Assembly (NCBI RefSeq): GCF_015714715.1 | Contig: NZ_WAHS01000001.1 | Coordinates: forward strand, 124,001 to 188,000 | Direction of reading: 5' to 3' | DNA: 64,000 bases | DNA from: Aestuariivirga litoralis | GTDB taxonomy: Bacteria; Pseudomonadota; Alphaproteobacteria; Rhizobiales; Aestuariivirgaceae | Part shown: positions 1-64,000 of the stretch, piece after piece | How positions within the stretch are numbered: the first letter of the stretch is position 1 | Layout of the letters: the number at the start of each line of letters is the position of its first letter | Program-made: the position numbers and the translations under genes | Notes under the pieces: generated by a model | Database searches by the model: none | Seen by the model: the letters and a program-made list of their open reading frames with translations, nothing else | What the model was told of the DNA's origin: nothing

Positions 1-1
1 G

Positions 2-70
2 CGCGCGGTGGAAAGCATCGGGCGCGGGGCTGACGCGTATGAGGGTGTGCCCTTCGCTATCAAGGTGTAG
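2..70 (+). CDS. Possible C-terminal end of a plus-strand gene cut by the window edge
   Basis: Twenty-two codons are open from the left edge to a TAG at 68-70. They translate to a tail with the compositional look of a real protein end (reading ...ADAYEGVPFAIKV). It would converge on the minus-strand DUF6428 gene, whose stop lies 8 bp further on. I cannot assign a family from so short a piece, and chance openness over 69 bp is not excluded. Confidence 0.3.
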   Translation, partial: RAVESIGRGADAYEGVPFAIKV

Positions 71-78
71 TTGCCAGC

Positions 79-609
79 TCAGGCACAGCAATTGGCGTTG
101 CCGGTCGCTGGTTTCGATGTGCAGCAAGAAGAGGGCAGTGCTCTTTCGGCGCGGTGCCGGGGCTTGCAAATGGCCGCCCGGCCTTTCAGATGCAACACGG
201 CGCTGGACGCATCGGTTGTCACGCTCTCAACATCGAAGATTTGCATCGGCGTATCGGGGCTGCTGATCTCGAACGTCAAGCGGCTCGCGTTGTCAAGGCT
301 GATCTTGGTGCCCACCTTTGCCAGGATGGAGCGAAACTTTCCCACATTCATGAAGGTTTGGCCGTCCTCTGCCGGGATGTCTTCCACCTGCAGGATGGTT
401 TCCTGCCACGCGTCGGGGTTTCCACCACAGTCAAGCGTAGCAAATGACCCGGCTTTCACTTCGGTAACGTGATAACCGGGTTGCACCCGCCGGCCAGCAT
501 ATTCAATAACCAGCGGCTTGTCCGCGTGCGGGGCCAAGGTGGAAAGCATTTCCGCCAGCGACTTCTCAATTTCCGGCTTGGGTAACAAAACACTGGCGTT
601 GGCATTCAT
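79..609 (-). CDS. DUF6428 family protein of an arsenic cluster
   Basis: The 176-residue product is cytosolic, with no signal peptide. It carries the conserved core GGRRVQPGYHVTEVKAGSF in slightly varied form (YAGRRVQPGYHVTEVKAG, about residues 35-52) followed by DCGGNPDAWQETILQ, which I recognise as the DUF6428 family found next to arsR in rhizobial and related genomes. The C-terminus is cysteine-rich (CC near 161 and CC at 174-175), a plausible but unproven arsenite/metal ligand set. The gene is transcribed divergently from arsR across only 40 bp. A perfect dyad in that gap (623-652) suggests joint control by ArsR. Biochemical function is unknown. Start ATG at 609 follows a GAGAAT-type ribosome site. 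Confidence 0.8.
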   Translation of the reverse strand: MNANASVLLPKPEIEKSLAEMLSTLAPHADKPLVIEYAGRRVQPGYHVTEVKAGSFATLDCGGNPDAWQETILQVEDIPAEDGQTFMNVGKFRSILAKVGTKISLDNASRLTFEISSPDTPMQIFDVESVTTDASSAVLHLKGRAAICKPRHRAERALPSSCCTSKPATGNANCCA

Positions 610-622
610 TGCAAGCTATTCT

Positions 623-652
623 CATTTCAACGACTCTTGAGATATTGAAATG
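623..652. promoter_or_regulatory. Inverted repeat between DUF6428 gene and arsR, ArsR operator candidate
   Basis: CATTTCAA at 623-630 is repeated exactly in inverse as TTGAAATG at 645-652, with a 14-bp spacer. It occupies the 40-bp divergent gap and its right arm overlaps the first annotated arsR start codon at 650. ArsR/SmtB repressors bind such dyads over their own promoters, so autoregulation of both transcripts is inferred. The sequence is seen; the binding is not. Confidence 0.55.
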
Positions 653-1018
653 ATAATGGAAGAATTGCAAGCCCTAAACGCGTTTGGTGCGCTTTCGCAA
701 AGCACGCGGCTTCAAATGGTGCGTGCGCTGGTGGTTGCGGGCACCGAAGGATTGGCTGCAGGGGCCATTGGTGAGGCGGTGGGTGCGTCTTCATCCAGCG
801 CTTCATTCCACCTTGCCAATCTTGAACAGGCAGGCTTGGTGAAGTCGCGGCGGGTGGCGCGTTCGATCATCTATACCGCCAACTACGATAGTCTGTCAGG
901 CCTTGTGGAGTTCCTGATGCGGGACTGCTGCCAAGGCAAGCCAGAGATTTGTGGCCCCGCTGCAGTTGCCGCGAAGGCCTGCTGTGTTCCGGTCAAGGCG
1001 GTCAAACGTGCTCGCTGA
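650..1018 (+). CDS. arsR: ArsR/SmtB-family metalloid-responsive repressor
   Basis: A 122-residue winged-helix protein. The DNA-recognition region reads AGAIGEAVGASSSSASFHLANLEQAGLVKSRR in pieces (about residues 37-68), typical of ArsR. The C-terminal tail has adjacent cysteines at 93-94 and another at 101, plus a CC pair at 111-112. This resembles the type of ArsR that senses As(III) through C-terminal cysteines rather than through cysteines in the recognition helix. The first start (ATG 650) lies inside the operator dyad; ATG 656 would shorten the protein by two residues. The stop overlaps the GTG start of the next gene by 11 bp. It heads the arsR-arsN-aqpS-arsC transcript. Confidence 0.9.
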   Translation: MIMEELQALNAFGALSQSTRLQMVRALVVAGTEGLAAGAIGEAVGASSSSASFHLANLEQAGLVKSRRVARSIIYTANYDSLSGLVEFLMRDCCQGKPEICGPAAVAAKACCVPVKAVKRAR

Positions 1019-1550
1019 GCAATTGCTTATCAGGCGCGCTGTTGCGGATGATGTTCCGGCCATCACGGCGATTTACGCCGAGCATGTGCTGGGGGGAACC
1101 GCTTCATTCGACACTGTTCCCCGCAGTGAAGATGCAACATTTGCGCGCTTGGAAGAATGCGACAAGCGTGGCTGGCCATTCATTGTTGCTGCAATCCACG
1201 ACGCGGTAGCTGGATATGCCTATGTGACGCAATTCCGCGACCGTCCGGCATATCAATATTCGTGCGAAAACTCGATCTACTTGCGCGGTGACCACAGAGG
1301 GCAAGGCATCGGCAAAGTGCTGCTCAACCGGCTAGTGAGTGCCGCAGAGGATTCAGGATTCCGGCAGATGATAGCCGTTTCGGGTGGCGGTGAACCAGCA
1401 TCCGTAGCGCTGCACTTGGCATGCGGCTTTGAAATGGCCGGCCGCATGAAGTCGGTGGGACGAAAGGCCGGGCGTTGGCTTGATACGGTCTATCTGCAGA
1501 AAGCTCTCGGTCCCGGAGATGGCACGGCACCGGAAAGTGAACTGAAATGA
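1008..1550 (+). CDS. arsN1: GNAT acetyltransferase of the phosphinothricin/arsinothricin type (ArsN1-like)
   Basis: About 180 residues forming a single GNAT domain. Landmarks are IRRAVADDVPAITAIY at the N-terminus, TASFDTVPRS, the acetyl-CoA pyrophosphate loop RGDHRGQGIGKVLL, and a C-terminal GFEMAGRM..VGRKAGRWLD typical of phosphinothricin acetyltransferases. Homologues in ars operons (ArsN1) acetylate arsinothricin, an organoarsenical glutamate analogue, and that is the best guess for the substrate. I place the start at GTG 1008, which overlaps the arsR stop, because homology begins there; a longer reading from 951 has no family support. Part of the arsR operon. Confidence 0.75.
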   Translation: MLAEQLLIRRAVADDVPAITAIYAEHVLGGTASFDTVPRSEDATFARLEECDKRGWPFIVAAIHDAVAGYAYVTQFRDRPAYQYSCENSIYLRGDHRGQGIGKVLLNRLVSAAEDSGFRQMIAVSGGGEPASVALHLACGFEMAGRMKSVGRKAGRWLDTVYLQKALGPGDGTAPESELK

Positions 1551-1560
1551 GGTTGTGGAA

Positions 1561-2226
1561 ATGAGGCAGTACCGGGACTTGTTGGCAGAGTTTGTCGGCA
1601 CTACTCTCCTGCTTGCCACGGTGATCGGCTCAGGGATCATGGGTGAGCAACTTGCTGGCGGCAATACGGCTCTCGCGTTGCTTGGTAACACCATCGCGAC
1701 AGGCGCTATTCTCTATGTTCTGATCACTGTGCTGGGTCCAATATCGGGGGCGCATTTCAATCCGGTTGTATCATTTGCCGTGTGCGCTACAAAACGGCTC
1801 CCATGGCCGCGCTTTCTCCCTTATGTCGCTGCTCAAGTGATCGGTGCGTTGGTTGGAGTCTGGCTGGCGCACGCCATGTTTGACCTGCCGCTGCTGGAGA
1901 TTTCGACCAAGCAACGCTGGGGCACTGGACAGTGGGTTGCTGAAGCCACCGCGACCTTCGGATTGTTGCTTGCGATATTCGGCGGCATCCGCTTCAACGC
2001 TGCCGCCATTCCGGCGCTGGTTGGCTTCTACATCACGGCGGCATATTGGTTCACGGCATCTACTTCATTTGCCAATCCTGCTGTCACCATGGCGCGGGCG
2101 CTGTCCAATACCTTCGCAGGCATCGCGCCGGACTCAGTCCTGCCATTCATTGCGGCGCAGGCGGTCGGCACCGCGTGCGGGCTGCTGGTGTGCTCAGTAC
2201 TTTTTTTCAAAGAAGAGAAGGCTTAG
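1561..2226 (+). CDS. aqpS: MIP-family aquaglyceroporin, probable arsenite channel
   Basis: A 221-residue six-helix channel protein. The two half-helix signatures are visible: HFNPVVS (an NPV rather than NPA) about 65 residues in, and FANPAVT (canonical NPA) about residue 170. Position between arsR and arsC, with no arsB or acr3 in view, matches the Sinorhizobium meliloti arsR-aqpS-arsC arrangement, where arsenite formed by ArsC leaves downhill through the aquaglyceroporin. Start ATG 1561 has GAGG eight bases upstream; GTG 1555 is possible but too close to it. The stop lies 4 bp before arsC, so the genes are probably cotranscribed. Confidence 0.85.
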   Translation: MRQYRDLLAEFVGTTLLLATVIGSGIMGEQLAGGNTALALLGNTIATGAILYVLITVLGPISGAHFNPVVSFAVCATKRLPWPRFLPYVAAQVIGALVGVWLAHAMFDLPLLEISTKQRWGTGQWVAEATATFGLLLAIFGGIRFNAAAIPALVGFYITAAYWFTASTSFANPAVTMARALSNTFAGIAPDSVLPFIAAQAVGTACGLLVCSVLFFKEEKA

Positions 2227-2230
2227 GCCC

Positions 2231-2650
2231 ATGAGCATTGTCATCCATCACAATCCTGAATGCGGAACGTCGCGCAATGTGCTCAGCATCATCCGGGCAA
2301 CAGGCATTGAACCGGTGATCGTGGAATATTTGAAAACGGGATGGACAGAACCTCAGTTGCTTGGGCTCTTTGCTGCCGCTGGTCTTGATCCTCGCACTGC
2401 CCTGCGCGAGACCAAGTCTCCGGCCAAAGAACTTGGTTTGTTGGAAGCTGGGGTTTCGCATCAGAAGATCATGGCGGAGATGTTGAAGCATCCCGTGTTG
2501 GTGAACAGGCCCATCGTTTGCGCGCCAAAGGGCGTGAAGCTTTGCAGGCCGAGTGAAGGCGTGCTGGACTTACTAGACAGGCTTCCTGCGGGCCCACTTT
2601 ACAAAGAAGATGGATCCTTGCTGATTGATGCGGATGGAAAAAGGGTCTGA
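2231..2650 (+). CDS. arsC: Glutaredoxin-coupled arsenate reductase ArsC
   Basis: A 139-residue ArsC of the thioredoxin-fold family that reduces As(V) to As(III) with glutathione and glutaredoxin. The active-site segment HHNPECGTSRN places the catalytic cysteine at residue 11. Downstream, NRPIV and LCRPSE carry the conserved arginines expected for oxyanion binding. Length matches the family. It is the last gene of the ars operon and is followed by a terminator hairpin at 2687-2709. The start at ATG 2231 lies 4 bp after the aquaporin stop; a much longer upstream reading in the same frame overlaps the aquaporin and is not real. Confidence 0.93.
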   Translation: MSIVIHHNPECGTSRNVLSIIRATGIEPVIVEYLKTGWTEPQLLGLFAAAGLDPRTALRETKSPAKELGLLEAGVSHQKIMAEMLKHPVLVNRPIVCAPKGVKLCRPSEGVLDLLDRLPAGPLYKEDGSLLIDADGKRV

Positions 2651-2686
2651 GCGCACGCCGTTGTGGTGAAGCCTCCTCGCCAATAA

Positions 2687-2709
2687 AAAAGCGCCCTTCC
2701 GGGCGCTTT
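2687..2709. terminator. Bidirectional intrinsic terminator between arsC and the hydrolase gene
   Basis: AAAAGCGCCC - TTCC - GGGCGCTTT forms a GC-rich stem with A-run and T-run flanks, placed between the convergent ends of arsC (plus) and the cell-wall hydrolase gene (minus). It can serve both strands. Confidence 0.85.
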
Positions 2710-2731
2710 GTGATCTGGGTTCCGGCTCTTC

Positions 2732-3670
2732 TCAGCCTTCGTTGGCGTAGAAGATGTGGTGGCCAATTTTAATGAGTTTTCGCATCGTGTGGGCCCAGCG
2801 GGGGGTCACGTAATCAGCGTGATAGTTGGTGGCATTGCCAAGCATGGCGATGGCCGGATCATTGTTGATGGCGCGCTGGGCGATCGACTTGGCGTGGGCC
2901 CAGGAAGCGGGCGATTTCACGTCGTCAGCCAGGCCGTCACAGGCGAAGGAGAACTGGCAGGAATTGCGGCTGCCGGAGCCCTGATAGACCACACCGCAGA
3001 TCGTCTTGGGGAAGTCCGGGTTCTTGACGCGGTTGAGGATGACCTTGGCGACGGCCAGCTGGCCCATGTCGCTCTCGGAGCGGCTTTCAAAGTAAACGGC
3101 GCGGGCCAGGCAGTTTTCCTCGGCCATGCGGATATTGCGCTGGGCCATGACCTTCTGCTTGTCAGGGCCTGACACGGCGAATTGCTTGTTCGGGTTGGGC
3201 AGAGCCGGGTTTGACACCAGGCGCTTGACGGCGGGCTGCGCGTCATCATTTTCATGCTGCAGGTCAATGGCCGCCGGAATGATCTTCATCATCGCATGGG
3301 CCTGGGCGACCAGCGTCTTCATGTTGGAAGGCTTGCTCTTGGGCAGCGGCGGCGAAACGGAAGGTACAATGTCAGCGGCGGCATCGACCAGATCGCCCTT
3401 GCCATCGGAAATGACCGTCTGGCGGCGCAAAGTGGACATGTTGATCGAGGCAACGCTTTCACCTTCGGGCAGGAGTGAGCCCTTGGTGGACAGGGGGGAG
3501 CTGGGCGACACAAGAGTGGCAATGTCTTCAGCATCAGAATTATGGGCGGAGGCATCGCGGCCAATCAAATGGCCAGCGAAAGCAAAGGCGACAATCAACA
3601 TCAGCCCGGCCACAGCCATGGGCAGATAATCAATCCAACGGCTCGATTTTGAAACCGGCATGCGGAACAT
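2732..3670 (-). CDS. SleB/CwlJ-type cell wall hydrolase with N-terminal membrane anchor
   Basis: A 312-residue protein with one N-terminal transmembrane helix (about residues 15-37), a long low-complexity periplasmic linker rich in Ser/Pro/Ala, and a C-terminal Hydrolase_2 (SleB) domain of about 120 residues. The domain begins NCLARAVYFESRSES and includes LAVAKVILNRVKNPDFP, CQFSFACDG and the terminal NATNYHADYVTPRWA. The glutamate in YFESR is the expected catalytic acid. In non-sporulating alphaproteobacteria such proteins act on peptidoglycan during growth. I choose ATG 3670, preceded by GAGAGGAAGAG, rather than the upstream frame extension to 3763. Confidence 0.82.
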   Translation of the reverse strand: MFRMPVSKSSRWIDYLPMAVAGLMLIVAFAFAGHLIGRDASAHNSDAEDIATLVSPSSPLSTKGSLLPEGESVASINMSTLRRQTVISDGKGDLVDAAADIVPSVSPPLPKSKPSNMKTLVAQAHAMMKIIPAAIDLQHENDDAQPAVKRLVSNPALPNPNKQFAVSGPDKQKVMAQRNIRMAEENCLARAVYFESRSESDMGQLAVAKVILNRVKNPDFPKTICGVVYQGSGSRNSCQFSFACDGLADDVKSPASWAHAKSIAQRAINNDPAIAMLGNATNYHADYVTPRWAHTMRKLIKIGHHIFYANEG

Positions 3671-3819
3671 CTCTTCCTCTCGGGTGAGGCGCTGCCGGGT
3701 TCTACGCGGGCTTTGGTGCAATATCCCAATCCTTTGCTTGGCCGGGCAACAGCCCGGAACCAATATACGGCTTTGGGGTTTAGCATGGGTTAACCACAGG
3801 GCAAACTAAATTTCGCCAT

Positions 3820-3838
3820 TTTGTTGCCATGCAACAAA
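3820..3838. repeat. Perfect short inverted repeat in the ppdK-hydrolase gap
   Basis: TTTGTTGC (3820-3827) and GCAACAAA (3831-3838) flank a three-base loop. It lies in the 201-bp gap 3671-3871 between two minus-strand genes. It could be a weak terminator for ppdK or an operator for the hydrolase gene; no T-tract follows on the minus strand. I see nothing else in the gap. Confidence 0.4.
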
Positions 3839-3871
3839 GTTCTGTTGATAAAGGTTAATCCATTGAAAGTA

Positions 3872-6532
3872 CTATGATTTACGTGCCAATTTTAGGTGCG
3901 CCTGGGCTGCCGCAAGCCTCGCTACAGGTACGCGGAAAGGCGAGCAGGAGACGTAATCAAGGCCGACCGCCTCAAAGAAGCTGATTGAGTCCGGATTGCC
4001 GCCATGTTCACCGCAAATGCCGAGATGCAGTCCGGGGCGGCCCTGGCGGCCGCGCTCCACCGCCATGGCGATCAATTCGCCCACGCCTTCGACGTCCAGC
4101 GAGACGAATGGATCATGCGGAAAAATCTGGCGGTTGGTGTATTCGCCTATGAAACGCGCACTGTCGTCGCGGCTGATGCCATAGGTGGTTTGCGTCAGGT
4201 CATTGGTGCCGAAGGAGAAGAATTCGGCCGCTTCCGCGATATCAGCGGCCCGCAGCGCAGCGCGCGGCAGCTCGATCATGGTGCCCACCAGATACTCCAG
4301 CTTCTGGCCGGTTTCCTTGGCCACATCGCGGGCCACAGCATCAATGCGGGCGCGCACGGCGGAAAGCTCGCCGCGTGAGGCGACTAGCGGAACCATAACC
4401 TCGGCGATGGGGCCGGTGCCGGTGGTGGCCTGTACATGCGCTGCCGCCTCGAAAATGGCCCTTGCCTGCATGTCGGTGATTTCGGGATAGGACAGGAGCA
4501 GGCGCACGCCGCGATGGCCCAACATGGGGTTTTGCTCACGCAGTTCCAGCACCCGCTTTTTGAAGCCGGCCACCTCGAGATTGAGATTGCGCGCCATGGC
4601 CTCGATCTCTTCCACTTCGCGCGGCAGGAATTCGTGCAGCGGCGGGTCGAGCAGGCGGATGGTGACGGGCATGCCGGCCATGATGGCGAACAGCTCGATG
4701 AAGTCGGCGCGCAGCACCGGCAGGATCTTGGCCAGCGCAATGCGGCGCTCTTTTTCGGTGTCGGCGAGGATCATCTCGCGCATGGCGATAATTCTATCGC
4801 CTTCAAAGAACATGTGCTCGGTGCGGGAAAGCCCGATGCCCTCGGCGCCAAAATCGCGTGCCAGCCTGGCGTCATGCGCCGTTTCGGCATTGGCGCGCAC
4901 TTTCATGCGGCGGGTTTCATCGGCCCAGGTGAGGATGGTGGCGAAATCACCAGACAGCGAGGGCTTGGTGACGGCCACCTGGCCTTTCAGCACCTGGCCC
5001 GACGAACCATCGATGGTGATGATGTCGCCGCGCTTGAGGGTGACGCCGGCAGCCTTCAGCTGGCCCGCTTCCATATCGATGCGCAGGCTGGAGGCGCCGG
5101 TGACGCAGGGCTTGCCCATGCCACGCGCGATCACAGCGGCGTGGCTGGTCATGCCGCCACGGGTGGTCAAGACGCCATCGGCCATGTGAAGGCCCTTGAT
5201 GTCTTCTGGCGCCGTTTCGGTGCGCACCAGGATGACGGCGATGCCTTGGCCCGCCAGCACGCGTGCCTCATTGGCGTCAAATGAAATGATGCCCGACGCT
5301 GCACCCGGCGAGGCGCCGATGCCTTGCGCCACCAGTTCCCGCTTGGCGGCGGGATCAATGGTGGAATGCAGAAGTTGGTCTAGCGCCACGGGGTCAATGC
5401 GCATCAGGGCATCGTGCTTGGTGATCTGCTCCCGCGCGACCAGATCTGTGAGGATGCGCAGATTGGCTGACGTGGTGCGGCGTGCCGGTCTTGCGTCCAG
5501 TAGCCAGAGTGCGCCTTGGGCGACGGTGAAATCCACTTCGACCGCGTCTTTCAATTCATGTTCGAGCACATCGAGCGCCGAAGCCAGCTGTGCGAAGGCG
5601 CCGGGCTCTTCAGTCTCCAGCGATGGCGCGGGGCCGGCGATGGCCAGCACCTGGCGCAGCCTGGCATCAAGATCAGAGCCTTGTGCATTGGTGAGATAGT
5701 CGCCGCCCACTTCACGTTCACCCGTCTGGGCCGGGCGAGAGGTGGCATGGCCGGTGCCAGAATGGTCCGACTGGTTGCCGAACACCATGGCCTGCACCAC
5801 GATGGCGAGGCCAGCGTCTTCCTTCAAGCCGTGCAGCTTGCGTTTCTGTTTGGCGCGCGGGCTTTGCCAGTTGCGGGCGAGTGCGGCAACGGCATGCCAG
5901 AGCTGTTCCTCCACATCCTGTGGAAACGCGCGGTCATTGTTGGATTCAATCTGCGCCTTGAAGCGGCTGGCCAGTTCCGGCCCGTCAGTGCCGCGGATTT
6001 CGCGGGCTGAGACATAGCCGCGTTCCTCGACATAGAGGTTGAGCAAATCATCAAACACCGCCGGGTCATCGCCCAAAACGGCTTGCGCGTAATTCTGCAT
6101 CAGACGGCGGTAGCATTCATAGGCGAAAGCGTGATCGCCAGCGGAGACGCCGAGGCCTTCCACGGTTTCGTCGTTGAGGCCGACATTCAGCACCGCCTCG
6201 GTGGCGCCGGGGAACGAGATGGGGGCAGAGGGGCGCACGGCGAGCAGCAGCAGATTGCGTTTGTCGCCCAGGGTGCAGCCGGTCTCGGTGGTGATCGATT
6301 CCAGTCCCTGCGCCAGCATGGCCTTGATGTTTTCAACTGTGGCCGGGTCGCTGCTGGCAATATTGCGGCAGGCTTCGGTGTTCAGCACGAAGCCCGGCGG
6401 CACCGGCAGTTTCAGCCGCGCGAGATTGCACAGGGCGGCACCGCGCTGGCCCAGATGTCCAGCCAGCAGCACCGGGCTGGGGCCGGAGCCCTGACCGAAG
6501 CTGGTAATAAAACTGGCGCGCTTGTTGCTCAT
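3872..6532 (-). CDS. ppdK: Pyruvate, phosphate dikinase
   Basis: An 886-residue cytosolic enzyme interconverting pyruvate + ATP + Pi and PEP + AMP + PPi. All three domains can be followed: an N-terminal ATP-binding domain, the swivelling phosphohistidine domain with TRGGMTSHAAVIARGMGKP (catalytic His in SHAA), and the C-terminal PEP/pyruvate barrel ending GICGEHGGNPDSISFF with the conserved Cys. Length is normal for bacterial PPDK. Start ATG 6532 (MSNKRASF) fits the family N-terminus; the frame is open further upstream without homology. It follows the DUF2161 gene by 58 bp on the same strand. Role: gluconeogenesis/anaplerosis. Confidence 0.95.
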   Translation of the reverse strand: MSNKRASFITSFGQGSGPSPVLLAGHLGQRGAALCNLARLKLPVPPGFVLNTEACRNIASSDPATVENIKAMLAQGLESITTETGCTLGDKRNLLLLAVRPSAPISFPGATEAVLNVGLNDETVEGLGVSAGDHAFAYECYRRLMQNYAQAVLGDDPAVFDDLLNLYVEERGYVSAREIRGTDGPELASRFKAQIESNNDRAFPQDVEEQLWHAVAALARNWQSPRAKQKRKLHGLKEDAGLAIVVQAMVFGNQSDHSGTGHATSRPAQTGEREVGGDYLTNAQGSDLDARLRQVLAIAGPAPSLETEEPGAFAQLASALDVLEHELKDAVEVDFTVAQGALWLLDARPARRTTSANLRILTDLVAREQITKHDALMRIDPVALDQLLHSTIDPAAKRELVAQGIGASPGAASGIISFDANEARVLAGQGIAVILVRTETAPEDIKGLHMADGVLTTRGGMTSHAAVIARGMGKPCVTGASSLRIDMEAGQLKAAGVTLKRGDIITIDGSSGQVLKGQVAVTKPSLSGDFATILTWADETRRMKVRANAETAHDARLARDFGAEGIGLSRTEHMFFEGDRIIAMREMILADTEKERRIALAKILPVLRADFIELFAIMAGMPVTIRLLDPPLHEFLPREVEEIEAMARNLNLEVAGFKKRVLELREQNPMLGHRGVRLLLSYPEITDMQARAIFEAAAHVQATTGTGPIAEVMVPLVASRGELSAVRARIDAVARDVAKETGQKLEYLVGTMIELPRAALRAADIAEAAEFFSFGTNDLTQTTYGISRDDSARFIGEYTNRQIFPHDPFVSLDVEGVGELIAMAVERGRQGRPGLHLGICGEHGGNPDSISFFEAVGLDYVSCSPFRVPVARLAAAQAHLKLARKS

Positions 6533-6590
6533 TAACCATGCAGTGTCGGCCTGCATGGGGGCGGGGTCAAGGGAAGGCGGGGAACAAGGT

Positions 6591-7262
6591 TTATTCCGGT
6601 GCGGGAAGCAGGTTGGTGATCTCACGCTGGAACTGCGTTACCGCTGCGATGCCCTGTTCGGTCACAGCATAAACGCCGCGGTCGTGCTTGAAGAACCAGC
6701 CGTAATAATCATTGCGCAGGATGGTGGCGCTGCGATCCACATTCGTCTGTTTTTTCAGCTCGGAGATCTTGGTGGGGCCGTGGGTGTGAAGATGTGCGAG
6801 GCAGCGCAGCGCATCCTGCTTGTAGGCCGTCATCAATTTGGTCTTGGCCGAGCCACCGAGATTAGGGTCGCCGTGGCGGCGGGAGAATTCCTTCAGCAGC
6901 GCCGACTTGCGCGCGCTGTTCTTGCGCGGCGTATAGGGCGCAGGGTCAGCCAGCACCTCGATGCTGCCGGATTTTGCCACCACGATCAGGCCGAGGCCCA
7001 GCCGTTTGGTGAGCCGCAATGCATCCAGCGTGACGCCGCGCTTGGGCCGGGCGACGGCAATGTAAACCGCATCGGTGACCGCGAGGCGGTCCACCGCCTG
7101 ATAGAACAGCTGCAGCGTGAGGCCGGTTTTCAGCTCCACAATCACCGGCGGATCATCGCCGCGCAATGCCATCACGTCGCAGGACTTGATCTCGGCTTTC
7201 ACCGTGTAGCCCTGCGATTCAAGGAAGCGCTTGATCGGCGGATAGAGGTCAGTCTCTTTCAT
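6591..7262 (-). CDS. DUF2161 domain protein, putative phosphodiesterase-like
   Basis: A 223-residue cytosolic protein matching the DUF2161 family. It starts MKETDLYPPIKRFLESQGY, continues SCDVMALRG and PPVIVELKTGLTLQLFYQAVDRL, and ends in a winged-helix-like tail (ISELKKQTNVDRSATILRND, YAVTEQG). The D...E-L-K arrangement in the first 50 residues resembles a PD-(D/E)xK nuclease-like core, an inference from the pattern only. The family has no established activity. It lies 58 bp upstream of ppdK on the same strand. ATG 7262 is chosen since homology begins there. Confidence 0.72.
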   Translation of the reverse strand: MKETDLYPPIKRFLESQGYTVKAEIKSCDVMALRGDDPPVIVELKTGLTLQLFYQAVDRLAVTDAVYIAVARPKRGVTLDALRLTKRLGLGLIVVAKSGSIEVLADPAPYTPRKNSARKSALLKEFSRRHGDPNLGGSAKTKLMTAYKQDALRCLAHLHTHGPTKISELKKQTNVDRSATILRNDYYGWFFKHDRGVYAVTEQGIAAVTQFQREITNLLPAPE

Positions 7263-7313
7263 CACTGCGCAGGATAGATGATTCGTGGGGAGCAAGTGTT
7301 AAGGCCCGAAGGC

Positions 7314-7432
7314 CCCCTCATCCGCCCTTCGGGCACCTTCTCCCGCGAGGGGAGAAGGGCGATCTGATTGAAAGTTTGCAGTGTGCTGCCTTCTCCCCTT
7401 GCGGGAGAAGGTGCCGACAGGCGGATGAGGGG
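7314..7432. repeat. Large imperfect palindromic intergenic repeat
   Basis: The left end CCCCTCATCCGCC (7314-) is mirrored by GGCGGATGAGGGG (-7432), and inside them GGCACCTTCTCCC / GGGAGAAGGTGCC and GAGGGGAGAAGG / CCTTCTCCCCTT form further arms. The centre is a short unique stretch (about 7362-7385). This is the shape of the short palindromic repeat families scattered between genes in Rhizobiales. It ends two bases before the serA stop codon, so it may form the 3' end of the serC-serA transcript. Confidence 0.8.
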
Positions 7433-7434
7433 TC

Positions 7435-9021
7435 TCAGAACTTCAGCTGTTTGACCTGCACAACGTTCGGCACCTTTTGCACTTCGGCCATCACATTCGC
7501 CGGAACCTCGCCATCGGTTTCGATGATCGAGATGGCGTCGCCGCCCTGTTCGAGGCGGCCGAGATGGAAGGTGCCCATGTTGATGCCGGCATTGCCCAAG
7601 AGCGTGCCGACCTTGCCGACGAAGCCGGGCTTGTCGTTGTTCGTCACATAGAGCATGTGCGGGCCGAAATTGCATTCGAGCTCGATGCCCTTGATCTGGA
7701 TGATGCGCGGCTTGCCATCACCAAACACGGTGCCGGCGACGGCGCGTTCATACTTGTCGGTCTTCACGGTGATGCGGATATAAGTTTCGTAAGCGCCGCG
7801 CTTGGTCTGCTTCACTTCATCCACCTTGATGCCGCGTTCCTTCGCTACCACAGGAGCAGACACCATGTTGATGGTGCCCATCTGCGGCTGCAGGATGCCG
7901 GCCAGAGCTGCCGATGTCAGCGCCTTGGTGTTCATCTCGCCCACGTCACCGGCATATTCGATGACGATGCCGGTGATGGTGGAATCTGTGAGCTGACCCG
8001 CGAAGCTGCCCAGCTTTTCAGCCAGTGCCACGAAGGGGCGCAGGCGCGGAGCTTCTTCGGCGCTGATGGACGGCATGTTGAGCGCGTTGGTGACAGCACC
8101 CTTGATCAGATAGTCCGACATTTGCTCGGCCACCTGCAGCGCCACATTTTCCTGTGCTTCACCGGTGGAAGCGCCGAGATGCGGGGTTGCGACTACGTTT
8201 TCGAGATTGAACAGCTTGTGCTTTTCGGCAGGTTCCACCTCGAACACGTCGAGCGCTGCGCCCGCAACATGCTTGGAGATCAGCGCATCATAAAGCGCAT
8301 CTTCATTCACCAAACCGCCGCGCGCGCAATTGATGATGCGCACGCCTTTCTTGCATTTGGCGAGTGATGCAGCGTCAATGATGTTACGGGTCTTGTCGGT
8401 GAGCGGCGTATGCAGCGTGATGAAATCGGCACGCTTGAAGATTTCATCGAGTTCGACTTTTTCGACGCCGATTTCCACGGCGCGTTCTGGTGAGAGGAAG
8501 GGATCAAAAGCGATCACCTTCATCTTGAGGCCCAGCGCACGATCAGCCACGATGGAACCAATATTGCCGCAACCGACGACACCGAGCGTCTTGTTGTAAA
8601 GCTCAACACCCATGAAGCGGTTCTTCTCCCACTTGCCAGCATGGGTCGATGCATTGGCTTCCGGGATTTGGCGGGCCAAAGCCATCATCATCGAGATAGC
8701 ATGTTCAGCGGTGGTGATGGCATTGCCGAAGGGCGTGTTCATCACCACGATGCCGCGCGCGGTGGCGGCGGGAATATCCACATTGTCCACGCCGATGCCG
8801 GCGCGGCCGACAACTTTCAGGCGCTTGGCAGCTTCAATGATTTTGGGCGTGACCTTGCTGGCCGAGCGGATCGCCAAACCATCATAGTTCGGGATGGCGG
8901 CGAGGAGGGCTTCCTTGTCCTTGCCCAAATCAGGCTGGTAGTCGACTTCGACGCCACGGTCCTTGAAAATCTGGACGGCGGCGGCAGACAGTTTGTCTGA
9001 AATCAAAACGCGGGGGGCCAT
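7435..9021 (-). CDS. serA: D-3-phosphoglycerate dehydrogenase
   Basis: A 528-residue enzyme oxidising 3-phosphoglycerate to 3-phosphohydroxypyruvate with NAD, first committed step of serine synthesis. Features in order: substrate domain; Rossmann domain with GVVGCGNIGSIVADRA; catalytic Arg in NCARGGLVNE; Glu in VFEVEPAE; His in TPHLGAST; intervening allosteric-substrate-binding domain; C-terminal ACT domain (LYVTNNDKPGFVGKVGTLLG), the usual serine-feedback site. Length matches the long form. It lies 28 bp downstream of serC on the same strand, so one transcript is likely. Confidence 0.97.
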   Translation of the reverse strand: MAPRVLISDKLSAAAVQIFKDRGVEVDYQPDLGKDKEALLAAIPNYDGLAIRSASKVTPKIIEAAKRLKVVGRAGIGVDNVDIPAATARGIVVMNTPFGNAITTAEHAISMMMALARQIPEANASTHAGKWEKNRFMGVELYNKTLGVVGCGNIGSIVADRALGLKMKVIAFDPFLSPERAVEIGVEKVELDEIFKRADFITLHTPLTDKTRNIIDAASLAKCKKGVRIINCARGGLVNEDALYDALISKHVAGAALDVFEVEPAEKHKLFNLENVVATPHLGASTGEAQENVALQVAEQMSDYLIKGAVTNALNMPSISAEEAPRLRPFVALAEKLGSFAGQLTDSTITGIVIEYAGDVGEMNTKALTSAALAGILQPQMGTINMVSAPVVAKERGIKVDEVKQTKRGAYETYIRITVKTDKYERAVAGTVFGDGKPRIIQIKGIELECNFGPHMLYVTNNDKPGFVGKVGTLLGNAGINMGTFHLGRLEQGGDAISIIETDGEVPANVMAEVQKVPNVVQVKQLKF

Positions 9022-9049
9022 GAGGCGCTCCTATGAATGAGAAATTGAA

Positions 9050-10177
9050 TTAAGCGGATGTGGCTTTGGCATAGGCCCAGTCGAGCCAATGCGTGAGCGC
9101 TTCAACGTCTTTGGTTTCGACCGTGGCGCCGCACCAGATGCGCAGGCCCGGAGGGGCATCGCGGTAGGCGCCGATGTCGTAAGCAACACCTTCGGCTTCC
9201 AGCAACTTCACCAGTTTCTTCGGCACGTCTTCGGCGCCATCGAGCGTGAGGCAGACAGATGTGTTGGAGCGTGTGCCCGGCACCTTGGCGAGGTGATGTG
9301 CGAATTTGTTGCGCGCCACCCAGGCGTCCAAAACGGTGGCATTTGCATCCGCGCGGGCGCGCAGGGCCTTCAGGCCGCCAATGGATTTGGCCCATTCGAG
9401 CGAGACGATGTAATCTTCAACGCAGAGCATCGACGGCGTGTTGATCGTCTCGCCTTCAAAAATACCGGCGATCAATTTGCCACCCGAAGTGAGGCGGAAA
9501 ATCTTTGGCATCGGCCAAGCGGGCACATAGGATTCGAGACGCTCAACCGCACGTGGGCTAAGGATCAGCACGCCATGCGCACCTTCGCCGCCCAGCACTT
9601 TTTGCCAGGAGAAGGTGATGACATCGAGCTTGGCAAAATCCATTTCCTGCGCGAAGGCGGAGGAAGTGGCGTCACAGATGGTCAGGCCTTCGCGGTTGGC
9701 GGGGATCCAGTTGGCATCCGGCACGCGCACGCCTGATGTCGTGCCATTCCAGGTGAAGACCACATCGTGGCTGAAATCGATCTGCTTGAGGTCCGGCAGG
9801 TCGCCGTAACCGGCGGTGATCTTGCGGGCGTCTTTCAGCTTCAGCTGCTTCAGCACATCAGAGACCCAGCCATCGCCGAAGCTTTCCCAGGCGACCATGT
9901 CCACGGGCCGCGCGCCGAGCAGCGACCACAGCGCCATTTCAACAGCGCCGGTATCTGAAGCAGGCACAATGCCGATCTTGTAATCGGCGGGCACTTCCAG
10001 AATTTCGCGGGTGAGCTCAATCGCTTTCTTCAGGCGGGCCTTGCCCAAGCTTGAGCGATGGGAACGGCCCAGCACGGCGTCTTTGAGTTTGTCAGGGGTC
10101 CAGCCCGGAATTTTCGCACAGGGGCCGGAAGAAAAATTTGCGCAAGCCGGGCGCATAGCCGGTTTTTGATCTGTCAT
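9050..10177 (-). CDS. serC: Phosphoserine aminotransferase
   Basis: A 375-residue PLP enzyme converting 3-phosphohydroxypyruvate and glutamate to phosphoserine. The N-terminus reads [18 protein letters not shown], and the PLP lysine is in [15 protein letters not shown] (about residue 195). It is the alphaproteobacterial (Methanosarcina-like) type rather than the shorter enterobacterial form. Start ATG 10177 is preceded by GGATGGAGC. The leader upstream can fold into conserved hairpins of the serC RNA motif. Directly upstream of serA. Confidence 0.95.
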
Positions 10178-10262
10178 GTTTGCTCCATCCTTACAGATGG
10201 GTTGAGCCACGTTGGGGTGGCCTAGCCCGAGGGCGCGTTTGACAGAACTTGCGTCGCCTTTC
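10178..10262 (-). ncRNA. serC leader RNA motif candidate
   Basis: Read on the minus strand, the serC 5' leader contains, in order, CAAGTTCTGTCAAACGCG, a small hairpin CCC-TC-GGG, a hairpin GGCCACC-CCAAC-GTGGC, GGCTCAACCCA, and finally CCATC-TGTAAG-GATGG, whose 3' arm contains the ribosome-binding site. From memory this matches the serC RNA motif described upstream of serC in alphaproteobacteria, a cis-regulatory RNA without an established ligand. The last hairpin would hide the ribosome site and suggests translational control. Not checked against a covariance model. Confidence 0.65.
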
Positions 10263-10286
10263 AACTCAATTTTGAGTCAGGGTGAA

Positions 10287-10622
10287 TCAGATCGGCGTTG
10301 CCTGCAGCCGTGAAGCCCATAATTGCTGGCGTTTCTTCAATTCATCCTTCTGCAGAAGTTCAGAGAAATCATCGGACAGACGATCAAGTTCTTCGAAGCG
10401 AAATTCGCGTTCGCCCTGTTGATTCCACTCGGCTTGCAGCGTCTTGAAGGGACTGCTTCCCAGACGCAGCCCGAACCAGAGGCTGTTCTGTTGGGCAGCA
10501 AGGTTGCGGCTGGTGCCGACCCAGACTTCGCCCGTGCTCGAGCACACGACCGCAAACACGCCGCGCACGGATTTGCGCTCCTTGTATGCGGCGATCATTG
10601 CTTTTCGGTCCTGATTTGACAT
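10287..10622 (-). CDS. GIY-YIG superfamily small protein
   Basis: A 111-residue protein with a degenerate GIY-YIG core: RGVFAVVCSSTGEVWVGTSRNL near residues 15-36 (the two strands carrying GVF and WVG in place of GIY and YIG), then a helical C-terminus. Small stand-alone members of this type are frequent in alphaproteobacteria; their substrate is not known to me. Start ATG 10622 follows AGAGAG. A palindrome (10670-10681) lies about 50 bp upstream, suggesting dedicated regulation. Confidence 0.65.
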   Translation of the reverse strand: MSNQDRKAMIAAYKERKSVRGVFAVVCSSTGEVWVGTSRNLAAQQNSLWFGLRLGSSPFKTLQAEWNQQGEREFRFEELDRLSDDFSELLQKDELKKRQQLWASRLQATPI

Positions 10623-10640
10623 GTCATTCTCTCTTTCTGA

Positions 10641-10687
10641 TTTATATCCGGGTGAAATAGCAGATAATATTACCCGGGTAAATATAA
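10641..10687. promoter_or_regulatory. Palindromic operator candidate upstream of the GIY-YIG gene
   Basis: TTACCCGGGTAA (10670-10681) is a perfect 12-bp palindrome in an AT-rich context (ATAATA ... ATATAA). A related half site TTTATATCCGGGT sits at 10641-10653. The arrangement suggests two binding sites for a dimeric regulator, between the divergent GIY-YIG gene and the SDR gene starting at 10752. Either gene may be the target. Confidence 0.45.
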
Positions 10688-10751
10688 AAATGCAGGCTGG
10701 CCTGTTTTGTCGGTCCTGCACTGCTATTGGTGCTGCAAACAGGAGATGGAC

Positions 10752-11453
10752 ATGACGGACAAAGTGGCAATGATCGTGGGTGGCGGCAGTGGCATGGGGG
10801 CTGCGGCGGCCAAGCGGCTGGCGGCCGACGGGTTCAAGATCGCCATTCTGTCGTCATCAGGCAAAGGCGAGGCGCTGGCCAAGGAGCTGGACGGTTTCGG
10901 CATCACCGGAAGTAATCAGTCCACGGATGATCTCAAGGCGCTGGTGGATGGCACGATGGCGAAATTTGGCCGTATCGATGTTCTGGTGAATAGCGCAGGG
11001 CATGGCCCGCGCGCGCAGATCATCGAGATCAGCGATGAAGACTGGCTCAAGGGCTACAATATCTATTTCATGAATGTGGTGCGCGCGGTGCGTCTTGTGG
11101 CGCCGATCATGCAGAAGCAGAAGGATGGCGCGATCATCAACATCTCTACGGCGTGGGTGACCCAGCCTTCCGCGATGTTCCCCACTTCCGCCGTGGCGCG
11201 CGCGGGCCTTGCCGCTTACTCCAAGATTTTCAGCGACACCTATGCAGGAGACAATGTGCGCATGAACAATGTGCTGCCCGGCTGGATCGACAGCTTGCCG
11301 CCGACGGACGAGCGCCGCGATAGTGTGCCGCTCAAGCGCTATGGCACCAGCGCCGAAATCGCCGGTACGATCTCATTCTTGGCGTCGAAGGATGCGGCCT
11401 ATATCACCGGGCAATCCTTACGCGTGGATGGCGGGTTGGTCAGGGCAATCTAA
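10752..11453 (+). CDS. Short-chain dehydrogenase/reductase family protein with atypical active site
   Basis: A 233-residue single Rossmann-fold SDR. The dinucleotide site GGGSGMGAAAAKRLA is intact at the N-terminus, as are NSAG and the C-terminal GQSLRVDGG. The usual YxxxK of the active site is not present: where it should fall the protein reads PTSAVARAGLAAY, aligning Ser with Tyr and Arg with Lys. Either it uses a divergent mechanism or it is not an oxidoreductase of the standard kind. ATG 10752 has AGGAGA upstream. It converges on a minus-strand secreted protein gene 10 bp away. Confidence 0.85.
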   Translation: MTDKVAMIVGGGSGMGAAAAKRLAADGFKIAILSSSGKGEALAKELDGFGITGSNQSTDDLKALVDGTMAKFGRIDVLVNSAGHGPRAQIIEISDEDWLKGYNIYFMNVVRAVRLVAPIMQKQKDGAIINISTAWVTQPSAMFPTSAVARAGLAAYSKIFSDTYAGDNVRMNNVLPGWIDSLPPTDERRDSVPLKRYGTSAEIAGTISFLASKDAAYITGQSLRVDGGLVRAI

Positions 11454-11463
11454 GCGGAAGTCT

Positions 11464-12240
11464 TTATTTGCAAACCTGGCGTGAAACGGTTTTCTGGCCT
11501 TTCAGCACGGTGAGATAGCTGTTGCAGTCTTCACCGCAGATGCCGGCGCCATTGTCGAGCTGATAAGTGTAACCATTGTTCTTGAAGGTGAGCGTCGCGT
11601 GCCCGTCTGAGCCTGCATCCTCGTAGGTGCCGTTGCGGAGCGCGAGCTGCGGCTTCCCAGACAACGGCGCGCCGCGCTTCCAGGCGAAATAGCGCAAGTC
11701 ATCGCCGTGCTTCTGCGCGCGGACCTGCAGGGTTTTCGTGCTGCAGTGCTGCACAAGGCGGTCATAGCCGCGCGCGGCTGGATAGAGCGCTTTGGCTTCG
11801 CCTTCCTTTGCGTCCTTGAGCGCTTTTTCGGCGGCGGCGGTGTTTTCATTGATGGCGGTGATGCGACCTTCCTTGAACCACACCATGCCATTCACCATGG
11901 CAATGCCGCGCCAGCCATATTGCGAGGGCTTTTCATCCAGCAGCTGCTTGGTGGTGACGGCATCGAAATACTCGTCCCAATGCACGAGGAATTCCTTGGC
12001 ATTGCGGATGGGCGGCAGCGGAGACACACGCTGCAAGGGAAAATCGATCAGATTGGCGACAGTCTGCCTGTCGTTGCTCTTCAGCGCCGTTTTCAATTTT
12101 GCCGCCGCTGCGCAATCCGCCGCGTAAGTGGTGGGATCATCAGTCTCGCATTGATCGGTGGCCGCTGTTGTTTGCGCCGAACATGGCAGCGCAAAGGACG
12201 CAGCCAGCGCGAGTGTGAGCCAAAGAAGCTGCGTCTTCAT
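11464..12240 (-). CDS. Secreted protein of unknown function
   Basis: A 258-residue protein with a clear Sec signal peptide (hydrophobic core LLWLTLALAASFALP, cleavage after about CSA, residue 22). The mature part has a helical N-terminal half and a C-terminal region with ADAGSDGHATLTFKNNGYTYQLDN-like beta strands (written here in short: HATLTFKNNGYTYQL). Cysteines occur in pairs (DQCETD/YAADC, GAGICGEDC, terminal VCK), consistent with periplasmic disulfides. I do not recognise a family. Immediately downstream of the dienelactone hydrolase gene on the same strand, 7 bp apart, so probably cotranscribed. Confidence 0.7.
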   Translation of the reverse strand: MKTQLLWLTLALAASFALPCSAQTTAATDQCETDDPTTYAADCAAAAKLKTALKSNDRQTVANLIDFPLQRVSPLPPIRNAKEFLVHWDEYFDAVTTKQLLDEKPSQYGWRGIAMVNGMVWFKEGRITAINENTAAAEKALKDAKEGEAKALYPAARGYDRLVQHCSTKTLQVRAQKHGDDLRYFAWKRGAPLSGKPQLALRNGTYEDAGSDGHATLTFKNNGYTYQLDNGAGICGEDCNSYLTVLKGQKTVSRQVCK

Positions 12241-12247
12241 GATTGTC

Positions 12248-12916
12248 TTAGCCCAAATTCTCGCCGAGGAACTTCAACAGTCGGCCCCACGCAATCTCCG
12301 CCTGGGCGCGGTCATGCACGTCGCGCTGTTCGTTCATGAAAGCGTGGCTTGCGTCGTAGCCGTAGATCTCGTGCTTCACGCCGACCTTGGTGAGCGCCGC
12401 GTCGAAAGCCTTGGCGCGTTCGGGTGTGACAAAATCATCGGTGTTGGAGAAGTGGCCCTGCACCGGCACCTTGATTTTCGAAATATCGAGGAACTGTTCC
12501 GGCGGCAATCCGTAGAAGGGTGCCACGCAGGAAATTTCCGGTGCTGTAGATGACAGCATGGCGACCGCGCCGCCCATGCAGAAGCCGATGATGCCGACCT
12601 TGGGTGAGGATTGCTTCAAATAGACCATCGCGCCGCGCACCACATTTTGTGCGGCATCGGCAAAATTCAGCGACTTCATCTCGGCCTCAGCCGCATCATG
12701 ATCATGATAGGGCACCACGCGACCGGCATAGAGATCGGGTGCCAACGCGTCGTATCCGGCCAATGCCAGCCGGTCGCAGGTGCCTTTGATGTTGTCCTGC
12801 AGGCCCCACCATTCCTGGATGACCACCACGCCAGGGGCGTGATCGTGTGCCGCCTTGGAAAGATAGCCCTCGGCTTTTTTGCCGTCGATGCGGGGAAAGG
12901 AAATGCGCGTGCCCAT
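12248..12916 (-). CDS. Dienelactone hydrolase family protein
   Basis: A 222-residue alpha/beta hydrolase. The catalytic triad expected for the family is visible: nucleophilic Cys in GFCMGGAVAM, Asp in SNTDDFVTPE, His in DASHAFMNE. The QEWWGLQDNIK segment supplies the Glu that activates the cysteine in true dienelactone hydrolases. No aromatic-degradation genes lie nearby, so the natural substrate is open. Gene is separated from the divergent DUF2852 gene by 147 bp. Confidence 0.85.
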   Translation of the reverse strand: MGTRISFPRIDGKKAEGYLSKAAHDHAPGVVVIQEWWGLQDNIKGTCDRLALAGYDALAPDLYAGRVVPYHDHDAAEAEMKSLNFADAAQNVVRGAMVYLKQSSPKVGIIGFCMGGAVAMLSSTAPEISCVAPFYGLPPEQFLDISKIKVPVQGHFSNTDDFVTPERAKAFDAALTKVGVKHEIYGYDASHAFMNEQRDVHDRAQAEIAWGRLLKFLGENLG

Positions 12917-13023
12917 ATATGGCCTCCAGAGTCTGAAGCCAACAGACTGGCAGAAAACGCTCTTTTGGTCACCCGCTGGAATTTTACAAAAAAGTGAGGG
13001 GCTGCTCTTGAAAGATCGGTCTT

Positions 13024-13035
13024 AAGATATATCTT
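13024..13035. promoter_or_regulatory. Palindrome upstream of the DUF2852-padR pair, PadR operator candidate
   Basis: AAGATATATCTT is a perfect 12-bp palindrome (flanks TT and TA), 28 bp before the DUF2852 start. PadR-family repressors, including the E. coli YqjI type, bind AT-rich palindromes in front of their own operon, which makes this the likely PadR site. Confidence 0.5.
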
Positions 13036-13063
13036 TAGTGCTATCGTAACAAAGGAGAGACAT

Positions 13064-13630
13064 ATGACCTACGATAGAAATGAAGACAAATCAGACGCTT
13101 CCGGCCCGAATGATGGCCAGCGGGGCAATCATTGGCGCGGCACTGAAGGCCGTGGCTTTGGCCGTGGCGGTTTTGGGCAGCGCGGCTTCGGGCCCGGCGA
13201 TTCGGGCGGTTATGACCGCGATTGGCTGTCCTGGGCGCGCCAGCCGGGCTTTCACCCGCTGAAGGTGGTGGCCACTGTGGGTGCCTTCGCTGTGTTTCCG
13301 CCGCTGGGCGTTTTGACGCTCGGTTACTTCCTGTGGAACAGCCGCCGCGGCTGGGGCCATGGCGGCCACGCATTCGCGGGCGGCCCTGGATCTGGTGAAG
13401 GCCGTGGCCGCTGCGGTGGTGGGCATCGCGGCATGCGCCGCTGGTCTTCGGGCAATGACGCCTTTGACCAGCACGCCCGCGAGACGATGGAAAAGCTGCG
13501 CGAAGAGCGCCACGCGTTCCAGGCCTTCAGCGATGCGGAGCGCCGCAAGCGCGACCAGGAAGCTTACGATGCTTTCCGTGCCGCGCCTCCGGCCAAGCCG
13601 GAAGATGATGCTGGTTCCAAGCAAGACTAA
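13064..13630 (+). CDS. DUF2852 family membrane protein
   Basis: A 188-residue protein. The first 65 residues are Gly/Arg-rich and disordered; DWLSWARQPGFHPLKVV leads into one transmembrane helix (about residues 68-90). A second Gly/His-rich linker follows, then a charged helix (AFDQHARETMEKLREERHAF, about 128-147) and a disordered tail. This layout is the DUF2852 family of Rhizobiales; function unknown. ATG 13064 has AAGGAGA upstream. It precedes padR by 111 bp on the same strand and probably shares its control. Confidence 0.75.
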   Translation: MTYDRNEDKSDASGPNDGQRGNHWRGTEGRGFGRGGFGQRGFGPGDSGGYDRDWLSWARQPGFHPLKVVATVGAFAVFPPLGVLTLGYFLWNSRRGWGHGGHAFAGGPGSGEGRGRCGGGHRGMRRWSSGNDAFDQHARETMEKLREERHAFQAFSDAERRKRDQEAYDAFRAAPPAKPEDDAGSKQD

Positions 13631-13662
13631 CGACAGCGGGTGGCCCCTCATTTTTTAATAGC

Positions 13663-13706
13663 GCATGACCGGACGCAAAACCGGCGTCCACTTTTGCTGG
13701 TCATGC
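13663..13706. repeat. Short interspersed palindromic repeat
   Basis: GCATGACC (13663-13670) and GGTCATGC (13699-13706) are exact inverted ends around a centre with ACCGGAC.../...GGCGTCC arms. The form recalls the GATCATGC-ended repeats abundant between rhizobial genes. Lies between the DUF2852 gene and padR. Confidence 0.6.
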
Positions 13707-13741
13707 TTTGAGGAGCCGCCTCTTTACCTGAAGGAGTAAAC

Positions 13742-14338
13742 ATGATGTTTGATTGCCGCATGAGTGACGAACACAAGAATCACGGCCCCAAATGGGGCTG
13801 GGCGCGGCGCGGCGGACCCGGCGGCGGGCCGCCCTGGGCACGTTTTGGCGGCGGCTTCGGTGGCGGCGGTCCGCGCAGCCGAATGTTCGGGCAGGGCGAT
13901 TTGCGCTTCCTGCTGCTGGCGCTGATCGCCGACAAGCCTTCGCATGGTTATGATCTGATCCGCACCATCGAAGCGCGTTTCGGGGGCAATTATTCGCCGA
14001 GCCCCGGCACGATTTATCCCACGCTCACGCTGCTGGAAGAGCAGGGGCTGATTGTGGCTGCCGCTCAAGATGCCAAGAAGTCCTACACGATCACTGATGC
14101 CGGCAAGGACTTCCTCAAGGAACACGCTGATGCAGTAGCCGCATTGATGGCGCGCATCGATGTGCAGGCACGCGGCCAAGGCCATGCGCCGATGCCGGAA
14201 AGCGTGATGCATGCCGTGCATACTTTGCGGATGGCTTTGATGGGGCGGTTCTCATCGTGGTCAGCGGATGAGCAAACCCGCGTGCGCGAGATATTGGAAA
14301 AGGCTGCGCGCGATATTGCGAGCGGCAACAAGCCCTAA
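13742..14338 (+). CDS. PadR-family transcriptional repressor with Gly-rich N-terminal extension
   Basis: A 198-residue regulator. Residues 1-45 are Gly/Trp/Arg-rich. The PadR winged helix follows at about 50-125: FLLLALIADKPSHGYDLIR, SPSPGTIYPTLTLLEEQGLI and YTITDAGKDFL. A C-terminal dimerisation helix ends the protein. The N-terminal extension ahead of the winged helix recalls the E. coli nickel-responsive YqjI, but only a few histidines occur here, so metal sensing is not established. AAGGAGTAAAC precedes the ATG. A strong terminator follows the stop. Confidence 0.88.
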   Translation: MMFDCRMSDEHKNHGPKWGWARRGGPGGGPPWARFGGGFGGGGPRSRMFGQGDLRFLLLALIADKPSHGYDLIRTIEARFGGNYSPSPGTIYPTLTLLEEQGLIVAAAQDAKKSYTITDAGKDFLKEHADAVAALMARIDVQARGQGHAPMPESVMHAVHTLRMALMGRFSSWSADEQTRVREILEKAARDIASGNKP

Positions 14339-14343
14339 CAAAA

Positions 14344-14373
14344 ACGCGCCCCCTGTTTTCACAAGGGGCGCGT
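14344..14373. terminator. Bidirectional terminator after padR
   Basis: ACGCGCCCC and GGGGCGCGT form a perfect 9-bp stem with a 12-base loop, flanked by AAAA on the left and TCTTTAAA on the right, between the convergent ends of padR and the outer-membrane protein gene. Confidence 0.85.
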
Positions 14374-14399
14374 CTTTAAACTCTTACGAACTGACTGAC

Positions 14400-14957
14400 T
14401 TAGAACTTCACGCGCACACCGGCAGCAATCTGATGCTCCTGGGTGTTCTGCGTGCTGTTGATAATGTCGTGGAAGCGGTAGCCCACATCCAGCGCCAGGT
14501 TGTTGGTCATTTCATAGGCCACACCGGCATTCAGGCCGATGGCCACACCGGTTACGTCAGTGGCCGCGCCATTGCCCCATTCCCAACCATAGCCGACGCC
14601 TGCGCCGACATAAGGGGTGAAGGAAGACGAGTTCTTGAAGTCGTAATAGGCGGTGCCGAGCACCATGCCGGTGCGCACTTCACCCGGATTGAGGCCGTAG
14701 CCACCCGTCCAGTTGTAGGTCACGTCAGCGCGCCAATTGTCATTCAGCTGATAGCCGATACCGGCATCGCCCACATAAGCCCAATTTTGATTAGCGCTAT
14801 CCCAGTTGAGGTAGGAGGCTCCAAGGTCACCACGGATATAAATGCCCGACGACACCACCGCATCTGGCGGAGCATAAGACACGTCCGCAGCCTTTACAGT
14901 GGCCGCCAGCGGCACCATGGCGAAGCTGGCAAAAAGAATTTTCCAAAACGATTTCAT
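14400..14957 (-). CDS. Outer membrane beta-barrel protein (Omp25/31-like)
   Basis: A 185-residue protein with signal peptide (MKSFWKILFASFAMVPLAA, cleavage near KAAD). Alternating strands of a small eight-stranded barrel follow, for example IYIRGDLGASYLNW, RADVTYNWTGGYG, TPYVGAGVGYGWEWG, and it ends HQIAAGVRVKF with the terminal aromatic typical of outer membrane proteins. ATG 14957 follows GAGGTG. Single gene, with its own terminator and a 196-bp upstream gap (14958-15153) in which I see no gene. Confidence 0.88.
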   Translation of the reverse strand: MKSFWKILFASFAMVPLAATVKAADVSYAPPDAVVSSGIYIRGDLGASYLNWDSANQNWAYVGDAGIGYQLNDNWRADVTYNWTGGYGLNPGEVRTGMVLGTAYYDFKNSSSFTPYVGAGVGYGWEWGNGAATDVTGVAIGLNAGVAYEMTNNLALDVGYRFHDIINSTQNTQEHQIAAGVRVKF

Positions 14958-15153
14958 AACGCACCTCATTAAAACGCTAGTCCCAATACTTACAAACAAT
15001 GCCAGCCGCTTTTGTTCCAAGGCAGGCTGGAAGAAGGCTGAAATGTGACAGATCCTGACAGTTGCATTTATGCATCACTCTTTTGCATCGAAATGAAACG
15101 CCGCATCAGAGATCATTCACCATGCCAGCTTTAGAGTGGGTTGGACCTCTTGT

Positions 15154-16500
15154 TCAGGCCGCCGCTTTTGAAATCACTCCGCAAAGATCGTCGACAATTT
15201 TCTTCACCATGGCAGCATCTTCGCCTTCGGCCATGACACGAATCAGTGGCTCGGTGCCGGATGGGCGAATGACCAGGCGGCCCTTTTTGCCGAGCATCGC
15301 TTCAGCATCCTTGATGGCGCTTTTCACAGTCGCATCTTCGAGCGGTTTGCCGCCCTTGAATTTCACATTCTGCAAGATCTGCGGCAGCGGCTTGAACAAG
15401 TTGCACACTTCGCTCACCGGCTTTTGCTGGCGCACCACTTCGGCGAGAACTTGAAGGGCCGCGACGAGGCCATCGCCTGTCGTGGCATAATCCGACATCA
15501 CCACGTGGCCGGATTGTTCGCCGCCCACATTGAAGCCATGAGCGCGCATGTGCTCGACCACATAACGGTCACCCACTTTGGTGCGCGCCAGCGTGAGGCC
15601 TTTTGAAGCCATGAAATGTTCGAGGCCCAGATTGCTCATCACGGTGGCAACAAGCCCGCCGCCCTTGAGCAAGCCACGCGCGGCCCAGGATGAAGCGATC
15701 AATGCCATGATCTGATCGCCATCAATGACTCGGCCATTTTCGTCGCAGATGATCACGCGGTCAGCATCGCCATCGAGCGCGATGCCAATATCAGCGCGCG
15801 TGTCGCGCACGCGTTCGCACATCGCTTCAGGATGCGTCGAACCGCATTTCTCATTGATGTTGGTGCCATTGGGTTCATTGCCCATGGTGATGATTTCGGC
15901 ACCCAGTTCCCACAGCGCAGGAGGAGCTGATTTGTAAGCGGCGCCATTGGCGGTATCGATCACGATGCGCAGGCCATCGAGCGGTGCCTCGGCCGTATAA
16001 GTGCGCTTGGCAAATTCAATGTAGCGAGCGCCGGCATCTTCAATGCGCTTGGCGCGGCCCAGCATGTCAGAACCTGCGGGCTTCAACTGCGATGGATTGT
16101 CGAGCAACTCTTCAATTTTGACTTCGGTTTCGTCCGACAGCTTGTAGCCATCGGGCCCGAAAATCTTGATGCCATTGTCGTAGTAAGGATTATGCGAGGC
16201 CGAGATCATCACGCCCAGATCGGCACGCATCGAGCGGGTGAGCATGGCGACAGCGGGCGTGGGCACCGGGCCGAACAGAAACACATCCATGCCGGCCGAG
16301 AGAAGACCAGCGGTCAAAGCCTGTTCGATCATGTAGCCGGACAGGCGCGTGTCCTTGCCGATCACCACGCGGTGGCGGTGGCCGCCGCGTAAGTGCAGCT
16401 GGCCTGCGGCCATTCCGATCTTCATCACCACGTCTGGAGACATGGCGCCCTCATTGGCGCGTCCGCGCACACCGTCTGTGCCGAAATACTTGCGTGACAT
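15154..16500 (-). CDS. glmM: Phosphoglucosamine mutase
   Basis: A 448-residue enzyme converting glucosamine-6-P to glucosamine-1-P for UDP-GlcNAc, peptidoglycan and LPS synthesis. The phosphoserine loop is [13 protein letters not shown] (Ser102), the metal loop is DGDADRV, and the sugar-phosphate loop is [12 protein letters not shown] near the C-terminus. ATG 16500 ([13 protein letters not shown]) is the family start. Lies 44 bp downstream of folP, the order ftsH-folP-glmM being common to many bacteria. Confidence 0.97.
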
Positions 16501-16544
16501 TCCTGCCGGACCCCTGAAAAGTGATTCCAATTAGAGGGATAAAA

Positions 16545-17597
16545 TTAAATGTCGGCTGAATCTGGATCAAGGGCTGCGGTGAAAACCGCCAGTGCACTTA
16601 ATGTTTCCTTAACATCGTGAACGCGCAGCACCTGTGCGCCCAACAAGGCCGCATGGAGCGCGCCGCCGAGCGATCCGGCCAGGCGTTTGCCCGCCGTTTT
16701 TTCGCCCGTCAGCGCACCGATCATGCCCTTGCGGGAGAGGCCGACGAGGAGGCCCACGCCCAGGCCGTGGAGCAGCGTGAGCTGTTGCAGCAGTTCGAGA
16801 TTCTGCTTGAAGGTCTTGCCGAAGCCGATACCCGGATCCACCATGATGTGGCTGCGCGCAATGCCGGCGGCTTCCGCCTTGGCGATCAGGGCGGCTAATT
16901 GGTCATACACATCCAACGCCACGTCATCATATTTGGGGGCCAGCTGCATGGTGCGCGGCTCGCCCTGCGCATGCATCAGGATGACGGGTGCGCCGGCCTT
17001 GGCCACGACGCTTGGGGCGTCTGGATCAAATTGCAGAGCGGCCACGTCATTGATGATGGCCGCACCTTTGCTCAGCGCCTCCTGCATCAGCGGGGCCTTG
17101 CGCGTGTCCACTGATACGAAGTGGTCCTTCGCCAGCGCTTCGATCACCGGCATGATGCGGGCGCGCTCTTGCTCGACAGAAACCGTGTCGGAGCCGGGCC
17201 GGGTGGATTCGCCACCCACGTCGAGAATGGCAGCACCATCTTCTGCCATCTTGCGGGCTTCAGCGATGGCGGTGGCCGCTTCGAAATGCACGCCACCATC
17301 GGAGAAGGAATCCGGCGTGACATTGACGATACCCATGACATGCACGCGGTTCAGTTCCAGCGCGCCGAAGTTGGGGCGGGGGGATGTGATCGCGGTGAAG
17401 GAGGGATGGTTTCGAATCTCGCTGGTATCATTCGTGATGCGGCGTTCGATCTTGCCGTCTGCGTGACGGGTGATGAGTTCTGCTTGGGTGAAAGCGATGT
17501 CGGCGCGCCCGGCTAGCGGGAAAGCGCCGCCCGAATTGACCAGCTTGGCTGCATCCGGCCCATGCGCGAGACCTAGGGGTCGAAGATAGGTTTTCAT
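16545..17597 (-). CDS. folP: Dihydropteroate synthase
   Basis: A 350-residue folate-pathway enzyme condensing p-aminobenzoate with dihydropterin pyrophosphate. The DHPS barrel starts near residue 90 with VHVMGIVNVTPDSFSDGG and continues ILDVGGESTRPGS and DPGIGFGKTFKQNLELL. The first 85 residues are an extension seen in alphaproteobacterial homologues. ATG 17597. The ftsH terminator lies just upstream, so folP needs read-through or a promoter within about 40 bp. Confidence 0.95.
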   Translation of the reverse strand: MKTYLRPLGLAHGPDAAKLVNSGGAFPLAGRADIAFTQAELITRHADGKIERRITNDTSEIRNHPSFTAITSPRPNFGALELNRVHVMGIVNVTPDSFSDGGVHFEAATAIAEARKMAEDGAAILDVGGESTRPGSDTVSVEQERARIMPVIEALAKDHFVSVDTRKAPLMQEALSKGAAIINDVAALQFDPDAPSVVAKAGAPVILMHAQGEPRTMQLAPKYDDVALDVYDQLAALIAKAEAAGIARSHIMVDPGIGFGKTFKQNLELLQQLTLLHGLGVGLLVGLSRKGMIGALTGEKTAGKRLAGSLGGALHAALLGAQVLRVHDVKETLSALAVFTAALDPDSADI

Positions 17598-17634
17598 GTC
17601 CTTGGCTTTGACCCAAATATTTAGGGCCAGCAAC

Positions 17635-17661
17635 AAAAAAGGGCCGGTTGCCCGGCCCTTT
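17635..17661 (-). terminator. Intrinsic terminator after ftsH
   Basis: On the minus strand AAAAGGGCCGGGC-AACC-GGCCC followed by a run of six T. It ends about 38 bp before the folP start codon. Confidence 0.85.
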
Positions 17662-17682
17662 TCAATTCAGTTATCACGCGTC

Positions 17683-19587
<1,905 letters not shown>

Positions 19588-19675
19588 GTCATACCTCGAA
19601 GTTTTGGCGCGAAGCCAAATGAACGTTACGCGTAACATAGGGCGCAGGTGCTGCCAATCCAAGAAGCAGCTTCGA

Positions 19676-20911
19676 TTATTTCGTGATGAATGTAATCTTC
19701 GCTTCTGGATGATGGCTGCTGAAAACATCGGCAAGAACTTTATCGCCGCGCATCACGACCGGTAAACCGGCATCCACAAAGGCTGGAATTTTACCATTAC
19801 GTTTCAGTGATTTGAGAGCCGCTCTTGCAATAATGGATGAACCTTTGGGGCCGATCACCAGAAAGCGGTTATCCCATCGCACACCGTTTGCGGGCGATGT
19901 CGCAACGGGTGCTGCGGCAATGCGTGCGGGTTCGCGCGCGACAATGATCTCGCGCTGGCGCTTGGCGAACAGCGCGCCGCCCAGCGTACGGCGGCCGGTT
20001 TCGTCAGAGGCGAGCCAGGCGGCAAGAGATTCGCGCTTGGCCAATTCAGGTGTCGAACCACCAGCGAGTGCGATGAGATTGAGCAATGCCGCATCCGTCA
20101 TCGCCTTCACGCTTGCGCTTGAAATTGTAATCATGCCGAAGCTGGTGACGGTGACGCTTTTTGCAATCCATACGGCGGCGGATTTTTCCGCGCTGCGCGT
20201 TTTGCGCTGCGCTGCTTTGGCTTCGGCAGCGAGTGTCAGTGCAGGAGCTTCGGCGCGCACGCGCACGCGCTCATAGCGATGGTCCTGGTTGCTCGGATCT
20301 TCGATCCAGTCTTGTCCGATGGCTGTGAGATAGTCGCGCAATTCGGCGCGGGTCACATCGAGAAGCGGGCGCAAAACGGTGATGCCGTTCCATTGCTTTT
20401 CGGGCCAGATGGCGGAGAGGCTTTTGGCTGATGATGTGCGGCGCTGGCGCATGGCCACGGTTTCGGCCTGGTCATCCATTGTATGGGCGGTGAGCAGGGC
20501 ATTCACGCCATGTTTGCCGCACCATGCGGCCATGAGTTCATAACGTGCCGAGCGCGCCTTGGCCTGCAGGCCGGAGGTGATGCCCTGATGCTTCCATTTC
20601 AAAACGTGATGCTTGATGCCAAGGGACTTGCAGCAGCTGGCGACTTGCTTGGCTTCCTTGACCGATTCCTTGCGCAACCCGTGATCGACGGTGAGTGCAA
20701 TCAGGCTCCCGCTGCCGTGCCATGCATGGGCAAGGCGGAGGAGGGCGATGGAATCACCACCGCCGGAAACGGCAATCGCCAGAGATGGGAAAGGGGCGCA
20801 CGGCCTGAACAGCCGCTTCAGCCGCGCAGCCGAGAAATTAGAGGGCGCAGCCTTCACGCTTGATTTCAGCCTGGGCGCGCTTCTTGGCTTCGACGGCCTT
20901 GGGGTATTCAT
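19676..20911 (-). CDS. tilS: tRNA(Ile)-lysidine synthase
   Basis: A 411-residue N-type ATP pyrophosphatase that converts C34 of tRNA-Ile(CAU) to lysidine. The PP-loop is [18 protein letters not shown] near residue 45, followed by [25 protein letters not shown] and IEDPSNQD. The 5' end overlaps the cpoB 3' end by 74 bp if ATG 20911 is used. A GTG at 20857 would cut the overlap to 20 bp without losing conserved sequence, so the start is uncertain. Confidence 0.92.
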
Positions 20912-21812
20912 CGTCGATTGAGCCCAAGGTGGTGCAAGCCTGGTCCTTCTGGCCCAAACGCGACAGTGACATGCCCAGCTTCAACATGCTGTCGGCGGCG
21001 CGGCTGCCCTTCGGGTATTTCTTGGCGCCGTTCAGATAGGCCTGAGCCGCGTTGGAGAAATCCTGCTGGTACCAATAGGATTCACCCAGCCAGTATTCGG
21101 CATTGCCGGCGGCGGGATGATCTGGATACTTGTCGATGAAATCCTTGAAGGCCACGGTGGCCTCATCATAGTGCATCTTCACCAGCGCCTGGTTGGCGCG
21201 CATGTAGAGATCATCAGGGGTTTCAGCCTGCGGGGCTTCCAGCGAAGCTTGCTGGGTGCCGCCGTCCGTTGCGGTTTGATCGGCACTGCCGTCATTGGTG
21301 TCGGTGGTGGCCTGGGTATCATCGCCGCCAGCCGGAACCAGAACCTTGCCCTGGAAGCCGCCGTCTTCAGCATTGGCGGATTTGGTGGTGCCGAGGCCTG
21401 CGGGCTTGGGCGCCAAAGCGATCTGGGCGGGCGGGGTGGCAATACCGCCTGAAATCTGCGGGTCGGTGATCGGCTGTTCGCCGATCTGTTCCACGCCGTT
21501 ATCGCCGGCGTTGGCATTCATCGCTTCGGTTTTCTTTTTCAGCGGTGGTGCTACCGGTGCGGCCTGTGCCAGTTTCGGGGCAGCAGGGGCTTCCGGATCA
21601 GCAATAGCAGGGGCCTGTTCGGCGGAGCCCAGTTTCTTGGGCGCCTGGGCCTGCATCTGCTTCAATTGATAAGTGAGCTGTTCGACCTGGCCAGTCAACT
21701 GGCGCAACTGTTCTTCCAGCTGGTCCATACGGACGGTGACGTCATCAGCGCGCGCCGGAAGGACGGCGGCGCTCATCATCAAGGCACAGACGAAAAGGCT
21801 ACGCTTTAACAT
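20838..21812 (-). CDS. cpoB: Tol-Pal system protein CpoB (YbgF)
   Basis: A 324-residue periplasmic protein: signal peptide (MLKRSLFVCALMMSAAVLPA), N-terminal trimerising coiled coil (QLEEQLRQLTGQVEQLTYQL), a long Pro/Ala-rich linker, and a C-terminal TPR domain (YMRANQALVKMHYDEATVAF onward). CpoB links peptidoglycan synthesis to Tol-Pal constriction. It is the last gene of the tol cluster, downstream of pal. Confidence 0.93.
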   Translation of the reverse strand: MLKRSLFVCALMMSAAVLPARADDVTVRMDQLEEQLRQLTGQVEQLTYQLKQMQAQAPKKLGSAEQAPAIADPEAPAAPKLAQAAPVAPPLKKKTEAMNANAGDNGVEQIGEQPITDPQISGGIATPPAQIALAPKPAGLGTTKSANAEDGGFQGKVLVPAGGDDTQATTDTNDGSADQTATDGGTQQASLEAPQAETPDDLYMRANQALVKMHYDEATVAFKDFIDKYPDHPAAGNAEYWLGESYWYQQDFSNAAQAYLNGAKKYPKGSRAADSMLKLGMSLSRLGQKDQACTTLGSIDDEYPKAVEAKKRAQAEIKREGCAL

Positions 21813-21920
21813 GGGTGGTATCCACAAAGGTTCAGCGCCGTTTGCCCGCCAAAAAAGGGGAAATTGAGGCTCAAACATGAAATCTCAATTCCCCGGCTTT
21901 TGGCACGGGAAGGCATGAAC

Positions 21921-22421
21921 TTAGTTGGTGCCGCCGGTGATCACCGTCACAGCGCGGCGGTTCTGGCTCCAGCATTGTTCGGCATCGCACAGGGCGACCG
22001 GGCGTTCCTTGCCGTAGGCAATGGACGAGATGCGGTTGCCGGGTACACCCTGCTGAATCAGGAAGTTGCGCGTGGTGGTGGCGCGGCGGGCGGAAAGGGC
22101 GATGTTGTATTCGCGGGTGCCGCGTTCGTCGGCATGGCCTTCAACCTGAATGGTCACCTGGCCGTATTGCTTCAGCCAGTTGGCCTGCTTCGACAGCGTG
22201 TCGGAGGCTTCCGGGGTCAGTGTGGATTGGTCTTCGAGGAAGAAAATCTTGTCGCCCACATTGGTGGTGAAATCAGCTTTGGAGCCGGGAGCGGCCTGAC
22301 CCATGCCGCCGCCATTCATGCCGGCGTCGAGATCGGGCTGGGTTTTCTTCGAGCAGGCGGCGAGAGCCAGAAAGCAGCAGCAAATCGCCGCATATTTGAA
22401 ACCTGCAACACGCATCATCAT
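21921..22421 (-). CDS. pal: Peptidoglycan-associated lipoprotein
   Basis: A 166-residue outer-membrane lipoprotein. A short signal ends in lipobox LAAC (FLALAACSKK). An OmpA-like domain follows with KIFFLEDQSTLTPEA, VEGHADERGTREYNIALSARRA and YGKERPVALC. Three consecutive ATG codons precede RVAGF; 22421 is taken because GGAG lies 8-9 bases upstream. Partner of TolB. Confidence 0.95.
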   Translation of the reverse strand: MMMRVAGFKYAAICCCFLALAACSKKTQPDLDAGMNGGGMGQAAPGSKADFTTNVGDKIFFLEDQSTLTPEASDTLSKQANWLKQYGQVTIQVEGHADERGTREYNIALSARRATTTRNFLIQQGVPGNRISSIAYGKERPVALCDAEQCWSQNRRAVTVITGGTN

Positions 22422-22674
22422 CAAAGTCACTCCACTCTTTTCGAGGGGCCCTTAAAGCCCTTAAGTCCCAACGCCCTGCCGAAAAAAGCCAGAGCTCATC
22501 CATCATTAGGCATGACAGGATTTGGTTAAAAAAGGCGAAACCGCCTGCTTACCGTCACTTCCCGCAATGCAACCCGGTGCAGCACTTGGTCAAATAGCGA
22601 GGCGAAATTGTGTCAAAAGCAACATATTCGCGGTTCTTTTGGAACCGTGGTTTGCGAGACGTTAACGCCGATTC

Positions 22675-23985
22675 TCACTTCAAAAGCGGCGACCAGGCCG
22701 GATCGGTGGCAAAATTGGCGGTCTGCATGGCCTGCTCGTTATAGCCGGAAATATCCACCGACCAGAGCTGCGAGCCGCCATTTTCACCGGGGCTGTCACG
22801 GAAGAACATGATGACGCGGCTGTTAGGCGACCAGCTGGGGCCTTCATTATGGAAGCCTTCGGTCAGGATACGCTCACCCGAGCCATCAGGGTTCATCACG
22901 CCGATACCGAAGCCGCCAGAGCTTTGCTTGGTGAACGCGAGATATTTGCCATCCGGCGACCAGACCGGGGTGGAATAGCGGCCCTGGCCAAAGGAAATGC
23001 GCTGCTGGTTGGAGCCATCGGCATTCATTGTGTAGATCTGCTGGGTGCCGCCGCGATCCGATTCAAAGGCGATGCGCGTGCCGTCTGGCGAATAGCAGGG
23101 GGCGGTGTTGATCGCCGGCACATTGGTGATCTGGCGGATCTGCTTGGAGCGCAAATCCATTTCATAAATATTGGCGTTGCGGCCATCGTCGCTTTCAAGG
23201 CTCATCACGATGCGCTGGCCATCGGGCGAGAAGCGCGGCGCGAAACTCATATGGGCAATGTCGCCCACAATTTCCTTCTGGCCCGTATCGATGTTGTAGA
23301 TATAGACGCGCGACGCTTCAGCACCGATGGCAGAATAAGTGATCTCCTGCGAGGAGGGCGAGAAGCGCGGCGTGAGCAAAATCTCTTTGCCATTGGTCAA
23401 GGTGTGGGCGTTGAAACCGTCCTGATCCATGATGGCCAGCTTCTTGATGCGCAGGTTCTTCGGGCCGCTTTCATCGACATAGACAATTCGGGTGTCGAAA
23501 TAGGGGGCAAAGCCGGTGATCTTGTTATAGATCATGTCAGCCACCTTGTGAGCCAGACGGCGCGAGAGATTGGCCGGGGCAGTGAAGCTTGAACCGGCGA
23601 GGAAGGCTTGCGTGTTCACATCATAAAGCTTGAAGGCCACAGTGAGCTTGCCGCCGGCCACTGAAACCTGACCGACCACGAGGGCCTGCGCCTTCACCTG
23701 CCGCCATGATCCGAAATTCGGGTTCTGGTCGAAGCTGGAAATCTGTTCAATGAAACTCGCAGGGTCGAGCGGCTTGAAATAGCCCGAACGATTAAGGTCA
23801 TTGGCGATGATGCCGGCCACTGCTGTGGCTTGGTCTCCTGAGCCTTGCGATGCAAGGAAGGGTGCCACTGCAATCGGCAGCGGATCAATCTTGCCGCCGG
23901 TCACCGTGCCGGTAACGGCAAAGGCCGAGCTTGCAGCAGAGGCCACCACAATCAGCAGAACAAAAACGCGGAAAAAGCTTTTCAT
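22675..23985 (-). CDS. tolB: Tol-Pal system periplasmic protein TolB
   Basis: A 436-residue periplasmic protein with signal peptide (VFVLLIVVASAASSAFA), an N-terminal alpha/beta domain, and a C-terminal six-bladed propeller built from repeats such as RFSPDGQRIVMS, YSPDGTRIAFESDRG and WSPDGKYLAFT. ATG 23985, 8 bp after the tolA stop. The 253-bp gap to pal (22422-22674) holds no gene that I can support. Confidence 0.96.
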   Translation of the reverse strand: MKSFFRVFVLLIVVASAASSAFAVTGTVTGGKIDPLPIAVAPFLASQGSGDQATAVAGIIANDLNRSGYFKPLDPASFIEQISSFDQNPNFGSWRQVKAQALVVGQVSVAGGKLTVAFKLYDVNTQAFLAGSSFTAPANLSRRLAHKVADMIYNKITGFAPYFDTRIVYVDESGPKNLRIKKLAIMDQDGFNAHTLTNGKEILLTPRFSPSSQEITYSAIGAEASRVYIYNIDTGQKEIVGDIAHMSFAPRFSPDGQRIVMSLESDDGRNANIYEMDLRSKQIRQITNVPAINTAPCYSPDGTRIAFESDRGGTQQIYTMNADGSNQQRISFGQGRYSTPVWSPDGKYLAFTKQSSGGFGIGVMNPDGSGERILTEGFHNEGPSWSPNSRVIMFFRDSPGENGGSQLWSVDISGYNEQAMQTANFATDPAWSPLLK

Positions 23986-23993
23986 GAGAAATC

Positions 23994-24941
23994 TCACTGG
24001 CCAGCAAGCTGGGTTGGGTTGAAGTCGATCGTGTTGTCTTTCCATTGATCATATTGATCAACGGGCAATTCGTAATTCTGGCATTCCATGATGGCTGAAA
24101 TTGCGGCCCGGGTGGTGGCCGCCGCAATCGGATCAGAGCCAGGGTCCTGAACTGCCTCAGGCTGGCCACTGACCGAGCCATCGGTGTTCAGCAAAAAATG
24201 GATCGGCACGGAAATATTGGTTTCGCGCGCCGCAGCGGGAATATTGAAGCATTCCTTGATGCGCGAGATCAAGGCCGCAGCAATCGTGGCGGTATTGGCG
24301 GCATCATTGCCGGCCGTGTCCTTCTCGCCCTTGGCGGGTGCGCCCTGCTTGTCGGAAGGCTTGGCAGGGGCAGTATTTTCGCCTTTGATCTTGTCCAACA
24401 AGGCCTGAGTATCGGCATTTTGCTGATCGCGCTTCTTTTTCAACTCGGCCTTCTTCTTGGCGTCGTCAGCTTTTTTCTTTTCGTCGGCCTTCTTTTTTTC
24501 TTCAGCCTTCTTTTGCGCGTCGGCGATGGCCTGCTGCTCGTCGAGCTTCTGCTGCTCTTCCAGCTTCTTCTGATCATCGTTGATCAGGTTTTTTAGCGGA
24601 TCGGAATCGAGCGGCTTGTCTACCGGCTTGGGGTCAGGCTTTTTCTCCGGCGGCGGAGCGGTGGGCTCGTGGGCGGCGGTGTTGACTTTGTCATCCACCT
24701 TCTGGGCGGGCGGCACATCCTTGGTCACATTGGTGACCTTGGGGGCGGGTGGAAGCTTTGAATCCGGCGCGTCCTTGGCGGTGGCCATTTTCTGCGTCTT
24801 GTCGGAAATCATCGCGGAGATATCAACCTGGATGGTTTCTGCTGGCGCCACTTTGAAAGGAGCGGGGGCGGGCAAAGCAAAAAGCGCCGCCAGGATTATC
24901 GCAGCGTGAACGCAGAAGGATATGACAGCGCTTTTCCGCAT
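23994..24941 (-). CDS. tolA: Tol-Pal system protein TolA
   Basis: A 315-residue protein with one N-terminal transmembrane helix (about residues 5-25), a long helical Lys/Ala/Glu-rich domain (QKKAEEKKKADEKKKADDA) and a C-terminal domain TDGSVSGQPEAVQDPG that contacts TolB/Pal and spans the periplasm. The ATG shares one base with the tolR stop (TGATG), showing translational coupling. Confidence 0.92.
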   Translation of the reverse strand: MRKSAVISFCVHAAIILAALFALPAPAPFKVAPAETIQVDISAMISDKTQKMATAKDAPDSKLPPAPKVTNVTKDVPPAQKVDDKVNTAAHEPTAPPPEKKPDPKPVDKPLDSDPLKNLINDDQKKLEEQQKLDEQQAIADAQKKAEEKKKADEKKKADDAKKKAELKKKRDQQNADTQALLDKIKGENTAPAKPSDKQGAPAKGEKDTAGNDAANTATIAAALISRIKECFNIPAAARETNISVPIHFLLNTDGSVSGQPEAVQDPGSDPIAAATTRAAISAIMECQNYELPVDQYDQWKDNTIDFNPTQLAGQ

Positions 24942-25402
24942 CAATTGCCAGAGGGTTGATCCTGTGGACTGGTTTGCAGACCGATCTTGTTGTAGCCTGC
25001 GGCATTCAGGATGCCCATAACTTGAGCCACGGCACCGTAGGGTGTGGCACCCTCTGCCTTGACAGTGACTTGATCATCAGTGCCGTTTTTGGCGAGCGCC
25101 TGCAGCTTGGCGGTCAATTCATCCTGTTTGACTCTGGCGTCTTGCAAATAGATGGAGCCGTCCGACTTCACCGCGATGACCATTGGATCGGTCGGGATAT
25201 TGAGCTGTTTGGCTTTGGTCTTTGGCAGTTCGATGGGAATGCCGGTCGTCATCAGCGGCGCTGCCACCATGAACACGATGAGGAGCACGAGCATCACGTC
25301 CACCAACGGAGTCACGTTGATATCGCTCATCGCGCCGTGGCGCGACTGCCGGCGTGACGAACGCCTGGAATAACCGCCTGCCTTGATACCACCAGCTGCC
25401 AT
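24941..25402 (-). CDS. tolR: Biopolymer transporter TolR
   Basis: A 153-residue ExbD/TolR protein: basic cytoplasmic N-terminus, one transmembrane helix with the proton-carrying Asp in NVTPLVDVMLVLLIVFMVAAP, and a periplasmic domain. Works with TolQ as the proton-driven motor energising TolA. Located 4 bp downstream of tolQ. Confidence 0.95.
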   Translation of the reverse strand: MAAGGIKAGGYSRRSSRRQSRHGAMSDINVTPLVDVMLVLLIVFMVAAPLMTTGIPIELPKTKAKQLNIPTDPMVIAVKSDGSIYLQDARVKQDELTAKLQALAKNGTDDQVTVKAEGATPYGAVAQVMGILNAAGYNKIGLQTSPQDQPSGN

Positions 25403-25406
25403 CTAC

Positions 25407-26117
<711 letters not shown>

Positions 26118-26309
26118 GAACCCTGTCCCAAATAGTGGATGCCTTCGCCCCTGAGAAGGTGAGGCGCTTCCACCAGTCAAATCTGTCAAAACTGCGGCAT
26201 TTACAGGCTTTTCCCGAATCATCCGCAGGCCGGGGCAGTGATGCCACAGCAGGCCTGTTGAATCAGGCTTATGGTTAAGGATGGGTTACTTTATCGTTCC
26301 TGAGCTGGG

Positions 26310-26699
26310 TTAGCCGCGCAGTACCCGGGCCATGTCTCCGGGGATACGTTTCGGCCGCCCGCGCCCGTCAATCAGCACCACGGTAACGGCGGCGGTGAAG
26401 AGGCTCTGCTCACCGCGCTTCACCGTCTGGAACAGCTCAAACCGTGCGCCGCCCATTTCGCGGAAATCGGTTTCCACCGTCAGCTCATCATTGAAGCGGG
26501 CGGGGCTGAGGAAATTGCAATCCATCCGGCGCACCACGAAGGCGGTGCGGTCTTCGCCGTCGAACAAAGCCGTCTGGTCCACGCCTTTCACACGCAAATA
26601 ATCGCTGCGGGCGCGCTCGCAATATTTCAGATAATTGGCGTGATAGACGTAGCCGGAAAAATCGGTGTCTTCGTAGAAGACGCGCAAGGCATAAGTCAT
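26310..26699 (-). CDS. ybgC: Acyl-CoA thioesterase of the Tol-Pal cluster (YbgC)
   Basis: A 129-residue hot-dog-fold thioesterase: RVFYEDTDFSGYVYHANYLKY carries the catalytic Asp, followed by CERARSDYLR. YbgC hydrolyses short-chain acyl-CoA and interacts with acyl carrier protein. Its stop is about 190 bp before tolQ; its start overlaps or abuts the ruvB stop. GTG 26702 is an alternative start. Confidence 0.93.
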   Translation of the reverse strand: MTYALRVFYEDTDFSGYVYHANYLKYCERARSDYLRVKGVDQTALFDGEDRTAFVVRRMDCNFLSPARFNDELTVETDFREMGGARFELFQTVKRGEQSLFTAAVTVVLIDGRGRPKRIPGDMARVLRG

Positions 26700-26702
26700 C
26701 AC

Positions 26703-27746
26703 TCAGTCATCCTCATCGAGCGGCAGCAGGCCTTGCGTGAGTTCCGGCCGGTTGGGCATGGCGAGGCCCAAATGCTTGAAGGCATGCACAGTGAGCAGGC
26801 GGCCGCGCGGTGTGCGATTGAGGAAGCCAAGCTGCAGCAGATAGGACTCCACCACGTCTTCAATCGTGTCGCGTGCTTCCGACAATGACGCCGCGATCGT
26901 ATCGATGCCCACTGGCCCGCCACCGAAATTGAGCGCGATGCAGGACAGATAGCGATGATCGAGTGCGTCCAGACCAGCGGCATCAACATCCAGCAGTTTC
27001 AATGCTTTATCTGCGATTGTTCTGTCTACGGTTGAAGTGCCGCCGACATGGGCGAAGTCTCGCACCCGGCGCAAGAGGCGGCCCGCAATGCGTGGCGTGC
27101 CGCGCGAGCGCTTGGCAATTTCGCGCGCACCATCTTCGGTGATGTTGAGATTCAAAATGCGCGCACCGCGTTGCACGATGTCGAGCAGCTCGTCCTCTTG
27201 ATAGAAGTCGAGGCGCACAGGGATTCCGAAGCGGTCACGCAATGGCGTGGTCAACAAACCTGTGCGGGTGGTGGCGCCGATCAATGTGAAGCGCGCGAGA
27301 TCGATGCGCACACTGCGTGCGGCCGGGCCTTCGCCGATGATGAGGTCCAGCTGGAAATCTTCCATCGCCGGATAGAGCACTTCTTCCACCACCGGGCTCA
27401 GGCGGTGGATCTCGTCAATGAACAGAACATCGCGGTCTTCAAGATTGGTGAGCAGGGCGGCGAGGTCACCCGCCTTGGCGATGACGGGGCCGGAGGTGGC
27501 CTTGAAGTTGACGCCCAATTCGCGCGCCATGATTTGCGCCAGCGTGGTTTTGCCCAAGCCCGGTGGGCCAGCGAACAGCACATGGTCCAAAGCTTCCTTG
27601 CGGCCCTTGGCGGCCTCGATGAAGACCGAGAGATTCTGCTTGGCCTTGGCCTGGCCGACAAATTCCGCCAGCCGCTGCGGGCGCAGATGGGTATCCAGCG
27701 CGTCCTCAGGCTTCTTGTCGCCGGTCACGAGGGGGCGGGTGTTCAT
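26703..27746 (-). CDS. ruvB: Holliday junction helicase motor RuvB
   Basis: A 347-residue AAA+ ATPase driving branch migration with RuvA. Walker A is [17 protein letters not shown], Walker B is [10 protein letters not shown], sensor region is [21 protein letters not shown], and a C-terminal winged helix ends TPRGRLLT. Overlaps ruvA by 4 bp (ATGA). Confidence 0.97.
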
Positions 27747-28360
27747 ACCGTCGCCAGTTCTTTCAGGGCGGCGCGGATCAGTTTTTCAGGGGGTGTATCG
27801 GGTGGCAATTTTTTGAGAGCGGCGGATACCGCCTGGGCGCCTTGGGTTTGGCCATAGCCGAGATTGACCAGGGCGGAGACCGCATCGGTCACTGCTGTGG
27901 GAGTGGTGGCCTGCATTTCTGCTGAAACCTGGGCAAGGCCAACATCGGCCACGATGAATTTCGGCACCTTGTCTTTCAGCTCCAGCACGATGCGTTCGGC
28001 CAGTTTCTTGCCCACGCCATTGGCTTCACCGATCTTGGCCTTGTCCTGCACGGCGATGGCCGAGGCCAATTCATTGGGTGTCATGATCGACAGGACGGCC
28101 AGTGCCACGCGGGCACCCACGCCCTGCACCGATTGCAGCAGCTTGAACCATTCCTTCTCGGCGTTGCTGGCAAAACCGATGAGGCGGATATTATCCTGGC
28201 TGACCAGCATTTCGGTGTGCAACTCAGCCGCCTCGCCGGCGCGCGGCAGGGAGGCCAGGGTCCGGGCGGAAGCGGAGGCGAAATAGACCACGCCGCCCAC
28301 ATCCAGCATCACCCAGTCTTCACCGGTGGAATCAATTCTGCCTTTAAGCTTGCCGATCAT
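27743..28360 (-). CDS. ruvA: Holliday junction binding protein RuvA
   Basis: A 205-residue protein: N-terminal OB domain ([20 protein letters not shown]), helix-hairpin-helix pair ([36 protein letters not shown]) and C-terminal RuvB-contact domain ending [15 protein letters not shown] in slightly different form. Immediately upstream of ruvB. Separated from ruvC by a plus-strand secreted-protein gene. Confidence 0.96.
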
Positions 28361-28428
28361 GCGTTGTTCTCTAAAGCTGACTGGTAAAGAACGTATTAGA
28401 ACAAGTCAAGAACGCGGAGGAGGGCGAG

Positions 28429-29529
28429 ATGTTGAAAGTGATTGTCGCGCTGGTATGGGGTCTTATCTTGGCAGCACAGGCCCATGCCGAGGGTGATGTG
28501 CAGCCGCTGAACGGCATTTGGACCGGCACAATTGGCAAATTGCCCGTCAATGTCTGCCTGCAGGTGAAAGACGGCGAGTACAATTTCGGCGCCTATTATT
28601 ATCTTTCGCATCTGAAGCTGATCAATCTGCAGACCAGCGACAAGGGCGGATGGACCGAAGGCACTGATGAGGCCAAGCCCGACGCCGTCTGGACCTTGAA
28701 GATGGCCGGGGGCGACACGGTTTCCGGCAGCTGGGTTGGCAATGGCAAGACGTTCGATGTGAACTTGCACCGGCTGGCCAAGCTCTCCGGCGAGGATGTG
28801 GACTCGCCCTGCGGTGCAAATGAATTTTTCAAACCGCGCCTGACGCCGCCGAAGATCACTGAAACACCGGCCACGCTGGATGGCCAGCCCTACACCAAGG
28901 TTAAGGTTGAAGCGGGCAAGCAATTCGATGCCATCTTGGAAACCTTCAAATTGCCCGGCAAGGGTGCAGGCATTGCGGCCATCAACAAGCAGCTGCTGGA
29001 AGGCGTGCCGCAGAATGGCAGTGCGCCTGGCTATGTCGAATGCCTGCAACAGGCAACGACGATGGGGCGCGACGGCGATTATGATGTCAGTCTTTCGCCC
29101 ACGGTGTTGACGGCGCACTGGCTCGTCGTCGGCAGCGGCGATGGTTCTTTCTGCGGCGGGGCGCATCCGGCCAACAGCAGCTCGGAACAGGTCTATGATT
29201 TGCGCAACGGGAAAGCGCTTGATCTGCGCACATGGTTTGCCAGCGGCATCGCCGCCAAGGATGGCAAACTCTCGGGCAAGCTCGAGTCCATGGTCATGAA
29301 GGCATTCACCGATGACAAGGACAATGGCGAGGAATGCGCTGAGGCCGTGAAGGATAATTTCGGATGGGATGTGAGCCTTGCCAGCACGGGCATGAGCTTC
29401 ACCCCGGAGCTGCCCTATGTCTCAACCGCTTGCGCCAATGCGGTGGTGATCGGCTTTAAAGAAGCCGCAGAATTTCTGAAGCCGGAAGGCCAGAAGCAAC
29501 TTGCGGAGTTCCACAGCGAACTGAAATAA
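28429..29529 (+). CDS. Secreted protein with DUF3298/PdaC-like C-terminal region
   Basis: A 366-residue protein with signal peptide (VIVALVWGLILAAQAHA). The N-terminal ~110 residues form a predicted beta domain (GIWTGTIGKLPVNVCLQVKD). The C-terminal half carries a pattern like DUF3298: VLTAHWLVVGSGDGSFCGGAHPANSS (cited in part), then VYDLRNGKALDL. GGAHP is the hallmark of that domain. It is inserted, on the opposite strand, between ruvC and ruvA. Its stop directly abuts the ruvC stop. Function unknown; the domain call is by pattern only. Confidence 0.7.
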   Translation: MLKVIVALVWGLILAAQAHAEGDVQPLNGIWTGTIGKLPVNVCLQVKDGEYNFGAYYYLSHLKLINLQTSDKGGWTEGTDEAKPDAVWTLKMAGGDTVSGSWVGNGKTFDVNLHRLAKLSGEDVDSPCGANEFFKPRLTPPKITETPATLDGQPYTKVKVEAGKQFDAILETFKLPGKGAGIAAINKQLLEGVPQNGSAPGYVECLQQATTMGRDGDYDVSLSPTVLTAHWLVVGSGDGSFCGGAHPANSSSEQVYDLRNGKALDLRTWFASGIAAKDGKLSGKLESMVMKAFTDDKDNGEECAEAVKDNFGWDVSLASTGMSFTPELPYVSTACANAVVIGFKEAAEFLKPEGQKQLAEFHSELK

Positions 29530-30033
29530 TCAGAGCTGCGCCAGTTTCGCCTTGAGCGCGTGGGCGCCGCGATGTTGCGCGTGGCAGATGGCGATGGCGA
29601 GGGCATCGGTTGAGTCGGCCGTGTTCATCACGGCGCGGGGCAGCAGCACTTTCACCATGTGCTTCACCTGGTCTTTTTCGGCGTGACCATTTCCCACCAC
29701 TGATTTCTTGATCACGTTCGGTGCGTATTCGAACACGCCCACTTTGCGCAAGACCGGGGCCAGCATGACCACGCCGCGCGCCTGGCCCAGCTTCAAAGTG
29801 GCGCGGGCGTCCTTGTTGACGAAGGTTTCTTCGATAGCGGCTTCCTCCGGCGCAAACTCATCGAGGACTTTCAGAACCTGGGTGTGGATCTGCAGCAGGC
29901 GGGTGGCGAGGTCATCCTCATTCACTGAGTGAACGGCACCATCGGCGACATAGGACAGCCGCGTGCCTTCTGCTTCAATGATGCCCCAGCCGGTGTGGCG
30001 CAGGCCGGGATCGAGACCGATGATTCTCACCAT
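29530..30033 (-). CDS. ruvC: Crossover junction endodeoxyribonuclease RuvC
   Basis: A 167-residue RNase H-fold resolvase: [14 protein letters not shown] holds the first catalytic Asp, [20 protein letters not shown] the Glu, and [13 protein letters not shown] the C-terminal acidic residues. Lies 13 bp downstream of an acetamidase-like gene and is cut off from ruvAB by the plus-strand gene at 28429. Confidence 0.96.
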
Positions 30034-30046
30034 AGGGCGAGATTAG

Positions 30047-30961
30047 CTATTTGAGAGCGGCGAGGGCAGACTTTTCCAAACGGCAAGCCACCGAATAGGC
30101 CGGGTTGAAAACATTGGCCACGTCGTAGCGCACATTCATGCCGAGGAAGTGAGAAGCTGCGATCTTGTCGAGGCCGTAATCCTGTTCCAGCCAGACCAGC
30201 ATTTCGGTGGTGGCGTGCTGCAGTGCTTGGTCCAGCGGGCGGGCATTTCCGACCGTGAAGATCGACGTTTCATTCTCGCCGCGTGGCCAGCGCATTTTCC
30301 TGTTCTTGAGCAGGCGCACTTTGAAAGTGATTTCGGCGCTGGTCTCGATGCCGGTGCCGGCGATTTCACCATCGCCCTGTGCCCCATGCACATCGCCGAG
30401 GAAGAACAACGCGCCGGGAACAGACACCGGGAAATAAGCTGTCACGCCTTCGCCGAAGCCGCGGTAATCCATGTTGCCGCCATGATGCCCGCTGGTGGCA
30501 GTGCTGATTGCTTCGCCACCATCGGGGGCCACGCCAAAGCAGCCGATCATCGGCACGATGGGGATCGACCAATCTTTTAAAGCAGCCGGCGGCTTTTGCA
30601 GGGTGATGCTGTTTTGCCTGGGATTGATATCCCAGAAAATCTTTTCTCGCGGCGGCATGGCGCGCACTTGATGTGGATCGACCAAGTGCCAAGCGAGGCC
30701 TTGCCGCGTCCAGCCGGTGGCGCGCGTCATCTCAATCTCAATGATCTCCACCGCCAGCGCATCGCCGGGTGCTGCACCCTCGATGAAGAACGGCCCGGAC
30801 ATCGGGTTCGGATCGGCGGCCTGATGCGCGTTGTTCAGGTCGTAGCCATTGGCATCCAGCGTGGAGACGGTGACCGTGTCGCCATCCGCAATCACCAATG
30901 CGGCCGCATGGCTGCCGATGGTTTGGAAGTAAGTGCTGGGGCTGAAATTGTGATGCGCCAT
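30047..30961 (-). CDS. Acetamidase/formamidase family protein
   Basis: A 304-residue FmdA/AmdA-type amidase. Recognisable segments are NPMSGPFFIEGAAPGDALAV, GCFGVAPDGG, HHGGNMD and GDVHGAQGDGEIAGTGIE, which make up the metal/substrate site of the family. These hydrolyse short amides such as formamide or acetamide; specificity is not readable. It begins 1 bp after the yebC stop and ends 13 bp before ruvC, so it is embedded in the yebC-ruvC transcript. Confidence 0.88.
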   Translation of the reverse strand: MAHHNFSPSTYFQTIGSHAAALVIADGDTVTVSTLDANGYDLNNAHQAADPNPMSGPFFIEGAAPGDALAVEIIEIEMTRATGWTRQGLAWHLVDPHQVRAMPPREKIFWDINPRQNSITLQKPPAALKDWSIPIVPMIGCFGVAPDGGEAISTATSGHHGGNMDYRGFGEGVTAYFPVSVPGALFFLGDVHGAQGDGEIAGTGIETSAEITFKVRLLKNRKMRWPRGENETSIFTVGNARPLDQALQHATTEMLVWLEQDYGLDKIAASHFLGMNVRYDVANVFNPAYSVACRLEKSALAALK

Positions 30962-30962
30962 C

Positions 30963-31712
30963 TTATTCTGGGTTCAGCTTGGCCGCGATCTCTTCCGGAA
31001 TATCAGCATTGGTGAAGACGTGCTGCACGTCATCATCTTCATCCAGCGCGTCGATCAGCTTCATCAGGCTTTCGGCTTTTTCAAACTCGGTGATGGGCGC
31101 CATCACTGTGGGCTTCCACACCAGCTTCACGGATTCAGCTTCGCCGAATTTTGCGGCCAAAGCGGTCGACACTTCATTGATTGATTCAAACGCGCAGGTG
31201 ACCACGTGCTCACCGTCGCTGGTCACATCGTCGGCACCTGCTTCAATGCCAGCTTCCATCATCGCATCAGCAGAAGTCTTGGCCAGCGGATAGACGATCT
31301 CGCCCACATGCACGAACATGAAAGACACTGATCCGGTTTCGCCCAGATTGCCACCATATTTGGCGAAGAACGCGCGCACCACGGGTGCTGTACGGGCGCG
31401 GTTGTCGGTCAGGGCTTCGACGATGACGGCGACACCTGACGGGCCATAGCCTTCGTAGCGGATGGTTTCGTAATTCTCGCCATCGGCGGCGGACGCCTTC
31501 TTGATGGCGCGCTCGATATTATCCTTCGGCATCGATTCAGCGCGGGCATTCTGGATGGCGAGGCGCAGCCGGGCATTGGCGGACGGGTCCGGGATACCGG
31601 CTTTGGCGGCCACGGTAATTTCGCGCGCCAGCTTGGAAAAAATCTTCGAACGGATTTTATCCTGCCGCCCTTTGCGGTGCATGATGTTCTTGTATTGTGA
31701 ATGACCAGCCAT
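30963..31712 (-). CDS. yebC: YebC/PmpR-family DNA-binding / translation factor
   Basis: A 249-residue YebC protein: [65 protein letters not shown] and the acidic C-terminus typical of the family. Members act as transcription regulators or as factors easing translation of proline-rich stretches. Heads the yebC-ruvC segment. Confidence 0.95.
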
Positions 31713-31851
31713 ATCAATCTCTTAAAAAGTCAGATACCGAAGTTGCTGCCTTATAGAGGCAGGCGGCAGTAGTGCCAAGCGCCACAGTTTAACCCGGCTT
31801 TAAGTTTAAGCCCTCAACATGGGGCCCAGTGAGTGTGTGGAGTGCGTTTTC

Positions 31852-32133
31852 ATGAATGGCAAGTTTGCGCCTATTGAGTCTTTTTCGTTCAATGAAGATT
31901 TCGGAGTCGCAGGCGCGGCGGGCTTAAGGAAGGTCAAGTCATTGGCTGAGAATGCACCTACGGGCAGGCTGTTTGCCTCCATCACCACGCTCACCGAAAT
32001 GAGCGCATCCGCCACCAAGGCTTTGGAGCAGGGCGACATCAGCCGTGCCCGCCATGTGGCGCAGAAGCTGGCGGCTTCCGCCAAAGCCTCGATCCCCGAT
32101 CTTCTCAAAAGCAAATCGCGCAAGAGCGCGTAA
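31852..32133 (+). CDS. Small alphaproteobacterial-type protein of unknown function
   Basis: A 93-residue helical protein (GRLFASITTLTEMSASATKA; ISRARHVAQKLAASAKASIP) without signal peptide or membrane segment, ending in a basic tail. I do not recognise it. ATG 31852 is chosen over an open extension to 31819 because GTGGAG lies upstream and the extension looks non-coding. It lies alone between two minus-strand genes. Confidence 0.5.
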   Translation: MNGKFAPIESFSFNEDFGVAGAAGLRKVKSLAENAPTGRLFASITTLTEMSASATKALEQGDISRARHVAQKLAASAKASIPDLLKSKSRKSA

Positions 32134-32151
32134 GCTTTTCAGCACAAAGAA

Positions 32152-32964
32152 TTAAGGCAACGCCTGGCTCAACCGTCCGCCCACGCGGATGGGGTTGATC
32201 GCTAGCGCCAGCCCGGTCTTGTCATCGGTATCCACCATCACGCCTGACACTGTAGCCTCGCCATCGGCGGGACGCATGCGTTCTACCGGGAGTTTGCGCA
32301 GGAAGCGGTTCAGCGGCTCGGCTTTGTCCATGCCGATCACGGAATCATAATCGCCGCACATGCCAGCATCGGTCATATAGGCAGTGCCGCCGACGAGGAT
32401 GTGATGATCGGCGGTGGGCGTGTGGGTGTGGGTGCCCACAACAAGACTGGCGCGGCCATCGCAGAAATGGCCCATGGCCATTTTCTCCGATGTCACTTCG
32501 GCATGCATGTCGATCAGGATGGCATCGCAATCCACACCCAAGCGGCACATTTCAAGTTCGCGGTTCACCGCCGGGAAGGGGTCGTTGAGCTGCGGCTCGA
32601 TCATCACGCGGCCCATCGCATTGATGACCAGCACGCGCTGGCCCTTGGCGGTGTCCACCAGAGCCGAGCCATTGCCGGGGCAACCTTCCGGCCAATTGAG
32701 CGGGCGGATCATGCGGTTTTCGCGCGCTATGAAAACCAGTGCCTCGCGCTGGTCGAAGGCATGGTTGCCGAGGGTGACGACATCCGCACCCGCCTCGCGC
32801 AGGCTGTTGAAGATTTCCTCGGTGATGCCGAAACCATGGGCGGCGTTTTCGCCATTGACCACGACGAGATCAGGTTTGAGGCTTTCGCGCAGAACGGGGA
32901 GGTGGCGCAGGACGGCGTCGCGACCGGAACGGCCCACCACGTCACCCAGAAAAATCAGCCGCAT
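32152..32964 (-). CDS. YmdB-like metallophosphoesterase (TIGR00282 type)
   Basis: A 270-residue metallophosphoesterase. Di-metal ligands are spread as in YmdB: MRLIFLGDVVGRSGRDAV, VVNGENAAHGFG, VVTLGNHAFDQ and VVGTHTHTPTADHHIL. YmdB of Bacillus is a 2',3'-cAMP phosphodiesterase acting on biofilm and motility choice; the alphaproteobacterial role is not established. It overlaps the upstream cyclo-ligase gene by 10 bp. Confidence 0.9.
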   Translation of the reverse strand: MRLIFLGDVVGRSGRDAVLRHLPVLRESLKPDLVVVNGENAAHGFGITEEIFNSLREAGADVVTLGNHAFDQREALVFIARENRMIRPLNWPEGCPGNGSALVDTAKGQRVLVINAMGRVMIEPQLNDPFPAVNRELEMCRLGVDCDAILIDMHAEVTSEKMAMGHFCDGRASLVVGTHTHTPTADHHILVGGTAYMTDAGMCGDYDSVIGMDKAEPLNRFLRKLPVERMRPADGEATVSGVMVDTDDKTGLALAINPIRVGGRLSQALP

Positions 32965-33536
32965 GCGATCACACCGCGTTCGGTCATCACGAAATCCAAA
33001 TGCTGGTCGTGGGCGTGATGCGGTACCTCTTCCACTTCCTGTGCGGCATAGGCTGCGCCGATGGCGATGATCTTTTTCTGGGCGCGCAATTTGTCCAATG
33101 TCCGGTCGTAGAAGCCGCCCCCATAGCCCAGCCTAAAGCCTTTACGGTCAAAGGCAAGAAGCGGCACGATGAGGACATCGGGTTCAACCTCGGGCGATGT
33201 GTCGAGAGGGATGTCGATATTCATGAAGCCCTTGTCCAAAGGCTCGCCCGGCAGCCAGCGGCGGAAAGACAGCGGCTGGCCCTCGGCGATGACGATAGGC
33301 AGGCAGGTCGTCCAGCCTTCACCGGCGAGGCGGCCAAGCAAGGGCCGCGTATCAATCTCCGAGCGCACCGGAAAGAAAGCGGAGACGACATTGAAGCCCG
33401 GTTCTGCCCTGGCCGGAAAACCATGCGAGGCGAGCAGCAAGGGCGCGCTTTCCTTCATTTGCTCATGCGCTTTCAGGCGGGTGCCGGACGCCATTTTGCG
33501 GGCGGCGGCTTTGTCGGCGGGCAATTCGAATGTCAT
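32955..33536 (-). CDS. 5-formyltetrahydrofolate cyclo-ligase
   Basis: A 193-residue enzyme forming 5,10-methenyl-THF from 5-formyl-THF with ATP. Marked by RSEIDTRPLL, the folate/ATP loop FRLGYGGGFYDRTLDKL and PDVLIVPLLAFDRKG. ATG 33536 has an AGAGC-like site upstream; GTG 33554 is the alternative. No 6S RNA is visible next to it; the PAP2 gene follows within a few bases upstream. Confidence 0.9.
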   Translation of the reverse strand: MTFELPADKAAARKMASGTRLKAHEQMKESAPLLLASHGFPARAEPGFNVVSAFFPVRSEIDTRPLLGRLAGEGWTTCLPIVIAEGQPLSFRRWLPGEPLDKGFMNIDIPLDTSPEVEPDVLIVPLLAFDRKGFRLGYGGGFYDRTLDKLRAQKKIIAIGAAYAAQEVEEVPHHAHDQHLDFVMTERGVIACG

Positions 33537-33559
33537 GGCAGGTTGCTCTGCCACAAGTG

Positions 33560-34678
33560 TCAGCCGCGGGCCAGAGTTTCCATGTCGCGGTTATGCTGGA
33601 TCATCGTGGGGCGGCGGTGCAGGTATTTTGCGACCGCACCGCTGAGCCACCAGATCAAGCAGGACAGCGCAATGGCGCCATAGCCATCCACCGCATAATG
33701 CCAGGCCAGATGCACCGAGGTGACGAGGATCACCACGGCGTAAGCCGCAAAGAACCAGCCGAGATATTTGTTGATGTGGCGGAAGGTCAACGCGAACAGA
33801 GCGGCATTGCCGTTGTGCATCGAAGGGAAGGCGGAGATACCCAAAGCTTCCGACTTGCCGGTATAGCCATCCCAGAGCAGATCCTGCGTGCTGAGCGACC
33901 AGATCGGCAGGCGCGTATTCACGCTGTTCAGATAGGCCATCAGGTCGGTGTAAGGATCAGGCATCAGGCCGAGGCGCTCATAATAGGCGGGGCCGGCGGA
34001 AGAGAAATATACCGCCATCAAGCCGCCGCCGATCCACCAGATCAGCATGTAGGACAGGAAAAAGCGCGTGCGCAGCTCGCTCGATTGTTTCTGAAAGGCG
34101 AACCAGACCATGGTTCCAAAGAGCGCGATGAACCACAGATTATAAAGCAGGCAGGCGGCGAAAGTGACGTAGTCATAACCCATCAGCGGCTGCAGTAGGC
34201 GCCACGGGTCCACACCAAAATGCAACGTGCGATCCAGCTGCATAAACGTCTCATCCCATTTGAAACCGTTGAGATACGGGATCTGCGGTTTCAGATCGAG
34301 AATGGCCTTGTTGTAGATCACGATGGCGATCACCACCGGCAGCGCATTGATGAACATTGCGGGCTTGGTGACAATCCATTTCACATCGGCGATGAGCGCG
34401 CGCACCGGGCTTTCCGGCTTGATGATGAAAATATACTGGATGAAACGCAGGATCAGCGCAACGGCAACGCCGACGGGAATCATGCTGGTGGCAATTTCCA
34501 GCAGCACGTCGAAAATCGGGGCCAGCTCACGGTGCGGCAGGCGTGCGAACATGACTTGATTGGTGGCCATGCACAGAAGCGGGATGAACAGGATGAGCCA
34601 TTGCGCCGCCAGGCTTTGGATCACGAGCCTGAAGCCTTTCAAGCTCCAGCGCCGCATCGTCAAGGCAAGTTCAGTCAT
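33560..34678 (-). CDS. PAP2-superfamily membrane phosphatase/phosphotransferase
   Basis: A 372-residue polytopic membrane protein (six or more helices). It has the C-terminal PAP2 motifs SAFPSMHNGNAALFA and SVHLAWHYAVDGYGA, with both catalytic histidines and the Asp. The HYAVDGY form resembles the inositol-phosphorylceramide-synthase-like branch of PAP2 proteins, so it may act on membrane lipid headgroups. ATG 34678 preceded by CAGGGA. Confidence 0.85.
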   Translation of the reverse strand: MTELALTMRRWSLKGFRLVIQSLAAQWLILFIPLLCMATNQVMFARLPHRELAPIFDVLLEIATSMIPVGVAVALILRFIQYIFIIKPESPVRALIADVKWIVTKPAMFINALPVVIAIVIYNKAILDLKPQIPYLNGFKWDETFMQLDRTLHFGVDPWRLLQPLMGYDYVTFAACLLYNLWFIALFGTMVWFAFQKQSSELRTRFFLSYMLIWWIGGGLMAVYFSSAGPAYYERLGLMPDPYTDLMAYLNSVNTRLPIWSLSTQDLLWDGYTGKSEALGISAFPSMHNGNAALFALTFRHINKYLGWFFAAYAVVILVTSVHLAWHYAVDGYGAIALSCLIWWLSGAVAKYLHRRPTMIQHNRDMETLARG

Positions 34679-34745
34679 GTGCAATCCCTGGTTTCCCGCA
34701 TCCGGAAACTAGAAGATCATGCTTAACAACCAGTAAGGGTAATTC

Positions 34746-35984
34746 TTACTTTTCAGCCATCAAAAGTGCGCGTGACGGTTTGGCCAGCGTGAGGGCCAGC
34801 AGAAGTGTACAAACTGTTAACGCCCCAGCGATCAGGAAGCCTGCACCGGCCGAAACGATGAACGGGTTCGGGCGAACGAAATAATCAAAGGCAACACCGT
34901 AGAAGACCGTGCCCATCATCATGGAAATATTCATGATGGAAGACAGGCCGCCCTGCAATTCGCCTTGCGCATCCTCCGGCACTTCCTTCGACATGATGGC
35001 GGTGACCATCGGATGCACGAAGCCTTCCGGCGCGTGGATGAAGAAACCCATGATCACAATCGTAAGGCAGGGTGCCAATGCAAAGATGATGCAACCGAGT
35101 GGTGCTGCAATCAGGCCGACAATGGCCATATTCCATTCGCCGAAGCGCTTGACCAGCGGGCCGGTGAGTACGCCCTGGGTGAAGGCCATGATGATGCCGA
35201 AAGCAGCCAGCGTGACGCCGATCAGGGTTGAGCTCCAGCCGAATTTCGCGGTGCCCCAGAACGGCCAGATCGCCGGATAGACCGAGGTGGCGAAGAAATA
35301 GAGCCCGAGAATTCCGCAGAGCGGCAGCACCTGGCGATATTGCGCGAAGATCTTCAAAGTGCCGAACGGATTGGCACGTTTCCATTCGAAAGCGCGGCGC
35401 TTTTCCGGCGGCAATGTTTCGGGAAGAATGAAATAGCCGAAGGCGAAATTCAAAAGCGAAATCGCGGCTGCAACATAGAAGGGCACGCGCGGGCCGAATG
35501 TGCCGAGCAGGCCACCGATCGCAGGGCCGATTACAAAGCCCAGCCCGAAGGCAGCACCCATCATGCCGAAGGCCTTGGCGCGGCCTTCTGGCGGGGTGAC
35601 ATCGGCGATGAAGGCATTGGCGATCACGTATGAAGCACCACACACACCAGCCAGCGTGCGGCCGATGAAAAGCCACGTGATATTGGGTGCCATGGCGGTG
35701 ATCAGAAAATCGCAACCCAGGCCGAAGACCGCGAGCAGCAGCAACCGCCTGCGCCCATAGGCATCTGACAGGTTGCCCAGCGTTGGCCCCAAAAGAAATT
35801 GACCAGCCGAGAAGGCGAAGAACATGAAGCCGCCGATCAGCGAAGCCGTGCCGAGATCGACATGCGCCACCTGTTGGATAAGGGCGGGCTGCACCGGCAT
35901 GACCAGGCCGAAGCCCACCATGTCGAGCAACACGGTGACGAAGATGAAAAGGGTGGCGTATTTGGAAGTGGGAGCAATCGTCAT
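34746..35984 (-). CDS. MFS drug efflux transporter, Tet(A)-like
   Basis: A 412-residue 12-helix transporter. The DHA1/TetA signature appears in LGNLSDAYGRRRLLL between helices 2 and 3, and in GPAIGGLLGTFGPRVPFY (motif C region). Sequence flavour is that of class A/G tetracycline pumps and their uncharacterised relatives, so substrate is unknown. Transcribed divergently from the DeoR regulator gene with about 126 bp between. Confidence 0.85.
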   Translation of the reverse strand: MTIAPTSKYATLFIFVTVLLDMVGFGLVMPVQPALIQQVAHVDLGTASLIGGFMFFAFSAGQFLLGPTLGNLSDAYGRRRLLLLAVFGLGCDFLITAMAPNITWLFIGRTLAGVCGASYVIANAFIADVTPPEGRAKAFGMMGAAFGLGFVIGPAIGGLLGTFGPRVPFYVAAAISLLNFAFGYFILPETLPPEKRRAFEWKRANPFGTLKIFAQYRQVLPLCGILGLYFFATSVYPAIWPFWGTAKFGWSSTLIGVTLAAFGIIMAFTQGVLTGPLVKRFGEWNMAIVGLIAAPLGCIIFALAPCLTIVIMGFFIHAPEGFVHPMVTAIMSKEVPEDAQGELQGGLSSIMNISMMMGTVFYGVAFDYFVRPNPFIVSAGAGFLIAGALTVCTLLLALTLAKPSRALLMAEK

Positions 35985-36066
35985 GCGCGGTCCTTAACAG
36001 CCGTCCATGCGCGCCGGAAGTGTCGGGACTGCAACACTCTTGAACTGCTGACAGGATTTGACTTTT

Positions 36067-36098
36067 GCAATATTGTGCAGTATTTAGCAGAATATTGC
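36067..36098. promoter_or_regulatory. Inverted repeat upstream of the DeoR-type regulator gene
   Basis: GCAATATT (36067-36074) and AATATTGC (36091-36098) form a perfect 8-bp dyad with a 16-bp spacer. The spacer itself holds GCAGTATTT and AGCAGAAT, so the site reads as three near-repeats of GCA(G/A)TATT. It ends 12 bp before the regulator start: a likely autoregulatory operator that also faces the divergent MFS gene. Confidence 0.5.
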
Positions 36099-36110
36099 AG
36101 GATGTGTATC

Positions 36111-36902
36111 ATGCAGACGAATTTGAGCGTTGCGGATTTTCCTGATGAAAGACGCAATAGAATACTAAAAAGATTAGAGAAAACTGGCCGCGTTACAGTG
36201 CGCCAGATTTCGCAGGATTATGCGGTTTCAGAAGACACGGTGCGGCGTGATCTGAAAGAGTTGGAATCGCTGGGCCTGTGCACCTGCGTTTATGGTGGTG
36301 CCCTTTTGAAGAGCCCTGTGCCTCCCGATGCCGGGCAAAGGCGAGGCCTTGATCTGAGCCGCAAGGATGCGCTTGGGCTCACACTGGCTTCGTTGGTTCA
36401 GCCGGGGCAGGTGGTGTTCATGGATGCCGGGTCAACCAACCTGGCTGCCGCGCGTCACTTGCCGGACCGTGAGGACATCACTGTCATCACCCATGACCCC
36501 GCGATCGCTGCGGCGCTGGTGGCTTTTCAGAACATCCGGCTGATCAGCATTGGCGGCCAAATCAACCGGCATGTGGGCGCACCCACCGATGCCGCCGCTA
36601 TGCGGGCTATCCAGGATTTCCGCCCAGATTTATTGGTGCTGGGCACTTGCGCGCTCGATGCAGAGGGCGCGGTTTCGGCCTTTGTCTATGAAGATGCCGA
36701 AATCAAATCCATGCTGGTGCAAAATGCAAAATCGGTGGTCACCGGACTTCTGAATGAAAAGCTGGGCACGCGCGCGCCCTATGGCATTTGTGCGTTGGCT
36801 GATGTGGCGACGCTGGTGCTGGAGGCCGATGCGCCCGCTGATTTCACTGCTCAATTGAGGCCTGCGCGAGCCGCAATTCTGCACGCGAAAAACCATATCT
36901 GA
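36111..36902 (+). CDS. DeoR/GlpR-family sugar-phosphate-responsive regulator
   Basis: A 263-residue regulator. The N-terminal DeoR helix-turn-helix (RRNRILKRLEKTGRVTVRQI, DYAVSEDTVRRDLKEL, CTCVYGGAL) is followed by a DeoRC sensor domain (VVFMDAGSTNLAAARHLP; GGQINRHVGAPTD). Such sensors bind phosphorylated sugars. Starts at ATG 36111 (36102 possible). First gene of a DeoR-MFS-SDR-SDR operon. Confidence 0.9.
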   Translation: MQTNLSVADFPDERRNRILKRLEKTGRVTVRQISQDYAVSEDTVRRDLKELESLGLCTCVYGGALLKSPVPPDAGQRRGLDLSRKDALGLTLASLVQPGQVVFMDAGSTNLAAARHLPDREDITVITHDPAIAAALVAFQNIRLISIGGQINRHVGAPTDAAAMRAIQDFRPDLLVLGTCALDAEGAVSAFVYEDAEIKSMLVQNAKSVVTGLLNEKLGTRAPYGICALADVATLVLEADAPADFTAQLRPARAAILHAKNHI

Positions 36903-36929
36903 ACAAACTCAAACTGGTGTAACTGCCCC

Positions 36930-38096
36930 ATGGCCAACATGACTGAAACGCTTCCCCTTCCCAAAATCAACGCGGCACGCTGGGCCGTTTTCATGCTGTT
37001 TCTCTGGCATGGCTTGCTCATCGGCGCCTGGGTACCGCTCATTCCGCTGGTGAAGGACCGTCTTGCAGTCGGCCCCGCGGTGTTCGGCGTGGCGCTGCTT
37101 TCAATCGCCGTGGGTTCAATTTTTTCGATGCCCTTTACCGGCGCGCTGATCAATCGGTTTGGCAGTGCCGGCATGACATTGGCCGGCGGCCTGCTGTTGG
37201 TCATCGGATTCCTGGGGCCGGTTTTTGCGCCCAACCTTGCCACCTTCATGGCGGGTGGTTTTGCCATGGGGCTTGGCCTGGGCTCGATGGATGTGTCGAT
37301 GAACACGCATGGCATCGCGGTTGAAAAAGCATTGGGCAAACCCATCCTCTCAGTGCTGCATGCCGCGTGGAGCGTGGGCTGCACGGCAGGTGCCTTTGCC
37401 GGGTCATGGTTGCTGCAACACTACGGAGCTGTGATCGAAGCACTGATATTCGATGGGATATTCCTGGTCGGTGTGGTGACGGCTTGTTTCTATCTTTTGC
37501 CTTCAAGCGTGGACAAAGGCTTGTCTGAATCGCATTTCGGCTGGCCCACGCGGCACACGGTGGCTCTGGGTGCATTGTGCTTCATGGCGCTAATGGTGGA
37601 AGGCTCGGTCGCAGATTGGGCTGGCATTCACAACAAGGAACGCTTCGCGGTGGATGCTTCGATGGCCGCACTCGGCTTCGCCTTCTATCAGGGCGGCATG
37701 TCGATCTCGCGCTTTGCGGGCGACTGGCTGCGCCACAAATATGGCGCGGTGAATGTGATCGTGGTGAGTGCCGTGATCGCTGCCATCGGCATGTCCGGTG
37801 CATTGCTGGCGCCCGATCTTTACACTGCGATCATCGGCTATTGCATCGGCGGCCTTGGCATCGGCAATCTGGCCCCCGTGTTGTTTGCGGGTGGTGGCCG
37901 GCTTGAGCCTGATGCACCGGCACGCGGCATGGCCGCCGTGGTCAGCATGGGCTATTCTGGCTTTCTCGCCGGCCCGCCGCTGATTGGTTTTGTGGCGCAG
38001 GTTACATCATTGAGCGCGAGCCTTTGGCTGACTGTGCTGGGCGCCATCATCATTGCTGTATTCGCGCGCCGCGTTGCGCCCAAGGCAGATTATTGA
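36930..38096 (+). CDS. MFS transporter, YbjJ-like
   Basis: A 388-residue 12-helix transporter with GAWVPLIPLVKDRL near helix 1 and GLGSMDVSMNTHGIAVEKA before helix 5, the latter typical of YbjJ/FsgA-like MFS proteins. Placed 27 bp after the regulator, with two dehydrogenase genes behind it, so it probably imports a sugar or polyol. The start context is weak; ATG 36939 is an alternative. Confidence 0.87.
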   Translation: MANMTETLPLPKINAARWAVFMLFLWHGLLIGAWVPLIPLVKDRLAVGPAVFGVALLSIAVGSIFSMPFTGALINRFGSAGMTLAGGLLLVIGFLGPVFAPNLATFMAGGFAMGLGLGSMDVSMNTHGIAVEKALGKPILSVLHAAWSVGCTAGAFAGSWLLQHYGAVIEALIFDGIFLVGVVTACFYLLPSSVDKGLSESHFGWPTRHTVALGALCFMALMVEGSVADWAGIHNKERFAVDASMAALGFAFYQGGMSISRFAGDWLRHKYGAVNVIVVSAVIAAIGMSGALLAPDLYTAIIGYCIGGLGIGNLAPVLFAGGGRLEPDAPARGMAAVVSMGYSGFLAGPPLIGFVAQVTSLSASLWLTVLGAIIIAVFARRVAPKADY

Positions 38097-38103
38097 TGTG
38101 GCC

Positions 38104-38844
38104 ATGAAGGGCCGGCGCGTTCTCATCACAGGTGCTGGCCGCGGTTTGGGTGCGGCCTTTGCCATCGTGCTGGCTGATCTTGGCGCTGAAGTCGTTCTCT
38201 CCGGCCGCGACACCGCAAAGCTTGCCACAGTGGCAGATGCGATTGCAGCGCACACCGGTACCCGGCCCGAATGCGTGGCGCTTGATCTTGCCAATCACAA
38301 AGCCATTTCCGCACTGACTGCGTCGTGGCGGCACGACAAGCGTCCGCTGGATATTCTCATCAATAATGCTTCGCTGTGGCTATCCGGGCCGTTCGATGGT
38401 GAGGATGAAGAGTTGCTGGCCCTCATCGGCGCCAATGTCTCTGGCACCATGTTGCTCACCAAGGGGCTTCTGCCGTTGATGCAGCAATCGGCGCATGGCG
38501 ATCTCGTCAACATCATTTCGGTGAGCGGCATCGGTCAGGCAGCGCAACAGAATGCTTCCGTGGCCTTCATGGCCAGCAAGGCAGCGCAGGCCGGGTTTAC
38601 CGATGCGTTGCGACAGGAATTGCGCGGCACGAATGTGCGGGTTACGGCGGTGTATCCGCCCAACCTGGAAGATATTTCGCCGCTCGATGCCGCGTGGAAC
38701 ACCCCCAAGGATAACTCGGCCTGGGTCAACAACCGGGATGTCGTTGACCAGACGCTTTTCGCGTTGCAAAGAGGCCGCCACGTTTCATTCCAATCCATCC
38801 TGCTTGAGGCCGCTACGGCCAATCTCCATTTTCACAAGGACTGA
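38104..38844 (+). CDS. SDR-family protein with Phe in place of the catalytic Tyr
   Basis: A 246-residue Rossmann SDR. The cofactor loop ITGAGRGLGAAFAIVLADLG, NNAS and the Ser in IISVSGIG are intact. The active-site YxxxK reads FMASK, so the general-acid tyrosine is phenylalanine (codon TTC in the segment 38560-38580). Activity as a dehydrogenase is therefore doubtful. GTG 38098 is an alternative start. It lies 7 bp after the MFS stop and 3 bp before the next SDR gene. Confidence 0.85.
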   Translation: MKGRRVLITGAGRGLGAAFAIVLADLGAEVVLSGRDTAKLATVADAIAAHTGTRPECVALDLANHKAISALTASWRHDKRPLDILINNASLWLSGPFDGEDEELLALIGANVSGTMLLTKGLLPLMQQSAHGDLVNIISVSGIGQAAQQNASVAFMASKAAQAGFTDALRQELRGTNVRVTAVYPPNLEDISPLDAAWNTPKDNSAWVNNRDVVDQTLFALQRGRHVSFQSILLEAATANLHFHKD

Positions 38845-38847
38845 CCC

Positions 38848-39621
38848 ATGAAGTTGAAAGATAGAGTTGCCATCGTCACCGGCGCATCGCGCGGCATTGG
38901 CCTGGCGATTGCAGAAGAATTCGTGAAGCAAGGTGCCAAGGTTGTGATGGCCGACGTGCTTGACAAGGAAGGCGAGGCGGAAGCGAAGAAGCTGAACGCC
39001 ACCTACCAACATTGCGATGTTTCGAAATCATCCGAGGTGAAGGCGCTGGTTGCGGCCACGCTGAAGCAGCATGGTGCAATCGACATCCTCGTCAACAATG
39101 CGGCGATTTCGATTGTCGGAGAATTCCTCGAGATCACCGAAGAACAATTCGACCAGGTGATTGGCATCAACTTGAAGGGTTCATTCTTGCTGAGCCAAGC
39201 GTGTGGCCGTGAGATGGTGAAGCAGGTGGCGGCGGGCCGCAAGGCGGGTGCCATCGTCAACATGTCGTCGGTCAATGATACGCTTGCGATCCCGGCGATT
39301 GCGCCTTACACGATGTCAAAAGGTGGCGTGCGCCAGCTCACCAAGGTTTCGGCACTCGCACTCGCGCCGCATGGTATCCGCGTCAATGCTATCGGCCCCG
39401 GCTCGATCATGACCGACATGCTGAAGGGCGTGGCCAATGACAAGGTGGCGATGAACCGCATTCTCTCGCGCACGCCGCTGGGCCGCCCGGGTGAAGCCTC
39501 GGAAATCGCCACCATCGCGTCCTTCCTTGCCTCGGAAGAGGCCAGCTATATTTCTGGCCAGGTGATCTATGCCGATGGCGCGCGCATGCCGCTGAATTAT
39601 GTGGTGCCGGTGAAGGAATAA
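38848..39621 (+). CDS. SDR-family oxidoreductase, canonical
   Basis: A 257-residue dehydrogenase with TGASRGIGLAIAEEF cofactor loop, NNAA, Ser in VNMSSVND, catalytic APYTMSKGGV (Tyr and Lys present) and C-terminal YISGQVIYADGARMPLNY. Related to sugar/polyol dehydrogenases and 3-oxoacyl-ACP-reductase-like enzymes. Last gene of the DeoR operon; the operon suggests a sugar alcohol or aldose substrate. Confidence 0.9.
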   Translation: MKLKDRVAIVTGASRGIGLAIAEEFVKQGAKVVMADVLDKEGEAEAKKLNATYQHCDVSKSSEVKALVAATLKQHGAIDILVNNAAISIVGEFLEITEEQFDQVIGINLKGSFLLSQACGREMVKQVAAGRKAGAIVNMSSVNDTLAIPAIAPYTMSKGGVRQLTKVSALALAPHGIRVNAIGPGSIMTDMLKGVANDKVAMNRILSRTPLGRPGEASEIATIASFLASEEASYISGQVIYADGARMPLNYVVPVKE

Positions 39622-39628
39622 CTCTCGC

Positions 39629-41032
39629 TTAGAAAATCACACCCACTGCGATGATGGCTGCCGGGATGACCAGCAGCCATTTTTGCAATTGCGTGTAAGG
39701 CGTATCAATCTTCAGCAGGCGCGCCGTGATGAGAGTGACAATCGCCAAACAGCACAGGGCGATGGCTGGATAGGCGTAGCGGAAGTGCGAGTTGATATTG
39801 AACAGCAGATATGTGGTGAGATAGAGCAGTGACGCAGTGGCCATTGCATTTGCGGCACGTTTGAATCTGTCATGCATATCAGACGTCATGATGAAGACCG
39901 CCAGATTCAGTGACAGCCAGAAATAGGGCATGTACCAGATCGCTGTGGGCGCTCCGTAATAAAGGCTCCTCAGTGCCTTGTAGGCCGGGGCATCAGGTAT
40001 CACCTTGTCGCCTGAATAGCCGGGCAGATATTGCCAACTGCCCCAGGGCGCCCAAGGCTCTCCGATAAAATTCATGAAGTAGTTGAAGTTTGCGAGGCGA
40101 TGTTCCGCATAAAGCAGGGGGCGTTGCGCGATGGCTCGGATCCAGGCGCCTGGCAAGGCGTCATTGTCCACTTGGGCTGTCACGAAAGAGCACTTGCCCC
40201 ACGGCGCATAGGCATCCCACTGTTTTTCACTGTAACAGTTTTCCAGAATTTGACGGATTTCCAGATCGGTCCAATTTCCGGGTATCCGGTTGCTCCGAGA
40301 GCGATTTGAGATACCGGCCAAGTCATAAATCATCAGCTGGCGCGAGGAATGGTCATTCGAAGCGCGGATGATGCCGCGATTCAAGACGGGGGCAAAGCCA
40401 ATTAGCAGCAGAGTGAGGCCGATGGCGACAATGGGCTGCCAAGAGATCAGACGATTCCACCGGCCGAGCGCCAGCATGATCAAAGGTGCCGTCAAGAACG
40501 GCGCGTTGTGGCGCAGGAAGGTGGCGTAGAAAAGCAGAACGCCGATCATCACGCCGCGCTTTCGAGATAAAGTGATGCTGCGGAATTGGGCGTCAAGGAT
40601 CAGCGCACAAGCCAGCATGGCGGAACCTGCCACGCCCACATCCGTCAACACGATACCAAGTGCCGGAAATGAAAACGGTGCGAATCCTAGCGTCAGCAAT
40701 ACCAGCGTGGCCAGGCGTCTCTGTGGCCAGTGCTGCAAGACAAGATAGAAGGCGAGCCAATACATCGCAAGGTTGGTGATGTAGAGAACATTGGCGGTGC
40801 GCAGAAGCACGATCTGCAATTCCCAGAATAGCGCCATGATCGGCGGATGCAGGTCACCAAAGGAACCGTGCAGGGCGTTCAGATATTCCCACCAGACGTC
40901 CCGGTACACCTGGCCGGGGTAATAGATCGCGGCCTGCAAGACAAAACCGGCGAAACCGATGATCGATAGAATGTTAAGCGGGACGTATTCTCGCACCACG
41001 TCCAGGCTTTTCCTCAACGCTGCGCCGCTCAA
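39629..41032 (-). CDS. Polytopic GT-C-like membrane protein (paralogue C)
   Basis: A 467-residue membrane protein with about 10-12 helices. The first outside loop carries acidic and His residues (YRDVWWEYLNAL, GDLHPPIMALFW) placed as in GT-C glycosyltransferases (Asp/Glu, then HPP). RHNAPFLTAP occurs mid-protein. It is a diverged homologue of the two upstream genes at 41029 and 42950. N-terminus MSGAALRKSLD is nearly repeated at the start of the GT2 remnant at 42953. Overlaps the preceding gene by 4 bp. Likely transfers sugars from a lipid carrier; acceptor unknown. Confidence 0.7.
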   Translation of the reverse strand: MSGAALRKSLDVVREYVPLNILSIIGFAGFVLQAAIYYPGQVYRDVWWEYLNALHGSFGDLHPPIMALFWELQIVLLRTANVLYITNLAMYWLAFYLVLQHWPQRRLATLVLLTLGFAPFSFPALGIVLTDVGVAGSAMLACALILDAQFRSITLSRKRGVMIGVLLFYATFLRHNAPFLTAPLIMLALGRWNRLISWQPIVAIGLTLLLIGFAPVLNRGIIRASNDHSSRQLMIYDLAGISNRSRSNRIPGNWTDLEIRQILENCYSEKQWDAYAPWGKCSFVTAQVDNDALPGAWIRAIAQRPLLYAEHRLANFNYFMNFIGEPWAPWGSWQYLPGYSGDKVIPDAPAYKALRSLYYGAPTAIWYMPYFWLSLNLAVFIMTSDMHDRFKRAANAMATASLLYLTTYLLFNINSHFRYAYPAIALCCLAIVTLITARLLKIDTPYTQLQKWLLVIPAAIIAVGVIF

Positions 41033-42423
41033 AATATCACGCCTATTGTGATGAGGGTTGCCGGGATCGCCAGCAGTCCTTTTTGCAACCGCGTGTAGGG
41101 CGTGGCGGTCCCTTTAAGATGCGCAGCGATGAGGATCACAAAACCGCTGCAGCAAAGTACGATGGCCGGGAAGGCATAGCGAAAATCGCTGGCGACACCG
41201 AAAGGCAGAAAGCTCAGCAGATAAGTTAGCGATGCAATAGAAATGCAATTCACCACCTGCCTGGATTTATCGGTCATTGGCGTCGTCAGTATGAATTGGG
41301 CGAGCAGGAGTGAAAACCAAAAATAGGGCATGAAGAAAATGTAGCTGTGCATGCTCTTCAAAATGCCGGCGATGGCGCTGTATAGGGGCGCTGGATTGGG
41401 AGGCTTGTCGGTGACGTAACCCGGCACCTGTTGTTCATAATAGAGATAGCCCCATTGCGGACCGATGAACCGCATGAAGTTGTTAAAAGAGCCGAACCGG
41501 TGATAGGCATAGGCAAATGGATGAGAGACAATTGCGCTCAGCCAGACCTGGTTGAGGTTTGAAACATCGAGTTTTTCCCAAACGTAGGGACAAGCATTGA
41601 ACCGGTAATTGTTCCAATCCTTCGTTTCGTAACAAGAATTCAGGATCTTGTTATTTTCGTCTTCAGTCCATGTTCCAGGCAGAAGATTGATCTGGGTGAA
41701 GTGAGAAATTCCACCGAGATCATAAATCTTGAGAGATCTGTCTACGTGAGAATTCTCCGCACCCAATATCTGGCGATTCATGAATGGCGTGATGCCAATG
41801 ATGAATGCGCAGAGAGCAAGTGCTGCGAGCGGTTGCCATGAAAGCATCCTGTTCCATTTGCTGAAAGCCAGCAGGATGAAAGGGGCCGTCAGGAAGGCTG
41901 CGTTGTGGCGCACGAAGGTGGCGTAAAAAAGCAACAGCGCAATCATCAGGCCGCGCCGGAATGAAATGGTTTTGCCGTTGAAACGCGCATCCATAATCAA
42001 TCCGCAAGCAATCATTGCGCACACCCCAAGGCCTATGTCTTTCCAGACATTGCCAAGAAACTGCGCTGTAAAGGGTGCGAACCCCAAAGCCAATTGAGCC
42101 AGCACGGTCCACCAGCGGGCAGGCCATTGCCGGAACAGGATGTGCAGCCCCAGCCAATAGGCCCCAATCTGCAAGGCGAAAAACAGGTTGGCTGTGCCGA
42201 ACAGTATGACCTGCAGCCGCCAGAACAGCGTCATGATCGGCGGATGCCAATCGTCATAGTGGCCGGTCTGGGTTTCGTAAAACTGCTGGAATGAATCGAA
42301 ATAGATGAAGCCAGGATAATAGAGCGCTGCCTGCAGCAGAACGCCAATCACCGCGGTCACTCTGAGGATTTCCTGCCAGTCACGCTCTGAAAGCCTCCTG
42401 GTGCCCGCGAAGGTGCCGATCAT
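41029..42423 (-). CDS. Polytopic GT-C-like membrane protein (paralogue B)
   Basis: A 464-residue protein nearly identical over most of its length to the product of the gene at 42950. ERDWQEILRVTAVIGVLLQA begins the shared part; loop 1 reads IYFDSFQQFYETQTGHYDDW then HPP. Differences are scattered single residues plus a different N-terminus (MIGTFAGTRRLS). Overlaps its neighbours by 4 bp at both ends, so it is in one transcript with them. Function as for paralogue C is inferred from topology only. Confidence 0.72.
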   Translation of the reverse strand: MIGTFAGTRRLSERDWQEILRVTAVIGVLLQAALYYPGFIYFDSFQQFYETQTGHYDDWHPPIMTLFWRLQVILFGTANLFFALQIGAYWLGLHILFRQWPARWWTVLAQLALGFAPFTAQFLGNVWKDIGLGVCAMIACGLIMDARFNGKTISFRRGLMIALLLFYATFVRHNAAFLTAPFILLAFSKWNRMLSWQPLAALALCAFIIGITPFMNRQILGAENSHVDRSLKIYDLGGISHFTQINLLPGTWTEDENNKILNSCYETKDWNNYRFNACPYVWEKLDVSNLNQVWLSAIVSHPFAYAYHRFGSFNNFMRFIGPQWGYLYYEQQVPGYVTDKPPNPAPLYSAIAGILKSMHSYIFFMPYFWFSLLLAQFILTTPMTDKSRQVVNCISIASLTYLLSFLPFGVASDFRYAFPAIVLCCSGFVILIAAHLKGTATPYTRLQKGLLAIPATLITIGVIF

Positions 42424-42953
42424 ACCGTCGTGGCTTTCTGGCTGGGATGGGGGATGGAAAGGTAAACCAACCGTTTGGCCTCATAGCGCTCGAGCTTCAC
42501 ATGATCGAGGATGAGCGCGCAGGCCAGAAGCAACAAGGCGCAGATCATCAGCGTGGCAGCGAGAACTGCGGTTGGAAGGCGCGGCACCAAACCGATCTTC
42601 AGGAACTCTAATGCGACGGGTATGCCAAGCAAAAGTGCTATCAAGGCACAAAGGCCGGCGCAATATGAATAAAACTGCAGCGGTTTTTCAGTGATGACGG
42701 ACCGCGCAATCATGAACAGGATGCGCCTGCCATCGCGCCAGGTAGAGAGCTTGCTTTGTGAATTTTCGAGCCGCGTTCCATAATGCGTTTCTATTTCGTC
42801 GCAAGGCATTCTGAGCCCGATTGCGTGAATCGCAAGCTCGATTTCGAAATTTCGGGCGATGGGGGGAATGATTTCGCGAAACGCCTGGAGAAAGCCCGGT
42901 AGCCGGAAAACACGCGCCGCATCCAGGGGTTTTCTGAATGCCGCGCCACTCAA
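42420..42953 (-). pseudogene. Truncated GT2 glycosyltransferase remnant fused to a foreign N-terminus
   Basis: A 177-residue reading frame. From about residue 18 it matches the end of a polyprenyl-phosphate-type GT2 enzyme: FEIELAIHAIGLRMPCDEIE, YGTRLENSQSKLSTWRDGRR, then two C-terminal transmembrane helices. The nucleotide-sugar-binding part (first ~170 residues, with the DxD) is missing. Instead it starts MSGAAFRKPLDAAR, almost the start of the gene at 41032. It overlaps both neighbours by 4 bp (ATGA). Most likely a recombination by-product of the tandem duplication, still translated but without catalytic core. Confidence 0.7.
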
Positions 42954-44338
42954 AAAATTACGCCTATCATGATGATGGTTGCGGGGATCACCAGCAGCCC
43001 TTTTTGCAACCGCGTGTAGGGCGTGGCGGTCCCTTTAAGATGCGCAGCGATGAGGATCACAAAACCACTGCAGCAAAGTACGATGGCCGGGAAGGCATAG
43101 CGGAAATTGGCGGCCACACCAAAAGGTAGAAAGCTCAGCAAATAGGCGAGCGATGCGACAGAAATGCAGTTCACAACCTGCCTCGATTTATCCGTCATTG
43201 GCGTTGTCAGTATGACTTGGGCGAGCAGGAGAGAAAACCAAAAATAGGGCATGAAAAAAATGTAGCTGTGCATGCTTTTCAAAACGCCGGCGATGGCGCT
43301 GTATAGGGGTGCTGGAACGGGGGGCTTGTCGGTGACGTAACCCGGCACCTGTTTTTCATAGTAGAGATAGCCCCATTGCGGGCCGATGAACCGCATGAAG
43401 TTGTTAAATGAGCCCAGCCGGTGATAGGCATAGGCAACCGGATGAGAGACAATCGCGCTCAGCCAGACATGGTTCAGGTTTGAAACATCGAGCTTCGCCC
43501 AAACAAAAGGACAAAAATTGAACCGGTAAGTGTTCCAATCTCGCGTTGTGTAACAAGAGTTCAGGATCTTGTTGTTTTCGTCTTCAGTCCACGTTCCAGG
43601 CAGAAGGTTGATCTGGGTGAATTGAGAAATTCCACCGAGGTCATAGATTTTCAGAGCCTTATCCAGGTGGGAGTTTTCTGCCCCCATGATCTGCCTGTTC
43701 ATAAATGGTGCGACGCCAATAAGGGCTGCGCAGAGAGCCAGTGCTGCGAGAGGCTGCCAAGAGAATATTCTGCTCCATTTGTTGAAGGCCAGCAGGATGA
43801 GCGGCGCCGTCAGGAAGGCTGAGTTGTGGCGCACGAATGTGCCGTAAAAAATCAACAGCGCGATTATCAATCCGCGCCGAAATGAAATGGCCTTGTCGTT
43901 GAAACGCGCATCCATAATCAATGCGCAAGCAATCATTGCGCACACCCCGAGGCCTATGTCTTTCCAGACATTGCCAAGAAACTGCGCTGTAAAGGGTGCG
44001 AACCCCAAAGCCAATTGAGCCAGCACGGTCCACCAGCGGGCAGGCCATTGCCGGAACAGGATGTGCAGCCCCAGCCAGTAAGCTGCAATCTGCAATGCAA
44101 AAAACAGATTGGCGGTGCCGAACACTATTTGCTGGAGGCGCCAGAACAGCGCCATGATGGGCGGATGCGCATCATCATAGTGGCCGGTCTGGGTTTCGTA
44201 GAACTGCTCAAATGAATCGAAATAGATGAAACCAGGATAATAGAGCGCTGCCTGAAGCAGAACGCCAATCACCGCGGTCACTCTGAGGATTTCCTGCCAG
44301 TCACGCTCATTTGGCGCGCTGAACGCTGCAAATTTCAT
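42950..44338 (-). CDS. Polytopic GT-C-like membrane protein (paralogue A)
   Basis: A 462-residue copy of paralogue B, with the same helices and loops (IYFDSFEQFYETQTGHYDDA, HPPIMALFWRLQ, WKDIGLGVCAMIACALIMD). ATG 44338 is taken because GGGGATGGA lies directly upstream; ATG 44344 is possible. First gene of the A-remnant-B-C chain. A perfect 11-bp inverted repeat lies just upstream (44353-44381). Confidence 0.72.
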   Translation of the reverse strand: MKFAAFSAPNERDWQEILRVTAVIGVLLQAALYYPGFIYFDSFEQFYETQTGHYDDAHPPIMALFWRLQQIVFGTANLFFALQIAAYWLGLHILFRQWPARWWTVLAQLALGFAPFTAQFLGNVWKDIGLGVCAMIACALIMDARFNDKAISFRRGLIIALLIFYGTFVRHNSAFLTAPLILLAFNKWSRIFSWQPLAALALCAALIGVAPFMNRQIMGAENSHLDKALKIYDLGGISQFTQINLLPGTWTEDENNKILNSCYTTRDWNTYRFNFCPFVWAKLDVSNLNHVWLSAIVSHPVAYAYHRLGSFNNFMRFIGPQWGYLYYEKQVPGYVTDKPPVPAPLYSAIAGVLKSMHSYIFFMPYFWFSLLLAQVILTTPMTDKSRQVVNCISVASLAYLLSFLPFGVAANFRYAFPAIVLCCSGFVILIAAHLKGTATPYTRLQKGLLVIPATIIMIGVIF

Positions 44339-44352
44339 TTCCATCCCCAATC

Positions 44353-44381
44353 GCTTGAGCGTGGTATTTGCACGCTCAAGC
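44353..44381. repeat. Perfect 11-bp inverted repeat before the GT-C operon
   Basis: GCTTGAGCGTG (44353-44363) and CACGCTCAAGC (44371-44381) around a 7-base loop. It lies between the stop of the upstream minus-strand gene (44423) and the first GT-C gene. No T-tract follows on the minus strand, so an operator, a processing site or a factor-dependent terminator are all possible. Confidence 0.6.
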
Positions 44382-44422
44382 CGGAGAGATCAACTCCGGG
44401 ATGCAGAACATCCGGTAAAAAC

Positions 44423-45871
44423 TCAGTTTTTCAGCTTGCTCATGTCCATGCCGTTCACGGTGATCTTGCCGTCTGGGGTGGCTTCGACGTCCCAGCCCAG
44501 GCTGCCGTCATTTTCTGTTTTGGCAAGGCCCTTGGCGACGATGGCAACCGCACCCATTTCCTGCAGCCCGGCTTCGGCGGGGGCGGCCTGCGCGGCCTTC
44601 ATCACATCATCAAGGCCCTTCATGGTGATATGCGCCTTGCCGGTGGGCTGGGCAGAGGGGCCGACCTGCATGGTGCCTTCAGCGGTGAGCGCATAGACAT
44701 CGTTGCTGATGCTGGATTTGGTCAACGTCACGTCAACCGCACCCTTGGGCATCAGCAGTTGCGCATTCTTGTCTTCGGCTTCCTTCGAAACCGCCGGGTC
44801 CTTGGAGAAATCGGCTGAGTCGATTTCGGCCTTCAGGAATGATTCAAGATCATAGCCAGACATGGCCACGCCGAGGCTGACATTCTTGGAGACCAGCGAT
44901 TGTGCCCAGGCGGGCACCAGGCCGGGCGGCAATTCGATGCCTTCGAAATTGATGCTCTCTTCCAGGCGGCCATCCTTCACTGCACCATTCGCCTTCACGC
45001 CGATGGTGGTTTTAGCCGCCTTGAAATGGCCCACGCTGGTTTCAGCCTCAATGCCGTTAATGGTGGCACTGCCTTCGCCACTGGTGAAGACGGGCAGCAA
45101 ATTGCGCAGAACGGATTTCAAATCATCCTGGGCATTGGCCATGGCCTTGTCATCCGGGTGTGCGGCCACGAATTTGAAAAACTGCGCGATGGCAGTGGTC
45201 GTCGTGCCGTTCACGGCGCCCTCGGCATTGATGCTTGCCATTTTCACATTGAGATGGAAGGGCGCTGACCCGTCGCCGCCAGCCACATCCTGAGTGAATT
45301 CGCCGGGACCGAAGACTTCGGTGAATTTCACATCCACACCGCCAGCGGAATTGGCCGTGCCTGTGCCCTTGACGTCAACCGAGTCAAACTTGCCGCTGGC
45401 CTTGATGTCCATGCCTTTCTCGTCCTTGATGGTTTCATCAAAGGTGAGATTGGCGACCTTGGCGTCGAGCGTGGTGAAGGCGGCAAGGGATTCATCAAAC
45501 TCGCCATTCAATGTGTAGCTCTCGGCCTTTTCGGTGATTTCAAACTGGCCTTTGAATTGGGCGCTGAAAGCGAGCGGGCCTTCATGGGAGACTTTCCATT
45601 TGCCCTCACCTGCGGGCGTCAACATGAAATCAATTGGCGAGATCACCACATCCTTGCTGTCGGGCGATTTGGCGAGGATGCCGGTCGCATCAATCACCAC
45701 TTTGAAGCCATCACCTTCCGGGGTGATCGCCACGGCGTCGGCCGAGGCGCCAAGATAGGCACCCAGGCTGGCTTTCAGTTTTGCGGCGTCATCGGCTGTG
45801 GTTGCGCCGAAAGCCGGTCCGCACAATGCAACGGCCAAAAGTGTCGAAACGGCAAGATTGGTTTTGCGCAT
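44423..45871 (-). CDS. Periplasmic protein of unknown function, rhizobial type
   Basis: A 482-residue protein with signal peptide (LAVSTLLAVALCGPAFGATT). The mature protein is a series of beta-rich repeats with LTPAGEGKWKVSHEGPLAFS, GVKANGAVKDGRLEESINFE and GKITVNGMDMSKL, evenly acidic, with no cysteines. It looks like the DUF2125/DUF945-like class of long periplasmic proteins, but I cannot assign it firmly. ATG 45871. Single gene, read towards the GT-C operon. Confidence 0.65.
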   Translation of the reverse strand: MRKTNLAVSTLLAVALCGPAFGATTADDAAKLKASLGAYLGASADAVAITPEGDGFKVVIDATGILAKSPDSKDVVISPIDFMLTPAGEGKWKVSHEGPLAFSAQFKGQFEITEKAESYTLNGEFDESLAAFTTLDAKVANLTFDETIKDEKGMDIKASGKFDSVDVKGTGTANSAGGVDVKFTEVFGPGEFTQDVAGGDGSAPFHLNVKMASINAEGAVNGTTTTAIAQFFKFVAAHPDDKAMANAQDDLKSVLRNLLPVFTSGEGSATINGIEAETSVGHFKAAKTTIGVKANGAVKDGRLEESINFEGIELPPGLVPAWAQSLVSKNVSLGVAMSGYDLESFLKAEIDSADFSKDPAVSKEAEDKNAQLLMPKGAVDVTLTKSSISNDVYALTAEGTMQVGPSAQPTGKAHITMKGLDDVMKAAQAAPAEAGLQEMGAVAIVAKGLAKTENDGSLGWDVEATPDGKITVNGMDMSKLKN

Positions 45872-45939
45872 GATATGCCTCAATGTTGGTGATGATGGTT
45901 CGCTCCACTCTAACCAACAGGAGGCATGCTGAGAAGGTT

Positions 45940-45968
45940 AAAAAAGAGCCGGGTTTTACCCGGCTCTC
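45940..45968 (-). terminator. Intrinsic terminator
   Basis: Minus strand GAGCCGGG-TAAAA-CCCGGCTC followed by six T (stem 45946-45966), about 20 bp after the stop of the Gly/Ser-rich protein gene. Confidence 0.88.
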
Positions 45969-45989
45969 GGTTGTGTGGTCACGCTGCCT

Positions 45990-46346
45990 TTATCTGCCCC
46001 TGCGGCGCCGTTGATGAACGACCTGGGTGCTGCTTTGTGGCGCCACGCCAGGAGGCACGTCGTCACCGGACTCATTTTCGGTTTCCTGCTCGTTTTCGTG
46101 CTCATTTTCGTTTTGGTCATGCTCGCTGTCATCATGCTGCGAGCCAGAATTGCTGCTGCCGGATCCAGAATTTCCACCATCTGAACCAGAGTTTCCACCG
46201 CCTGAACCAGAATTTCCACCACCTGATCCGCCGCCGGAATTGCCGTGATCCGCAAAAGCAGAGGTGGTGATGGTAGCAGCACCAAGGCCAATGGCAGCAA
46301 GGCGCTGCAACAGCAGGCGACGTGTGGGGGATGTTTCAACTTTCAT
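45990..46346 (-). CDS. Small exported Gly/Ser/Asn-repeat protein with acidic and poly-Arg segments
   Basis: A 118-residue protein. The N-terminus SPTRRLLLQRLAAIGLGAA has a twin-arginine look before a hydrophobic stretch ending SAFA (cleavage about residue 32). The mature part is GGNSGSGG repeats (residues 37-70), then a strongly acidic Glu/Asn/His block (about 72-95), then a basic end QRRRRGR. The start has AGGAGAG upstream, which favours this strand over longer open frames on the plus strand. No family recognised; charge layout suggests an envelope or spore-coat-like structural role, a guess. Confidence 0.55.
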   Translation of the reverse strand: MKVETSPTRRLLLQRLAAIGLGAATITTSAFADHGNSGGGSGGGNSGSGGGNSGSDGGNSGSGSSNSGSQHDDSEHDQNENEHENEQETENESGDDVPPGVAPQSSTQVVHQRRRRGR

Positions 46347-46554
46347 TTAATCTCTCCTGATTTAAGTTTTTAGTTTCCCCAATCACGCGCGGCGCATTTC
46401 GTCAGCGGTTTGTCAACCTCAGAACAGAACACACGCGGGCTTGCCTTGCTTACGCGTTGGCTGGCGGCCTATTCCAACGCCCTGCAATTTCTCTCATGTC
46501 CACAGCCGATCTGCCGCACTTGCCTCACCCGGCAATTGCTGTAAGACCTTGGCA

Positions 46555-46583
46555 CGGCCCCGGCAGTTTCTGCCTGGGGCCGT
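46555..46583 (+). promoter_or_regulatory. Stable hairpin in the purA leader
   Basis: CGGCCCCGGCAG-TTT-CTGCCTGGGGCCG forms a near-perfect GC-rich stem (one bulged T) followed by TTCTC, 23 bp before the purA start codon. It could attenuate purA or terminate upstream transcription; the T-run is short. The rest of 46347-46554 shows no gene I can support. Confidence 0.45.
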
Positions 46584-46606
46584 TCTCATGTGTGCAGGAA
46601 TTTGAA

Positions 46607-47895
<1,289 letters not shown>

Positions 47896-47899
<4 letters not shown>

Positions 47900-49293
47900 G
47901 CGATGGCCTGCAGCGGTGAGGGCCGCTGTGAGGGATAAAGCTTTGAAAATTCGCGCAGCACCAGCGGGGCCAGGTCCTGTTCGGTCACTGGCGGGCTGAA
48001 ATAGAAACCTTGCAGGTAATGCACGCCCAGGTCACGCAGGGATTTTGCCTGGGTTTCGCTCTCGATTCCCTCGGCGGTGATTTTCAGTCTCAAGCTGTTG
48101 GCCAGGCCGACGATGGATTGCGCCACGCCCTTGGCCGATGCCGTCAGGTCCATCGCAGCGATGAAAGCCTTGTCGAGCTTCAGCTTGGAGAACGGGAATT
48201 TCCACAGATAGCTCAGGCTGGAATAGCCGGTGCCGAAATCATCGAGCACAATCGAACACCCCAGATCGTAGATGGCCTTGAGCTGTTCCAGCACATTGTC
48301 GGAATTGACCAGCAAGGTGCTTTCGGTGATTTCGAGTTCAAGCCGGTTGGGCGCCATGCCGGATTTAACCAGCGCCTTTTTCACATCGGCCACCAAAGTG
48401 CCAGTGTGGAACTGGTCAGGCGAAATATTCACGGCCAAGGTCAAATGCGGCGGCCAGTGGGCGGCGGCGGAACAGGCTTCCTGCAGCGCCCAGGCACCGA
48501 AGATGGAAATCATGCCGGCACTTTCCGCCACTGGGATGAATTCGGCTGGAGACACCATGCCCAGATCGCGGCAATTCATTCGCATCAAGGCTTCAAAGCC
48601 GGCCAGCGCGCCGCTATTGGCGTCATAGACCGGCTGATAGCGGAGGCTCAGTTCATTCTTCTCAAGGCAACCCTGCAAGGCATAGAGCACTTCGTTGCGG
48701 CGCTTGAAGCTGCGGGCGATTTCCGGATTGAACATCACCCGGCCCATCGAGCCACGCAGCATGGCGGATTCCAATGCGAGTTCTGCGTTCTGAATCAGGT
48801 TTACGGTGGCGCGCCCGCTTTCGCTCAGGAGTGAAACGCCGGCGGCCAGCTCAATCGACAGGGGGCGGTCCAGCCATTCCACCGGCTGGCTCAGTTCGCG
48901 CAACACGTCGTCGGCCAGCTGCATGGCGTGATCGTGAGTGGAAACATGGGGGAAGAAGACTGCAAACTGGCTTTGATCCATGCGCGCGGAGACGCAGCCG
49001 GGAACAGCGGATTGGTTCAGGCGCGCGGCGAGCGCAGAGAGCACATAGTCGCCGGCATGGCGGCCCAGCGTGCCAGAAATTTTCGGCATGCCATGGACCA
49101 TCACTTCAACCAGGGCACCGTCAAATAGGTGAGCATTGAAGGCGGCGACGCGCTGTTCCTCGATGACGGAATAGAACGAGACGCGGTTCAGCAGGCCGGT
49201 CAATGCATCATGCTTTGAAAGCCGGTCAATATCGGCTTCAAGCTTGACGATGCGGTCGCGCAGAACTTCAACAGACTCTTGCGTCAAGGCCAC
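47896..49293 (-). CDS. Cyclic-di-GMP phosphodiesterase with degenerate GGDEF domain
   Basis: A 465-residue cytosolic protein with no membrane segment. A short coiled coil ([19 protein letters not shown]) precedes a GGDEF-fold domain (about 28-185) in which the signature is replaced by MDQSQ (105-109), so no cyclase activity is expected. The EAL domain (about 205-455) keeps FEALMRM (Glu234), [29 protein letters not shown] and AEGIE, so it should hydrolyse c-di-GMP. The GGDEF part may sense GTP. Divergent from the CAP-domain gene. Confidence 0.9.
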
Positions 49294-49358
49294 TAAATTA
49301 AAGTCTCCAAAAGCTCCGGATTCAGTTATTCTGGCGTCAAAGATGGGATCAGTCTCTT

Positions 49359-49949
49359 ATGCCCAAGTTAATTTTGCGTCAGGTGGTATGCCAAGTCGCA
49401 TTAACCTTATTGATTTCTTTCCTTGCCTCTAGCTGCCCGGCGCGTGCCGAAACTTACATGCAATTTGCCGGGCGGATGATGGCGAAGGGGCAATTCCGTG
49501 CAGACATCGAGAAGGCCTTGTTTTTGAAAGTGAATGCGTACCGCGCGGGGAAAGGGCTCAAGGTTCTTGAACCTGACGCCACGCTGCAATTTGCAGCGCG
49601 CGCCCATGCCGGGGATATGTCCGTACACGGATTTATTGGCCATGTGGCCTCAACCGGCCAGGATTTTGACAGCCGGATGCGCGCCTTCAAGGGTGGCGGA
49701 CTGCTCATTTTGCCTGCGATGGGGGAGAATGCGGCCGCCTTCAAGGCGCCGGATGGAGCTGATCCAGACAGCGTGGCGGAGGGTCTTTTCCAGTCCTGGC
49801 TGCACAGCAATCCGCACCGGCTGGCGATGGCGTCACGCGATTATCTGCGTGGTGCGGTAGGGGTTTCAGTAGCTGGCGGCAAAGCCTATGCCGACCAGAT
49901 TTTCGTTGGCGCACAAGTGCAGACCAATATTTTCGGAGCGTCGCCGTGA
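49359..49949 (+). CDS. Exported CAP/SCP-domain protein
   Basis: A 196-residue protein with signal peptide (VALTLLISFLASSCPARA) and one CAP domain. Landmarks are LFLKVNAYRAGKGLKVLEPD, the His in ARAHAGDMSVHGFIGH, GENAA, and a C-terminal FQSWLHSNPHRLAMASRDYL close to the family W-x-x-S-x-x-H-x-x-N block. Bacterial members are extracytoplasmic with unknown activity. Followed by a strong terminator. Confidence 0.87.
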   Translation: MPKLILRQVVCQVALTLLISFLASSCPARAETYMQFAGRMMAKGQFRADIEKALFLKVNAYRAGKGLKVLEPDATLQFAARAHAGDMSVHGFIGHVASTGQDFDSRMRAFKGGGLLILPAMGENAAAFKAPDGADPDSVAEGLFQSWLHSNPHRLAMASRDYLRGAVGVSVAGGKAYADQIFVGAQVQTNIFGASP

Positions 49950-49956
49950 CAAAAAA

Positions 49957-49979
49957 ACGGGCGCAGAATTTGCGCCCGT
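49957..49979. terminator. Bidirectional terminator between the CAP gene and rpoH
   Basis: ACGGGCGCA-GAATT-TGCGCCCGT, a perfect 9-bp stem after a run of seven A; serves the convergent CAP-domain gene and rpoH. Confidence 0.88.
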
Positions 49980-50002
49980 TGGGATTTCTGTTTTGACCGG
50001 AT

Positions 50003-50929
50003 TTACATCGCCGGCTGCGGCAATGCTCTGGCCTTGCCTGCGAGGGCAGGGGCCACTTTGGTGGCTGCGGCTTTCACAGCCTTTTGCAGCTTTTCAAAGG
50101 CTTTCACCTCGATCTGGCGGATGCGTTCGCGGCTCACGTTGAATTCCTGCGACAGGTCTTCGAGCGTGGCTGGTTCGTCCTGCAGCTTGCGGGCTTCGAT
50201 GACACGGCGTTCGCGGTCGCTGAGCTTGGTCAAGGCTTCGGTCAGCATCGAATTGCGCTGGCCGGCCTCTTCATTTTCAGCAACCATCTGTTCGGGCGTG
50301 TCGGCATCATCGACCAGCCAATCCTGCCATTCGACATCACCTTCGGCATCCGAACGCAGAGGCGCATTCAACGAAGCGTCGCCTTGCAAGCGGCGGTTCA
50401 TCGAGACAACGTCCTTCTCGTCCACGCCCAAATTCTTGGCGATGTATTTCACGTGTTCAGGGCGCAGATCGCCTTCTTCCAGAGCCTGAATCTTGCTCTT
50501 CATCTTGCGCAGATTGAAGAACAGCTTCTTCTGGCTGGAGGTGGTGCCAATCTTTACCAGTGACCACGAGCGCAGCACGAACTCTTGAATCTGCGCCTTG
50601 ATCCACCACATGGCGTAGGTGGCAAGGCGGAAGCCCTTGTCCGGCTCGAAGCGCTTCACGGCATGCATCAGGCCAATGTTGCCTTCGGAAATAACGTCAC
50701 CGATCGGCAGGCCATAGCCGCGGTAACCCATGGCAATCTTGGCCACGAGGCGGAGATGGCTGGTGATCATGCGTTCGGCGGCCTTGGGATCTTCGTGTTC
50801 TTTCCAGGCTTTGCCGAGCATGTATTCTTCTTCAGGCGTCAGCATCGGGAATTTCCGGATGTCCTGGAGATAGCGGTTCAGGCTGCCCTCGCCGCCTGAT
50901 AAAATTGGCATATTCAATGACTTGGCCAT
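50003..50929 (-). CDS. rpoH: Heat-shock sigma factor RpoH (sigma 32)
   Basis: A 308-residue sigma factor. Region 2 is KAAERMITSHLRLVAKIAMG to GFRLATYAMWWIKAQIQEF; the RpoH box QKKLFFNLRKMK follows; region 4 is LSDRERRVIEARKL and NVSRERIRQIEVKAFEKL. An RluD-type gene upstream is a familiar rhizobial neighbour, but here a tmpAB pair lies between. The 171-bp gap 50930-51100 should hold its promoter; I could not pick a convincing one. Confidence 0.96.
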   Translation of the reverse strand: MAKSLNMPILSGGEGSLNRYLQDIRKFPMLTPEEEYMLGKAWKEHEDPKAAERMITSHLRLVAKIAMGYRGYGLPIGDVISEGNIGLMHAVKRFEPDKGFRLATYAMWWIKAQIQEFVLRSWSLVKIGTTSSQKKLFFNLRKMKSKIQALEEGDLRPEHVKYIAKNLGVDEKDVVSMNRRLQGDASLNAPLRSDAEGDVEWQDWLVDDADTPEQMVAENEEAGQRNSMLTEALTKLSDRERRVIEARKLQDEPATLEDLSQEFNVSRERIRQIEVKAFEKLQKAVKAAATKVAPALAGKARALPQPAM

Positions 50930-51100
50930 TGTTTGATCCTTCTGGGCTCTTTCAGCCCCTAACCCTAGAGACGGGATATAGGTGCAATGTGGCGAATTTA
51001 AAGAGCCGTAACCATAATGGTCACAGTTTAATGTTGGCTCCTGTCGCGCGTCCCTCTGCGATAAGTCAGGTGAGGTCGCTCAAGTTCCAGCGGGACAAGC

Positions 51101-51682
51101 CTAAATTGCCTTGTGCTGCCTGACGACGCGTTCGAGAAGGGGCACATAGTCTTCAAATTGCTTGGTTTTCATCCCCGCAACCTTGCCTGCCTCATCCCAC
51201 ACCCGCACCCGCACGGCTTCAGAGTGGAAGGGGTTCTGGCGGAACTCAGCGACTTCGGCGTCTGACATAGGGCCGCCTTGGAGCTCCAGCGTATGCTTGG
51301 AAGCGGTTGAAAGCTTTGCATAATAGCTGGGATCGGTGGCGCAGAGGAAGCGCTTGGCCGACACATGCAGCCGCACGCATTCCACCAGCACGGGCGGGAA
51401 GAAGGGGGCCAGCACTTCCGCCCCTGCCTCGTCGTGATGCTTATCTTCAGTGTCTTCCGGCGAGTAGGAGCCGAATTCCGAGGTGTAGTGGCCCACGTCA
51501 TGGAGCAGGGCTGCGGCGACCAGAACATCCGGAGCGCCTTCGGCTTCGGCGAAATGCGCGCCTTGCAGCATGTGTTCGGCCATGGTGACCGGCTCGCCCA
51601 GGTAATCTTCCGCTCCGCGGCGTTCGAAAATGCTGGCGAGGAAGGGCACGATGGTGGTGGCGTCGAGTTTTTCCGGTTTCAT
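51101..51682 (-). CDS. tmpB: HD-domain diiron oxygenase for hydroxyphosphonate cleavage (TmpB/PhnZ-like)
   Basis: A 193-residue HD-fold protein. The loop [15 protein letters not shown] gives the Tyr27/Glu30 pair that in PhnZ/TmpB marks oxygenases rather than phosphohydrolases. Metal ligands are His37, His61-Asp62 (ALLHDVGH) and His106. TmpB oxidatively cleaves (R)-1-hydroxy-2-trimethylaminoethylphosphonate to glycine betaine and phosphate. The call is strengthened by the 4-bp overlap with a TmpA-like gene. Specific substrate is inferred from pairing. Confidence 0.78.
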
Positions 51683-52833
51683 TCGGCGGCCTTCGGGCTT
51701 TGGGTTTCAACAAGGGAGGCGAGGGTGGAGAGAAGGCCATCCTTGTCGGCGTAGCAGCCTTGCAGCCAGCGCGAGCCATGGCCGGAGAAGGCGGTGCGTG
51801 CATGCAGGATGCGGGTATTGTCGACAATGAAGGCTTCGCCCGGCGCCAGCTTGAAGCTGACTTCGAAACGCTTGTCCTCGATCAGCTCGGCCAGGCGGCG
51901 GTAGGCTTCGTACCAGCTGGCCATCGCTTCAAACGGAACATCTTCAGTCGGTGCGGCGGAGCGGTTGTTGAAGCGGATGGCGAGGAGTTCACCGTCAGGC
52001 CCCAGCTCGATCATCGGGCGCTTGGCGCGCAGGCGCACGCCATTGCTGCCGGCATATTCATAGCGGGCAGGAAAGCCGCTGAGCAGTTCGACAGCTTTGG
52101 GGTTTTCTGCTTGCAACGCGGCCACCACGGCAAAGGCATCAACCACAGTGGACTCGCCGCCATCCACGGTGTTTTCCAGGCAGCTCAAAATCTGCAGCGT
52201 GGGCACCGGGTCACGATACGGGTTGTCGGTATGGGCCTGCAGGCCGAGATTGGTATAGGCGAGGTTGCTGGGATTGACCTCGGCCTTCACTTCGAACCAG
52301 CGGCCATAATTGGTCTCGCGCACATAGCCGAAGGTTTTGACGATGTCGCACAGCGCGCCTGACGTAGTGGGCACACCTTCCACCACGGCGAAACCATAAC
52401 GCTCGACTGCACCCAGCCAGTGGGCCAGCGTGTCGCGGTTCTGCTGCATGTCGCTGAGCCGCGCGCGTGGCACATTCGCTTGCATGTCCGCACCCGTCCA
52501 GCGGGTAATGGCCGGGCTGGTCCAGGCGATGGCATCAGACGGCTTGCGATCATAGCGATGGTTGTGCAGCCAATCGGCAGGGAAGGTGACCGACTTGTTC
52601 TCGGGCGTGAAAGTTACGCGCAATGTGCCGCCCACAATTTCTGCCGCGCTGATTTTCGTGGCGGCAGGAATATCGAGAATGGTGACCAGTCTTTGGCCAT
52701 TGCCGGCACTGCGCGTCTTGTCATCCAGCGCATTGTCGCGCAGCCACATGGCGTGGAAACGCGCTTGCGCGCCATCGGCCCAATGCAGTTCCAGTTCCGA
52801 ACCCGCCGCATTCACCCGGGCTTTGCTGAGCAT
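51679..52833 (-). CDS. tmpA: 2-oxoglutarate/Fe(II) dioxygenase, TmpA-like
   Basis: A 384-residue protein of the gamma-butyrobetaine dioxygenase branch. A DUF971-type N-terminal domain contains [16 protein letters not shown], where the zinc cysteines of true butyrobetaine dioxygenase are absent. The TauD/TfdA core has the iron triad His201-x-Asp203 in LQAHTDNPY and His344 in [13 protein letters not shown]. TmpA hydroxylates 2-trimethylaminoethylphosphonate, feeding TmpB. AGAGGC precedes ATG 52833. Located 63 bp downstream of the pseudouridine synthase gene. Confidence 0.78.
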
Positions 52834-52896
52834 GTTGCCTCTCCGAATTTTTCCGGCATCAAAGCCAGAATTCGTGACCGGTGCAAGACGGCAGGA

Positions 52897-53865
52897 TTAC
52901 GCAGCTTTGAGTGCCAGCAAAAGCGCGGCCATTACTGGCGGCAGGGGTGCTTCGAAGCGCAGATGTTTCCCGGTGCGCGGATGATCAAAGCCCAGCACGG
53001 TGGCATGCAAAGCCTGACCGCGCAGATGGCTCAGGGCATCCTGTGCGGGCTTCGGCAATTTGGATTTCGATGCGGCGAAGCCGCTGCCATAGGTGCCATC
53101 GCCCAACAGTGGATGGCCGAGATGCGCCATATGCACCCTGATCTGGTGGGTGCGCCCGGTTTCCAGATGGCAGCGGATCAAACTGGCCGCCGCGAAAGCC
53201 TGCACCACGTCGTAATGCGTGATGGCTTCCTTGGCGCTTTCGGAATTCGACACGGCCATCTTCTGCCGGTTGGCCGAGGAGCGGGCGAGACCAGTGCTCA
53301 CCGTGCCAGACTTGCGGTCGAGCTTGCCCCAGACGAGGGCCAGATATTCGCGCTCCATCCTTCCGTCGCGGCCATGGGCAGCGAATTGCTCGGACAGAGA
53401 CGCATGCGCCTTGTCATTCTTGGCCACGACGAGAAGGCCCGACGTTTCCTTGTCGATGCGGTGCACGATGCCGGGGCGCTTTACGCCGCCGATGCCGGAG
53501 AGTGAATCGCCGCAATGCGCGATCAAGGCATTGACCAGCGTGCCGGTCTCATTGCCCGCCCCCGGATGCACCACAAGGCCTGCCGGCTTGTTGATGACGA
53601 TCAGGTCCTTGTCTTCAAAGATGACATCGAGCGAAATATTCTCGGCCTGCGGTTCGGCGGGTGCGGCTTCCGGCACCTCGACGACCACTTCCTGGCCGGG
53701 CTTCAGTTTCAGGCTCATGTCGTCCGCCGTCTCGCCCTCGACAGAGACACAGCCATCCGCAATAAGCTTCTGGAAGCGCGCGCGGCTGATCTCAGCAAAT
53801 TGCGACGCCAGGAACTTGTCGAGGCGGGAAGCTTCCGTTGCAGTGGCTGTGAGGATGTTGGACAT
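52897..53865 (-). CDS. rluD: RluA/RluD-family 23S rRNA pseudouridine synthase
   Basis: A 322-residue enzyme: N-terminal S4 domain (RLDKFLASQFAEISRARFQK), then the RluA catalytic domain with IVHRIDKETSGLLVVAKND (catalytic Asp in HRIDKETSG) and GRTHQIRVHMAHLGHPLLGD. Its start codon directly abuts the start of the divergent small gene (CATATG shared region). Confidence 0.93.
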   Translation of the reverse strand: MSNILTATATEASRLDKFLASQFAEISRARFQKLIADGCVSVEGETADDMSLKLKPGQEVVVEVPEAAPAEPQAENISLDVIFEDKDLIVINKPAGLVVHPGAGNETGTLVNALIAHCGDSLSGIGGVKRPGIVHRIDKETSGLLVVAKNDKAHASLSEQFAAHGRDGRMEREYLALVWGKLDRKSGTVSTGLARSSANRQKMAVSNSESAKEAITHYDVVQAFAAASLIRCHLETGRTHQIRVHMAHLGHPLLGDGTYGSGFAASKSKLPKPAQDALSHLRGQALHATVLGFDHPRTGKHLRFEAPLPPVMAALLLALKAA

Positions 53866-54006
53866 ATGAGCGAAGAGAAGAAACCTGAAATGACGAAGGG
53901 CCAGCGGCGCTTGCTATGGCTGGTCTATATCATGGGCGGGGTTCTGGTAACGCTGTTTGTTTTCATCCTCGGAACGATCCTCTGGATGCTCACCCATCAC
54001 GCCTGA
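53866..54006 (+). CDS. 46-residue single-span membrane protein (DUF6476-like)
   Basis: MSEEKKPEMTKGQRRLLW leads into one transmembrane helix (about residues 18-42) and ends THHA. Small proteins of this layout sit divergently to RluA-type genes in Rhizobiales; function unknown. The start codon begins one base after that of rluD on the other strand, so both must be initiated from overlapping promoters or leaderless messages. Confidence 0.65.
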   Translation: MSEEKKPEMTKGQRRLLWLVYIMGGVLVTLFVFILGTILWMLTHHA

Positions 54007-54049
54007 GGGGCTTGCGGCGCCCGGGGCTGCGCTGTAAGCGTAGCCCAAC

Positions 54050-54124
54050 GCTCCCTTCGTCTATCGGTTAGGACGGCAGCCTCTCACGTTGCAAAGACGG
54101 GTTCGACTCCCGTAGGGAGCGCCA
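54050..54124 (+). tRNA. tRNA-Glu (anticodon CTC)
   Basis: Acceptor arms GCTCCCT / AGGGAGC pair perfectly; anticodon stem GCAGC / GTTGC encloses loop CTCTCAC, giving anticodon CTC; T arm ACGGGTTCGACTCCCGT; discriminator G and CCA are encoded (54121-54124). Layout matches bacterial tRNA-Glu. It is the boundary between core genome and the accessory stretch to its right, and tRNA 3' ends are common integration sites. Confidence 0.93.
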
Positions 54125-54251
54125 TAGTTTTCGTAGCTTCATTTGTCCGTTGAGAAACAGTAGGTTATCTATAAGGCGCAATTTCGCTTTACCCAACTAT
54201 TTTACCCAACCGGGTTACCCAAGTCTCCAAAAGAAACACGGTCCCGCATAA
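54125..54251. other. Island-boundary stretch with repeated TTACCCAA words
   Basis: AT-rich DNA directly after the tRNA. TTACCCAA occurs at about 54190, 54204 and 54217 (the last within CGGGTTACCCAAG). I see no gene and no integrase start. Repeated words beside a tRNA 3' end may be remains of recombinase arm sites. Confidence 0.4.
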
Positions 54252-55139
54252 GTGACAAACATCGATAAGGGAAGTTCATACCGACCCACTTTTGCTCAGC
54301 GCGAAGGTATCGAAGAAATACCACCCGAGCTCGCGCCAAAATCAATCTCGATAGGTGCCGCAAATCTTCTTTGGCATGTGGTCAATCAGTCGATTGAAGC
54401 CAGCACAAAACGTGGAACGATGGATACGTACATAGCCGCGCCTTGGTGGACCATTCTTCGTGACTGGATGGTAAGGCAGGGCGGGCGGTCCGACAAAATA
54501 TCAATCAGCGGCGCTACGGTGAAAGCGCATGTCGCCCCACTTTTCATGGGGGGCGCAGCATATCATCACCCATTGGGCTTTATCGATTTCGTTCTACAGC
54601 ATGCGCTGTGTCCAGCCAACTTCGCTGCGCAAGTCCAGAGCGCACTTATCGAAGGACGAATGGGTTACCGTGTGGCGGCAGACAAACAGCTCTATCCGAT
54701 CTTCTCCGAAGCAGAAGCTGCCACTGTTACTCAAGCGTTGGATGATTTGGCCTCAACACCGTATGCAGGCGCAAACACACATCTCGTAAGTTCAGCCCAG
54801 AACCTGTTTGCCGGTGATTATGCGGGGAGCATACGTGAGAGTATCCACGCTATAGAGTCCGTTGCCAGCATTTTGGCGGGAAAATCTAAGAGTGGGCTCG
54901 GCGCGGCATTGAATATTTTGGAAGCCAAAGGCGTTATACATGGTGCGTTGAAGGAAGGGTTTAGGGCACTCTACTGGTGGACCAGTGACGAAAAGGGCGT
55001 TCGGCACTCGCTCTTGGAGGACGGTGATGCGAATGTTGACGTTACTGACGCAGCTTTCATGCTGGGCGCGAGTGCGGCCTTCGTCAGCTATTTAATCAAC
55101 AAAGGCAGGAATGCCGGACTGCTTCCAGCGACGTCATAG
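54252..55139 (+). CDS. AbiJ-NTD4/HEPN-like abortive-infection-type protein
   Basis: A 295-residue cytosolic protein. The N-terminal part (RPTFAQREGIEEIPPELAPK, then ISIGAANLLWHVV) has the pattern of the AbiJ-NTD4 domain. The middle GYRVAADKQLYPIFSEAEAA and the C-terminal run SIRESIHAIESVASILAGKS and AAFMLGASAAFVSYLINKG match the HEPN-like half of STM4504/CBY_0614-type proteins. Such proteins are found in defence islands. The only start is GTG 54252 directly after an in-frame TAA, with a poor ribosome site. First gene after the tRNA. Confidence 0.72.
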   Translation: MTNIDKGSSYRPTFAQREGIEEIPPELAPKSISIGAANLLWHVVNQSIEASTKRGTMDTYIAAPWWTILRDWMVRQGGRSDKISISGATVKAHVAPLFMGGAAYHHPLGFIDFVLQHALCPANFAAQVQSALIEGRMGYRVAADKQLYPIFSEAEAATVTQALDDLASTPYAGANTHLVSSAQNLFAGDYAGSIRESIHAIESVASILAGKSKSGLGAALNILEAKGVIHGALKEGFRALYWWTSDEKGVRHSLLEDGDANVDVTDAAFMLGASAAFVSYLINKGRNAGLLPATS

Positions 55140-55142
55140 CAA

Positions 55143-55610
55143 CTAGTTCGCATTCTGCTCTCTCATGCTTGCGCAACTAATAAGTAGGCCCTCACAGCGG
55201 TGAAGTGCCTCTTTCGCAGCCGCACTTATGGCCGGGCTCTCATCATAGGCCAAACTGTACATGCGCAAAGTATGGGCGCAGAGAAACAGGGCTTGCAGTG
55301 TGGTGTCACTCTTGCCCCGTGTCTTTTCTTGTATCGCAACGTAATGGGCAATTTCGACGCCAGCGTTCTCCAATGCCTTCTTCTTTGCCGCTCTGTTAGG
55401 CGCATTGAGAGCAGCATCCTTGTGTTGCTGCATCAGCTGCACGCCTTTTGTGATGAACCATTCGCCCACTTGGTTCGAATAGGCGGCATCGGCCATCACC
55501 ATTTCGCGGAATGCATTTGAGTAAGCCATAGCCTCGTCTATCTGCGAAATCTCAGATTTCGTTTTTGTGGAAACCGCATTGGAAACTGCCGTCAGAAGCT
55601 TTGAGAACAT
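55143..55610 (-). CDS. Orphan helical protein in the island
   Basis: A 155-residue predicted all-helical protein, with an amphipathic start (MFSKLLTAVSNAVSTKTKS) and a body such as QLMQQHKDAALNAPNRAAKK. Neither signal peptide nor membrane helix. Its stop is 3 bp from the stop of the AbiJ-like gene (convergent). AAGG before the start. No family recognised. Confidence 0.55.
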   Translation of the reverse strand: MFSKLLTAVSNAVSTKTKSEISQIDEAMAYSNAFREMVMADAAYSNQVGEWFITKGVQLMQQHKDAALNAPNRAAKKKALENAGVEIAHYVAIQEKTRGKSDTTLQALFLCAHTLRMYSLAYDESPAISAAAKEALHRCEGLLISCASMREQNAN

Positions 55611-55749
55611 TCGAGTACCTTAGATTGGTGTGTGAAAGCTGGCAATCGGTCAACGGTTGGAGTGTTCAGGGTGTGCAATGCACAGGCGTAGATCGCTTTC
55701 CTATGCAGATGCACACCCCGAGGTTTGCATACCTTGTTAGCCTTCTGGC

Positions 55750-56613
55750 TTAGAAGTCGGAGTTGACCTCCCGTTCAAACTCCTCTGCCATTCTGGAGTA
55801 AAGCCGGGTCGAGTAGTAGTGAATTGCCAAGAGAAACACATCTGGCATCTCAGCAGGCTTCTTCCCAAAGACCCGCCCGAGTTTCTTTCCCCATGCTTTG
55901 CCCTGCTTATCCCTCCAGTCATCACCCTTGGCAGGCATCACTTTGCCCTCCTTCACATCGCGCCATGTCAGGCTCTTGGGGTCGGTGTCGGGGTAATCGT
56001 TCCCGAACTCCTTCAGACGTTCTCTCATGTTTGCCACTGTCCGTTCGGATACCCCTGCCGCCGCCGCAATCTTAGCTTTCGATAGTGCGGCATCCTCCAG
56101 AGTCACCAGCTTCCAAGCCCTTTCAGTCTTGTCATCCTTCGACATCGCTAGCTTGTTGCGGCTGTTGAACGCGACTGCCGCTGCCATCGCCTCGGGGAGG
56201 GCTCCGACGAACACCTCGACCGCCGTTCCTTCGCGCAGAACTGTTGGCGGCTCAGAGGCTTTCAGCTTTCCCGCTTCAAAGTCCCTCGCCAAGTCTGCAA
56301 TCGCCATTGCCCGATGGTGGCCGTCAATGATGTAGAAGCGTTGACCGCTCCACCACAACACGAGCGGCGGGAACTTGTCGCCTCGCAACAGGGCCTCATA
56401 GAGTTCGTCGCGATGTTCGATGCTTTCATCCTCTGTCCCCTCAAACGTGCGGGGCTGAAAGACGGAAGTGGCGAAGTGGTACTCGCCTCGTTTCATCATC
56501 GTGGGTGCTTCGGGCTGTGGGCGACCCTCGTTACGCTCGGTTAGCAGGCGGGCATAACCTTGGGCAAACGTCGGGGTTTCAACTTGCGCTGAGGGCGCAG
56601 TGGTAGCTGTCAT
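55750..56613 (-). CDS. ParB/Srx-fold DGHHR protein with HTH
   Basis: A 287-residue protein. A ParB-N/sulfiredoxin-like domain is marked by LVLWWSGQRFYIIDGHHRAM (about 84-103), where the DGHHR replaces the GxRR nucleotide motif of plasmid ParB. A helix-turn-helix follows (ALSKAKIAAAAGVSERTVAN, about 172-191), then a basic C-terminal region. Stand-alone versions occur on phages and islands, where some are nucleases or CTP/ATP-binding DNA proteins. GGAGATG precedes the ATG. Next to the RNase H pair on the same strand. Confidence 0.75.
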   Translation of the reverse strand: MTATTAPSAQVETPTFAQGYARLLTERNEGRPQPEAPTMMKRGEYHFATSVFQPRTFEGTEDESIEHRDELYEALLRGDKFPPLVLWWSGQRFYIIDGHHRAMAIADLARDFEAGKLKASEPPTVLREGTAVEVFVGALPEAMAAAVAFNSRNKLAMSKDDKTERAWKLVTLEDAALSKAKIAAAAGVSERTVANMRERLKEFGNDYPDTDPKSLTWRDVKEGKVMPAKGDDWRDKQGKAWGKKLGRVFGKKPAEMPDVFLLAIHYYSTRLYSRMAEEFEREVNSDF

Positions 56614-56709
56614 GTAAACATCTCCGTGATGTGGTGGGGTTGATGGGAGGGCGAACGCACGGTGGGTGCCGTGCGCTGCATTGGTGTTAAATCTAGGTTG
56701 AGGGTGTGG

Positions 56710-57174
56710 TTAGGGGTGGGACGAAAGGCGGGCGCTCTGCCGCTCAGCCTCTTGACGAGCGAGGCGGTCCACCTCTTGATTGACCACGTCGTCGCCGTGG
56801 CCCTTGACCCATAACCACTGGACCACGCGGCCCTCGGTCAAAGCCAAGAGTTCCTGCCAGAGGGCCAGGTTCTTGACGGGCTTCTTATCGGCAGTCCGCC
56901 AGCCATTCTTGCGCCATCCGAAGACCCAACGCGTCATGCCGTCCACAACGTATTTGGCGTCCAGCACGAAGGTTATGGGTGCATCAGTTTTCATCGACTT
57001 CAGAGCAGCTATAGGTCCCGCAAGCTCCATCTGATTGTTGGTGGTGTGAGAAGCGCCACCGACGAGAACGCGCTCATCCGCGCCCCGCCGCATGATCACG
57101 GCATAGCCACCGGGGCCGGGATTATTGAGGCATGAGCCGTCTGCGTAGACGATGACGTGTTCAAGGGACGCCAT
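56710..57174 (-). CDS. rnhA: Ribonuclease HI, island copy
   Basis: A 154-residue RNase HI with the full catalytic set: Asp12 in VYADGSCLNNPGPGG, Glu50 in NNQMELAG, Asp72 in FVLDAKYVVDG, His126 and Asp136 (NQEVDRLARQ). It hydrolyses RNA in RNA-DNA hybrids. The ATG shares a base with the stop of the upstream RNase H-like gene (TAATG), showing coupling. A frame extension to 57375 is only overlap with that gene. Confidence 0.9.
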   Translation of the reverse strand: MASLEHVIVYADGSCLNNPGPGGYAVIMRRGADERVLVGGASHTTNNQMELAGPIAALKSMKTDAPITFVLDAKYVVDGMTRWVFGWRKNGWRTADKKPVKNLALWQELLALTEGRVVQWLWVKGHGDDVVNQEVDRLARQEAERQSARLSSHP

Positions 57175-57665
57175 TACACACCTCCCGCGATGAACATTGC
57201 CGCCCGCCGTTTCCTTGGGGACATCACCCGAGGTCTGGGGCCGTGTTTGAAAAGCTCCAGCCACGCCTTGCGGTAAGCGAGGTCGGCATAGCTTTCCTCG
57301 CCCCGTAGGTAGTTCGGTGTTCTGACTTCGGTAGTGGCGCTGCGCTTTGCGATGAGCCGCCGCACCAAGTACCAAACCGAGTCTTCAATCTCCGGCCTTT
57401 CGCCGCGCGACATGACCTGTTCCCAAGTCAGACCGGGCTTAGGCCCTTCGTTAAGAATGAAGGTAACAGGGACGTGAACGGGCAGGGTCAACAGCGTGTC
57501 GAGAACCCCGAAGGCCAGCATCTCAGCAGCAGTGCCCCTCCTGCGTCCACCGACTAGCTCACACCGAGTGTCGCCGTGCTTGAGGATCACAGCATAGCCG
57601 CACTGACCGTAGCTCGGGTTGTAATAGCAAGCGGACGCCGCATAGGCGATAACCGTGCCCTTCAT
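57174..57665 (-). CDS. Catalytically degenerate RNase H-like protein
   Basis: A 163-residue protein that aligns with the neighbouring RNase HI through YAASACYYNPSYGQCGYAVI, ELVGG and AAEMLAFGVLDTL. The first catalytic Asp is Ala10 and the third position is Asn72, while Glu48 is kept. It therefore should bind but not cut hybrids. The second half (VWYLVRRLIAKRSATTEV onwards) has no RNase H counterpart and ends basic (RKRRAAMF). Overlaps the zinc-ribbon gene by 4 bp upstream and rnhA by one base downstream. Confidence 0.7.
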   Translation of the reverse strand: MKGTVIAYAASACYYNPSYGQCGYAVILKHGDTRCELVGGRRRGTAAEMLAFGVLDTLLTLPVHVPVTFILNEGPKPGLTWEQVMSRGERPEIEDSVWYLVRRLIAKRSATTEVRTPNYLRGEESYADLAYRKAWLELFKHGPRPRVMSPRKRRAAMFIAGGV

Positions 57666-58327
57666 GCGCCTTCTCCGAACAACGCAGTAATCGCGGCCTG
57701 TTTGCGATCCGCCGCCCCTCGCAACCGCTCTTGCTCCTGCTGGCAGAGTCGCATTCCGAGCGGCCCGAAGGCAGTCATCAGCATCTGCCCGAGTTGGAAT
57801 GATGCTTCAGGCTTGAGGTCGCCCAGGACTTGACGCCGCTCCCCTTCGCTTTTGCTGTAGGTGTTGAACTGTGAAGACCCGAGGCTGCGGAAGCGCCGCG
57901 CGACAGAGATGAAATAGTTGCGGTCGTTGATGAAGCGGCGTGGGTTGTCCTCTCTCAGGTAGGCCACGGCGAGGAGAGAATAGATCACCTTATCCGCAGC
58001 GGCCTCTGACAGAACTTGGATTGCGGCCTTGGCGGCGAGGTGCTGGCTATACGGCGCACCGACGGGAGCTTCGGTCACCTTATCGCGTGCCTCTTGCCTT
58101 AGACCTGCTAGCAGTTGCCGGAGACTGGACATGGCGGCTTCGGGGTTCGGGTGCCGCGATAGCAGCCTCTCAACATGGCAGGCAGCGCGGGCTATTTCTC
58201 CTCTCGTAAGCGGCAACGCAGCTTCGTGGCCGTGACGGCGGAGTAGTTTCTGGTGTCTGGAGCAGAGTCGGGCGTAGCCCGCTGTGGTGTGTCTAGTGCA
58301 GCCGGGGGCGGCACATTGTTTGGGCAT
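57662..58327 (-). CDS. Zinc-ribbon-type island protein of unknown function
   Basis: A 221-residue protein. The N-terminus has a CxxxxC...CxxH metal site (CAAPGCTRHTTAGYARLCSR, residues 5-24), followed by HQKLLRRHGH, a pattern common in phage and island proteins. The rest is helical, with YFISVARRFRSLGSSQFNTY and a Gln-rich end. It is first in the coupled set with the degenerate RNase H-like gene (ATGA overlap) and rnhA. ATG 58327 chosen since the cysteine motif begins there. Confidence 0.6.
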   Translation of the reverse strand: MPKQCAAPGCTRHTTAGYARLCSRHQKLLRRHGHEAALPLTRGEIARAACHVERLLSRHPNPEAAMSSLRQLLAGLRQEARDKVTEAPVGAPYSQHLAAKAAIQVLSEAAADKVIYSLLAVAYLREDNPRRFINDRNYFISVARRFRSLGSSQFNTYSKSEGERRQVLGDLKPEASFQLGQMLMTAFGPLGMRLCQQEQERLRGAADRKQAAITALFGEGA

Positions 58328-58537
58328 GTGTTGGATCATCCTTATGAGTTTTGGTGCTTCGGGGTTGGGAGGTCGCGTCCGCTAGGCAAGCTGGTGACGG
58401 TGTCCTGTTATAGATGGTGGGTATGACAGGCAGCGTCCCCGGCGGCGCATCGAGCCTACAGGTGGCAGGGGTAGCCACACAGGCAAAAGAGTCAGTGCTG
58501 CTGACCTAACTGTGCTGGTTGTGTAATGGGGGAGTGG

Positions 58538-58617
58538 TATCGCCGCTAACGGGGGCGGCATTGGCTATAGGGGGTAGTATCGCTGTTATAGGGCGGCGCT
58601 ATCGCTCTGGCCCTATC
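58538..58617. repeat. Imperfect 40-bp direct repeats in a 406-bp non-coding stretch
   Basis: Two copies begin TATCGC(C/T)G(C/T)TA at 58538 and 58578 and share GGG and CGGC blocks. They lie in the gap 58328-58733, between the zinc-ribbon gene start and the small gene at 58734. The gap should hold the promoter of the minus-strand set; I see no gene in it. They could be regulator or replication-type iterons. Confidence 0.4.
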
Positions 58618-58733
58618 TCAACGCCATCTTGGCGCTCGGGGCTTCACCCAAGGGAGCGCACTCCAAGGGCTTGCCGTTGCCTTTGGGGCAGGTGGACGGG
58701 GGCCGAGATACAATTCCCCCGCCCGTGTTTAAC

Positions 58734-58907
58734 CTAGGCCGGGACCGCCGCTAGCAGCCCGTGTAGAGCCTGCAGGTTGATCTTGGCCCAGTACCTCACG
58801 TCCGCACGGTCGCCTGCCGCAATCGCCACGGTGTTAACCGCCAGTGCTGCCACGGCGTCCGCCACCGCATCGCGCTCCCGCTTTGATAGTCTCGTCTGCT
58901 TCGTCAT
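58734..58907 (-). CDS. Small helical island protein
   Basis: A 57-residue protein starting MTKQTRLSKRERDAVADAV and ending LQALHGLLAAVPA. ATG 58907 has GGGAGACAGC upstream and a good sigma-70 promoter at 58942-58970. No family recognised; size and charge suit a small DNA-binding or accessory protein. Confidence 0.5.
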   Translation of the reverse strand: MTKQTRLSKRERDAVADAVAALAVNTVAIAAGDRADVRYWAKINLQALHGLLAAVPA

Positions 58908-58941
58908 TCGTGCTGTCTCCCTCTGGTTTGCACAGGCGCAG

Positions 58942-58996
58942 AGATAGGCTCTTGCTATCTTCCTAGTCAAGGACTATATTGCTACCAATGGGTAGC
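58942..58996 (-). promoter_or_regulatory. Promoter with adjacent inverted repeat for the 57-residue protein gene
   Basis: On the minus strand TTGACT (58970-58965), a 17-bp spacer and CTATCT (58947-58942). Just upstream, GCTACC-AATG-GGTAGC (58981-58996) is a perfect dyad that could be an operator. The rest of 58971-59224 holds no supported gene. Confidence 0.5.
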
Positions 58997-59224
58997 GAAC
59001 TTGGGCCACTGGCCGGGCACCGCGTCTCATTTCTCCGCCTGATCCTTTCGGCGCTGCGTTCACTGTTATTTCAGAACAGGAGCAACGGGACGCGATGAAG
59101 GGACTCAGCAGCCACCGCGCGGGGAAGACGAACAAACCACCGATAGCCACTGGTCAAGTTGGTGGCCGTACTTCGAACGGGAACCTACCTTCTCACTGTC
59201 GGAAGCAACAAGGATGTAAGACGA

Positions 59225-59695
59225 ATGGATGGAGCAAACCGAAAATCACTAAGGGCGGTGCTGACATTGGCCGCTTCGCTCCTATCCGTTTGGGCAGCCG
59301 TCGCACCAGAACCGAGATGGATGTTCGTGCTTCTTCCAATGCTGCTAGTGTTTGCAATTGCGATATGGTCCTATGTGCAGCGCAGTTGGCAAGTGCGCCT
59401 CTTTGGGAGGACGGGCATGTTCAGTTGGTTGATGGGAAGAAAGACGGAAGCTGCTTGGGTGAGAGCCGAGGCTGAGAGACTGCTGACCGCCTATGGCACG
59501 GAGGGCGCATGGCAGGAGGCCCGAGTGCTGGCACTCACCGAGACTTCAATGCAGCGTCCCGCGTTTGCGTGGAAGGTTTTGCGTGAGGTTGAACGCAGGT
59601 TAGGCACTAGGCGGCAAACCGACACGGCAACGCGGTTTATCGAAGGCGGGGTAGATCGACCAAGTAGCCCCGTCCAACGCGAAGCGGCAGACTGA
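59225..59695 (+). CDS. Two-helix membrane protein with cytosolic helical domain
   Basis: A 156-residue protein: two transmembrane helices (AVLTLAASLLSVWAAVA; MFVLLPMLLVFAIAIWSYV) followed by a cytosolic, Arg/Glu-rich helical region (AEAERLLTAYGTEGAWQEAR). ATG 59225 follows AAGGATG. It converges with the membrane protein gene at 59697 (stops one base apart). Not recognised. Confidence 0.55.
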   Translation: MDGANRKSLRAVLTLAASLLSVWAAVAPEPRWMFVLLPMLLVFAIAIWSYVQRSWQVRLFGRTGMFSWLMGRKTEAAWVRAEAERLLTAYGTEGAWQEARVLALTETSMQRPAFAWKVLREVERRLGTRRQTDTATRFIEGGVDRPSSPVQREAAD

Positions 59696-59696
59696 T

Positions 59697-60392
59697 TTAG
59701 AGACCGCTCCACCAGCTAGTGAGCCCGCCTATCACTCCTGCCAAGACCATCCCGGTGACGGCGAGGCCGAGCATGAAAATGATTACGCCACCAAACACGG
59801 CCAAGAACATCTCAAGGCCCACTTGAAACACTCCTACTTGTTCTCCTGCCAGTCGTCTCTCCTTGATGCCCTGCATGCGGCCAATGGGTGCCCAAAAGGG
59901 CGCTGACAACAAGCTGCCCCACCACATAAACGCCTTGGGGATTGCTATCATCGCGGTGGGCAAAACACGCGGGCACCACTGCTTCCGAGTCTCGACGGCC
60001 ATGACAGCGAGGCCGCCTGCCATAAGGATCAACGGTATCGGCCATCCCGGAAGCGCAGTCATCGCGTCTTTCAGATTGCCGCCATAAGCCAGCCACATGA
60101 AAGCAGTGCCCGGTAGGATGTAGCAGACATAGCAGGGCACGACGAGGCCCAGGATTATCTGAGCGATCCAAGGCCCTCCTTCCGCTCTAGTCTTTCGATT
60201 GTCTTGCAGGAAGCCGCCCGCGATCCGCAAACCGGACCCAAGAAGCCAATATAGAACCGCAAGTACAATGCCGATGACAAGAACGACCGGGACGATGGTG
60301 AAGGCTTGCAACACAACAGACTTGCCGAAAAGTAAAACGGCCAGAATGAGACCCAAGAGGATGATAATAGCTGTGTTGCCTTGCCGATCCAC
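59697..60392 (-). CDS. Polytopic membrane protein of the island
   Basis: A 231-residue protein with about five transmembrane helices (IIILLGLILAVLLFG; FTIVPVVLVIGIVLAVLYWL; QIILGLVVPCYVCYILPG; and two at the C-terminal end). I place the start at GTG 60392 after GGAGTGGGGC because the protein becomes membrane-like there; a longer frame to 60458 is possible. No family recognised. It and the convergent two-helix protein may work together. Confidence 0.5.
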   Translation of the reverse strand: MDRQGNTAIIILLGLILAVLLFGKSVVLQAFTIVPVVLVIGIVLAVLYWLLGSGLRIAGGFLQDNRKTRAEGGPWIAQIILGLVVPCYVCYILPGTAFMWLAYGGNLKDAMTALPGWPIPLILMAGGLAVMAVETRKQWCPRVLPTAMIAIPKAFMWWGSLLSAPFWAPIGRMQGIKERRLAGEQVGVFQVGLEMFLAVFGGVIIFMLGLAVTGMVLAGVIGGLTSWWSGL

Positions 60393-60547
60393 GCCGCCCC
60401 ACTCCGCGATGCCCCGATGCGACCATAAGTGGAAACGCCTGCAAATGACAATCCCCACCGTTCGTGTGAGAAGGGCGAGTCAATCAAGAACGATATGCAA
60501 AAACACCAAGGCCCCTGATATTGTGATCAGGTAGACAAGCAGCGGGG

Positions 60548-61123
60548 TCATATCGCCGCCGCCTTAGCCAGTCTTGCTAGCTCTTTTTGTACCGTGGCTT
60601 TGCTAAACCCAACGTGAGCGGCGATCTTCCTCATGCTCAAACCTTCACCGTTCAACCTCGCTATCTCCGCCCGCGTCTCAGGCTTTACCATTGCGGGCCT
60701 TCCCCCGGTTCTGCCCTCCGCCTTCGCCTTAGCAATTCCCTCGAGTTGGCGTTCCTTCCTGAGAGCGGTTTCGAACTCTGCAATGCTGGCGAGAATACCA
60801 AATACGAGCTTGCCCGTACGAGTGGTCGTGTCCAGCGCGGCATCATCCAGAACCTTGAAGCCTACACCCTTGGCGGTAAGCTCCTCCACTATCTGATGGA
60901 GATGGGAAGCCGAACGGGCGAGACGGTCCAGCTTCGTCACTATCAGCATGTCGGCATCATCGCGGAGATACTGCAGGCACTCCGCCAGCACGGGACGCGA
61001 CTTGTCCAGCCCAGATTTCTTCTCCTCGAATATCTTGGTGGCCCCTGCCGCCTTTAATTTCTCAACTTGAGTAGCGTGGCCTTGCCCAGTGGAACTCACA
61101 CGCGCGTATCCTACGATTGCCAT
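60548..61123 (-). CDS. Serine recombinase of the resolvase/invertase family
   Basis: A 191-residue recombinase: catalytic Ser10 in IVGYARVSSTGQG, then LIVTKLDRLARSASHL (Arg pair), the E-helix AEFETALRKERQLEGIAKAKAEGRTGGRP, shown in part, and a C-terminal helix-turn-helix (GLSMRKIAAHVGFSKATVQK). Size is that of Tn3-type resolvases and Gin/Hin invertases. No transposase gene is visible in the window. A sigma-70-like promoter lies upstream. Confidence 0.92.
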   Translation of the reverse strand: MAIVGYARVSSTGQGHATQVEKLKAAGATKIFEEKKSGLDKSRPVLAECLQYLRDDADMLIVTKLDRLARSASHLHQIVEELTAKGVGFKVLDDAALDTTTRTGKLVFGILASIAEFETALRKERQLEGIAKAKAEGRTGGRPAMVKPETRAEIARLNGEGLSMRKIAAHVGFSKATVQKELARLAKAAAI

Positions 61124-61158
61124 CCTGTACCCTTTCATCTAAGACAATTGCTGACACT

Positions 61159-61187
61159 TTGTTAGTGTACGCTAAGAGTACAGTCAA
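61159..61187 (-). promoter_or_regulatory. Promoter and dyad upstream of the recombinase gene
   Basis: Minus strand TTGACT (61187-61182), 17-bp spacer, TAACAA (61164-61159). The spacer contains GTAC-N7-GTAC (61167-61181) and the flanks ACACTAAC / GTTAGTGT repeat inversely. Resolvases often bind such sites over their own promoter. Confidence 0.4.
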
Positions 61188-61318
61188 GGGGGTGCGTCCA
61201 GAAAGTATACTTAATGTGCACGAAGCCGCCTCGCTCCCTAGTTCATTTGGTAAAAACCTCGTATTTGCAACGGCGGGCAACCATGTAGGCTTCTACACTT
61301 CACAAAAAGGAAACGACA

Positions 61319-61555
61319 ATGGCAGACGGTTGGTCGGTAATGGTGAGAGTTCCCGATTTTCAAAGCTTAGGAAAGCCGGTGATTTACTACGCACATCTGC
61401 CAGATCGTGATGAAGCAGTTTCGGCGGTGAGGGTGGCAAAGGGATTAGACTCCAATGTTTCAGTCGAAGCTAAAGAACCTATCACCCACGCTGTTCTTAA
61501 GGGTCTGAATATTCCAGAAGGAAAAGTCGGGCATGAAGGGTACGAACTTGAGTGA
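61319..61555 (+). CDS. Small island protein, 78 residues
   Basis: MADGWSVMVRVPDFQSLGKP opens a compact alpha/beta sequence (RDEAVSAVRVAKGLDSNVSV, ILNAVLK-like helix). AAAAAGGAAACGACA precedes the ATG. The 3' end overlaps the next gene by 23 bp. No family recognised. Confidence 0.5.
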   Translation: MADGWSVMVRVPDFQSLGKPVIYYAHLPDRDEAVSAVRVAKGLDSNVSVEAKEPITHAVLKGLNIPEGKVGHEGYELE

Positions 61556-61832
61556 ACTTTCATTTGAAGAGACGCGGGAGCCAACAGAACGAGTTAAAGA
61601 ACTGGCCTATCGTATATTGATCCGAGTCTGTGATGTGAAACATCCGCTGGTTAGGAGGCCGGGCGAAGTCTTGCATGGACCAATGCTGTTGAGTGTGATG
61701 ACCGCTGGAATGTTCAAACAGGAAGAACTTAAAGCCGCAGTAGATTACATGGTAGTACAAGGATGGATTGAGTCCGCCGATCGGTTCCACAAACTGACCT
61801 CCAAAGGGCTTCAGCACTACAGAAGCATCTAA
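61533..61832 (+). CDS. Small winged-helix-like island protein, 99 residues
   Basis: A helical N-terminus is followed by MFKQEELKAAVDYMVVQGWI and FHKLTSKGLQHYRSI, which has the wing-like ending of small winged-helix proteins. It overlaps the preceding gene by 23 bp, suggesting translational coupling. Function unknown. The gap 61833-62025 shows no gene. Confidence 0.5.
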   Translation: MKGTNLSELSFEETREPTERVKELAYRILIRVCDVKHPLVRRPGEVLHGPMLLSVMTAGMFKQEELKAAVDYMVVQGWIESADRFHKLTSKGLQHYRSI

Positions 61833-62025
61833 GGACACCGGGCATACGAACACCATGCGTTGTTCTGTTAGACCGGTCTCATCACTCCTGGTCCGTTTTT
61901 GACCTGGCGGCAAACGTCAAAAAATGCTGCTTCTGGCCCACGACGGCGCTGTAGTCTCATCGGAATGCGATATTGCGCCCGTTATCGCAGGATGATTAGC
62001 TCGGTGAGTCTGGGGAAATAGACTC

Positions 62026-62919
62026 ATGAAACTGAAAGACCTTGTTTCCACGGTTGATCAACTGATGGGGGCGAAAGCCGTCTATGGTCCAAGCCTCGGT
62101 CCGGAAGCTGTGATGTGCTTCGGTGCTGTTGGGATAGACCCAAACAAGTCATCTTACTTTTCCCACGCTGAGACGGTTGCAAAGAAGGCGCTCGAAAGGC
62201 CGTACTTCGTGACAGTCGGTGGCGGCCACGACGTACAGGCGGGCTACAGAGGTCGCGCAATCGAAGTTGTCAAAGCGACGGGATGCTTCGGCAAGACTGA
62301 AGCCTTTGTGAAGACACCCGCTACCTACAGGCGCTTGATGCAGTGGCCAGCCGCAATCGTGCTTACCGAAGTTTATGAGATTGTTGGCATGCCTCGACTT
62401 GTCGATGACCTCGGTTTGGATGACATGAGGATATTGACCTTCGCGTTCGACGGCGTAGTTTTTCATGATGATCGAATGAAGGAGCTGTGGGACGCGTTGG
62501 ATCAGTGCGAACTGCGGCGGCGTTGGGACATGGCTCCGCCTGCGTTCTTTCGAGACCCGGGAAAGCTAGATCGCTCCTACACTCTTTACCCTCAGATTTC
62601 TGAGGAGGAGGGTAAGCGGAGAGCAAAAGAAACTACTGTGCTTGAAAGAAGTAGCAAAGCGGCTCTAGCGGCAAAAGCACGTAACCTCACTCAAAACGGG
62701 GGCAAGTACACTTGCGAGGCTTGTGCCTATGCCGACGAAGTGAGGGGAATGTTCGATGCACACCATCTGCAACCGCTCGCCACTGGTCCACGGATAAGCA
62801 CCATCGACAGCTACGCTATTCTGTGCCCACGATGTCATAGGATGGCACATCGAAAGGCTGAGAAACCGGAGGTTCCGTTGGCTATGGCGGAGCTCAAAAG
62901 ACTTCTCAATGCCCAATAG
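62026..62919 (+). CDS. HNH endonuclease with an unfamiliar N-terminal domain
   Basis: A 297-residue protein. The C-terminal HNH (McrA-type) domain shows the zinc/nuclease pattern C230-x2-C233, His246-His247 (FDAHHLQP), C267-x2-C270-His271 and His275. The first 200 residues (for example YGPSLGPEAVMCFGAVGIDP; TVGGGHDVQAGYRGRAIEVV) form a separate domain I do not recognise, possibly a modified-DNA or sensor module. ATG 62026. Such proteins often restrict foreign DNA. A terminator hairpin follows. Confidence 0.75.
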   Translation: MKLKDLVSTVDQLMGAKAVYGPSLGPEAVMCFGAVGIDPNKSSYFSHAETVAKKALERPYFVTVGGGHDVQAGYRGRAIEVVKATGCFGKTEAFVKTPATYRRLMQWPAAIVLTEVYEIVGMPRLVDDLGLDDMRILTFAFDGVVFHDDRMKELWDALDQCELRRRWDMAPPAFFRDPGKLDRSYTLYPQISEEEGKRRAKETTVLERSSKAALAAKARNLTQNGGKYTCEACAYADEVRGMFDAHHLQPLATGPRISTIDSYAILCPRCHRMAHRKAEKPEVPLAMAELKRLLNAQ

Positions 62920-62981
62920 CCCAAGCCTCAAAAGGCGGACAAACGGGGGGCGGGGCCATGGGGGGGTGAAGCGCCATGGGC

Positions 62982-63010
62982 AGCCTTTGATTGAGGCTTC
63001 ACATTTTTTT
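62982..63010 (+). terminator. Terminator after the HNH gene
   Basis: AGCCT-TTGATTG-AGGCT stem, extended by outer TGAAGC / GCTTCA arms, then seven T at 63004-63010. Confidence 0.6.
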
Positions 63011-63027
63011 GTGATTTTGGATGACGA

Positions 63028-64000
63028 ATGACCGCACCAGTAAACCTCTACGAGCTGCAGCTGAGAGCAAAGCTTCCGCAGTATCTACTGCAAAGTCTTG
63101 ATGAGTTCGAAGCGGCAACAGGAGAAGTACTTCGTCGGTTCTTAGCTGAGATCGAGGCTCGTCCACTGCCGCCGCTGCTCTATCACTACACAGGGGAGGG
63201 CGGACTTCGGGGCATACTTGGAAGTGGTACTCTCTTCTGTTCGGACGTCTTTCGCCAGAACGACAAAAAAGAAATAAGACATGGCATTAACGTAGCCTTT
63301 GACGAGTTGATCGAGCGCGGTCGCAAGGACCCGGATTTGTTCCGTGGTTACGCTGGCAATATCGCTAGGTTCCGGAGAACCCATCCGATGGAAAACGTGG
63401 GGAACTTTTACATCTGTAGCCTAACAGGCCAGGAGGAAAGTGAGAGGCAATGGCGACTGTATGGTGCCAGTTCTAGAGGCTTTGCGCTTGCGTTCGATGC
63501 TATGAGGTTAGAAGTGGCGTTCACGCAAGCAAACGGTGTGCCGATAGAGAATAACAATACGTTCCCTGTCACCTATGACCGCGCGATAGCCGCCAGACTG
63601 CAGGGCGAGATTTTGGACCTGATTGCCCCGCTGCTGGCACCTCTTCGAATGGGCGTATTGGCACAGCCGTCTCTAGATGCTTACTACAACGAACTGGCTG
63701 TGGTGCATCTGTTAGCTATTGTTCGCTTCGCGATGTTCTTCAAAGCAAGACAATGGAGCGCGGAAAGAGAATACAGGTTTCAGAACTTGTTCAGCATAGA
63801 TGCGAAACCAACTGACGTGAGGCTGCGTCCCGATCCAATGGGCGGTGCCGCTATCGAGTACAGAGCCTTTGACTGGCGTTCCGTTGATCCCGGTTGTCTG
63901 TCTCAAATCATCATAGGGCCAAAAGCAGATCAAGATGGCGGAGAGGCATTGGCACGAGAACTACTTCAACTGCACCATCCAAACCCCGAGACCGTCAAGG
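63028..64000 (+). CDS. DUF2971 family protein, cut by the right edge
   Basis: At least 324 residues are open from ATG 63028 to the end of the window without a stop. DUF2971 landmarks: PPLLYHYTGEGGLRGILGSG near residue 48, FRQNDKKEIRHG, then FYICSLTGQEESERQWRLYG and GFALAFD. DUF2971 proteins are widespread in genomic and defence islands with no settled activity; the C-terminal end is missing here. The ATG lies 17 bp after the HNH terminator. Confidence 0.8.
   Translation, partial: MTAPVNLYELQLRAKLPQYLLQSLDEFEAATGEVLRRFLAEIEARPLPPLLYHYTGEGGLRGILGSGTLFCSDVFRQNDKKEIRHGINVAFDELIERGRKDPDLFRGYAGNIARFRRTHPMENVGNFYICSLTGQEESERQWRLYGASSRGFALAFDAMRLEVAFTQANGVPIENNNTFPVTYDRAIAARLQGEILDLIAPLLAPLRMGVLAQPSLDAYYNELAVVHLLAIVRFAMFFKARQWSAEREYRFQNLFSIDAKPTDVRLRPDPMGGAAIEYRAFDWRSVDPGCLSQIIIGPKADQDGGEALARELLQLHHPNPETVK

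Follow-up and report, generated by a model that had tools for sequence, protein, structure and literature searches.

The five minus-strand genes considered here, which encode a zinc-ribbon protein (ZnR), a catalytically dead RNase H, an intact RNase HI, a ParB-like protein and an orphan, lie inside a 12.34-kb element integrated in a tRNA-Glu gene. We give about an even chance to the reading that they form part of the core operon in a small integrative element, probably its replication or maintenance module for the excised phase, because RepA-like, helicase, ParB-like and RNase HI genes keep company. The original prediction had taken the five genes for one system that could recognise R-loops or replication intermediates of phages or plasmids. 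This claim did not find support, as the full set co-occurs nowhere searched and the row sits in an integrated element. Since that element has its own integrase, resolvase and att sites, a core element function is likelier than defence against phages or plasmids. Within the window (the whole 64,000-nucleotide stretch of DNA that was analysed) and just past its end, the element and its attachment sites are laid out as follows:

54050-54124, tRNA-Glu(CTC) gene, the 3′ end of which is attL
54108..54124, no strand assigned, attL, a 17-bp direct repeat, TCCCGTAGGGAGCGCCA
54252..55139, plus strand, PDC-S32 protein of 295 aa, a PADLOC candidate defence family (E=7e-54), cargo beside the attachment site
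55143..55610, minus strand, ORF5, an orphan of 155 aa with no family, absent from every other locus and probably cargo
55750..56613, minus strand, ORF4, a ParB-like DGHHR protein with an HTH, 287 aa (phrog_1033, E=1e-10)
56710..57174, minus strand, ORF3, intact RNase HI, 154 aa (Pfam PF00075, E=1e-38)
57174..57665, minus strand, ORF2, catalytically dead protein with a predicted RNase H fold, 163 aa, carrying A10, L50, N72 and N118; paralogue at L021:10250-10744
57662..58327, minus strand, ORF1, ZnR, 221 aa, the hallmark gene of the element family
58734..58998, minus strand, 265-bp leader with an ORF of 57 to 78 aa and a DNA match to a second element
59697..60458, minus strand, predicted membrane protein of 253 aa, hydrophobic by inspection, no family
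60548..61138, minus strand, serine resolvase, 196 aa, with a homologue near ZnR in all loci examined
62026..62919, plus strand, HNH protein, weakly similar to type IV restriction enzymes, cargo
63028..64000 and on to 64038 past the window, plus strand, DUF2971 / PDC-S31-like protein, cargo
Past the window end, between the DUF2971 gene and attR, AbiJ-like protein
Past the window end, adjoining attR, tyrosine integrase, 457 aa
Window coordinate 66451 (L003:14451-14467), beyond the window, attR, the second 17-bp copy, 12,343 bp downstream

As is characteristic of an integrative element, an integrase is present and the tRNA end is duplicated at the far end; from the att ends, the integrase and the genes between them, the five genes are therefore part of the integrated element. 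In a sister genome of the same genus (G023), this tRNA gene has matching surroundings but no element; because the gene downstream differs (it is not urtE), an exact empty site was not seen there. The HNH/type IV-like, DUF2971/PDC-S31-like and AbiJ-like genes stand in a row beside the integrase (window 62026-64000 and L003:12035-12946) and are likely defence cargo. The element's likely defence genes, which would ride as cargo at its edges, are different from the five-gene row. The 295-aa PDC-S32 protein has no Pfam family above the cut-off and no PHROG. No capsid, terminase, packaging or capsid-remodelling genes were recognised in the window element.

All five ORFs are present where the original prediction placed them, and the first three are coupled as it described, the ORF1/ORF2 junction reading ...GGCGCATGAAGGG (ATGA) and the ORF2/ORF3 junction ...GTGTGTAATGGCG (TAATG). 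An alternative start is possible for ORF1, 12 bases upstream (58339). ORF4 and ORF5 are not coupled to this trio, with gaps of 96 and 139 bp. ORF3 is an intact RNase HI, as had been claimed, with an RNase_H domain and a complete D-E-D-D active site and catalytic His in the alignment (D12, E50, D72, H126, D136); the host's own RNase HI, encoded elsewhere in the genome, is 47% identical to it. The substitutions to Ala10 and Asn72 reported for ORF2 are likewise correct, and the pairing of an active with an inactive RNase H, read from the catalytic residues in the alignment, is real. Of the five active-site positions, ORF2 has lost four, with Asp10 replaced by Ala10, Glu48 by Leu50, Asp70 by Asn72 and His124 by Asn118; the equivalent of Asp134 is still an Asp (Asp128). 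With its D-E-D-D active site incomplete, ORF2 does not class as an RNase HI enzyme.

The fold of this degenerate protein was approached from several sides. ORF2 alone has no match in Pfam. Over residues 5-72, in its first half, it shares 38% identity with ORF3 (E=3e-12 for a single comparison). When ORF2 and its paralogue are combined in a two-sequence profile, a search of the PDB retrieves E. coli RNase HI with E=1.3e-3. An AlphaFold model of ORF2, made from an alignment without any RNase HI, has RNase H topology with a b1-b2-b3-aA-b4-aD-b5-aE core, and the matches listed by Foldseek against the PDB are nearly all RNase HI (E=2e-6, TM about 0.56). The RNase H fold is thus predicted to be retained, at moderate confidence because the mean pLDDT of the model is only 68. 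The model lacks the helix on which the basic hybrid-binding handle is built, and because of this loss, binding of RNA-DNA hybrids by the dead protein is doubtful. Two copies of the dead RNase H are known, both in this genome, and they share a conserved new C-terminal motif, AWxELFKxGPRPR. The protein was not found in phages or plasmids, nor in viral contigs or 85,000 genome contigs, the contig scans using short peptide patterns that reach close relatives alone. In 398 genomes from the order and 376 from the class, matches to ORF2 were weak, with scores far below those of the two copies in this genome; the three highest-scoring ones from the order, when read, proved to be canonical chromosomal RNase HI. 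Among phages, none has two RNase HI-like places, against 1,487 records with one, and plasmids hold 822 such places in 812 records.

The second copy, 39% identical to ORF2, was found by searching the genome with ORF2 and lies at a tRNA-Leu gene, in a 9.5-kb element with an 18-bp att repeat (locus L021). Here, a ZnR that is 39% identical to ORF1 is again ATGA-coupled to the dead RNase H, which is followed by a RepA-like AAA_25 ATPase, and the element has neither an RNase HI nor a ParB-like gene. This dead RNase H retains Asp70, has Glu in place of Asp10 and, like ORF2, has Leu in place of Glu48. The two dead RNase H genes are 48, 62 and 36% identical at codon positions 1, 2 and 3, and the two ZnR genes 54, 60 and 33%. 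Because silent sites are near saturation and the first and second positions are better conserved, both genes have, on this codon-level comparison, been maintained by selection on the protein in two diverged elements. These values also bear on whether the dead RNase H is simply a functionless, decaying duplicate of the element's RNase HI, which we consider very improbable. The neighbouring RNase HI is its best relative besides the paralogue, and the catalytic residues are unlike between the two dead copies, as decay would have it; yet the protein is conserved despite the near-saturated silent sites, its ORF and coupling are intact in two elements, and it has a new conserved motif at the C-terminus.

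Upstream of ZnR, the leader shares 90.6% DNA identity with the corresponding stretch ahead of ZnR in the second element (L021:8742-9006). DNA identity between the two elements is thus 91% in the leader, and it is 82% in the resolvase gene, compared with 39% for the ZnR and dead RNase H proteins; the high similarity of leader and resolvase suggests recent exchange or strong constraint. The leader is possibly a promoter/operator region. No iteron array or recognisable origin was found upstream of ZnR, and promoter and terminator scans stayed at or below chance. ZnR itself is built from an N-terminal CX4CX11CX2H zinc ribbon, an all-helical body and a 45-residue C-terminal helix, with the zinc ligands C5, C10, C22 and H25 invariant across nine aligned members. 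ZnR makes up a new family. Its fold is well predicted (mean pLDDT 88), but a fold search with the model gave no match. For this reason, DNA binding by ZnR is read from the zinc ribbon alone, and its role from genomic context.

That context comes from searches of genome samples, with ORFs called mechanically in the other genomes. Of 398 genomes in the order, 12 carry ZnR, as do 2 of 385 sampled across the class (its own genome included in both counts). Among plasmids there is one full-length match, on a Microvirga plasmid, while phage records and viral contigs contain no ZnR, and a scan of genome contigs with ORF1 peptide patterns, which reach close relatives alone, gave no match. A serine resolvase lies near ZnR at all 15 loci (14/14 genomic loci and the Microvirga plasmid). 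The ZnR stop usually overlaps or almost touches the following start, which couples the two genes in translation, and the gene that follows varies (ParB-like, RepA-like, phrog_4756 or other), so that the check for co-occurrence in other genomes recovered changing ZnR partners and not the five-gene set. The ParB-like and RepA-like partners point to DNA binding or replication, whereas phrog_4756 is of unknown function. The partners are:

L035, L039 and L063, ZnR then a ParB-like gene, adjacent
L040, ZnR then a RepA-like gene, with RNase HI in the element
L021, a RepA-like gene after the dead RNase H, without RNase HI
L036, L041, L044 and L045, ZnR then the phrog_4756 family, function unknown
L042, a helicase downstream of ZnR after a gap, in an element that also has RNase HI
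L038, a protein related to the L042 helicase, further downstream of ZnR

RNase HI occurs in three ZnR elements (those of the window, L040 and L042); because most ZnR elements are without it, RNase HI is optional. ORF4 belongs with the recurrent partners, its relatives directly following ZnR in the three elements listed, and the DGHHR motif is invariant in 4/4 of these ParB-like proteins. It resembles phage ParB-like partition proteins (phrog_1033) in having a ParB N-domain-like region and an HTH, and differs from them in its DGHHR motif, in a score below Pfam ParB cut-offs (ParBc_2, E=0.056) and in that no ParA partner was seen alongside it in the element. With no Pfam domain over the cut-off and no ParA, ORF4 does not class as a ParB partition protein.

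Several ZnR loci have features of their own. The phrog_4756 family regularly follows ZnR (L036:8705-10108, L044:9552-10916, L045:9784-11148). In elements with integrase and resolvase, a large protein is encoded at L043:6735-9071 and L041:5291-8128, and that of L043 is a homologue (E=2e-21) of an internal-virion-region protein from Rhizobium T7-like phages; no other virion genes were recognised nearby, and a satellite feature is possible. The ZnR-ParB element of L063 (6801-7577, 15802-16689) carries an AbiJ-like gene and a large serine recombinase, and appears to split a comM/yifB-like gene, the two halves of which were matched by eye.

If the replication and maintenance reading holds, the zinc ribbon would attach ZnR to a site on the element, and the long helix would serve for its dimerisation. 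Produced in step with ZnR, the dead RNase H would act as its non-catalytic partner, an adaptor or regulator, and is assigned to ZnR because the two stay together in the element that has no RNase HI. RNase HI would clear primers or R-loops during replication of the element, and the ParB-like protein, RepA or helicase would provide a DNA-tracking or unwinding activity; the RepA-like protein resembles phage primase-helicases. A further reading, to which we attach a low probability, is that the dead RNase H is a dedicated subunit that, together with ZnR, recognises an RNA-DNA hybrid or a fixed origin on this new family of mobile elements and switches replication on or off, with active RNase HI clearing in some members. 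A special case of the replication reading, likewise unlikely, treats ZnR elements as phage-mobilised satellites whose operon would serve helper-dependent replication. Their compact size, the layout of integrase with RepA or helicase and the T7-like homologue beside ZnR in L043 agree with this, although the window element has no recognised capsid, terminase or packaging gene, and ZnR itself occurs in no phage record or viral contig.

Several observations weigh against a role in replication. The ParB-like and ZnR proteins could equally well be transcription regulators, the region upstream of ZnR has no iterons or origin, most ZnR elements are missing RNase HI, and the dead RNase H is known from one genome. 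The main alternative is a regulatory operon, in which ZnR, together with the dead RNase H and the ParB-like protein, would govern the element's transcription, its excision or the expression of its integrase, and RNase HI would be a phage-derived accessory. This is a possibility of some weight, though a minority one: zinc-ribbon and HTH/ParB-like domains are present, the leader is conserved and RNase HI is optional, but in other elements the gene linked to ZnR encodes a RepA-like ATPase, or a helicase that follows after a gap. Because these are the genes linked to ZnR elsewhere, replication fits better than regulation. A defence system sensing R-loops or hybrids of phages or plasmids, with the dead RNase H as sensor, the active one as cutter and the ParB-like and zinc-ribbon proteins alongside, is distinctly improbable. 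The element does carry likely defence cargo, and the active/dead pairing exists; however, the second element has a dead RNase H without RNase HI, the basic handle is lost from the dead protein, and the core is common to elements of other content. PADLOC models gave no match to ORF1, ORF2 or ORF5 and a marginal mad1 HTH match alone to ORF4. The five genes were not together elsewhere among the genomes searched, and for this lack of co-occurrence the five-gene defence system was rejected. Literature searches gave no description of such an RNase H pair or module.

ZnR serves as a marker gene by which a family of small integrative elements can be recognised; several of these have defence cargo, and they were found mostly within one alphaproteobacterial order. 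Like tRNA-integrated elements and phage satellites with an integrase and RepA or primase, the window element combines a tyrosine integrase, a tRNA att site, a compact core and defence cargo; unlike them, it has the ZnR hallmark, a serine resolvase, a variable ZnR-coupled partner and no recognised packaging genes. The dead copy is a rare example among bacterial RNase HI homologues, in that its catalytic residues are lost and yet selection keeps it in an operon. Set beside the bacterial RNase HI family (E. coli RnhA, PF00075), ORF3 is a full member, and ORF2 has the same predicted fold without the equivalents of D10, E48, D70 and H124 or the basic handle, and with a new C-terminal motif. In retroviral and retrotransposon reverse transcriptases, the connection domain is a degenerate RNase H beside an active one. 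The two systems share the pairing of a non-catalytic RNase H fold with a catalytic one, but here there is no reverse transcriptase, the proteins are separate, and the dead copy also occurs without an active one. Should the dead copy prove to regulate hybrid-dependent replication, bacteria would have a parallel to these degenerate domains. An inactive RNase HI has precedent in bacteria, since Bacillus subtilis has an inactive Group A RNase HI without the basic protrusion, in a genome with other RNases H (PMC1950709). The dead copy is likewise an RNase HI homologue without the basic handle, but differs in that its catalytic residues are lost, it is coupled to a zinc-ribbon gene within a mobile element and, in one element, it is also coupled to an active RNase HI.
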